A stretch of DNA of 45,000 nucleotides from Lentisphaerota bacterium (GTDB lineage: Bacteria; Verrucomicrobiota; Kiritimatiellia; PWTM01): contig VGWF01000010.1 of assembly GCA_016873715.1 (NCBI GenBank), positions 1 to 45,000 of the forward strand, read 5' to 3'. Shown here piece by piece: positions 1 through 45,000 of this stretch. The position numbers and the translations under genes were made by a program. Positions within the stretch are counted from its first letter, which is position 1. The number at the start of each line of letters is the position of its first letter. A model generated the notes under the pieces. It ran no database searches, was not told the DNA's origin, and worked only from the letters and a program-made list of their open reading frames with translations.

Positions 1-84
1 CCCCGCTCGCGCTTCGGCGCCGCCGCGTCCGCCCCGGACGCCGCGACGCCGAAGCCGGGGCGGAAGGCGACCGCCGCGAAATGA
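1..84 (+). CDS. C-terminal tail of an unidentified protein (5' end outside window)
   Basis: The frame starting at base 1 stays open for 27 codons and ends at a TGA at 82-84. Every codon except the last lysine ends in G or C, which neither other forward frame matches, so this looks like real coding sequence. The tail is rich in Ala, Pro, Lys and Arg, as in low-complexity C-terminal extensions. No domain is visible and no function can be given. It could also be chance in GC-rich DNA, because only 84 bases are seen. Confidence 0.45.
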   Translation, partial: PRSRFGAAASAPDAATPKPGRKATAAK

Positions 85-202
85 GGCCCGGCCTCGGCCC
101 CCGCCCGGGAACGCGTCTCCAGGTCCGCATGGCCACGGGATCCCTCGAACGGCCGGGCCGAACGGGAAGCCCTCGCGAGCTTCGTCGCCATCCCTGCGCC
201 TG

Positions 203-236
203 TCCTGCGCAGGGTGACGGCCGGGGGGCGGGCGCC
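203..236 (+). repeat. Imperfect direct repeat, copy 1
   Basis: This 34-bp segment begins TCCTGCGCAGGGTGA and ends GGGCGGGCGCC. It matches 329-361 with only a few substitutions and one length difference. The two copies bracket the double hairpin at 240-309, so they may be part of a larger mobile or amplified unit, or an older duplication that the hairpin element entered. Confidence 0.6.
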
Positions 237-239
237 AAC

Positions 240-309
240 GTAGTCCTCACGCTCCGCGTGAGGACATCTCCGCAATCCGGATGGTCATCACGCGGAGCGT
301 GATGACTAC
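240..309. repeat. REPIN-like element: two inverted hairpins
   Basis: Hairpin 1 (243-265) has a perfect 10-bp stem, GTCCTCACGC with its complement, and loop TCC. Hairpin 2 (284-306) has stem GTCATCACGC and loop GGA. Hairpin 2 is the reverse complement of hairpin 1, including the outer GTA/TAC, except for one C-G pair changed to A-T on both arms, a compensatory change that keeps the stem. Eighteen bases separate them. Two inverted REP-type hairpins with a short spacer is the architecture of REPINs mobilised by RAYT transposases. No RAYT gene lies in this window. Confidence 0.6.
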
Positions 310-328
310 CCTGCGGGGCCGCCGCCGA

Positions 329-361
329 TCCTGCGCGGGGTGATGGACGGAGGCGGGCGCC
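329..361 (+). repeat. Imperfect direct repeat, copy 2
   Basis: This 33-bp segment begins TCCTGCGCGGGGTGA and ends GGGCGGGCGCC. It is the second copy of the repeat at 203-236, in the same orientation, 126 bp downstream. The similarity stops abruptly at both ends. Confidence 0.6.
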
Positions 362-450
362 CTCCGCGGACCGGGGTGCCATAATGGTCTTGCCGACTCG
401 GGCGGAAACCTGCGATATAGGACGGCTGACGGCAGGGAGGGACTCCATCC

Positions 451-1242
451 ATGACGGAAGACCGGAGACGGCCGGGGAAGGTGCTTCTGGCGGCGATCTT
501 GACGCTGGGAGGCGCGGCGACGGCGGAGGTGACGGTCCAGCCGGATCTCACCTATGCGACGAAGTACATGGCGCACGGCATGAACATCGGCGGCGACGAG
601 CCGACGTGGCAGCCCTCGCTCGCGGTCGACGGACTCCTCCCGGGACTGACGCTGAAGGCGTGGATGAACCGCCCTGTCTCGCGGGATCTGGACGGGTTCG
701 TCGAGGTCGACTACCTCGTCATTCTCGGGCACACGTTCGAGGCCGACGAGCGGTGGGCGTTCAACCTGCACGGCTACGTCGACTACTGGATCTACCCCTT
801 CACCGCCCTGAGCGACACCGTCACCAGCGACCTCGACGGCTGGAAGTTCCATGCCGGCGTCTCGTTCCCCAACCTGATCCGGCTGGGCGCGGTCCCGATC
901 GTGCCCGCCTACAACTACTTCCACTGGATTCCTCGCGAATCGGGCGAATTCGACCGGGGCGGCATTCACGAACTGTTCCTGTTCTCCCCGATCCCCGGCG
1001 GGCTGCTGGGACTGCCGCTGCCCGACGGACAGACCCTGGACCTCGGCGCGAGCCTCAACTACTTCGACAGCGCGTTCGACTTCCCCAGCGCCCTGAGCCA
1101 CGCCACCGCGCACCTTTCCACGACCTTCAACCTCAAGGGCCTCCTGCTGACGCCGTCCGTCAACTACCAGTGGTCCTTCGAGGATGCCGTGAACCCCGAG
1201 GACGAGTTCTGGGCATCGCTCTCGGCCTCGGTCAGGTTCTAA
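451..1242 (+). CDS. Probable outer-membrane beta-barrel protein (TorF/TIGR02001-like)
   Basis: This 263-residue protein starts with two Arg-rich stretches and a hydrophobic segment (about residues 11-25, ending TAEV), a likely signal peptide cut near residue 25. The mature part alternates hydrophobic and polar residues with many Tyr, Trp and Phe, and it ends in Phe (SASVRF), the usual BamA recognition signature of outer-membrane barrels. The early motif YATKYMAHGM followed by PSLAVD resembles the start of TIGR02001/TorF-type putative porins; that assignment is inferred from pattern only. The ATG is preceded by AGGGAGG at suitable spacing. It stands alone, with no obvious functional neighbour. 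A general role in outer-membrane permeability is possible, but the substrate is unknown. Confidence 0.7.
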   Translation: MTEDRRRPGKVLLAAILTLGGAATAEVTVQPDLTYATKYMAHGMNIGGDEPTWQPSLAVDGLLPGLTLKAWMNRPVSRDLDGFVEVDYLVILGHTFEADERWAFNLHGYVDYWIYPFTALSDTVTSDLDGWKFHAGVSFPNLIRLGAVPIVPAYNYFHWIPRESGEFDRGGIHELFLFSPIPGGLLGLPLPDGQTLDLGASLNYFDSAFDFPSALSHATAHLSTTFNLKGLLLTPSVNYQWSFEDAVNPEDEFWASLSASVRF

Positions 1243-1276
1243 CGGGGGTTTCACGTTCCAGCGTTCCCGTTCCAGG

Positions 1277-1323
1277 TTCCAAACCTTGGAAGCCCGACGG
1301 CGCGGTTTTCCAAACCTTGGAAG
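1277..1323. repeat. Two TTCCAA-N3-TTGGAA palindromes 31 bp apart
   Basis: TTCCAAACCTTGGAAG occurs identically at 1277-1292 and 1308-1323. Each copy is an inverted repeat of TTCCAA around ACC. The start-to-start distance is 31 bp, about three helical turns, so both copies would face the same side of the DNA. Copy 2 lies just upstream of the TAGAGT at 1335-1340, overlapping where a -35 element would be. Several partial GTTCCA repeats precede copy 1. It could be a dimer-binding operator or an activator site, or a dispersed repeat. Confidence 0.55.
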
Positions 1324-1334
1324 CCTGGCGGGTG

Positions 1335-1346
1335 TAGAGTCCAGGC
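1335..1346 (+). promoter_or_regulatory. Putative -10 element giving a leaderless mRNA
   Basis: TAGAGT at 1335-1340 fits TANNNT and lies exactly 6 nt before the ATG at 1347. The same TAGAGT-N6-ATG with AGGC before the ATG is repeated upstream of rlmN (2048-2062). Transcription would start at or next to the start codon. No -35 hexamer is evident; the palindrome at 1308-1323 occupies that region. Confidence 0.4.
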
Positions 1347-2018
1347 ATGACGCCGGAACCCGCAGGATCCGCGCCCGACCTTCTGCCGGTGCGCGTGCGA
1401 TCGAACGAGCGCCTCGACGAGGGGCTTCATCTCGTCGCGCTTGACCGTCCCTTCGACTTCCGGCCCGGCCAGCACGTCGGTCTCACGCTCGATCCGCGGG
1501 CGGCTCCGCGCCTCTACAGCCTCGCGAGCGGCCCGCGCGAGGAGGCTATGGAGATCCTGTTCGACGTGCATCCGGAAGGCGCCCTGACGCCCCGGCTGGC
1601 CGGCGTCCGGCCCGGCGACACCGTGTGGACGACCCGGCCGGCGGGGAGCTTCGCGTGCGACCCCGGCCCCGGGCTCTGGATTGCGGGCGGCACCGGCATC
1701 GCGCCGTTCGCTTCGATGGGCCGCGCGGGACTGGCGGCGGGGAAGACGCTGATCCATGGCGCACGCTCGGTCGCGGCGTTTCACGGCGCCGCGGCGTTCG
1801 CGGCGGCGACGGGACTCGTGTACCGGCGGTGCTCGTCGCGCGCGGAGGGGCCGGACATCGAGCGCGGGCGGATCCCCGACCTGATCGCGCGGCTCGACCC
1901 GCGGCCGGACGGCCCCTGCCTCCTGTGCGGCCCCCCCGAGATGGTCGTCGCCGCCCGCGAGGCCCTCTTCGCGCGCGGCGTGGCCGCCGACCGCGTCCGG
2001 GCGGAGGTCTACTTCTGA
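1347..2018 (+). CDS. Ferredoxin/flavodoxin-NADP reductase-like flavoprotein
   Basis: This 223-residue protein has the FNR-family layout. The FAD-binding barrel carries RLYS (residues 55-58), the RxYS flavin motif, followed by a G-rich phosphate-binding segment. The nucleotide domain opens with GGTGIAP (114-120), has CGPPEM (194-199), and ends EVYF, the position of the aromatic C-terminal residue that covers the flavin. It should transfer electrons between NAD(P)H and a one-electron carrier such as ferredoxin or flavodoxin in the cytoplasm. No fused iron-sulfur or globin domain is present. It is slightly shorter than typical bacterial Fpr proteins of about 250 residues. The only start that keeps the N-terminal strand is the ATG at 1347, which lacks a good ribosome binding site and follows a -10-like TAGAGT, so it may be leaderless. 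Its partner is not evident from the neighbours. Confidence 0.8.
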   Translation: MTPEPAGSAPDLLPVRVRSNERLDEGLHLVALDRPFDFRPGQHVGLTLDPRAAPRLYSLASGPREEAMEILFDVHPEGALTPRLAGVRPGDTVWTTRPAGSFACDPGPGLWIAGGTGIAPFASMGRAGLAAGKTLIHGARSVAAFHGAAAFAAATGLVYRRCSSRAEGPDIERGRIPDLIARLDPRPDGPCLLCGPPEMVVAAREALFARGVAADRVRAEVYF

Positions 2019-2047
2019 CGCCGCTCGCGCCCGGGGACGGGTCGGGC

Positions 2048-2059
2048 TAGAGTGAAGGC
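2048..2059 (+). promoter_or_regulatory. Putative -10 element of rlmN (leaderless)
   Basis: TAGAGT at 2048-2053 sits 6 nt before the rlmN ATG at 2060, the same arrangement and the same AGGC before the ATG as for the preceding gene. No convincing -35 lies 16-18 bp upstream, and no Shine-Dalgarno better than AAGG is present. Confidence 0.4.
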
Positions 2060-3109
2060 ATGGAATCGTCCGGGAAGACGCCGCTGCTGGGCCTGACGCT
2101 CGACGGGCTTCGCGCGGTCGCGGCGGAGGCGGGGCTGCCGGCCTTCGGCGCCAAGCAGATCGCCGACTGGCTCTACCGCAAGCACGCGGGGGACATCGCG
2201 GCGATGACGAACCTCTCCGCGAAGGCACGCGCATCGCTGGCGGAGCGGCACGAGGTCGGCGCCGTTCCCCCCGCCCGCGTGCAGGAGTCGTCCGACGGCA
2301 CGAAGAAGTACCTCTACCCCACCCTGCGCGGCCGTTTCGTCGAGACGGCGTGGATCCCCGAGCCGGACCGCAGCACGCTGTGCGTGTCGACGCAGGTCGG
2401 CTGCAAGATGGGCTGCCTCTTCTGCATGACGGCGAAACAGGGCTTCCAGGGCCATCTCACGGCCGGCGAGATCTTCAACCAGTACGGCAGCCTGCCCGAG
2501 CGCGACCGCGTGACGAACCTCGTCTACATGGGCATGGGCGAACCGCTGGACAACCTCGACGCGGTGCTGGCGAGCCTCGCGATCCTGACCTCGCCGTGGG
2601 GCTGCGCGATGAGCCCGCGCCGGATCACCGTCTCGACCATCGGGCTCGTGCCCGCGATGAAACGCTATCTCGCCGAGAGCCAGTGCCACCTCGCGGTCAG
2701 CCTGCACTCCCCGTTCGAGGAGGAGCGCCGGCGGCTGATGCCGATCGAGCACGTCCACCCGCTGCCGGAGGTGATGGCGACGCTTCGCGCCCACGACTTC
2801 GGGCTCCAGCGGCGCGTTTCCTTCGAGTACATCCTCTTCCGGGGGCTCAACGATTCGCCGCGGCACGTGAAGGAACTGGCGAGGCTCCTCAACGGCCTGC
2901 GCTGCCGGATCAACCTGATGCGGTTCCACCCGATCCCCGGCGTGCCGCTCGAGGGGTCCGACGAGGCCACGGTCCAGGCCTTCCAGGAGGGACTCAACGC
3001 GAAGGGCATCGTGGCGACCGTCCGCCGGTCGCGCGGGCTGGACATCGCGGCGGCCTGCGGCCTGCTCTCGACGAAGGCGCTCCAGCCGCCCCCGCCTCCC
3101 GAGTACTGA
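2060..3109 (+). CDS. rlmN: 23S rRNA (adenine-2503-C2)/tRNA (adenine-37-C2) methyltransferase RlmN
   Basis: This 349-residue radical SAM enzyme methylates C2 of A2503 in 23S rRNA and, in studied bacteria, A37 of some tRNAs. The iron-sulfur motif CKMGCLFC gives the three cluster cysteines C115, C119 and C122. GMGEPL follows as the SAM-binding GGEP-like motif. The second conserved cysteine, C333 in SRGLDIAAACG, fits the residue that resolves the methylated-cysteine intermediate. The N-terminal segment with KQIADWLYRK is the RlmN/Cfr accessory domain. Length and motifs fit housekeeping RlmN rather than Cfr; in particular the chain includes the long N-terminal domain and lacks nearby resistance genes. 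The ATG lies 6 nt after TAGAGT and may be the transcription start. It ends in a proline-rich tail (PPPPPEY). Confidence 0.95.
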   Translation: MESSGKTPLLGLTLDGLRAVAAEAGLPAFGAKQIADWLYRKHAGDIAAMTNLSAKARASLAERHEVGAVPPARVQESSDGTKKYLYPTLRGRFVETAWIPEPDRSTLCVSTQVGCKMGCLFCMTAKQGFQGHLTAGEIFNQYGSLPERDRVTNLVYMGMGEPLDNLDAVLASLAILTSPWGCAMSPRRITVSTIGLVPAMKRYLAESQCHLAVSLHSPFEEERRRLMPIEHVHPLPEVMATLRAHDFGLQRRVSFEYILFRGLNDSPRHVKELARLLNGLRCRINLMRFHPIPGVPLEGSDEATVQAFQEGLNAKGIVATVRRSRGLDIAAACGLLSTKALQPPPPPEY

Positions 3110-3158
3110 CGCCCGTCCGGGGTTGCCAACCGGCCCGGATCCCGGTATGGGTACGCGC

Positions 3159-3746
3159 ATGAACACACCCCGGTTCGTGCGCGTGGCGGCCCTCGCGGCC
3201 GCCGGTTGGATCTCCCTCCCCGTCCTCGCGGCGGATGCGCCGCGGGTGCCGATGTTCGACGGGAAGTCGCTCGACGGCTGGACGGTCCGCACCTGCGAGG
3301 CCGTCGTCGACGGCGGCGAGATCCTGATCAAGGACGGCAACGGCCTCATCCAGACCGCGCGGAAGTACGCGGACTTCGTGATGGAGTTCGAGTGGAAGGC
3401 GCTGAAGGGCGACCAGTGGGACAGCGGCGTCTACTTCCGCTACGACTCCGTCCCCGAGGGCAAGCCCTGGCCGCCCCGCTACCAGGTCAACCTGCGCAAG
3501 GGCCAGGAAGGCAACGTCGGCGGGCTGAAGGGTGCGACGAGCACCGGCCTGGTGAAGGACGGCCAGTGGAACGCCTTCAAGCTGACCGTCCGCGGCGCCG
3601 CCGCCTCGCTCGAGATCAACGGCAAGCCCGCGTGGAGCGCGGAAGGGCTGCAGGGTCCCGCCGAGGGGTTCATCTCGCTCCAGGCGGAGGTTCCCGGCGG
3701 GGGCCAGTTCCGCTACCGGAACCTCTTCATCACCGAGCTGAAGTAG
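3159..3746 (+). CDS. Secreted DUF1080 (3-keto-disaccharide hydrolase-type) protein
   Basis: This 195-residue protein has an N-terminal signal peptide (MNTPRFVR, then a hydrophobic run to about residue 24, ending VLAADA). The mature part is a single DUF1080 domain, a concanavalin-like jelly roll: it opens with MFDGKSLDGW, a hallmark of the family, and contains DFVMEFEWK, DSGVYFR and the closing YRNLFITEL strand. DUF1080 proteins are very abundant in Planctomycetota and Verrucomicrobiota; some are reported to hydrolyse 3-keto-glycosides, but the substrate cannot be read here. The ATG at 3159 puts the charged n-region directly before the hydrophobic core; an in-frame ATG at 3147 is an alternative. 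The gene converges with the PPC-domain gene, leaving 13 bp between stops. Confidence 0.85.
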   Translation: MNTPRFVRVAALAAAGWISLPVLAADAPRVPMFDGKSLDGWTVRTCEAVVDGGEILIKDGNGLIQTARKYADFVMEFEWKALKGDQWDSGVYFRYDSVPEGKPWPPRYQVNLRKGQEGNVGGLKGATSTGLVKDGQWNAFKLTVRGAAASLEINGKPAWSAEGLQGPAEGFISLQAEVPGGGQFRYRNLFITELK

Positions 3747-3753
3747 TCCTGCA

Positions 3754-3769
3754 CGCCCGTCAGCGGGCG
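3754..3769. terminator. Short hairpin between convergent genes
   Basis: CGCCCG, loop TCAG, CGGGCG forms a perfect 6-bp stem that spans the gap and the last codons of the minus-strand gene. There is no T tract on either side, so it may slow polymerase but is weak evidence of intrinsic termination. Confidence 0.25.
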
Positions 3770-6051
3770 ACGACCTCGAAGGGGATCGCGGGGAGAACGC
3801 CGAGGGGGATCTTGCGCCCGCCGCCGCCCTGCGGGGGCTTGGCATCCTTGGGCCGGAACGCGCTGCCGTCGCCGAGGAGGTCGACGATGAGGTTCCCCCG
3901 GATGCCCGCCTTCGCCTTGTCGCCGTCGGCCTTCAGGAGGATCTCGGCGTTCTGCTCGCTCCAGTTGACCTTCTCGATCGTGAGCCCCTCGGGCGGCTCG
4001 TTCAGCTCGATCTGGATGTTCTTGACGAAGGTCCGGCCGGGCACCAGGACGCGCACCGGAGCGGTGCCGCCGGCCGGGATCCGGACGGGCCCGTCCGCCA
4101 GGATCCGGGGGGGCGGCGGGGGGCGGAACCCGCGGCTGACGACATTGGCGAGCAGGGTCTCGGCGGGAACGAGGTGACGGTAGAAGAAGGCCTGCATCAT
4201 GTCGTCCGATGGAACCGCGGGCCGGCGGACCTCGCGGCCGAGGATCGTCGCGACCCCCTGCATCTTCAGGCGCACGGCATGGTTGGTGCCCTCCGGCGGC
4301 GGGAGGAGCGTCAGGCGGACCTTGTCCTCCCCCTTCGGAATCCGCCCGCCGGCGAGAACGAACCCCTTCGGCGCGTCCTGAAGCTCGACGGCGATCTCGC
4401 CGTCGAACCCGTCGCGCCGGAACGCGAAGACCGTCAGCGGGGCCGCGGCGCCGGCGCGCAGGTTGATGCTGGAGGGAACCACCCGCAGATCGAAGGACGG
4501 CCTGCGCGGGCTGATGCGGCAGCGGTAGGCGTAGGTCTCGTCCCCCTTGCCCTGCGTGTCGGATACGCTGACGATGTAGGCGCCGGAGGCCGGCAGCACG
4601 CACTCGACCCGCGAGTCGGCCTGGTGGGTGATGAGCCCCGCGCCCTTGTCGTCGAAGTCGTCGTTGAAGGCGAGTTGCTTCCCGGTGGCGTCGAAGACGC
4701 GGACGATGGAGTCCAGCGGGGAGTGAAGGCGGCGCGCGGTCACCTCGACGACCATGGTCTCGCCGCCACGGCCCTCGAACCGGAAGAGGTCGCGGTCACC
4801 CGCGCGCCCGATGCGCCCGTTGATCACCATCGGGAACTCGACCTTCTGCGCGGTGCGGAGATCGTCGTTGGACTCCGTCTCCAGGCACTCCGGGAGCGTG
4901 TCGATGGCGAACGGGACGAAGTTGGAGATGCGATCGCCCTTGTCGACGGCGATGGGCAGCGCGCCCGGCGTCGGTCCGTCGGGCGTCAGGGTGAGGTTCT
5001 TCTTCGGCAGGTTCCATCCCATGACGTCGATCGTGGTCTGGACGCCGGCGCGGCCGCCGAGGGGGAACACGCCGGAGAGATAGGGCACCTCGCCGACGGT
5101 GACCCGGTAGACGAAGTCCTCGCGGCCGCGGAAGATGGAGTCCTTGATCTCGATGACGTAGTCGCCGTCCTCCGGGATCGTGCAGGCGATCACGGGGTCG
5201 GGGTCGAAGCGGTTGTCGTCGGCATAGGCGACCTCGTCGCCCTTCGCGTTGCGCAGGGACAGCGTCGCCTGGAACCATCCGGGCACGGCGTCGGCGAGGT
5301 ACGGGACCAGCGATCGTGCGGCGGCGGCGACGACGAGCCGCTCGCCCTTCTTCGCCCGGAAGCGGAACTTGTCCAGGTCGCCGGGCGTCACCTGGCCGTT
5401 GAGCACGAAGGGATGCGCGACCTCGATCGCCTTCTCGGGCGCGCGGTCGTTGGGCTCCTTCTCGCTGACCTCGGCCACGCGACCGACCTGGAACTTGAGC
5501 GGATTCGTCAGACCGAGGCTCGTCCGCAGCCGGATCTCCCGGTCGCCCAGCGGCGCACCGGGCGCGACGGTGACCGTGAGCGCGACGGTCTCGGAGATCG
5601 CCGGATTCAGCTGCTTCTTCGGATCGTTCGCCTTCTTGCGGTACTCCTGGAAGGCGCGCATGCTCATCTCGTCGATGCCGGCCTGGCGCAGCGTTTCCTC
5701 GATCCGTTTCCGCAGCTGCTCGGCCTCCTTCGCCATGGCCGCGTTGGTCTTCCCCATGCCGGCCAACTGGGTCATCTTCTCGAAGTTGTTCCGGAGGCCG
5801 TTCGCCTGCTGCTGCGTGAGGGCCTTGATGTGACGGCCGACCTCGACCGTCATCCCGCGCCCCGACACCTCGACCTCCGAGACACCGTCGAGGTACTGGC
5901 CGCCGACGGTGACCTCGAAGGTCCGTCCCTGCTGCCCGCCGGCGGGGTAGACGTAGCCGACATGGGGTTCGCGCTGTTGCGCGGCCGCCGGGAGGGCCGC
6001 CGCCAGCGCGACAGCGGACGCGGCGACGGTCCGCCAACGGAGGGCCTTCAT
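3760..6051 (-). CDS. Secreted PPC-domain and IPT/TIG-like multidomain protein
   Basis: This 763-residue exported protein begins MKALRWRT with a hydrophobic signal segment ending AAAQQ (about residue 26). Visible architecture: an IPT/TIG-like domain (GYVYPAGGQQGRTFEVTVGG); a helical, Gln/Lys/Glu-rich insert at about residues 75-140; a first bacterial pre-peptidase C-terminal (PPC) domain starting at EKEPND; a second TIG-like segment (FPLGGRAGVQTTIDVMG); a second PPC domain starting at ETESNDD; and Ig-like C-terminal strands with a proline run (RPPPPPR). No catalytic motif is visible, so it is probably an adhesion or substrate-binding partner. It is the last gene of the three-gene cassette with DUF1501 and DUF1549/1553, 14 bp downstream of the DUF1501 stop, with GGGAG before the ATG. 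The open frame continues far upstream, but only this Met precedes a signal peptide. Confidence 0.85.
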   Translation of the reverse strand: MKALRWRTVAASAVALAAALPAAAQQREPHVGYVYPAGGQQGRTFEVTVGGQYLDGVSEVEVSGRGMTVEVGRHIKALTQQQANGLRNNFEKMTQLAGMGKTNAAMAKEAEQLRKRIEETLRQAGIDEMSMRAFQEYRKKANDPKKQLNPAISETVALTVTVAPGAPLGDREIRLRTSLGLTNPLKFQVGRVAEVSEKEPNDRAPEKAIEVAHPFVLNGQVTPGDLDKFRFRAKKGERLVVAAAARSLVPYLADAVPGWFQATLSLRNAKGDEVAYADDNRFDPDPVIACTIPEDGDYVIEIKDSIFRGREDFVYRVTVGEVPYLSGVFPLGGRAGVQTTIDVMGWNLPKKNLTLTPDGPTPGALPIAVDKGDRISNFVPFAIDTLPECLETESNDDLRTAQKVEFPMVINGRIGRAGDRDLFRFEGRGGETMVVEVTARRLHSPLDSIVRVFDATGKQLAFNDDFDDKGAGLITHQADSRVECVLPASGAYIVSVSDTQGKGDETYAYRCRISPRRPSFDLRVVPSSINLRAGAAAPLTVFAFRRDGFDGEIAVELQDAPKGFVLAGGRIPKGEDKVRLTLLPPPEGTNHAVRLKMQGVATILGREVRRPAVPSDDMMQAFFYRHLVPAETLLANVVSRGFRPPPPPRILADGPVRIPAGGTAPVRVLVPGRTFVKNIQIELNEPPEGLTIEKVNWSEQNAEILLKADGDKAKAGIRGNLIVDLLGDGSAFRPKDAKPPQGGGGRKIPLGVLPAIPFEVVAR

Positions 6052-6065
6052 GATGTGCTCCCGGT

Positions 6066-7448
6066 TCAGACGATCTCGGTGAGGGGGCCGCCGGACTCGT
6101 ACTTCTCCGCCGCCGAGGGCGCGACGTGCACGACGCGGTTCTGCGGATGGGGCAGCGTGGCGCCGGGATCGATGCCGAGGAGGTTGTACATCGTCGACGT
6201 CAGATCCCACGGGTAGACGGGGCGGTCCTTGACCGTCTCGCCCGTCTTGTCGGTGGCTCCAACCACCTGGCCGCCCTTGAAGCCGCCGCCGGCGACGACG
6301 ACGGAAAAGACGCGTCCGAAGTGATTGCGCCCGCCGTTCCACGGCGGTTCCCACTGGACCTTCGGCGTGCGGCCGAACTCGCCGCCCCACCAGACGATGG
6401 TGCTGTCGAGCAGGCCGCGCTGGGCGAGATCGTCGAGCAGGGTGCCGAACCCCTTGTCCAAATCGGGCAGCATGCGCCGCATGGACGGGAAGTGCTGCTT
6501 GTGCGTGTCCCAGCCGTTGTAGTTGATCGTGACGTAGGGGACGCCGCTTTCGACGAGCCGCCTCGCCATCAGGCACGACTGGCCGAAGGTGGACCGGCCG
6601 TAGCGGTCGCGGAGGTCGTCCTTCTCCTCGGCCAGGTCGAACACCTTGCCGGCGTTGCCGAGGATCAGGTCGTAGGCCTCCTTCTCGGTGCGGCCCATGG
6701 CCTCGACGCGCGGGTCCTGCGGGGCGGCGGCGCCGAGCAGGTCCATCGTGTGGAGCAGCTCGCGGCGCGCGCGCTGGCGCTCCTCGGTGATGCCCTCGGC
6801 GACGACCCCCTCGACCACGAAGCGCGTCTTGCTGCCCGGATCGCCGCCGGTGGCGAAGGGCTTGTAGCGCGAGCCCATGAAGCCGGCCTCGGAGAAGCGT
6901 CCCTGCGGCTTGGTCAGGACGACATAGGGCGGGATCAGCCCCTTGTAGCCGGCGTCGTAGCCCTTGAAGCGCGCCACGACGGCGCCGACGCAGGGATAGA
7001 CGAGCCCGTCGCCCGACTTGCGCCCGGTCTGAACGATGTAGGACGCCGTCTCGTGGGCGTTCACGCCGTGCGTCATGCTCCGGATGATGGAGTAGCGGTG
7101 GGCCTGCTTCGCGAGGATCGGCAGGTTCTCGTTGACCCGGACGCCGCCGACGTTGGTCTCGATCGCCTTGTCGAGGTCGCCGCAGTAGTCGCGGCCGGCG
7201 TCCGGCTTCGGATCGAACGTGTCGATGTGGCAGGGGCCGCCCCACATCCAGATCTGGATGACGGCCTTCGCCTTCGCGGTCCCCGCCGCCGCGGGGACGG
7301 CCGCGGCGCCGGGGGCGGGCCGGCCCGCCAGCCAGAGTCCCGCCGCGCCGAAGAGGCCGCGCCGGAGCAACTCGCGCCGGGGCATCGATCCGCCGAACCC
7401 CGAATGCCGGACGGGCATCACCAGACTCTCGCAACGATTCGCGCTCAT
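6066..7448 (-). CDS. Tat-exported DUF1501 (sulfatase-like) protein
   Basis: This 460-residue protein carries a twin-arginine signal: SMPRRELLRRGLFGAAG (about residues 21-37), a hydrophobic stretch, then AAAVPAAAG. The mature domain matches DUF1501, a family in the alkaline-phosphatase/sulfatase fold. Visible family motifs are WMWGGPCHIDTFDPKP (68-83), SIIRSMTHG, HE, a GWDTH segment near residue 316, and GGEFGRTPK near 356. DUF1501 proteins are exported and are typically encoded next to DUF1549/DUF1553 proteins in PVC bacteria, as here. The enzymatic activity of the family is not established, so no substrate is proposed. Two alternative Met starts lie before the Tat motif (residues 11 and 22). 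The gene is 25 bp after the DUF1549/1553 stop and 14 bp before the PPC gene, so the three are probably one transcript. Confidence 0.9.
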   Translation of the reverse strand: MSANRCESLVMPVRHSGFGGSMPRRELLRRGLFGAAGLWLAGRPAPGAAAVPAAAGTAKAKAVIQIWMWGGPCHIDTFDPKPDAGRDYCGDLDKAIETNVGGVRVNENLPILAKQAHRYSIIRSMTHGVNAHETASYIVQTGRKSGDGLVYPCVGAVVARFKGYDAGYKGLIPPYVVLTKPQGRFSEAGFMGSRYKPFATGGDPGSKTRFVVEGVVAEGITEERQRARRELLHTMDLLGAAAPQDPRVEAMGRTEKEAYDLILGNAGKVFDLAEEKDDLRDRYGRSTFGQSCLMARRLVESGVPYVTINYNGWDTHKQHFPSMRRMLPDLDKGFGTLLDDLAQRGLLDSTIVWWGGEFGRTPKVQWEPPWNGGRNHFGRVFSVVVAGGGFKGGQVVGATDKTGETVKDRPVYPWDLTSTMYNLLGIDPGATLPHPQNRVVHVAPSAAEKYESGGPLTEIV

Positions 7449-7473
7449 GTTCGGTCCTCCGCGACCCGCACCG

Positions 7474-9057
7474 CTAGTGCCGGTGCAGGAACTCCGTGCT
7501 GTTCACCAGAACCCATACCAGATCGAGCATCACATCCCGGCCCTTCACCGCGCCCGAATCCATGTACGCCCTCAACGCCCGCCCCTCCTCCTCCGTCGGG
7601 AGGCGGGAGAGGATCGTCAGGTACATCCGGCCGACCGCTTCCCGCGGGTTCTTCTTGCCGGACGCCATGATGGCGGCCAGTTTCGAGCTCTGCTCGATCT
7701 TGCGCCGGACATGGCTGGAATTCAAGAGATGAAGGCGCTGTTGCGCCGTGACCCGGTTGTTGCGCTCGGACTCGATGCCGGTGTCGCGCGGCGGCCGCCC
7801 GAACAGCTCGAGGAAGGAACTCGAGATGCTGCCGTCGGGCAGTTCGATGGAGCGGGCGTCCTTGGGGACGAAGGTGAAGGGCTCGGGGATCGGACTCTCG
7901 TACTCCTCGGTCGTGCCGGTGACCTGGCAGAGGGCGTCGATCAGGACCTCGGCCTCGAGGCGGCGCATGGCGTAGAACGCGAAGTTCGCCTCCGCGCCGG
8001 GCTTCGTCGAGGCGGGGATCGGGGAGAGCTGGTAGGTCTGCGAGTTCAGGATCAGGCGGAAGAGGTGCTTCAGGTCGTACTTCGACGCGACCAGTTCCTG
8101 CTGAAGGTAGGCGAGAAGTTCCGGGTGGACGGGCGGGTTGTCCTCGCGGAGGTCGTCCGGCTCGTGGATGATCCCCCGCCCCAGGAACCAGCTCCACGCG
8201 CGGTTGGCGATCGCGCGGGTCATCCACGGGTTGCCGGGCGCGGTGAACCAGTCGGCGAAGACGATGCGCGGGTCCTGCCCCGGCGCGATCCGGGCCGGGG
8301 TGCCGTCCGGGAAGGCCGGGGTCCGGGCGACGCCGGGATTGGTGCACACCCGCCCCGGGTCGAAGTAGAGGATCTCCTCCTTCCACTCCCCGGTGGGCTT
8401 GTAGGCGATCTTCGTGAAGAAGGCGGCCATGCCGGCGAGGCGGTCGGCGGGCCACTTGTCGGCCCGCATGCCCATGAAGGTGAGCGCGACGGCCTGCGCG
8501 AGGCCGGGCGGCTCGCGATTCTGGACGGCGCGGTAGAAGTTGACGGGCGCGACGCGGAAGTTGCTTCCGTTGGCGGTCAGCATCTCGCGGACGAACCGGT
8601 CGTACGGGACGTTGTCCCGCATGCACTCCAGGATCCAGCGGTGGTAGGCCTGGGCGGCGTTCGGCCAGAGGTTGATGGGGAACTCGGCCTTCACGCGCAG
8701 CAGCTCGGCCCACTTCATGGCCCAGTAGTCGGCGTACTCGCGGCGCTCGAGGAGGGCGTCGATCAGGAGGCGGCGCTTCTCGGGCGACTTGTCGAAGATG
8801 AACTGCGACGCCTCCTGGGCGGTGGGCAGGGTCCCGATGACGTCGAGGTAGACCCTTCGAACGAAGACGCCGTCGGAGCAGTTCCTTGCGGGCGGGATGT
8901 CGAGCTGCCGGAGCCGGGCGAACACCAGTTCGTCGATCCTGCCGCGGGGGCGCACCTCGGCCGCGTTCTCGAACGGGCCCGGGCGCGGCGCGGCCGTCTG
9001 CCCCCCCGCCGTCGAGGCGAGGGCCGCCACGGCCACCGCGATCCATCCGCGCAGCAT
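7474..9057 (-). CDS. Secreted DUF1549/DUF1553 (PSCyt2-PSD1) protein
   Basis: This 527-residue protein begins with a hydrophobic signal peptide (MLRGWIAVAVAALASTAGG). DUF1549 occupies about residues 38-230: IDELVFARL, then RRVYLDVIGTLPT, a very characteristic signature, and MKWAELLRVK. DUF1553 follows from about residue 270: WMTRAIANRAWSWFLGRGI, HPELLAYLQQEL, LFRLILNSQTYQLS, then the FGRPPRDT motif and QRLHLLNSS. The frequent N-terminal cytochrome c domain (PSCyt1, CxxCH) is absent; no CxxCH occurs anywhere in it. The family is a marker of Planctomycetota and Verrucomicrobiota, with unproved roles in extracellular carbohydrate or sulfated-polymer use. It is the first gene of a three-gene cassette. 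GGGAAAGG lies upstream of the ATG. No clear promoter is seen in the 190 bp before it. Confidence 0.9.
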   Translation of the reverse strand: MLRGWIAVAVAALASTAGGQTAAPRPGPFENAAEVRPRGRIDELVFARLRQLDIPPARNCSDGVFVRRVYLDVIGTLPTAQEASQFIFDKSPEKRRLLIDALLERREYADYWAMKWAELLRVKAEFPINLWPNAAQAYHRWILECMRDNVPYDRFVREMLTANGSNFRVAPVNFYRAVQNREPPGLAQAVALTFMGMRADKWPADRLAGMAAFFTKIAYKPTGEWKEEILYFDPGRVCTNPGVARTPAFPDGTPARIAPGQDPRIVFADWFTAPGNPWMTRAIANRAWSWFLGRGIIHEPDDLREDNPPVHPELLAYLQQELVASKYDLKHLFRLILNSQTYQLSPIPASTKPGAEANFAFYAMRRLEAEVLIDALCQVTGTTEEYESPIPEPFTFVPKDARSIELPDGSISSSFLELFGRPPRDTGIESERNNRVTAQQRLHLLNSSHVRRKIEQSSKLAAIMASGKKNPREAVGRMYLTILSRLPTEEEGRALRAYMDSGAVKGRDVMLDLVWVLVNSTEFLHRH

Positions 9058-9196
9058 ACGGCCTTTCCCGCGGGACGGCCGCCCGAGCCCGCGGCGGCAC
9101 CATCCCCTTTAGCTAACGGGAGGGCAAGCCGGAATATTGCAGCCGGCGCGGCCGGGCGGGAAGCCCGGGGCCCCTGGGGGCGGACCCCGGAAGCGA

Positions 9197-9230
9197 GACC
9201 GGCCCCCGGCGGAACCGCCGGGGGCCGGTC
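9197..9230 (-). terminator. Large palindrome after rplQ, end of the ribosomal operon
   Basis: GACCGGCCCCCGGCGG and its exact complement form a 16-bp stem with a 2-nt AA/TT centre, 20 bp downstream of the rplQ stop. The next bases on the minus strand are TCGCTTCC, with no run of T, so this is either a T-less terminator, a Rho/processing barrier or a 3'-end stabiliser. An outer CGAGACC/GGTCTCG pair extends the symmetry with a bulge. Confidence 0.6.
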
Positions 9231-9250
9231 GTGGTCTCGATACCGGGCGA

Positions 9251-9694
9251 TCAGGCCTTGGCGCCGGCCGCGGCGGCCTCGGCGGCGGGCTTGGCGTCGG
9301 CCTTCGCGGCCTTCGGCTCCTTGGGGGCCGGCGGCACGTAGTTGGTCCACTCGAGGATGGCCATCTCGGAGCTGTCGGTCGCCCGGCGCCTGGCGAGGCG
9401 GACGATCCGGGTGTAGCCGCCCTTGCGGTCGGCGAAGCCCGGCGCGAGCCGCGCGAAGAGGTCCCGGACCGGGACCTCCTGGTGCAGCTCGGCGAGGGCC
9501 TGCCGGCGCGCGGCCAGCGTCCCCTTCTTGCCGAGGGTGATCATCTTCTCCGCCATCCGGCGCGAGGCCTTGGCCTTCGGGACGGTGGTGCGGATGCGGC
9601 CGTACGTGATCAGGCTGCACACCTGCGCCGCCAGCATGGCGTCGCGGTGCGGCTGTTTCCGGCCGAGCTTGACGGTGGTCTTGCGATGACGCAT
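9251..9694 (-). CDS. rplQ: 50S ribosomal protein L17
   Basis: This 147-residue L17 begins MRHRKTTVKLGRKQPHRDAM, the standard N-terminus, with RIRTTVPKAKASRRMAEKMI as the next conserved block. L17 binds 23S rRNA near the tunnel exit region on the large subunit. The core ends at about residue 120 (WTNYVPP); beyond it lies a low-complexity tail of Ala, Lys and Glu (PKEPKAAKADAKPAAEAAAAGAKA in outline), longer than the E. coli C-terminus. It is the last gene of the long ribosomal run, 19 bp after rpoA, and is followed by the strong palindrome at 9197-9230. Confidence 0.97.
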   Translation of the reverse strand: MRHRKTTVKLGRKQPHRDAMLAAQVCSLITYGRIRTTVPKAKASRRMAEKMITLGKKGTLAARRQALAELHQEVPVRDLFARLAPGFADRKGGYTRIVRLARRRATDSSEMAILEWTNYVPPAPKEPKAAKADAKPAAEAAAAGAKA

Positions 9695-9713
9695 GGATCG
9701 GGCCTCCCCGCCG

Positions 9714-10769
9714 TTACTTCTTGGACTTCTCGGCCTTCAGTTCGGCGCGCGCCTTCTCGGCGGCCGCCGCCCGCTGCGCGGGGGTCGGCATCACGTCGGG
9801 ATCGAAGCTCATGCCGAGCGACAGGCCGAGTTCCTGCAGCTTCTGCTTGATCTCGTTGAGCGACTTCTTGCCGAAGTTGCGGTACTTGAGCATCTCCGCC
9901 TCGGTCTTCTGCGCCAGCTCGCCGACGGTGGTGATGTTGGCGTTGTTGAGGCAGTTCGCGGCGCGGACGCTCAGTTCGATCTCGTTGACGCTGACCGCGA
10001 GCTTGCGGCGGAGCTCCTCGCGCTGCGCGTCGATCTGCTTCTCGCTCGCCTCGAACTCGATCAGGTCCTTGTCGTAGTGGACGAAGACATCGAGGTGGTG
10101 GCGGAGGATCGCGGCGCTCATCGTCAGCGCGTCGTCCGGCGTGACGCGGCCGTCGGTCCAGATCTCGAGGACCAGGCGGTCGTAGTCCGTGCGGCGGCCG
10201 ACGCGGCAGCTCTCGACCGCGAACTTCACGCGGCGGACCGGGGAGAAGAGGCAGTCGACCGGGATCACGCCGATCTCCTGCTCGGGCTTCTTGTTCCAGT
10301 CGGCGGGGCGGTAGCCGCGGCCGACGCAGACCTCGATGTCCATGTCGATCTTGCCGTCGGCGTCGAGGGTGGCGATGTGGTGATCCTTGTTCAGGACCTC
10401 GACCATCGCATCGCCCTCGATGTCGCCCGCCGTGACCTCGCCGGGGCCCTTCTTGCGGAGGCGCAGGCGGCGGGGCTCGCGCGAGTACATCTTCAGCAGG
10501 ACCTTCTTGAGGTTGAGGACGATGTCGGTGACGTCCTCGACCACCCCGTCGAGCTTGCAGAACTCGTGCATGGCCCCCTCGATCTTGACCGAGGAGATCG
10601 CGGCGCCCTCGATGGACGAGAGCAGCACGCGGCGCAGCGAATTGCCGATCGTGCGGCCGTAGCCGGCCTCGAAGGGCTCCGCGATGTACTTCCCGTAGTT
10701 CTGCGACGGGTCGGCCTCGGCGGGAATGACCGCCTTGGGCATCTCGAAACGAGCCAGACGGATTGGCAT
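9714..10769 (-). CDS. rpoA: DNA-directed RNA polymerase subunit alpha
   Basis: This 351-residue alpha subunit dimerises to nucleate RNA polymerase assembly. The N-terminal domain shows YGKYIAEPFEAGYGRTIGNSLRRVLLSSIEGAAI, the dimerisation block, and the C-terminal domain (about residues 250-325) shows LSVRAANCLNNANITTVGELAQ and NFGKKSLNEIKQKLQELGLSLGM, the UP-element- and activator-binding module. A Lys/Ala-rich tail follows. GGGAGGAAGAG precedes the ATG. The 76-bp gap to rpsD contains two perfect stem-loops. The intact C-terminal domain fits the A-tract seen upstream of the tRNA-Thr/tuf promoter. Confidence 0.98.
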   Translation of the reverse strand: MPIRLARFEMPKAVIPAEADPSQNYGKYIAEPFEAGYGRTIGNSLRRVLLSSIEGAAISSVKIEGAMHEFCKLDGVVEDVTDIVLNLKKVLLKMYSREPRRLRLRKKGPGEVTAGDIEGDAMVEVLNKDHHIATLDADGKIDMDIEVCVGRGYRPADWNKKPEQEIGVIPVDCLFSPVRRVKFAVESCRVGRRTDYDRLVLEIWTDGRVTPDDALTMSAAILRHHLDVFVHYDKDLIEFEASEKQIDAQREELRRKLAVSVNEIELSVRAANCLNNANITTVGELAQKTEAEMLKYRNFGKKSLNEIKQKLQELGLSLGMSFDPDVMPTPAQRAAAAEKARAELKAEKSKK

Positions 10770-10783
10770 GACTCTTCCTCCCA

Positions 10784-10837
10784 GGGCCGGACGTTACCCG
10801 GCCCGTATGGTGTTGTCCCGGCCGCGCCCGCGGCCGG
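10784..10837 (-). promoter_or_regulatory. Two stem-loops in the rpsD-rpoA spacer
   Basis: Stem-loop A (10818-10837) is CCGGCCGC with a 4-nt loop and exact complement. Stem-loop B (10784-10804) is GGGCCGG, loop of 7, CCGGCCC, ending 14 nt before the rpoA start codon. They occupy most of the spacer and could modulate rpoA translation, stabilise the upstream message, or terminate part of the transcripts. The function is inferred only from position. Confidence 0.4.
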
Positions 10838-10845
10838 AAAGCGTG

Positions 10846-11472
10846 TTACTTCGAGTAGAGTTCGACGACCTGCTGCTCGTTGACGATCGGCGCGATCTCC
10901 TCGCGCGTCGGAATGTGCAGCACCTCGCCCCGGAACTCGTCCTTGTTCAGCGTGAGCCACGGGGAGATCCCGCGCGACGTGGCGGCGTCCAGGAAGGCCT
11001 TCGCCTCGTCGCGGCTGGCCTGCTTCTCCTGCACCCGGACGACGTCGCCGGCGCGGAGGATCAGCGACGGCACCGTCGCGCGGTGCCCGTTGACCTGGAT
11101 GTGGCCGTGCATGACGAACTGGCGCGCCGCGCGCTGCGACGGCATGAAGCCGAGGCGGCGGACGACGGTGTCGAGGCGCATCTCGAGCATCTGCAGCAGC
11201 GCGACGCCCGTGATTCCGCGCTTGCGGAGGGCCTTCGCGAAGAACCCGCGGAACTGCTGTTCCTGCATCCCGTACATCGAACGGAGGCGCTGCTTCTCGC
11301 GAAGCTGCGTGCCGTAGTCCGACAGCTTCCGCCGCCGCGCGCCGTGCTGTCCCGGCGGGTTCTGCCCCTGCTGGATGGGGCACTTCGCCATGAAGCAGCG
11401 GTCGCCCTTGAGGAAGAGCTGCATCCCCTCGCGACGGCACCGCCTGCAAACCGGTCCGGTATACCTGCCCAT
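10846..11472 (-). CDS. rpsD: 30S ribosomal protein S4 (zinc-binding form)
   Basis: This 208-residue S4 nucleates 30S assembly on the 5' domain of 16S rRNA. The N-terminus has the zinc-binding set C9, C12, C26 and C31 (CRRC, then C and AKC), so it is the C+ form. The S4 RNA-binding domain is visible as RLDTVVRRLGFMPSQRAARQFVMHGHIQVNG. The end, VNEQQVVELYSK, matches the family. It is 27 bp after rpsK. In E. coli S4 represses its own operon by binding the alpha leader; no such leader can be recognised here, although structured spacers exist on the rpoA side. Confidence 0.98.
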   Translation of the reverse strand: MGRYTGPVCRRCRREGMQLFLKGDRCFMAKCPIQQGQNPPGQHGARRRKLSDYGTQLREKQRLRSMYGMQEQQFRGFFAKALRKRGITGVALLQMLEMRLDTVVRRLGFMPSQRAARQFVMHGHIQVNGHRATVPSLILRAGDVVRVQEKQASRDEAKAFLDAATSRGISPWLTLNKDEFRGEVLHIPTREEIAPIVNEQQVVELYSK

Positions 11473-11499
11473 GGAAGTTCTCCTGCGGGTCCTTGTGGA

Positions 11500-11991
11500 T
11501 TACACGCGCCGCCGCTTGGGCGGCCGGCAACCGTTGTGGGGGATCGGGGTGACGTCGCGGATCGCCGTGACGGTGAGTCCGGCGGACTGGATCGCGCGGA
11601 TCGCGGACTCGCGTCCGGAGCCGGGCCCCTGGACGCAGATCTCGACCTCGCGCATCCCGCAGTTCGCGATCGCGGCGCGCGCGGCTTCCTGCGCGACGAC
11701 GGTCGCCGCGTAGGCCGTGCTCTTCCGCGAGCCCTTGAACTGGCAGCGGCCGGCCGAGTTCCACGAGACGACCGCGCCCCGCGGATCGGTGATGGTCACG
11801 CTGGTGTTGTTGAACGTCGCGCGGATGTGCACGATGCCGGTGGGGATGAGCTTCCCGCCCTTGAGGCGGGCCTTGCGGACCTTGGCGCCCTCGGCGGCGG
11901 GGGCGGCCGCGCCCTCGGCGGGGGCGGCGGCGGGGGCGGCGGCGTCGACCGGGGCCGCGGGGGCCTTCGGGGTGTCCTTCTCGTCAGCCAT
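11500..11991 (-). CDS. rpsK: 30S ribosomal protein S11 with Ala/Pro-rich N-terminal extension
   Basis: This 163-residue S11 is about 35 residues longer than usual (about 129). The core is unmistakable: [28 protein letters not shown], and the C-terminal [17 protein letters not shown]11 lies at the 30S platform near the mRNA exit. The extra N-terminus (about residues 1-36) is low complexity, nearly all Ala, Pro and Glu after MADEKDT. The ATG at 11991 is preceded by GGAAGGAACCCC, so the extension is probably translated; no internal Met occurs before the core. Confidence 0.97.
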
Positions 11992-12029
11992 GGGGTTCCT
12001 TCCTCGTCAGCGGGTGTGCGTCGGATGCC

Positions 12030-12434
12030 TTACTTCGGGGCGTCGGTCTTGACGGCGGAGCGCGCTTCCTTGCCGCGCACGGCGCCGACGGTCTTGCGCG
12101 GGCCCTTGCGCGTCCGCGCGTTGGTCTTCGTCCGCTGCCCGCGGACCGGGAGCCCGCGGCGGTGGCGCTGCCCGCGGTAGGCGTTCACCGCGATCAGGCG
12201 GCGGATGTTCTGCTGCACCTCGCGGCGCAGATCGCCTTCCACGCGGTAGCCCTGGAGGACCTCGGAGATCTTCGAGATCTCCTGGTCGGTCAGCTTGTCG
12301 GCCTTCGTGGCCGCGTCCACGCCGGACCGCGCGCAGATCTCGCGCGCCTTGGTCAGGCCGATTCCGTAGATGTAGCGGAGCGCGTACTCGATGCGCTTCC
12401 GACCCGGGATGTCCACGCCGATGACTCTGGGCAT
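12030..12434 (-). CDS. rpsM: 30S ribosomal protein S13
   Basis: This 134-residue S13 begins [20 protein letters not shown], has [13 protein letters not shown] as the helix-turn-helix block, and ends with the basic [18 protein letters not shown] segment plus a short extension. It sits at the 30S head, contacts the P-site tRNA and forms bridges to the 50S subunit. It follows rpmJ by 15 bp. GAGACGGGGGACGT precedes the start. The order infA-rpmJ-rpsM-rpsK-rpsD-rpoA-rplQ resembles that of Bacillus with rpsD present. Confidence 0.98.
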
Positions 12435-12449
12435 ACGTCCCCCGTCTCC

Positions 12450-12563
12450 TCAACCCTGCCGCTGTTTGTGGCGCGGATTGGTGCAGATGATCCGCACCAC
12501 GCCCTTGCGGCGAACGATCTTGCACCGCTCGCAGATGCGTCGAACCGAACTGCGCACTTTCAT
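12450..12563 (-). CDS. rpmJ: 50S ribosomal protein L36 (zinc-ribbon form)
   Basis: This 37-residue protein was read directly from the sequence: it begins [19 protein letters not shown] and ends NPRHKQRQG. The zinc ribbon C11-x2-C14-x12-C27-x4-H32 is complete, so this is the C+ form rather than a zinc-independent paralogue. L36 is the smallest 50S protein and helps fold 23S rRNA domains near H89/H91. Its ATG overlaps the infA stop as ATGA, which implies coupled translation. It lies at its standard place between infA and rpsM. Confidence 0.97.
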
Positions 12564-12781
12564 CGCTCAAACCCCTCGCTGCGGCCGGTGATCCGGCCCT
12601 TCGACATGTCGCACGGCGACATCTCCACCGCGATCCGATCGCCCGGCGCCGCGGCCCACGCCTCCGCGCCGGACGCAAAGAACGCCACGAATTCGTGGCC
12701 GTTCCCCAGCCGGGCGCGCAAAGCCTTATAACTTATCACTTCGCGAACCTCGGCGTCCAGAAAAAACCAGTCAGTTTCCAT
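12560..12781 (-). CDS. infA: Translation initiation factor IF-1 (divergent)
   Basis: This 73-residue protein is placed exactly where infA belongs, between map and rpmJ, and has the OB-fold marks NGHEFVA (27-33), [11 protein letters not shown] (46-56) and DMSKGRI (58-64). IF-1 occupies the 30S A site during initiation. The N-terminus ([15 protein letters not shown]) is unlike the usual MAKEDxIEMxGTV. The loop that reads GKMRKNYIR in E. coli, rich in basic residues that contact 16S rRNA, is here GAEAWAAA (38-45) and about two residues shorter, with no Lys or Arg. The ATG lies inside the end of map (11-bp overlap), and the stop overlaps rpmJ. It might be lineage-typical or partly altered in function; the identity as IF-1 is fairly sure. 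Confidence 0.85.
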
Positions 12782-13529
12782 CCGTCCGGGTCAGCACCTC
12801 GGCCGACCCCTCCCCCACGGCCACCGTATGCTCGACGTGGGCGGACAGCCCGCCGTCGCGGGTCCGCACCGTCCAGCCGTCGCGGTCCACGCGGACCTCG
12901 TGCCCCCGCTGGTTGACCATCGGCTCGATCGCCAGCGTCATGCCGGCGCGGAGCCGGGGCCCCTTGCCGGCGGGCCCGAAGTTCGGGATCTGCGGATCCT
13001 CGTGCAGCGCGCGGCCGATGCCGTGCCCCACGAACTCCCGGACCACCGAGAACCCCGCGGCCTCGACGACGTCCTGCACCGCGTGGCTCACGTCGCCGAG
13101 GCGGTTGCCCTCGACGGCCGCCGCCATCGCCGCGGCGAGCGCATCCTCGGTCACGCGGACGAGGCGCATGGCCTCGGGATCGGTCGCGCCGACCACCACC
13201 GTCCGGGCCGTGTCGCCGTGCCACCCGCGAAAGAGCACGCCGCAGTCCAGGCTGACGATGTCGCCCATCGCCACGCGCCGGTCGCCGGGGATTCCGTGGA
13301 CCACCTCGTCGTTCACCGACACGCAGATGCACCCCGGGAAACCCCGGTATCCGAGGAACGCGCTGTTCGCGCCCTCGTTCGCAATCAGGTCCCTTGCGAT
13401 CCCGTCAAGATCCCGCGTGCTGACGCCGGGACGAACCTCGCGCGCCACGGCCTTCAGAACCCGCGCCGCCAGCCGGCCGCTCTCGCGCATGCGGTCCAGT
13501 TCGGCCGGCGTCTTGACGGGGATGCCCAC
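12771..13529 (-). CDS. map: Methionine aminopeptidase, type I
   Basis: This 252-residue enzyme removes the initiator methionine from nascent proteins. The five metal ligands are all present: D95 (LDCGV), D106 (GDTART), H169 (VGHGIG), E202 (AIEPM) and E233 (HVEHT), with the substrate-contacting H79 in VVHGIPG. It is a plain type Ia enzyme without an N-terminal zinc-finger extension. The start is a GTG at 13527-13529 directly abutting the adk stop codon (TAG then GTG), which keeps the conserved KTPAELDRMRESGRLAA block; an internal ATG at codon 14 would cut into it. The end overlaps infA by 11 bp, so translation is probably coupled along adk-map-infA-rpmJ. Confidence 0.97.
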   Translation of the reverse strand: MGIPVKTPAELDRMRESGRLAARVLKAVAREVRPGVSTRDLDGIARDLIANEGANSAFLGYRGFPGCICVSVNDEVVHGIPGDRRVAMGDIVSLDCGVLFRGWHGDTARTVVVGATDPEAMRLVRVTEDALAAAMAAAVEGNRLGDVSHAVQDVVEAAGFSVVREFVGHGIGRALHEDPQIPNFGPAGKGPRLRAGMTLAIEPMVNQRGHEVRVDRDGWTVRTRDGGLSAHVEHTVAVGEGSAEVLTRTDGN

Positions 13530-14180
13530 CTACAGCCCGGCGAGGACGCGAAGGATGCGATCGCTCGTATCCTCCTTCGCGCCGGCCGCCTCGATCTCAA
13601 AGAGCACGCCGCGCTCGCGGTACCAGGCGATCAGTCCCTCGGTCTGCCGCCGGTACACCTCGAGCCGGTTCACCACGGTCGCCTCGCTGTCGTCGGGCCG
13701 CTGGTACGTGGCCCCGCCGCACAAATCGCACACGCCCTCGACCTTCGTGGGGATGTTGCGCACGTGGTAGACGGCCCCGCACTGGCGGCACACGCGCCGG
13801 CCGGACAGGCGGTCGACGAGCACGTCGCGGGGGACGTCGAGGAGGAACACCCCGTCGACCTTCGCGCCGAACTGGGCCAGGAGCGCGCCGAGCCCCGCCG
13901 CCTGCTCGAGGGTCCGCGGGAATCCGTCGAACATGTACTTCGCCGTCTTCGGCTCGCGCTCCATCCGCTCGCGCACGATGCCGAGGATGACGGCGTCGGG
14001 CACGAGCTCGCCCTTCTCCATGTACGACTTCGCCTGGAGCCCCACCGGGGAGCGGGCCTTGACGGCCTCGCGGAGCATGTCGCCGGTGGACACGTGGAGG
14101 TAGTCGGTCGACGCCTTCAGCAGCGCGGCGACCGTACCCTTCCCGGCGCCCGGGGCGCCCAGCAGAATGATGGCTTTCAT
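13530..14180 (-). CDS. adk: Adenylate kinase, zinc-lid form
   Basis: This 216-residue enzyme equilibrates AMP and ATP with 2 ADP. The P-loop GAPGAGKGT is at residues 8-16, the AMP-binding STGDMLR at 31-37 and FDGFPRT at 84-90. The long lid domain carries a four-cysteine zinc site, C131, C134, C151 and C154 (CRQC and CDLC), as in Gram-positive-type long adenylate kinases; E. coli uses a cysteine-free lid. It lies between secY and map, its usual spc-operon position, with GGAGGAGT before the ATG. The stop is immediately followed by the map GTG. Confidence 0.98.
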   Translation of the reverse strand: MKAIILLGAPGAGKGTVAALLKASTDYLHVSTGDMLREAVKARSPVGLQAKSYMEKGELVPDAVILGIVRERMEREPKTAKYMFDGFPRTLEQAAGLGALLAQFGAKVDGVFLLDVPRDVLVDRLSGRRVCRQCGAVYHVRNIPTKVEGVCDLCGGATYQRPDDSEATVVNRLEVYRRQTEGLIAWYRERGVLFEIEAAGAKEDTSDRILRVLAGL

Positions 14181-14213
14181 CGGGTTTGACTCCTCCGGGG
14201 CCTGCGGCGCGGC

Positions 14214-15566
14214 CTAGCGCCGGCTGCGCAGCTTCCCCTTCTTCAGGAAGCCGTCGTAGTGCCGCATGAGCAACTGGGACTCGACCTGGCGCATCGTGTC
14301 GAGCATCACGCCCACGACGATCAGCAGGCTCGTGCCGCCGAAGAAGGACGCCACGATCCACGGGATGCCCAGGTTCTGCTGCATGACCGACGGGATGACC
14401 GCGATGACCGTCAGGAACACCGCGCCCGCCAGCGTCACGCGCGTCATCGTGTGGTCCAGGAACTCGGCCGTCGGCGTGCCGGGCCGGATGCCCGGAACGT
14501 AGCCGCCGTACTTCTTCAGGTCGTCGGCGATGCGCACCGGGTTGAACTGCGTGGCGACCCAGAAGTAGGAGAAGAACAGGATCATCAGCGTGTAGAGGGC
14601 CATGTACGCGCCGGTGCCGTAGTCGATCGCGGCGCCGAAATCCTTGGCCCACGTCCACGGCATCGCGCGGAAGAGCTTCGGCGGGAACATCAGGATCGAC
14701 TGCGCGAAGATGATCGGCATCACGCCCGCGTAGTTGACGCGGAGCGGCATGTAGGTGCTCTGCCCGCCGTAGACCTTGCGGCCGACGACGCGCTTGGCGT
14801 ACTGCACCGGGATCTTGCGCTGGGCCTGCGTGACGGCGATGACCCCCGCGATCACGAGGAAGATCAGGATCAGCATCAGCGCGAGGTGGAAGATCGTGAA
14901 CTGGCGCTCGTCGCCGACGGGCTTGAACATCTGGATCGTCTGGCTCACGGCCCCGGGCAGGCGGCTGATGATGTTGATCGTGATGATGAGCGAGATGCCG
15001 TTTCCGATGCCGCGCGCGGTGATCTGCTCCCCGAGCCACATCTGGAGCATCGTGCCGGTGGTCATCGTGAGCACCGCGAGCACGAGGAAGCCGAAGTGCG
15101 ACTCCATGTGGACGATGTCGCGGTCCATCCCGAACGTCGCCTGCGGGTGCAGCATCGCCCCGGCCAGCGCGCCGCCCTGGACGATGCACAGCACCACCGT
15201 CAGGAAGCGGGTGTACTGCGTGATCCGCTGGCGGCCGGCATCGCCCTCGCGGGCCATGCGCTCGAGCGCCGGCACCACGGCCGTCATCAGCTGGATGATG
15301 ATCGAGGCGCTGATGTACGGCATGATGCCGAGCGCGCCGACCGCGCAGCGGTCCATCGCGCCGCCGGTGAACAGGTCGTACAGCCCCAGGAAACCGCCGC
15401 CCGCCTGGCGCCCGATTTCGGCGATGATCTCGCGAAGCGCGTTGTAGTCCACGCCCGGCACCGGCACGCAGGCGGTGATCCGCACGGCGACGATCAGTCC
15501 GAGCGTGAACAGGATCCGGTCCCGCAGTTCGGGGATCTTGAAGCTGTTCGCAAACGCCGAGAACAT
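14214..15566 (-). CDS. secY: Protein translocase subunit SecY
   Basis: This 450-residue polytopic membrane protein forms the SecYEG channel with SecE, which is encoded at 38636-38842. It begins MFSAFANSFKIPELRDRILFTLGLI. Ten membrane segments can be followed, and family blocks are visible: FLGLYDLFTGGAM (plug region), ALGIMPYISASIIIQL, RGIGNGISLII, RMNYAGVMPIIFAQS-like RVNYAGVMPIIFAQS, and YFWVATQFNP followed by KKYGGYVPGIRPG. The frame is open 28 codons further upstream, but that stretch is arginine-rich and overlaps rplO; the chosen ATG has GGAGGA 9 nt upstream, 16 bp after the rplO stop. Confidence 0.98.
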   Translation of the reverse strand: MFSAFANSFKIPELRDRILFTLGLIVAVRITACVPVPGVDYNALREIIAEIGRQAGGGFLGLYDLFTGGAMDRCAVGALGIMPYISASIIIQLMTAVVPALERMAREGDAGRQRITQYTRFLTVVLCIVQGGALAGAMLHPQATFGMDRDIVHMESHFGFLVLAVLTMTTGTMLQMWLGEQITARGIGNGISLIITINIISRLPGAVSQTIQMFKPVGDERQFTIFHLALMLILIFLVIAGVIAVTQAQRKIPVQYAKRVVGRKVYGGQSTYMPLRVNYAGVMPIIFAQSILMFPPKLFRAMPWTWAKDFGAAIDYGTGAYMALYTLMILFFSYFWVATQFNPVRIADDLKKYGGYVPGIRPGTPTAEFLDHTMTRVTLAGAVFLTVIAVIPSVMQQNLGIPWIVASFFGGTSLLIVVGVMLDTMRQVESQLLMRHYDGFLKKGKLRSRR

Positions 15567-15582
15567 GGGCGGGATCCTCCGG

Positions 15583-16029
15583 TCAGGCAACCGTCTCGCA
15601 GGAACCGCCGGCCGCCTCGATCTTGGCCTTCGCCGACGCGCTGAAGGCATCCGCCTTCACCGCCAGCTTCACCGAGAGGTCGCCCGTTCCGAGGATCTTG
15701 ACCTTCGTCCCGGCCGGCCCCTTGACCAGGCCCGCCGAACGCAGGGCGGCGACATCCACGACCGCGCCGGCCCCGAAGGCCTGCAGGTTCCCGACGTTGA
15801 CCGCCAGGAACTCGACGCGCGTGGGCGGCTTGAAACCGACCTTCGGCATGCGGCGGATCAACGGCATCTGGCCGCCCTCGAACGTCGGCCGCCAGTGGCT
15901 GCCGGCGCGCGAATGCTGGCCCTTGTTGCCGCGGCCGGACGTCTTGCCCGCGCCGGAGCCCTCGCCGCGGCCGACGCGCTTGCGCGCCTTCCGGGCCCCG
16001 GGAACGTTCTTCAGGTCGTGCAGTCTCAT
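15583..16029 (-). CDS. rplO: 50S ribosomal protein L15
   Basis: This 148-residue L15 opens MRLHDLKNVPGARKARKRVGRG with the basic glycine-rich extension GEGSGAGKTSGRGNKGQHSRAG that threads into 23S rRNA, and then RPTFEGGQMPLIRRMPKVGF. It is an early 50S assembly protein. It follows rpsE by 20 bp, so there is no room for rpmD (L30), which sits between these two genes in E. coli and Bacillus. Confidence 0.98.
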   Translation of the reverse strand: MRLHDLKNVPGARKARKRVGRGEGSGAGKTSGRGNKGQHSRAGSHWRPTFEGGQMPLIRRMPKVGFKPPTRVEFLAVNVGNLQAFGAGAVVDVAALRSAGLVKGPAGTKVKILGTGDLSVKLAVKADAFSASAKAKIEAAGGSCETVA

Positions 16030-16049
16030 GGAAGCTCTCCGCTGGCGTC

Positions 16050-16568
16050 CTACGCGCTGTGCGCGCGCAACGCGTGGATGTCCTCGTAGGTGCGCAGGCC
16101 CTTGAGGGCCTCGACGGTGGCGCGGGTGACGTTGAGGGGGCTGTCGCTCCCCTTCGACTTGGCCAGCACGTCGCGAACGCCGGCCAGCTCGAGGATGGCG
16201 CGGACCGCGCCGCCCGCGATGACGCCCGTGCCCGCGGACGCGGGCTTGAGCAGGACGTGGCCGCCCGCGAACCGCCCCTCGATCTCGTGCGGGATGGTGC
16301 GGTCGCGCATCGGCACCGTCATCAGGCTCCGGCGCGCGACCTCCCCGCCCTTGCGGATGGCGTCGGCCACCTCGTTCGCCTTGCCGAGCGCGTAGCCGAC
16401 GTGCCCCTTGCGGTCGCCGACGACGACCAGCGCGCTGAAGCTGAAGCGCCGGCCGCCCTTGACGACCTTTGCGCAGCGGTTGACGAACACCACGCGCTCA
16501 TCCATGCCGGAGTCGCCGCCGTGCCGTCCGTCCCTGTCCTTGTCACCAAATGGTTTGCGTCCGATCAT
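16050..16568 (-). CDS. rpsE: 30S ribosomal protein S5
   Basis: This 172-residue S5 has the double-stranded RNA-binding N-domain ([29 protein letters not shown]) and the C-domain ([37 protein letters not shown]). S5 lies at the 30S mRNA entry and affects decoding accuracy; the loop VVKGGRR, where spectinomycin-resistance changes arise in other bacteria, looks normal. The 21-residue start [21 protein letters not shown] is a charged N-terminal extension of common length. Confidence 0.98.
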
Positions 16569-16584
16569 CGCCTGTGCCCCCGGG

Positions 16585-16947
16585 TCAGAACTTCAGTCCG
16601 GCCTCGCGCGCCGCATCGGCCAGCGCCTTGATGCGCCCGCCGAACCGGAATCCGCCGCGGTCGAACACGACCGCGGCGATGCCCCGCGCCTTCGCGGCGC
16701 CGGCCGCCGCCTCGCCCACCTTCTTCGCCGCGCCGATCGTGACGCGGCCCGCGAAGGACTTCAACTCGCCGGCCTGCGTGGAGACGGCCGCGACGGTCAA
16801 CCCGCTCGCGTCGTCGATGAACTGCACCGTGGCATGCCGCTGGCTCATGAACACGCTCATGCGCGGCCGCTCCGCGGTGCCGTGGATCGCCTGCCGCAAC
16901 CGGAGATGCCGGCGCGCCCGATAGTCCGCCTTGGTCTTGACTTTCAT
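16585..16947 (-). CDS. rplR: 50S ribosomal protein L18
   Basis: This 120-residue L18 helps bring 5S rRNA into the 50S subunit together with L5. It begins [21 protein letters not shown] and has the family blocks [20 protein letters not shown], then [42 protein letters not shown]. It begins 2 bp after the rplF stop and ends 16 bp before rpsE. The longer frame running into rplF is not the gene; the ATG at 16947 matches the family start. Confidence 0.97.
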
Positions 16948-16949
16948 GC

Positions 16950-17486
16950 TTACGCCACCGTCTTTCCGGCCTTGCGCCGGACGTACTCGCCCTTGTACCG
17001 GACGCCCTTGCCCTTGTAGGGCTCGGCGCGGTAGAAATTCCGGATTTGCGCGGCCACCTCGCCGACGAGGTGCTTGTCGCAGCCGCTCACGCGGACCGTC
17101 GTCGGGTCCGGCACCTCGAGCTTGAGGGCCGCCGGAACCTGGAACTCGATCGGATGGGAGTAGCCCAGGCTCATCGTCAGCTTCTGGCCCTGCGCCTGCG
17201 CGCGGAACCCGACGCCCTGGATCTCCATCTCCTTCAGGTAGCCCCGGTGCACGCCGACGATCGCGCCGGCCAGCAGCGACCGGGTCGTGCCGTGCTGGCG
17301 CTTCTGCGGCGTCGAGTTGTCCCGCCGTTTCACGACGAGCTCCTGGCCGTCCATCGCCGCCGTGATGCCGTCCGGGCACACGAAAGCCATCTCGCCCTTC
17401 GGCCCCTTGACCTTCACCCGCGAGCCGTCGAAGGCGACGGTCACTCCCGCGGGCACGGCCACCGGTTGATCCCCGAGTCTGGACAT
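16950..17486 (-). CDS. rplF: 50S ribosomal protein L6
   Basis: This 178-residue L6 lies at the base of the L7/L12 stalk near the sarcin-ricin loop. The start MSRLGDQPVAVPAGV, KVKGPKGEM, and RSLLAGAIVGVHRGYLKEMEIQGVGFRA are standard, and the end has EVAAQIRNFYRAEPYKGKGVRYKGEYVRRKAGKT. Length and order are typical. It follows rpsH by 26 bp. Confidence 0.98.
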   Translation of the reverse strand: MSRLGDQPVAVPAGVTVAFDGSRVKVKGPKGEMAFVCPDGITAAMDGQELVVKRRDNSTPQKRQHGTTRSLLAGAIVGVHRGYLKEMEIQGVGFRAQAQGQKLTMSLGYSHPIEFQVPAALKLEVPDPTTVRVSGCDKHLVGEVAAQIRNFYRAEPYKGKGVRYKGEYVRRKAGKTVA

Positions 17487-17512
17487 GATTGATTCCCCGT
17501 TCTCTCGCGGCG

Positions 17513-17923
17513 CTACCAGATGTGACAGAGCACCTCGCCGCCGACGGACTGGCGACGCGCCTGGCGGTCGGTCATCAGCCCCTTCGAGGTGGTCAGGATC
17601 GCCATGCCCGTGCCGCTTCGGACGCGGGGCATCTTGTCGGCCGTCGCGTAGCGCCGGCAGCCGCTCTTGCTGACGCGCTCGAGGCCGCGGATCACGTGGG
17701 CGCGGTCCGGGCTCCCGGGCTTGTCGTACTTCAGGTGCACATGGAGCGTCTTCGCGCTGCCGGCCCCCTCGACCGCGTAGTCGAGGATGAACCCCTCGCG
17801 CTTCAGCACGTTGCAGATCTCGCCCTTCAGGCCCGAGAACGGCACATCCACGGTGTCGTGTCGCGCCTGTCCGGCGTTGCGGAGGCGGTTGAACATGTCC
17901 GCCACGGGATCACACAAGCTCAT
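17513..17923 (-). CDS. rpsH: 30S ribosomal protein S8
   Basis: This 136-residue S8 binds helix 21 of 16S rRNA and, in E. coli, represses the spc operon at rplE. It starts MSLCDPVADMFNRLRNAGQA and ends with the conserved RSGTGMAILTTSKGLMTDRQARRQSVGGEVLCHIW, whose GxxxxSTS-like segment is here GMAILTTSKG. It is 19 bp after rpsZ. No S8-type operator is recognisable before rplE, where the gap is only 20 bp. Confidence 0.98.
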   Translation of the reverse strand: MSLCDPVADMFNRLRNAGQARHDTVDVPFSGLKGEICNVLKREGFILDYAVEGAGSAKTLHVHLKYDKPGSPDRAHVIRGLERVSKSGCRRYATADKMPRVRSGTGMAILTTSKGLMTDRQARRQSVGGEVLCHIW

Positions 17924-17942
17924 CGTTGCGTCTCCGTCCTGC

Positions 17943-18128
17943 CTACCAGCTGGCCTTCGTCACGCCCGGGAGCTTGCCCTCGAGGGCCAGCTCGCGGAAG
18001 CAGATGCGGCACATCTGGAACTTCCGCATGTATGCGTGCCTGCGCCCGCAGCGCTGACACCGGTTGTACCGGCGCACCGAAAACTTCGGGGCCCGTTTCT
18101 GTTTTGCTTCCCACGCCTTCGTCGCCAC
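17943..18128 (-). CDS. rpsZ: 30S ribosomal protein S14, zinc-binding short type (S14Z)
   Basis: This 61-residue S14 is the short zinc form. The ligands C24, C27, C40 and C43 (CQRC and CRIC) are complete, and the end [18 protein letters not shown] is diagnostic. It binds the 30S head during late assembly. It lies between rplE and rpsH as usual. The zinc-independent long form of about 100 residues is not in the window. Confidence 0.98.
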
Positions 18129-18150
18129 GACCGTTCCTCCGTCGCCCGCG

Positions 18151-18690
18151 TTACTTCGCGAAGGGCATGCCCAGGCGCCGCAGCAGATCGCGCGCCTCGT
18201 CGTCCGTCCCTGCGTTCGTGACGAACGTGATGTCCATGCCCTGCACCTTCTTCACATGGTCCGGATTGATCTCCGGGAAGATCGTCTGCTCCTTCACGCC
18301 CAGCGTGTAGTTCCCGCGGCCGTCGAAGCTGCGCGCCGGCACGCCGCGGAAGTCGCGGATGCGGGGGAGCGCGGCGGCGATCAGCCGGTCGAGGAACTCG
18401 TACATGCGCTCGCCGCGCAGCGTCACCCGCGCGCCGATCGCCATGCCCTCGCGGAGGCGGAAGTTCGAGATGCTCTTCTTCGCCTTGGTCACCACGGGCT
18501 TCTGCCCGGCGACCTTCCCGAGATCCTCGACCAGGACCTTCATGGTGTCGCGATCCGTGTCGGCATCGAACCCCATGTTGAGGACGATCTTCTGGATGCG
18601 CGGCACCTGCATCGCATTGCCGTAGCCGCGATCCTTCTGCATCGCCGCGATCACCTCGGTCCGGAATGTTTCCTTCAATCGAGCCGTCAT
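18151..18690 (-). CDS. rplE: 50S ribosomal protein L5
   Basis: This 179-residue L5 binds 5S rRNA in the central protuberance and contacts P-site tRNA. Family blocks: [66 protein letters not shown] and the end [36 protein letters not shown]. It lies 20 bp after rplX and 22 bp before rpsZ, the standard order. Confidence 0.98.
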
Positions 18691-18710
18691 GTCTGTCCCC
18701 CGGCGCGGCC

Positions 18711-18998
18711 TCAGGCCGGCTTCCCGGCCGCCTTGCGGGCGGCGTCGAACGCGCGGAGCTTGCAGACCGGAAGGGGGGCTTCCTTCTCCAGGATGCCGCC
18801 CTTCGGGTTGTCCTGCGACTTCCGCATGTGTTTCTTGACCAGGTTGACTCCCTCGACCAGCGCCCGCCCGCTGCCCGGGAGAACCTGGAGGACCTTGCCG
18901 GTCTTGCCCTTGTCCTCGCCCGAGAGGACGATGACCGTCTCGCCCTTCTTGAACGCAACGGCGGCCGGCCTGGTGTTCCCGTGGGTCTTGCGCTTCAT
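18711..18998 (-). CDS. rplX: 50S ribosomal protein L24
   Basis: This 95-residue L24 is an assembly initiator at the 5' end of 23S rRNA. The KOW motif is seen as [25 protein letters not shown] (residues 17-41 in outline), followed by [29 protein letters not shown]. The usual N-terminus is preceded by a short extension, [16 protein letters not shown]. It is 1 bp from the rplN stop. Confidence 0.97.
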
Positions 18999-18999
18999 G

Positions 19000-19365
19000 T
19001 CACACGACCTCCGGGGCGAGCGAGATGATCTTCATGAAGTTCTTGTCCCGGAGTTCGCGCGCGACGGGGCCGAAGATGCGCGTCCCGCGGGGGTTGAGCT
19101 GGTCGTCGACGAGCACGACCGCGTTCCCGTCGAAGCGCAGCGCGGAGCCGTCGGTCCGGCGGATCGCGTGGTTCGTCCTCACGACCACCGCCTTGTGAAC
19201 CTCGCCCTTCTTGACCATGCCGTTGGGCGTGGCTTCCTTGATCGACACACGGATGAGGTCGCCGATGTGCGCGAACTTGCGCACGTGGCCGAGGACCCGG
19301 ATGCACTGCGCGCGCTGCGCGCCCGTGTTGTCCGCGACCTCCATCGTTGTGCGGAGTCCGATCAT
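19000..19365 (-). CDS. rplN: 50S ribosomal protein L14
   Basis: This 121-residue L14 lies at the subunit interface and is also the docking site for the silencing factor RsfS. It starts [16 protein letters not shown] and contains [60 protein letters not shown]. The start overlaps the rpsQ stop by 4 bp (ATGA), implying coupled translation. Confidence 0.98.
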
Positions 19366-19661
19366 GCCCCGGCCCCGCCTTCCGTCGCGCCGCGGCCCAC
19401 GATCTCCAGGAGGCGCCAGCGCTTCAGGCGGCTCAGCGGCCGCGTTTCCACGATGCGGACTCGATCGCCCTTGCGGGCCTCGTTCTTCTCATCGTGGGCG
19501 TGAAACTTCGAGTAGGTCCGCATTTCCTTGCCATACAGGGCGTGGCGGATGCGGCGCTCGACGCGGACGACGACGGTCTTGTCCATCGCGTCGCTGACGA
19601 CCTCGCCGATCCGCTCCTTGCGGTGGCCGCGGTCGGCGCTCTGCGGCGTCGCTTCAGTCAT
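19362..19661 (-). CDS. rpsQ: 30S ribosomal protein S17
   Basis: This 99-residue S17 binds the 5' domain of 16S rRNA. The OB-fold shows [29 protein letters not shown], then [37 protein letters not shown]. The N-terminus ([16 protein letters not shown]) is an ordinary flexible start. It overlaps rpmC by 4 bp upstream and rplN by 4 bp downstream. Confidence 0.98.
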
Positions 19662-19855
19662 TTCGCACCCCTCTTCCGTTCCGTCCGGATGGTCATCATG
19701 CGCGCCGTGTCCCGGCGCAGTTCGCGGATGCGCGACGGCTTCTCCACCTGCGCCGTCGACTTCTGCATCCTCAGGTTGAACAGCTCGCGACGCGCCTGGT
19801 CCATGCGCACGCGGAGCTCGTCATCCGTCAATTCGCGTAGTTCCCGCACCTTCAT
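19658..19855 (-). CDS. rpmC: 50S ribosomal protein L29
   Basis: This 65-residue L29 forms a helical hairpin at the tunnel exit, near the docking site for trigger factor and SRP. It begins [19 protein letters not shown] and contains [39 protein letters not shown], a close match to the family. Its stop overlaps the rpsQ start (ATGA). It follows rplP by 19 bp. Confidence 0.97.
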
Positions 19856-19874
19856 CCGTGTCTCCCCGCCGCCG

Positions 19875-20294
19875 TCAGGCCCGCGCGTGGCGCGTGACGA
19901 ACCGTGACTTCACCGGCAGCTTGAAGGCCGCCAGTCGCAATGCCTCGCGCGCCTGCGCCTCGGGCACGCCGTCCATTTCGAACATCATCGTCCCGGGCCG
20001 GACCACCGCCACCCAGGTCTCGACCGCGCCCTTGCCCTTGCCCATGCGCGTCTCGAGCGGCTTCTTGGTGTACGGCTTGTCCGGGTAGATCCGGAGCCAC
20101 AAGCGTCCCTTGCGCTTCATGAAACGGTTGATGGCCACGCGGCAGGCCTCGATCTGCACGTTCGTGACCCACTCCCTCTCGAGGGACTGGAGACCGTACG
20201 CCCCGAACGCCAGCGTGTTCCCCGACTGCGCCGTCCCCTTCCGCGATCCGCGCTGCTGCTTGCGGAACTTCACCCTCTTAGGCATGAGCGGCAT
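19875..20294 (-). CDS. rplP: 50S ribosomal protein L16
   Basis: This 139-residue L16 contacts the A-site tRNA elbow and organises the peptidyl transferase region. It starts [51 protein letters not shown] and [28 protein letters not shown] are the conserved blocks. The ATG at 20294 has GGAAGGAG at 7 nt and overlaps the rpsC end by 17 bp; a second ATG nine bases further in is possible. Confidence 0.97.
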
Positions 20295-20955
20295 GGGCGC
20301 GCTCCTTCCTGCCGTAGGCCGGCGCGCTCGTCTCGTCGGCCTTGTGGCAGATCCAGACCTTGACGCCGATCTTCCCCGCCATCGTGTGGGCCTCGGAGAA
20401 GCCGTAGTCGATCTTCTCGCGAAGGGTGTGCAGGGGCACCTTGCCCTGGCGCAGGCTCTCGCGACGCGCCAGCTCGGATCCGCCGAGGCGCCCCGAGAGG
20501 TGGATGCGGATGCCGTCGGCCCCCAGGTCCATCGCCATCTGCGCGGCGCGCTTGACGGCGCGCCGGAACGAGACGCGGCGCTCGAGCTGGGCGGCGATCC
20601 CCTCGGCCACCAGCTGCGCGTTGCGGTCGGCGTCGCGCACCTCGCGGATCTCGATGTAGATCTCCTTCCCGGTCCTCTTCGCCAGCTGCTGGCGGAGCGT
20701 CTCGACGTCCTGCCCCTTCCGGCCGATCACGATGCCCGGACGGGCCGTCAGCACGGTGATGCGGGCGAGGTTGGCATGGCGCTCGATCAGCACCTCGGGA
20801 ACGGCGGCGTCCTTCAGGCGGCTCTTCACCAGCCTGCGGATCTCGTCGTCCTCGAGCGCGAACGTCCCGTAGGACTTCTTGTCGGCGAACCAGCGCGAGC
20901 GCCAGTCCTTGGTGACCGTCACGCGCATCCCGATCGGATTGACTTTCTGGCCCAC
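20278..20955 (-). CDS. rpsC: 30S ribosomal protein S3
   Basis: This 225-residue S3 lies at the mRNA entry tunnel and takes part in mRNA helicase activity of the ribosome. It starts [20 protein letters not shown]. The KH domain shows [23 protein letters not shown], and the C-domain shows [60 protein letters not shown]. It ends in a short basic and Ala/His tail. It is 30 bp after rplV. Confidence 0.98.
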
Positions 20956-20985
20956 AGCGGGCTCCTTTCCTCAAACTCGCGGACG

Positions 20986-21324
20986 CTAGGCCTTGCCGTC
21001 CGACAACACGATCCGGACGTGACTCATGCGGCGCTGGATCGGATGCGCCGAGCCCCGGGAGACGGCCATCCAGCGCTTCAGGCGCGGCCCCTCCTCGACG
21101 ACGGCCTCCTTGACCACCAGGTCCTCCGCCGACAGCTTGTGATTGTTCTCGGCGTTGGCAATCGCCGACTTCAAGGTCTTGCCCAGGCACGTGGCCGCCT
21201 TGCGGTCGCTGAACTGCGCGAGACTCAGCGCGACGGGAACGGTCCGCCCCTGCAGTTCCCGCGCGAAATCCCTCGCCTTTTTCGGCGAGAGGCGCACGTA
21301 CCGGCATGTCGCAACAATATCCAT
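20986..21324 (-). CDS. rplV: 50S ribosomal protein L22
   Basis: This 112-residue L22 lines the exit tunnel with a long beta-hairpin. It has YVRLSPKKARDFARELQGR and SAIANAENNHKLSAEDLVVKEAVV. The hairpin tip (about residues 79-100) reads GPRLKRWMAVSRGSAHPIQRRMSH; at the place where most bacteria have GRA-x-RI-x-KRTSH it has GSAHPIQRRMSH, so an arginine near the tunnel constriction is replaced. It is the first gene after a 136-bp gap that holds a good promoter (21412-21439). GGAAGATCGT precedes the ATG. Confidence 0.97.
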   Translation of the reverse strand: MDIVATCRYVRLSPKKARDFARELQGRTVPVALSLAQFSDRKAATCLGKTLKSAIANAENNHKLSAEDLVVKEAVVEEGPRLKRWMAVSRGSAHPIQRRMSHVRIVLSDGKA

Positions 21325-21411
21325 ACGATCTTCCGTTTCCCGGGCTCCGGCGGGTGCCGGACGGCCGTTCAGGCCGCCGCACCGTCCCGCCTTGCGTGGA
21401 TGGAACCGGCG

Positions 21412-21439
21412 ATTGTAGGCGCCGGTCCGCCAAATGCAA
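21412..21439 (-). promoter_or_regulatory. Probable sigma-70 promoter upstream of rplV
   Basis: On the minus strand TTGCAT (21439-21434) and TACAAT (21417-21412) are 16 bp apart, close to the sigma-70 consensus and conspicuous in this GC-rich sequence. Transcription would start near 21405, giving a leader of about 80 nt before rplV. It lies in the only large gap inside the S10 cluster (21325-21460). Confidence 0.6.
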
Positions 21440-21460
21440 GGAGAGACGTGCGCGCTCCGC

Positions 21461-21745
21461 TTACTTCAACGCCACCGTCTTGTCCGTCGCCGCGCCGTGC
21501 TTCTTGAACACCCGCGTCGGCGAGAACTCGCCCAGCCGGTGCCCCACCATGTTTTCCGTGACGTACACGGACACGAACGTCTTGCCGTTGTGCACGAGGA
21601 ACGTGTGCCCGATGAACTCGGGCGTGATCATCGAGCGGCGCGACCACGTCTTGATCTGACGCTTCTCGCCCGTCTGGTTGAGACGCTCGACCTTCTTCAT
21701 CAGATGGTCGTCGACGAACGGACCCTTCTTGACCGATCGGGACAT
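21461..21745 (-). CDS. rpsS: 30S ribosomal protein S19
   Basis: This 94-residue S19 sits on the 30S head with S13. It begins [20 protein letters not shown] and contains [48 protein letters not shown], almost textbook. It starts 3 bp after rplB ends. After its stop comes the 136-bp gap with the rplV promoter. Confidence 0.98.
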
Positions 21746-21748
21746 GGT

Positions 21749-22573
21749 TTACTTTCTCCGCTGGATGATGAACCGGCCCGAGGTCTTCCGGCGCCGGCGG
21801 GTCTTCTTGCCCTTGGTCTGGACGCCCCACGGCGTCACGGGCGGTCCGCCGCCCGACGTCCGGCCCTCGCCGCCGCCCATCGGATGGTCCACCGGGTTCA
21901 TCGCGACGCCGCGCACCGTCGGGCGGATGCCCAGCCAGCGCTTGCGCCCCGCCTTGCCCAGGGAGATGCTCTCGTGGTCGAGGTTGCCGACCTGCCCGAT
22001 GGTGGCCATGCATGCGTCGGCGATCCGCCGGATCTCGCCCGACGGCAGGCGCAGGTTCGCATAGCCGCCCTCGCGCGCCATCAGCTGGACGAGCTGGCCG
22101 GCCGAACGCGCGATCTTCCCGCCGCCGCCCGGACGCATCTCGATGTTGTGCACGGGCAGGCCGAGCGGGATCAGCGCCAGCGGCAGCGCGTTGCCGACCT
22201 GGGGCTCCGCCTTGGCGCCGCTCATCACCGTGGCGCCGACCCCGAGCCCGTCGGGCGCGAGGATGTACCGCTTCTCGCCGTCCGCGTAATGCAGCAGCGC
22301 GATGCGGGCCGACCGGTTGGGATCGTACTCGATCGCCGCAACCTTCGCGGGAACGTCCGTCTTGTCCCGGCGGAAGTCGATGATGCGGTAGTGCCGCTTG
22401 TGCCCGCCCCCGCGATGGCGGACCGTCACGCGCCCGTACATGTTGCGGCCGCTGGGCCGCTTCCGCGGCTCGATCAGCGACTTCTCGGGCCGGCTCTTGG
22501 TGATCTCGTCGAACGCCGGCAGCTCGGTGAACCGGCGGCTCGGCGTATACGGTTTGCTGGATTTCAACGCCAT
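21749..22573 (-). CDS. rplB: 50S ribosomal protein L2
   Basis: This 274-residue L2 is needed for subunit association and peptidyl transferase integrity. Blocks: [38 protein letters not shown], and the C-terminal [21 protein letters not shown] with the conserved histidine (about residue 230) in [10 protein letters not shown]. The end [11 protein letters not shown] is close to the usual KTSDKFIVRRR form. It is 10 bp after rplW. Confidence 0.98.
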
Positions 22574-22583
22574 GGCCCGTGCC

Positions 22584-22865
22584 TCACGTCAGGTTGATGG
22601 ATTCGCCCGCCTTGAGCGTGACGATCGCGCGCTTCCAGTCGGAGGTGCGCCCCGCCCGCTGCGTCCGCCCGCGCTTCCACTTCCCGGCGCGGACCATCGT
22701 GTGGACGGCCGTCACGTGCACCCCGAAGAGCTGCTCGACGGCGCGCTTGATCTCCGGCTTGTTGGCACCGCACCCGACGGCGAACTGGTACTTGTTCTCG
22801 CCGGCGAGCCGCGTGCCCTTCTCGGTCACCAGGATCCGGTCGACGATCGATTCCGCCGGCTTCAT
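22584..22865 (-). CDS. rplW: 50S ribosomal protein L23
   Basis: This 93-residue L23 lies at the tunnel exit and docks trigger factor and SRP. It begins [20 protein letters not shown] and contains [42 protein letters not shown], then [18 protein letters not shown]. It is a little shorter than average. The start overlaps the rplD stop as ATGA; the longer open frame upstream is a shadow of rplD. Confidence 0.96.
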
Positions 22866-23506
22866 TCCGCCTTCCTCCCGCACGCCGCGAGACGCCCCGC
22901 CAGCACGTCCATCGCCGCCTTCGTCGCCGCGATCCTCGCGTAGCGCAGCACGGTGTAGGTGTCCACGTCCTTCGCCGCGACAACCTCGACCTTCGACAGG
23001 TTGCGCGCCGCCTTCGTCAGGTTCGGATCGACGCGGTCGACGACGATCAGCAGGCCCTTGGAGGCCCCCAGCGACGCGCACAGCGCGACCACCAGCTTCG
23101 TCTTCGGCTCCGGCACCCCGATCGAGTCGAGCACCGTCACGTCGCCCGCCGCCACGCGCGCGCTCAGCGCCCGCGCGAACGCCAGCCGCGCCGTCTTCTT
23201 CGGAATCGCCTTGCTGAAGTCGCGCGGATGGGGCCCGTGGGCCACGCCGCCGCCCCGCCACACCGGCGACTGCCGGTAGCCGGCGCGCGCGCGGCCCGTG
23301 CCCTTCTGCCGCCACGGCTTCTTGTTGCTGCCCGCCACGGCCCCCTTGCCGAGCGTGTTGGCGGTTCCGGCACGGCGCGCCGCGTCGTGCGCGACGACCG
23401 CGTCGTGCACCGCCTGGTCGCCCCGGTCGAGCACGAGCATCGCATCCGACCACTCGAGGTCGCCGACGCGCTCGCCCTTCATGTTCGTCACAGTCAGCTT
23501 GCTCAT
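22862..23506 (-). CDS. rplD: 50S ribosomal protein L4
   Basis: This L4 (214 residues from the ATG) reaches into the exit tunnel opposite L22. It starts MSKLTVTNMKGERVGDLEW; the tunnel loop PWRQKGTGRARAGYRQSPVWRGGG is standard, and the C-domain has VVALCASLGASKGLLIVVD. A GTG at 23512 overlaps the rplC stop (GTGA) and lies 7 nt after AAGAAGG, so translation may start there, adding two residues. In E. coli L4 represses the S10 operon through a leader ahead of rpsJ; here rpsJ lies only 10 bp after fusA, so no such leader fits. Confidence 0.96.
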   Translation of the reverse strand: MSKLTVTNMKGERVGDLEWSDAMLVLDRGDQAVHDAVVAHDAARRAGTANTLGKGAVAGSNKKPWRQKGTGRARAGYRQSPVWRGGGVAHGPHPRDFSKAIPKKTARLAFARALSARVAAGDVTVLDSIGVPEPKTKLVVALCASLGASKGLLIVVDRVDPNLTKAARNLSKVEVVAAKDVDTYTVLRYARIAATKAAMDVLAGRLAACGRKAE

Positions 23507-23508
23507 GG

Positions 23509-24144
23509 TCACTTCGACGCCTTCTTGATGGACCTGCGGATCTCGACGAGCCCGCCGACCGGCCCCGGCACGGAGCCGTGGACGAGCAGCAGGTGGTCGT
23601 CCGGACGGACGTCCACCGCCTGCAGGTGCTGCGTGGTCACGCGGACATGGCCCATGTGCCCGGGCAGCCGCTTGTTCTTCAGCAGGCGGCCCGGCTTCTC
23701 GCGCATGCCGACCGAACCCGGCCGGCGGTGCATCGTGTGACCGTGCGCCATCGGCTGGCCGGACATGTTGTGACGCCGCATGACGCCCTGGAACCCGCGC
23801 CCCTTGCTGATGCCGGTCACGTCGACGAAGCCGCCCTTCTCGAAGATCGCCACCGTCACCGCGTCGCCGGCCTTGGCCTCCTCGCCCGCCTCGAGGGGAA
23901 CCTCCCGCAACACGCGGAACGGGCCGACCCCCGCCTTCTCGCAGTGGCCGGCCACCGGTTTCCCGAGGCGCGAGGCCTTCTGCGACTCGAACCCGAGCTG
24001 CGCGGCCTCGTAGCCGTCCGACGCCGCGGTCTTGCGCTGCACGACCGTGCAGGGACCGGCCTGCAGCACCGTCACCGGCACCTGGCGGCCCTCGCCGTCG
24101 AAGACGCGGGTCATGCCCAGTTTTCGTCCGATCAATGCCTTCAT
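23509..24144 (-). CDS. rplC: 50S ribosomal protein L3
   Basis: This 211-residue L3 contacts the peptidyl transferase centre. It begins [31 protein letters not shown]; the long internal extension is [36 protein letters not shown], including the glutamine that PrmB methylates in E. coli (GFQG). It lies 4 bp after rpsJ and just before rplD. Confidence 0.98.
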
Positions 24145-24148
24145 CTCG

Positions 24149-24457
24149 TCACACCTTGATCGTGATATCGACGCCGGCCGGGAGGTTGAGCTTCTTGAGC
24201 TCGTCCACCGTCTTCGCCGTCGGACCGATGATGTCCAGGATCCGCTTGTGCGTTCGGATCTCGAACTGGTCCATCGATTTCTTGTCCGCGTGCGGGCTCC
24301 GGTTCACGGTGTACCGCTCCCGCCGCGTCGGCAGCGGAATCGGGCCCGCCACCCTCGCCCCCGTGCGCTTGGCCGTCTCGACGATATCCGAGGCCGACTG
24401 GTCGAGCACCCGGTGGTCGTAGCCGCGCAGCCTGATGCGTATCCGCTGTCCGGTCAT
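24149..24457 (-). CDS. rpsJ: 30S ribosomal protein S10
   Basis: This 102-residue S10 (NusE) sits on the 30S head and also serves in antitermination with NusB. It begins [34 protein letters not shown] and contains [35 protein letters not shown], which is standard. It is only 10 bp after fusA: the tuf gene that commonly separates fusA and rpsJ is absent, as is any long S10 leader. Confidence 0.98.
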
Positions 24458-24467
24458 GGCTCCCTTT

Positions 24468-26603
24468 CTAACGGTTCAGAATCGCCCCCTGGAGCGCTTC
24501 GGGGACCACCTCGAAGCACCGGGGTTCCATCGTGTAGCTCGCCCGGCCCTTGGTCAGCGACCGGAGCGCCGTTGCGTAGCCGAACATCTCCACCAGCGGC
24601 GCCTCGGCCCGCACGATCTGCGAGCCGTCCTGCGCCTCCATCTCCCGCACGCGGCCCCGCCGCGCGTTGAGATCCGACAACACGTCGCCCATGTGGGCGT
24701 CGGGCGTGACCACCTCGACCGCCATCACGGGCTCGAGCAGCACCGGCCCCGCCGACCCGAGGGCCTCGCGCAGCGCCAGCACCGCCGCCGTCTTGAACGC
24801 GACCTCGGTCGAATCCTCCTCGCGGAACACGCCGCCCGTCACGGTGACCGCGACGTCGACCAGCGCGTAGCTGCCCAGCACGCCGGTCAGCAGCGCGTCG
24901 CGCACGCCCTCCTCGACCGCCTCGCGGAACTCCGCCGGGACCTGCTTCTCCGGGGCGTCGAAGCCCACCGTGTTGCCCCCGCCGCGGGCGTTCGGCCCGA
25001 CGGCCAGGGCCACCTCGGCGAACTGCATCGCCCCGCCGATCTCGCGCTGGAACCGGTGCGCCGCCGTCGAGGTCCGCGTGATCGTCTCGCGGTACGAGAC
25101 CATCGGCCGGCCCGCGTTCGCCTGCACCCGGAACTCCCGCAGCAGCCGGTCGCGGATGATCTCGAGGTGCAACTCGCCCATCCCGCTGATCAGCGTCTGC
25201 CCCGTCTCGGCGTCGGCCGAGACCCGGAACGTCGGGTCCTCCTCCGCGAGCGCCGCCAGCGCGCCGTCCAGCGCGGGGCGGTCCGCGGAGGAGCGCGGCT
25301 CGATCGCCATCGCGATCACCGGCTCGGGGAACTGGATCCGCTCGAGCATCACCGGCTGGTTCTCGGCGCACAGCGTGTCGCCGGTCGTCAGCCCCTTCAT
25401 GCCGGCGAGGCCGCCGATCTCGCCGGCGTGCAGGGCCTCGATGTCCTCGCGGTGGTTCGCGTGCAGGGCGACGATGCGCTGCACCCGCTCGCGCTTGCGC
25501 GTGCGCGGGTTGAAGACGTTCTGCCCCTTCTTGAGCACGCCCGAGTAGACCCGGAGAAACGCCAGCTTCCCGACGTACGGGTCCGTGGCGATCTTGAACG
25601 CCAGCGCGGCCATGGGCTCGGCGTCGCTGGCATGGCGCTCCACCTCGGCCCCGGTCTTCGGATGGTGGCCGCGGATCGACGGCACATCGAGCGGAGACGG
25701 GAGAAGGTCGACCACGGCGTCCAGCAGCGGCTGGATGCCCTTGTTGCGCAGCGCCGATCCGCAGAGGACCGGCACCAGCCGCCCGGCGATCGTGGCCCGG
25801 CGGAGCCCGGCGACCAGCACGTCCGCCGGCAGGTCGGGCGTCGCAAGGTAGGCATCGAGCGTGGCCTCGTCGGCCTCCGCCACCGCCTCGCACAGCGCGG
25901 CCCGGGCGGCCTCGGCCGCCACGGCCAGGTCCGCGGGCACGGGGGACCCGGCGATGCGGGCGCCCTGCGTGGCCTCGTCGAACTCGAGCGCCCGCATGCG
26001 GATCAGGTCCACGACGCCGCGGAACGCCGCCTCGGCGCCCCACGGGAGCTGGATCACCGCCACCGGCGCGTGCAGGCGCTCGCGGAGGCTCTCGACGACG
26101 AAGTCGAACCGCGCGCCCTTCCGGTCCATCTTGTTGACGAACGCGAGGCACGGCACGCCGTACCGCTTCGCCTGGCGCCACACGGTCTCGGACTGGGGCT
26201 GCACGCCCGCCACGCCGCAGAACACGCCGACCGCCCCGTCGAGCACCCGCAGCGACCGCTCCACCTCGGCCGTGAAGTCCACGTGCCCCGGGGTGTCGAT
26301 CAGGTTGACGGGATGCCCGTTCCACCGGAGCGTGGTCGCGGCGCTCGTGATCGTGATGCCGCGCTCCTGCTCCTGGACCATCCAGTCCATCACCGTGGAG
26401 CCCTCGTGCACCTCGCCCATCTTGTGGACGCGGCCCGAGTAGAAGAGGATGCGCTCGGAAACGGTCGTCTTGCCGGCGTCGATGTGCGCCACGATCCCGA
26501 TGTTGCGCAGGCGGGCGAGAGCGGTGCGACGCCCGGCCGCTTCGCGGCCGGCGGTCGAGCCGTCGGTCTCTCTGGATCCCGTCTGTTCCAACGCCGAAAC
26601 CAT
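24468..26603 (-). CDS. fusA: Elongation factor G
   Basis: This 711-residue translational GTPase moves tRNAs and mRNA after peptide bond formation. The G domain shows AHIDAGKTT (39-47), switch [19 protein letters not shown] and NKMD. Domains II-V follow, with [15 protein letters not shown] and [15 protein letters not shown]. Two features are odd. The N-terminus is about 25 residues longer than in E. coli, and the ATG lacks a Shine-Dalgarno (GACGGCAACCCCC upstream). At the domain IV tip, the usual GSYHDVDSSE is replaced by [11 protein letters not shown] (590-600), with one extra residue and no histidine at the place of E. coli H583. It follows rpsG by 13 bp. Its str-operon place argues that it is the main EF-G, although a paralogue elsewhere cannot be excluded. 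Confidence 0.95.
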
Positions 26604-26616
26604 GGGGGTTGCCGTC

Positions 26617-27090
26617 TTACCAGCGGTAGTGGGCGAAGGCCTTGTTGGCCTGGGCCATCTTGTGCGTGTCGTCGCGCTTCTTGATCGCCGACCCGGTGTT
26701 GTTGTAGGCGTCCATCAACTCGAACGCCAGCGCCTGGCGCATCGGGACGCCCTTCCGGGCCGAGGCGTACTGCTTGAGCCACCGGAAGGCCAGCGCGAGC
26801 TGTCGCTCCGCGGACACCTCGACCGGCACCTGGTAGGTCGCGCCGCCGACGCGGCGCGACTTGACCTCGAGTCGCGGCTTGATGTTGTCCAGCGCGCGGG
26901 CCAGCACCTCGAGCACGGGCTCGGCGGTGATCTTCTCCCCGATGAGGTCGATCGCTCCGTACACGATGCTCTGCGCGATGGACTTCTTGCCCCGCTGCAT
27001 CATCCCGTTGATCATCCGCGCGACCAGCGGACTGTTGAACCGCGAATCGGGGATCAGCGTGCGTTTCTCGGCTTTGCGACGTCGTGCCAT
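26617..27090 (-). CDS. rpsG: 30S ribosomal protein S7
   Basis: This 157-residue S7 starts assembly of the 30S head. It begins [50 protein letters not shown] and has [24 protein letters not shown] and [20 protein letters not shown]. The length matches the short form. It is 10 bp after rpsL and is the gene whose product represses the str operon in E. coli. Confidence 0.98.
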
Positions 27091-27100
27091 GGGGTGCCTG

Positions 27101-27490
27101 CTACTTCTTCGCTTCGGTGTTCTTCGGACGCTTGGCGCCGTACTTCGAGCGCCCGCGACGCCGGGTCTCGACGCCGAGGGCGTCCAGCGTGCCGCGCACG
27201 ATGTGATAGCGCACGCCCGGAAGATCCTTCACGCGGCCGCCGCGCACGAGCACCATGCTGTGCTCCTGCAGGTTGTGCCCCTCGCCGGGAATGTAGGCGG
27301 TGACCTCGTAGCCGTTCGTCAGGCGCACGCGCGCGATCTTGCGCAGCGCCGAGTTCGGCTTCTTCGGCGTCATCGTCTTCACCAGCAGGCACACGCCGCG
27401 CCGCTGGGGACAGCGCGACAGCGCCGGCGACTTGCTCTTCGACCGCGCGGGACGCCTGCCCACGCGAACCAGTTGATTGATCGTCGGCAT
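27101..27490 (-). CDS. rpsL: 30S ribosomal protein S12
   Basis: This 129-residue S12 monitors decoding. It begins [20 protein letters not shown] and has the conserved loops [11 protein letters not shown] (lysines 43 and 44) and [15 protein letters not shown] (lysine 88), all unchanged, so the usual streptomycin-resistance substitutions are absent; the aspartate that RimO modifies in other bacteria (D89 here) is also present. GGAAGGAAG precedes the ATG. A probable promoter lies at 27518-27547, overlapping the rpoC terminator. Confidence 0.98.
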
Positions 27491-27512
27491 GGTACTTCCT
27501 TCCGGGGCAAAA

Positions 27513-27537
27513 GGCGCATCCTACAGGAACATGCGCC
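27513..27537 (-). terminator. Putative intrinsic terminator of rpoBC
   Basis: On the minus strand, GGCGCAT, an 11-nt loop and ATGCGCC form a perfect 7-bp stem directly followed by TTTT, 13 bp after the rpoC stop. The T run is short, so read-through is likely. It overlaps the rpsL promoter candidate. Confidence 0.45.
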
Positions 27538-27547
27538 GGTTCTGCAA
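27518..27547 (-). promoter_or_regulatory. Probable promoter of rpsL
   Basis: On the minus strand TTGCAG (27547-27542) and TAGGAT (27523-27518) are 18 bp apart, with a start near 27511 and a leader of about 20 nt before rpsL. The -10 lies inside the 3' arm of the hairpin at 27513-27537. Confidence 0.45.
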
Positions 27548-27549
27548 CA

Positions 27550-31794
<4,245 letters not shown>

Positions 31795-31807
31795 GTTCGC
31801 TCCCGTC

Positions 31808-31826
31808 GGGCGGCGCCGGGCCGCCC
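31808..31826 (-). other. Intercistronic hairpin between rpoB and rpoC
   Basis: GGGCGGC, loop of 5, GCCGCCC lies just upstream of the rpoC ribosome binding site in a 39-bp gap. On the minus strand it has no following T run, so termination is unlikely; it may set the relative translation or stability of the two messages. Confidence 0.3.
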
Positions 31827-31833
31827 CTTTTCG

Positions 31834-35790
<3,957 letters not shown>

Positions 35791-35820
35791 TCGACACCTG
35801 CAAGCGAAGCACACGGGCGG

Positions 35821-35860
35821 AAAAAGCGAACCCCCCGGGCCGCACAGCGGCGGCCCGGGG
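35821..35860 (-). terminator. Attenuator-like hairpin between rplL and rpoB
   Basis: CCCCGGGCCGC (35833-35843), a 6-nt loop and its exact complement (35850-35860) form an 11-bp stem 20 bp after the rplL stop. On the minus strand the hairpin is followed by GGTTCGC and TTTTT (35825-35821). Partial termination here would make ribosomal stalk proteins in excess over RNA polymerase subunits, as known for E. coli. Confidence 0.6.
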
Positions 35861-35880
35861 CCGTCGGCGACCGTCGGTCG

Positions 35881-36282
35881 CTACTTGATTTCGACCTTCG
35901 CCCCCGCCGCCTCGAGCTTCGCCTTGAACTCGTCGGCTTCCTTCTTGCTCGCGCCTTCCTTGACCGTTTTCGGCGCGCCGTCGACCATGTCCTTCGCCTC
36001 CTTGAGGCCGAGGCTGGTCAGCGCACGGAGCTCCTTGATGACCGCGATCTTGTTCGCGCCGGCCGCCGCCAGCACGATCGCGAACTCGGTCTTCTCCTCG
36101 GCCGCCGGAGCCGCGCCGCCGGCCGCGGGCGCCGCCGCCACCGCGACGGGGGCCGCCGCCGACACGCCGAGCCGGGCTTCCAACGCCTTCACGAGCTTCG
36201 AAAGCTCGAGGACGGAAAGCGCCTCAACGCTCGAAACGATCTGTTCCAGCTTCGGATCCAGGGCCGCTGCATTCTCGCTCAT
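35881..36282 (-). CDS. rplL: 50S ribosomal protein L7/L12
   Basis: This 133-residue stalk protein recruits translation factors. The N-terminal dimerisation helices ([28 protein letters not shown]) are followed by an Ala/Pro-rich hinge (about residues 44-65), then the factor-binding domain [47 protein letters not shown] and the end [15 protein letters not shown]. The ATG at 36282 has GGAGAAAAGG just before it. The 75-bp gap to rplJ contains a small hairpin (36308-36323, CCTCTG stem). Confidence 0.98.
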
Positions 36283-36307
36283 TACCTTTTCTCCTTCACT
36301 CGCCGTT

Positions 36308-36323
36308 CCTCTGCATCCAGAGG
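36308..36323 (-). other. Small hairpin between rplJ and rplL
   Basis: CCTCTG, loop of 4, CAGAGG forms a perfect 6-bp stem 26 bp before the rplL start. L7/L12 is made in about four copies per L10, so structure in this gap could tune translation or processing. Evidence is positional only. Confidence 0.25.
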
Positions 36324-36357
36324 GCTTGTTTTTCACCATGAACCGGCCGCCCGAGGC

Positions 36358-36918
36358 TTAGGCCGCCGCAGATTGTCCCTTCTTCTCCTGTGCCGCCTTC
36401 AGCACGTACACGACGCTCGCCAGCTTCTGCTGGAGCACGCCGACGAGGCCGCCCATCGGCGCGGCGATCGTGCCGACCGCCATCGCGCGCAACACCTGCT
36501 TGGAAGGCAGGGCCGCGAGCGTCTGGACATCGGCGGCGGACAGGGCCCGGCCCTCGAAGGCGCCCGCCTTCAGGACCGGCATCTTGAATTCCTTGTGGAA
36601 CTGGACGAGCAGCTTCGCGCATTCCGTGACTTCGCCCGTCCCGACGATCATCGCCGTCGAGCCCTTCAGGAACGCCTGCAGGTCGGGCCCGGTGGCCTTG
36701 ACCGATTCGCGGAACAGGCGGTTCGGCACCACCTGCATCCGCGCGCCGATCTTGCGCAGCCGGCCCCGGAGATCGCTGGTTCGCCCCGAGTTCAGGCCCG
36801 TGTAGTCGGCCAGAAAGAGGAACGCCCCCGTCGCAACCCGGTCCCGGATCTCGGCCAGCTGCGCCGCCTTCTCCGGACGGACCCGGCGTGCGCCCTTGCG
36901 TTTGGCAGTCGTCGTCAT
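36358..36918 (-). CDS. rplJ: 50S ribosomal protein L10
   Basis: This 186-residue L10 is the base of the L7/L12 stalk. It shows FLFLADYTGLNSGRTSDLRGRLRKIGARMQVVPNRLF and KVLRAMAVGTIAAPMGGLVGVLQQKLASVVYVLKAAQEKK, the last part forming the helix that binds L12 dimers. It starts 8 bp after rplA, so the long L10-binding leader found before rplJ in E. coli has no room here unless it lies within rplA. Confidence 0.97.
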   Translation of the reverse strand: MTTTAKRKGARRVRPEKAAQLAEIRDRVATGAFLFLADYTGLNSGRTSDLRGRLRKIGARMQVVPNRLFRESVKATGPDLQAFLKGSTAMIVGTGEVTECAKLLVQFHKEFKMPVLKAGAFEGRALSAADVQTLAALPSKQVLRAMAVGTIAAPMGGLVGVLQQKLASVVYVLKAAQEKKGQSAAA

Positions 36919-36926
36919 CCGTCACC

Positions 36927-37622
36927 TCAAACTTCAGCATCCCGGACATTCACGTGCAGGCCGGGTCCCATCGTGGAACTGACCGTGCACCGCTTGATGA
37001 AAATCCCCTTGGCGGCCGCCGGGCGGGCGGCGCGAAGGCCGTCGATCACCGCCGTGCAGTTCTCGACCAGGGCCTGCACCTCGAAGTTCCGCTTGCCGAA
37101 CGGGACCATGACGTTGCCGTTCTTGTCCATGCGGAATTCGACCCGTCCCGCCTGAAACTGCTTCACCGCCGTGGCCGTGTCGGTGGCCACCGTGCCCGTC
37201 TTCGGATTCGGCATCAGGCCGCGCGGCCCGAGCACCTTGCCGAGCTTGCGGACCTCCTTCATCGCGTCCGGCGTGGCCACCGCGATGTCGAAGTCCGTCC
37301 ACCCGCCCTGCACCTTCTCGATCAGATCCTGGAAGCCCACCGCCTCCGCGCCGGCGGCACGGGCCGCATCCGCGGCCGGCCCGTCGGCGAAGACGATGAC
37401 GCGGACCTTCTTGCCCGTGCCATGCGGGAGCGACACCGTTCCGCGGACCGCCTGGTCGGACTTCGTCGGATCCAGCCCGAGGCGGAACGAGACGTCGACC
37501 GTCTCGTCGAACTTGGCCATCGGGTGATCCTTGATGAACTGGATCGCAGCCGGCAGTTCGTACAGCATCTCGCGGTCGACCTGCTCCGCGACCTTCCGAT
37601 ACTTCTTTCCGTGCTTCGCCAT
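36927..37622 (-). CDS. rplA: 50S ribosomal protein L1
   Basis: This 231-residue L1 forms the mobile stalk that guides E-site tRNA out. It begins MAKHGKKYRKVAEQVDREMLY; KFDETVDVSFRLGLDPTKSDQAVRGTVSLPHGTGK and KVLGPRGLMPNPKTGTVATD are diagnostic, and the end KRCTVSSTMGPGLHVNVRD matches the family. It starts 1 bp after the rplK stop. Confidence 0.98.
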   Translation of the reverse strand: MAKHGKKYRKVAEQVDREMLYELPAAIQFIKDHPMAKFDETVDVSFRLGLDPTKSDQAVRGTVSLPHGTGKKVRVIVFADGPAADAARAAGAEAVGFQDLIEKVQGGWTDFDIAVATPDAMKEVRKLGKVLGPRGLMPNPKTGTVATDTATAVKQFQAGRVEFRMDKNGNVMVPFGKRNFEVQALVENCTAVIDGLRAARPAAAKGIFIKRCTVSSTMGPGLHVNVRDAEV

Positions 37623-37623
37623 G

Positions 37624-38046
37624 TCACACCACCTCGATGCCCATGCTGCGCGCCGTACCTTCGATGATCCGGACGGCCTGCGGGAGATCCGATGCGTTCA
37701 GGTCCTTGGCCTTCTGCTTCGCGATGTCCTCGACCTGCGCCCGGGAAACCTTGCCCACCTTGTCGCGGTTCGGCACTCCCGAACCCTTCGCGATCCCCGC
37801 CGCGCGCTTGAGCAACACGGACGCGGGGGGACTCTTCGTGATGAACGTGAACGACTTGTCCTGGTAGACCGTGATCACCACGGGGATCACGAGTCCGGCC
37901 TGGCTCGACGTCGCCGCGTTGAACTGCTTGCAGAACTCCATGATGTTCACGCCCTGCTGGCCGAGGGCGGGGCCGACGGGCGGGGCCGGATTGGCCTGGC
38001 CCGCGGGAATCTGCAACCGGATGACGCCTGTAACCTTCTTCGCCAT
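37624..38046 (-). CDS. rplK: 50S ribosomal protein L11
   Basis: This 140-residue L11 binds the GTPase-associated region of 23S rRNA and takes part in RelA activation in other bacteria. It shows [66 protein letters not shown] and [34 protein letters not shown]. The proline-rich hinge targeted by thiopeptides is normal. It is 18 bp after nusG. Confidence 0.98.
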
Positions 38047-38064
38047 AGTGCTCCACCGGGCGGG

Positions 38065-38613
38065 TTACGCCCGCTCCACCTGCGAATACTCGAGTTCCAC
38101 CGGGGTCGACCGCCCGAAGATCGACACGGAAACCTTCAGCTTCCCGTGCTCGGGATCGACCTCCTCCACCACACCGCTGAAATTCTGGAACGGACCGTCG
38201 GTGATCGTCACCGTCTCCCCCGGCTCGAACGTCACTTTCGGGCGGACCTTGTCCTTCTTCTCCTCCACCTGCGAGAGGATCGTCTCGATCTCCTTGGGCC
38301 GCAGCGGCACCGGCCGCTCGCCGCCCACGAACCCGATGATCCCCTGCGTCTCCTGGATGAAGTACCAGGCGCGCTCCACCATGTTCTTCTGCTCGTCGTA
38401 CAACGCCAGGTTGATCAGGACGTAGCCGGGGAAGAACTTCTTCACCGTCGTCGTGCGGCGATTGCTCTTCGTTTCCGTGACGCGTTCCGTCGGAATCAAC
38501 ACCTCGCCGACGTACTCCAGCATGTCCTCGATCTTCGCGCGGCGCTCGATGCTCTCCTTGACCCGGTTCTCCTGACCGGAGAGCGTATGCAAGACAAACC
38601 ACTGCTTTTCCAT
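38065..38613 (-). CDS. nusG: Transcription termination/antitermination protein NusG
   Basis: This 182-residue NusG has the NGN domain (QWFVLHTLSGQENRVKESIERR, then KFFPGYVLINLALYDEQKNMVERAWYFIQETQGIIGFVGG) that rides on RNA polymerase, and a C-terminal KOW domain (FEPGETVTITDGPFQNFSGVVEEVDPEHGKLKVSVSIFGRSTPVELEYSQVE) that contacts Rho or S10. The length is standard, without the long insert some lineages carry. It follows secE by 22 bp. Confidence 0.98.
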   Translation of the reverse strand: MEKQWFVLHTLSGQENRVKESIERRAKIEDMLEYVGEVLIPTERVTETKSNRRTTTVKKFFPGYVLINLALYDEQKNMVERAWYFIQETQGIIGFVGGERPVPLRPKEIETILSQVEEKKDKVRPKVTFEPGETVTITDGPFQNFSGVVEEVDPEHGKLKVSVSIFGRSTPVELEYSQVERA

Positions 38614-38635
38614 GATGCCCTCGCGCCGCCCCCGA

Positions 38636-38842
38636 CTACCGGGGCAGGATCGCCTGCAGGATGAAGATGATCGCCCCGTCGCTCAACGCCACGAACGCGC
38701 TCAGCAGGACCACGGAGACGATGACCACCGTCGTCGACTCCAGCAGTTCGCCGCCGGTCGGCCACGAGCACTTCTTGAGTTCGACCTGCACCTCCCCGAG
38801 GAAGGTGCGCATCCGGCCGATCCATGCCCTGATCTTCTCCAT
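38636..38842 (-). CDS. secE: Protein translocase subunit SecE (short form)
   Basis: This 68-residue SecE has the amphipathic N-terminal helix (RMRTFLGEVQVELKKCSWPTGGELLEST) and one membrane segment (TVVIVSVVLLSAFVALSDGAIIFILQAIL), as in most bacteria other than the three-span E. coli protein. The motif KKCSWPTGGEL is the conserved cytosolic part that clamps SecY. The frame is open upstream through tRNA-Trp, but the ATG at 38842 is the proper start. Confidence 0.95.
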   Translation of the reverse strand: MEKIRAWIGRMRTFLGEVQVELKKCSWPTGGELLESTTVVIVSVVLLSAFVALSDGAIIFILQAILPR

Positions 38843-38868
38843 AGCGCCTCGTGCTCTCCCGACGCGAC

Positions 38869-38945
38869 TGGCAGGCCAGGAGGGACTTGAACCCCCAACA
38901 ACCGGTTTTGGAGACCGGTGCTCTGCCAAATTGAGCTACTGGCCT
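38869..38945 (-). tRNA. trnW: tRNA-Trp (anticodon CCA)
   Basis: The cloverleaf is complete on the minus strand: acceptor AGGCCAG (38945-38939) pairs with CTGGCCT; the D-arm has AGCTCAATTTGGCAGAGC; the anticodon stem CCGGT/ACCGG encloses CTCCAAA with anticodon CCA; and the T-arm has GGTTCAAGTCC. The discriminator is G, and the 3' CCA is encoded (38871-38869). It lies between rpmG and secE, a classical place for tRNA-Trp, and is cotranscribed with them. Confidence 0.97.
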
Positions 38946-38961
38946 GCAAAACTCACGCCGC

Positions 38962-39114
38962 CTACTTCGTCTCGCGGTGAACCGTGTGTTTCCGGTCGAA
39001 CCGGCAGAATTTCTTGATCTCCAACCGCTCGGTCTGGACGCGCTTGTTCCGCGTCGTCGTGTAATTGCGACGCTTGCAGTCCGTGCACGCCAGCGTGATG
39101 ATTTCCCTGGGCAT
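38962..39114 (-). CDS. rpmG: 50S ribosomal protein L33
   Basis: This 50-residue protein was read directly from the sequence: it begins [20 protein letters not shown] and ends with [10 protein letters not shown]. It matches L33, a small 50S protein near the E site. The first zinc pair (C10, C13) is intact; of the second pair only C37 remains, because the usual CPxC is here CRFD. So it is a zinc-type L33 that has lost one ligand, or that uses the aspartate. It lies between tuf and tRNA-Trp, its standard site. Confidence 0.95.
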
Positions 39115-39153
39115 AAACTCCGCCTCCAGCAGCGGCTCGCAAACGAGCGGACG

Positions 39154-39177
39154 CGGCCCGCCCCGCGGGGCGGGCCG
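39154..39177 (-). terminator. GC-rich palindrome between tuf and rpmG
   Basis: A perfect 24-nt palindrome (CGGCCCGCCCCG and its complement) begins 19 bp after the tuf stop. No T run follows. It could cut transcription partially or protect the tuf message 3' end, which would help explain how EF-Tu can be made far above the downstream genes. Confidence 0.45.
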
Positions 39178-39195
39178 TCGTCGGCTGATGTGTGC

Positions 39196-40404
<1,209 letters not shown>

Positions 40405-40486
40405 GGTCGCTGCTCCTGTTCCTCTGACTGGTTTCCCCTTCGGTCCTTCCGATCCCATCCGCGTCATCGCGCCGGCGGACTCCCGG

Positions 40487-40562
40487 TGGAGCCCACGAGC
40501 GGGATTGAACCGCTGACCTCGTCCTTACCAAGGACGTGCTCTACCAACTGAGCTACGTGGGC
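40487..40562 (-). tRNA. trnT: tRNA-Thr (anticodon GGU)
   Basis: The cloverleaf on the minus strand has acceptor GCCCACG paired with CGTGGGC; the D-arm AGCTCAGTTGGTAGAGC; anticodon stem GTCCT/AGGAC around TGGTA, with anticodon GGT in the gene; and T-arm GGTTCAATCCC. The discriminator is T, and 3' CCA is encoded (40489-40487). It lies 82 bp upstream of tuf, a common tRNA-tuf arrangement, and is the first product of this transcript. Confidence 0.97.
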
Positions 40563-40874
40563 CAGCACCCAACCATCGCCCGGTCGCACCGTTCCGAATA
40601 CCGGCCTCGTGCGCAAACAGCAAAAGACTTCCCGCCGCCCATCCCCGCTGGAGATCAGCCCGGAGAGAAGTTCTTTTCCCGCTGTTTACCGCATGTTCTT
40701 GACGGCCCTTCACGGACCGTCGCCCGCAAAACGGTCCATTAGACTAGCGTTTCCGGCTCGCGAGTCAACAGCATTGTGGATCTTTTTTTTGCGCACACCC
40801 GTTCTCCGCGCCGGCCGGGCGCCGCGGGGCACATTCCCGCTCGACTTCCCGCCCGGGAATCCCATGATCGTGGC
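40563..40874. other. Divergent intergenic region between tRNA-Thr and mtnA
   Basis: No gene is visible in these 312 bp. It holds the probable tRNA-Thr/tuf promoter (40738-40768) with its A-tract, about 170 nt of transcribed leader before the tRNA, and, at the right end, CATGAT (40863-40868) placed 6 nt before the mtnA ATG. Confidence 0.6.
40738..40790 (-). promoter_or_regulatory. Probable strong promoter of the tRNA-Thr-tuf operon with UP-like A-tract
   Basis: On the minus strand TTGACT (40768-40763) is followed 16 bp later by TAGTCT, within TAGTCTAAT (40746-40738); a 19-bp spacing to TCTAAT is the alternative. A run of eight A (40790-40783) ends 14 bp upstream of the -35, where an UP element would bind the alpha subunit C-terminal domains. 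The start point would be near 40731. Confidence 0.6.
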
Positions 40875-42008
40875 ATGAGTTCCCTCGAGGATGCGGACGG
40901 CGCCCCGCCGTGCGGGAGGCCGCTCTGGGCCGATCCGTCACGGCCCGGCAGGATCCTCGTTCTCGATCAGCGCGCCCTGCCCCACCGCCGGACGGAGATC
41001 GCATTGACCTCGGCGGCGGACGCCGCAAACGCAATCCGGGACATGACCGTCCGGGGGGCACCCCTGATCGGGGCGACCGCGGCGTGGGGCATGGCGCTGG
41101 CCGCCCGCCACGCGCCCCCCGGCACGTCCGCCTCGGCCGTGGAGGAGGCCGCGCGGATCCTCGGCGCCACGCGCCCCACCGCGCAGGACCTGCACGCGGC
41201 GATCGCCCGGATGATGTCGATCGCCCGCGCCGAGTCCGACGATGAGGCCCGCGCGGCCGCGCTGGCGGCCGCCGCGGAGAAGATGTGCGCGGACTCGATC
41301 GAGGCCTGCCGGCGCATCGGCGAGCACGGTCTTCCGATGATTGCAGCCGCCCACGCCCGGAATCCGGACCGTCCGGTCAATGTCCTCACCCACTGCAACG
41401 CGGGCTGGCTTGCGTGCCTGGCCCACGGCACGGCGACCGCCCCCATCTACCGCGCCCATGCGCTCGGCATCCCGATCCATGTCTGGGTCGATGAAACCCG
41501 ACCCCGCAACCAGGGGGCCGCCCTGACCGCATGGGAATTGGGGCAGGCCGGCGTTCCCCATACGCTGGTCGCGGACAACGCGGGCGGCCACCTGATGCAG
41601 CACGGGCGTGTCGATCTCGTCCTGGTCGGCGCGGACCGCATCACGCGCCGGGGCGACGCGGCCAACAAGATCGGCACGTACCTCAAGGCCCTGGCCGCGC
41701 ACGACAACGCGGTCCCCTTCCACGTCGCCGCCCCGGCCACGACGTTCGACCCGTCGATCGGAGACGGCGTGCGGGAGATCCCGATTGAGGAGCGCGACCC
41801 GGATGAGGTCCGGTTCGTCTCCGGGAGCTGCGAAGGCCGCGTGCAATCCGTCCGCATCTGTCCAGCCACGACGATCGCGGCCAATCCCGCGTTCGACGTG
41901 ACGCCCGCCCGGCTGATCTCCGGAATCATCACCGAACGGGGCCTCGCCCGGGCCGACGAGGCGTCGCTTCGCGCGATGTTCCCGGAATGGGAGGCATCGG
42001 CGCCATGA
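40875..42008 (+). CDS. mtnA: S-methyl-5-thioribose-1-phosphate isomerase (MtnA) family
   Basis: This 377-residue protein belongs to the eIF2B-like aldose-1-phosphate isomerases. MtnA converts methylthioribose-1-phosphate, or the 5-deoxyribose analogue, to the ribulose form. Family marks: TVRGAPLIGATAAWG (58-72), HCNAGWLA with catalytic C174, VGADRIT with catalytic D254, and AANKIGTY (262-269). The ATG at 40875 fits the family start; the frame is open 33 codons upstream, across the A/T-rich promoter region. There is no ribosome binding site; CATGAT lies 6 nt upstream. Its stop overlaps the aldolase start as ATGA. Kinase or nucleosidase genes of MTA salvage (mtnK, mtnN, mtnP) are not adjacent. 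Confidence 0.92.
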   Translation: MSSLEDADGAPPCGRPLWADPSRPGRILVLDQRALPHRRTEIALTSAADAANAIRDMTVRGAPLIGATAAWGMALAARHAPPGTSASAVEEAARILGATRPTAQDLHAAIARMMSIARAESDDEARAAALAAAAEKMCADSIEACRRIGEHGLPMIAAAHARNPDRPVNVLTHCNAGWLACLAHGTATAPIYRAHALGIPIHVWVDETRPRNQGAALTAWELGQAGVPHTLVADNAGGHLMQHGRVDLVLVGADRITRRGDAANKIGTYLKALAAHDNAVPFHVAAPATTFDPSIGDGVREIPIEERDPDEVRFVSGSCEGRVQSVRICPATTIAANPAFDVTPARLISGIITERGLARADEASLRAMFPEWEASAP

Positions 42009-42637
42009 CCGCGCCCGGAACCCCCCAACACCCCGCCGAGGGCTACGTGCGATTCCATGTTCGCTGGACCGAGGCCGCCCCGCCCCGCCACGATGACCTG
42101 GGGAGACTCGACTCGCTCCGCACGCGCCTGTGGGACCGCGGCTGGGTCGGGGCAACCCCCGAGGGGATCGGCTTCGGGAATCTGAGCGTGCGGGACGCCG
42201 GCGGGTCGTTCATCATCACCGGCACCGCGACGGGCGCCCGGAGGATCCTGGGCCCGGAAGGCTACACGCTCGTCACCCGCGTGGAGCGTGCGCGGAATAC
42301 GGTGAGCTGCCGGGGCCCCGTCCGCGCCTCGGCGGAGACGATGAGCCATGCCGCCATCTACGAAGCCAACCCCGGGGCGGGGTGCGTTGTGCACATTCAC
42401 GCCCGGGACCTGTGGCGGCGGGGCCTGGATCTGGGATGGCCCTCGACGCCGGCCACGGCCGAGTACGGGACCCCGGATCTCGCGGATGCCGTGGCCGCCG
42501 TGGTCGAAGCCCATCGCGAACCCCGCGGGATCATCGCCCTGGCCGGCCACGAGGACGGCCTCCTCGCCTTCGGCCCCGACATCGAGAGCGCCGAGAGGGA
42601 ACTCCTTGCCGCCGCGCGCCGCGGCCGGTCCGCCTGA
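42005..42637 (+). CDS. Class II aldolase/adducin family protein (MtnB-like or Ald2-like)
   Basis: This 210-residue protein has the zinc-enzyme signature of the family: E111 in SAETMSHAAIYEANPGAG, H130 and H132 in VVHIHARD, and H182 in LAGHEDG, plus the phosphate-binding GFGNLSVRD and FIITGTATG segments. With mtnA directly upstream, overlapping by 4 bp, its substrate is probably the ribulose-1-phosphate made by MtnA. Two known reactions fit: dehydration by MtnB in methionine salvage, or aldol cleavage to DHAP and an aldehyde in the DHAP shunt (Ald2/DrdA types). Sequence alone does not decide. A strong bidirectional terminator follows at 42646-42675. Confidence 0.85.
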   Translation: MTAPGTPQHPAEGYVRFHVRWTEAAPPRHDDLGRLDSLRTRLWDRGWVGATPEGIGFGNLSVRDAGGSFIITGTATGARRILGPEGYTLVTRVERARNTVSCRGPVRASAETMSHAAIYEANPGAGCVVHIHARDLWRRGLDLGWPSTPATAEYGTPDLADAVAAVVEAHREPRGIIALAGHEDGLLAFGPDIESAERELLAAARRGRSA

Positions 42638-42645
42638 GAAACGAA

Positions 42646-42675
42646 AACGCCGCGAGCCCGAGGGCCCGCGGCGTT
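42646..42675. terminator. Bidirectional terminator between the aldolase gene and the rRNA operon
   Basis: AACGCCGCGAGCC (42646-42658), loop CGAG and GGCCCGCGGCGTT (42663-42675) form a 13-bp stem with one G-T/A-C wobble. On the minus strand it is followed by TTCGTTTC, and on the plus strand by TTTC after the arm. It ends both the 5S transcript and the mtnA transcript. Confidence 0.75.
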
Positions 42676-42683
42676 TCAAAGTA

Positions 42684-42799
42684 ATCCCGGCAACGTGCTA
42701 CTCTCCCACGGCCAACGCCGCAGTACCATCGCCGCTGAGAGTCTTAACGGCCGTGTTCGGAATGGGAACGGGTGTTTTCCTCTCGCCATGGTCACCGGA
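42684..42799 (-). rRNA. rrf: 5S ribosomal RNA
   Basis: About 116 nt on the minus strand run from TCCGGTGACCATGGCGAGAG to CACGTTGCCGGGATT. The terminal stem TCCGGTG/TGCCGGGA, the conserved loop ACACCCGTTCCCATTCCGAAC, and GGTACTGCGGCGTT are plain. Ends are estimated to within a few bases. It follows the 23S gene by about 60 nt and precedes the terminator. Confidence 0.95.
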
Positions 42800-42831
42800 A
42801 AAATCGAACTGCACAGGGAATTGGGAAAGCA

Positions 42832-42850
42832 AGTCGGTCATGGACCGACT
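42832..42850 (-). other. Hairpin in the 23S-5S spacer
   Basis: AGTCGGTC, loop ATG, GACCGACT forms a perfect 8-bp stem just after the 23S 3' end. It is probably part of rRNA processing or spacer folding. Confidence 0.4.
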
Positions 42851-42860
42851 GAAGAGTTGA

Positions 42861-45000
<2,140 letters not shown>

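Follow-up and report, generated by a model that had tools for sequence, protein, structure and literature searches.

A GTAG-Type REPIN between Direct Repeats

The window, by which we mean the whole 45,000-nucleotide stretch of Lentisphaerota bacterium DNA analyzed here, carries at positions 240–309 (+ strand) a pair of hairpins in inverted orientation that together form a GTAG-type REPIN of textbook form, i.e., two inverted REPs with their GTAG feet outside. Hairpin 1 (243–265, + strand; C type) reads GTCCTCACGC-TCC-GCGTGAGGAC and hairpin 2 (284–306, − strand; A type) reads GTCATCACGC-GGA-GCGTGATGAC. Each has a perfect 10-bp stem and a 3-nt loop, and the sole difference between the two stems is one pair, C-G in one and A-T in the other. 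An 18-bp spacer (266–283, + strand), conserved among copies, lies between the hairpins; with their feet, the two form a 26-bp inverted repeat that is 92% complementary. The preliminary description of this DNA had located the double hairpin and its single differing pair correctly. The outer feet, GTAG at 240–243 and its complement CTAC at 306–309, were not mentioned there; GTAG in this place is the hallmark of GTAG-type REPs (PMC3733652, PMC8266576). As single-stranded DNA, the stretch is predicted to fold with −57.4 kcal/mol (z = −6.0), and none of 200 shuffles folded as well.

On either side of the REPIN lies a linker. The left linker (203–239, + strand) includes one copy of an imperfect direct repeat (203–236), and the right linker (310–361, + strand) includes the other (329–361). 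These repeats, also recorded in the preliminary description, are 84% identical over 25 nt (203–227 and 329–353) and extend to about 236 and 361 via one indel. Upstream, positions 85–202 (− strand) hold what remains of a related MITE that lacks a REP dimer; the remnant was recognized by MAFFT alignment with elements of the same genome (contigs C33, C14, C92, and C102). Its REPIN-facing end is truncated, and its start is approximate, the best alignment running from about position 108. The whole sits in the gap upstream of a gene at 451–1242 (+ strand) that encodes a 263-aa protein with no Pfam match.

Copies and Tandem Arrays in the Genome

The preliminary description had staked its reading on further copies of the hairpin or of its flank in the same genome, and these were found. 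A search of the 5.13-Mb genome (a draft of 289 contigs, 97.6% complete) with window positions 200–370 gave 158 matches on both strands, which represent about 80 distinct copies of 79%–95% identity; the 0.95 Mb fetched around the matches contained 82 near-identical REPINs at 43 loci. The REPIN is single at 25 of the 43 loci and forms arrays of two to five at 18, with units spaced 110–112 bp or 122–129 bp apart and, in two cases, 162–163 bp. The exact REP, GTRGTCNTCACGCNNNGCGTGANGAC, has 139 sites in the genome, 138 of which fall within the 0.95 Mb examined.

At most loci, the linker flanks the REPIN on both sides, and neighbors in an array share one linker. Since the linker between units recurs through the arrays, the direct repeats of the window are array linker. 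Such tandem units of REPIN plus flank, which explain the direct repeats, liken the family to BIMEs and tandem clusters (E. coli BIME-2, P. fluorescens SBW25); in SBW25, tandem REPIN clusters take in flanking sequence (PMC3116915). Unlike in those clusters, the repeated flank is here the same at every locus, because it belongs to a MITE (see below). Units within an array differed by 1.9 mismatches, compared with 3.9 between loci, a difference reached by 0 of 2,000 permutations. This greater likeness within arrays points to REPIN amplification in place.

Stem Variation and Genomic Placement

The C-G to A-T difference between the hairpins had been taken in the preliminary description as a sign that the stem is under selection. 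The difference is fixed in nearly all copies and is therefore a single ancestral one. Stem changes among 53 distinct REPINs are one-sided, producing G-T wobbles or broken pairs, and not one double compensatory change occurs in this set. Conservation of the spacer nearly equals that of the stems; hence selection on the stem is not supported by these copies.

Copies are nearly always intergenic in a genome that is about 88% coding. According to gap classes from a simple self-trained gene finder, whose calls are approximate, the 35 loci with both neighbors comprise 19 unidirectional, 16 divergent, and no convergent gaps, whereas other gaps of at least 150 bp comprise 105 unidirectional, 49 divergent, and 23 convergent ones. 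Classical GTAG REPs are reported to favor unidirectional and convergent gaps (PMC3733652). On contig C108 (L114), a single REP (2674–2702) and a diverged REPIN (4978–5041) lie inside a 1,549-aa open frame with a sulfatase-like part; the diverged REPIN shows a compensated stem change (CCTCTCGC/GCGAGAGG).

The strong fold and the intergenic placement are what one would expect of a functional RNA or DNA element under selection, such as a terminator, an mRNA stabilizer, or a gyrase site. We give this explanation almost no credence: the element has no Rfam match, its stems lack compensatory changes, spacer and stem are about equally conserved, and both the preference for divergent gaps and the target-site duplications described below speak against it. 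Copies may nonetheless exert secondary effects on neighboring genes.

The REPIN Lies within a TIR-Bounded Element

When the loci were aligned, the flanks proved homologous at most of them, to the left for about 50 bp as far as GGGCGCATCTCCGG and to the right for about 115 bp, through a 74-bp module, as far as CCGGAGATGCGCCC; these ends are TIRs. A composite with one REPIN measures about 236 bp overall. The TIR plus one base, with at most one mismatch, occurs at 106 sites in the genome, compared with 2 for a reversed-pattern control. Among the TIR sites listed (all but 6 of the 106), all were MITE-sized or unpaired except for a weak pair 2.6 kb apart on contig C53.

Target-site duplications of 8–9 bp, matching at 8 or more of 9 bases, border 19 of 31 elements, including 13 of 18 REPIN carriers. 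In 2,000 random re-pairings of left and right flanks, scored with the same tolerance for shifted boundaries, the mean was 0.28 and the maximum 2. A clear duplication is missing in 12 of the 31 elements. The duplications include GGCCGAAAC on contig C53, ACCGCCACC on C37, TCGCCGCGC on C51, CGCTCAGAG on C245, and GTTCGCGCG on C179. A single pair of duplications encloses entire arrays of three to five REPINs (contigs C1, C17, C179, C70, and C47), and REPIN-free MITEs of 74 bp have exact 9-bp duplications (C9, CTTCCAAGG; C46, ACATGATTC). No copy of the exact composite lacking its REPIN was found in this genome. The elements are non-coding and range from 74 to 735 bp.

A sister group of MITEs has another interior, which is either empty or occupied by a different GTRG REP dimer, present as one or two units with the feet inside. 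One MITE superfamily thus carries two different GTRG REP dimers. The contig ends C92 (L361, 1–290) and C46 (L362, 1–220) overlap and are nearly identical, with a GTRG dimer of about 77 bp in only one of the two MITE copies, a difference that reflects either strain variation or an assembly effect.

The simplest reading of the 8–9-bp duplications, the TIRs, and the REPIN-free versions is that what moves is the TIR-bounded element, which carries the REPIN as cargo. TIRs with duplications of this length are the signature of a DDE-type MITE rather than of a RAYT; IS200/IS605-type Y1 enzymes are not known to make such target-site duplications. No autonomous element or DDE transposase bounded by these TIRs turned up at the listed sites of the draft assembly, which could miss a repetitive IS.

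Much about the family resembles the product of an ordinary REPIN/BIME history, in which a RAYT moved the REPIN everywhere and the common flanks are tandem-array linkers only. The family has GTAG feet (141 of 164 REPIN ends) or GTGG feet (15; 156 together), pairs its REPs in inverted orientation, and repeats them in tandem along with flanking DNA, all as in classical REPINs and BIMEs (PMC3116915, PMC8266576), and the genome has eight RAYT/Y1 genes, one of which, on contig C117, carries GTAG REPs of other stems. However, classical flanks are unrelated from locus to locus, whereas those described above are homologous and end in TIRs; the duplications are foreign to Y1 enzymes; no RAYT of this genome bears the window REP in its flanks; and the empty class of convergent gaps (0 of 35) departs from the placement reported for REPs (PMC3733652). 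We therefore regard this history as unlikely. A TIR-bounded unit that is moved by a tyrosine transposase (TIRYT/TIRtron-like) and has the REPIN in its interior would have a precedent in Di Nocera et al. (2013), who tie TIR families to tyrosine transposases and describe GTAG dimers in longer palindromes (PMC3733652). But the 8–9-bp duplications argue for staggered double-strand cutting, and no Y1 gene of this genome is closely flanked by GGGCGCATCTCCGG at up to two mismatches, making this origin very improbable. A MITE with the REPIN as cargo is thus the reading we prefer.

The preliminary description had seen in the outer repeats either a composite unit or repeated insertion. The composite survives, in the form of the TIR-bounded MITE; repeated insertion gives way to a shared array linker, which resembles the left end of the MITE.

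In the window, one REPIN stands between two copies of the linker. The left linker equals the stretch that directly follows the left TIR in intact composites, and the TIR itself (GGGCGCATCTCCGG) is lost; in intact copies, the right linker is followed by the 74-bp MITE module with the right TIR, and this module is missing. Because both TIRs and a target-site duplication are absent, the membership of the window copy rests on its homology to intact copies. The remnant to its left, at about 85–202, aligns in reverse orientation with the REP-free sister MITE, so that the locus is a decayed junction where two related elements meet, ahead of the gene at 451–1242.

RAYT and Y1 Transposase Genes

As the preliminary description had stated, the window contains no RAYT. 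It had further assumed that a RAYT mobilizes the element and had suggested looking for its gene near one of the copies. This assumption fared less well: none of the eight Y1/RAYT-like genes detected in the genome is flanked by the window REP, though a draft assembly could miss a repetitive RAYT, and in view of this result and of the 8–9-bp duplications, a RAYT is probably not what spread the copies. Six of the eight genes (contigs C27, C147, C35, C11, C170, and C117) adjoin other repeat families. At least five (L078, C147; L080, C35; L083, C170; L084, C117; L077, C27) each have a distinct family of their own, arranged in tandem units. Around the C117 gene, tandem units of about 106 bp contain GTAG REPs whose stems differ from those of the window REP; this is a clear GTAG REPtron, with stems CGCCACG and CCGCGGG and loop GCTACGA. 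In the RAYT frame at 33200–34412 of contig C35, additional copies of the C-terminal part alternate with in-frame REP-like repeats, a pattern suggestive of partial gene duplication through tandem amplification of REPs. Contig C118 (L385) has three GGGCGCCGCTCCGT repeats, at 8697, 8774, and 8852 (77–78 bp apart), a further family of short tandem repeats that resemble those near the C147 RAYT. A gene lying amid single REPs on contig C6 was considered as a RAYT and rejected, since it encodes a sulfatase.

A scan of 80 loci from other genomes revealed no RAYT adjoining the REP, and the gene was sought genome-wide instead. Of the RAYT genes inspected in 16 genomes with the exact REP, one is REP-bracketed. 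In the Planctomycetia MAG F1-120 (L241; G289, contig C148), a 225-aa RAYT of the Y1_Tnp type has GTAGTCATCACGC REPINs on both sides; on its 3′ side, they form tandem units of 116 bp, beginning with one that overlaps the stop codon. The closest RAYT of our genome is that of C117 (37% identity in the genome search, 31% in pairwise alignment). The F1-120 REPINs, like ours, occur in tandem units; unlike ours, they are linked to a RAYT, and the base of their hairpin is slightly different. Through the REP that brackets the F1-120 gene, our REPIN can be assigned to a RAYT family of the planctomycete phylum. REPINs do occur in genomes that lack their RAYT (PMC8049555). Hence, membership by sequence stands, while the case for a resident RAYT as the spreader of these copies is weakened.

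Occurrence in Other Genomes

The exact REP was found in at least 81 stretches of named genomes, all but three of them planctomycete among the matches listed. This company, together with the gene content of the window, would point to a planctomycete host. It was absent from 287 relatives of the same class. The composite was not found in 37 class relatives, two of which gave short matches to the hairpin or the linker and nothing longer, and matches to the MITE in class relatives did not exceed about 43 bp. Searches for plasmid or phage carriage likewise gave no match. Such a patchy spread fits lateral arrival or repeated loss.

REPINs with the same hairpin can also stand free. In the planctomycete VGZJ, their flanks differ at each locus; free REPINs there (L142, L162, and L202) have short symmetric sites on either side, aatc-GTAG ... 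CTAC-gat, possibly reflecting a target preference of the RAYT. In the Planctomycetota genome JACPPF (NC_groundwater_620; L147, L153, L161, and L203), the REPIN family lies within unrelated 26-bp inverted repeats, CAATcACCCGCTTCgTTGTTGGGATC and GATCCCAACAatGAAGCGGGTaATTG, that adjoin A-tracts; three of these copies are complete, and a fourth is truncated. Together with our genome, JACPPF suggests, from few copies, that REPINs have been captured by TIR elements more than once.

Discussion

We consider it likely that window positions 203–361 are a decayed non-autonomous composite, a MITE with GGGCGCATCTCCGG/CCGGAGATGCGCCC TIRs and an internal GTAG-type REPIN, that moved as a unit. A RAYT-type enzyme would once have placed the REPIN into the MITE; the whole composite would then have been mobilized by a DDE transposase recognizing the TIRs, so that the REPIN multiplied with no RAYT involved. 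Slippage in replication or recombination between linkers may have expanded and contracted the number of REPINs in place, and the window copy would later have lost both ends beside the remnant of a related MITE.

The repeat itself is of a known kind; what is new is how it is arranged, as a REPIN that was probably spread as the cargo of a MITE. Families of GTAG-type REPs and REPINs have been described in E. coli, Pseudomonas, and Stenotrophomonas, and also in Planctomycetes and Verrucomicrobia (PMC3733652, PMC3116915, PMC8266576). The present family shares with them a GTAG or GTGG foot 5′ of the palindrome, a 9–10-bp stem with a short loop, head-to-head pairing, a length of 70 bp, many intergenic copies, and the presence of several REP/RAYT families per genome. 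It differs in that a single kind of TIR-bounded element, bordered by target-site duplications, encloses nearly all copies and in that no RAYT in the genome is flanked by the REPIN. With bacterial MITEs such as RUP, NEMIS, Nezha, and MITEAba12, it has in common the TIRs, the duplications, the absence of coding capacity, the size (74–735 bp), the intergenic location, and a presumed movement in trans; unlike them, it carries a second, unrelated mobile repeat as cargo, in variable copy number. REP dimers within a longer inverted repeat are known from A. variabilis (GTAG-15), H. neapolitanus (CGTC-1), and T. roseum (GTAG-23). The part of that survey at hand makes no mention of target-site duplications, which are present here, and gives no dimer-free outer palindromes for A. 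variabilis or H. neapolitanus, whereas here the outer element also exists REP-free (PMC3733652).

On the current view, a RAYT that resides in the genome and is inherited vertically multiplies the REPINs, and their active horizontal transfer has been judged unlikely because they are non-autonomous (PMC8049555). It may well be, though we propose it tentatively, that they have a second, RAYT-independent way to spread, recurring in planctomycetes, by capture in unrelated TIR elements and multiplication by DDE transposases. A REPIN inside a MITE would escape its dependence on a RAYT and could multiply without one, and it could spread horizontally if its carrier moves between cells. This genome provides a direct comparison, since one MITE superfamily occurs in it empty, with one type of REP, with another, and with one to five units. 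It also serves as a warning that a high copy number of REPs is no proof of RAYT activity.
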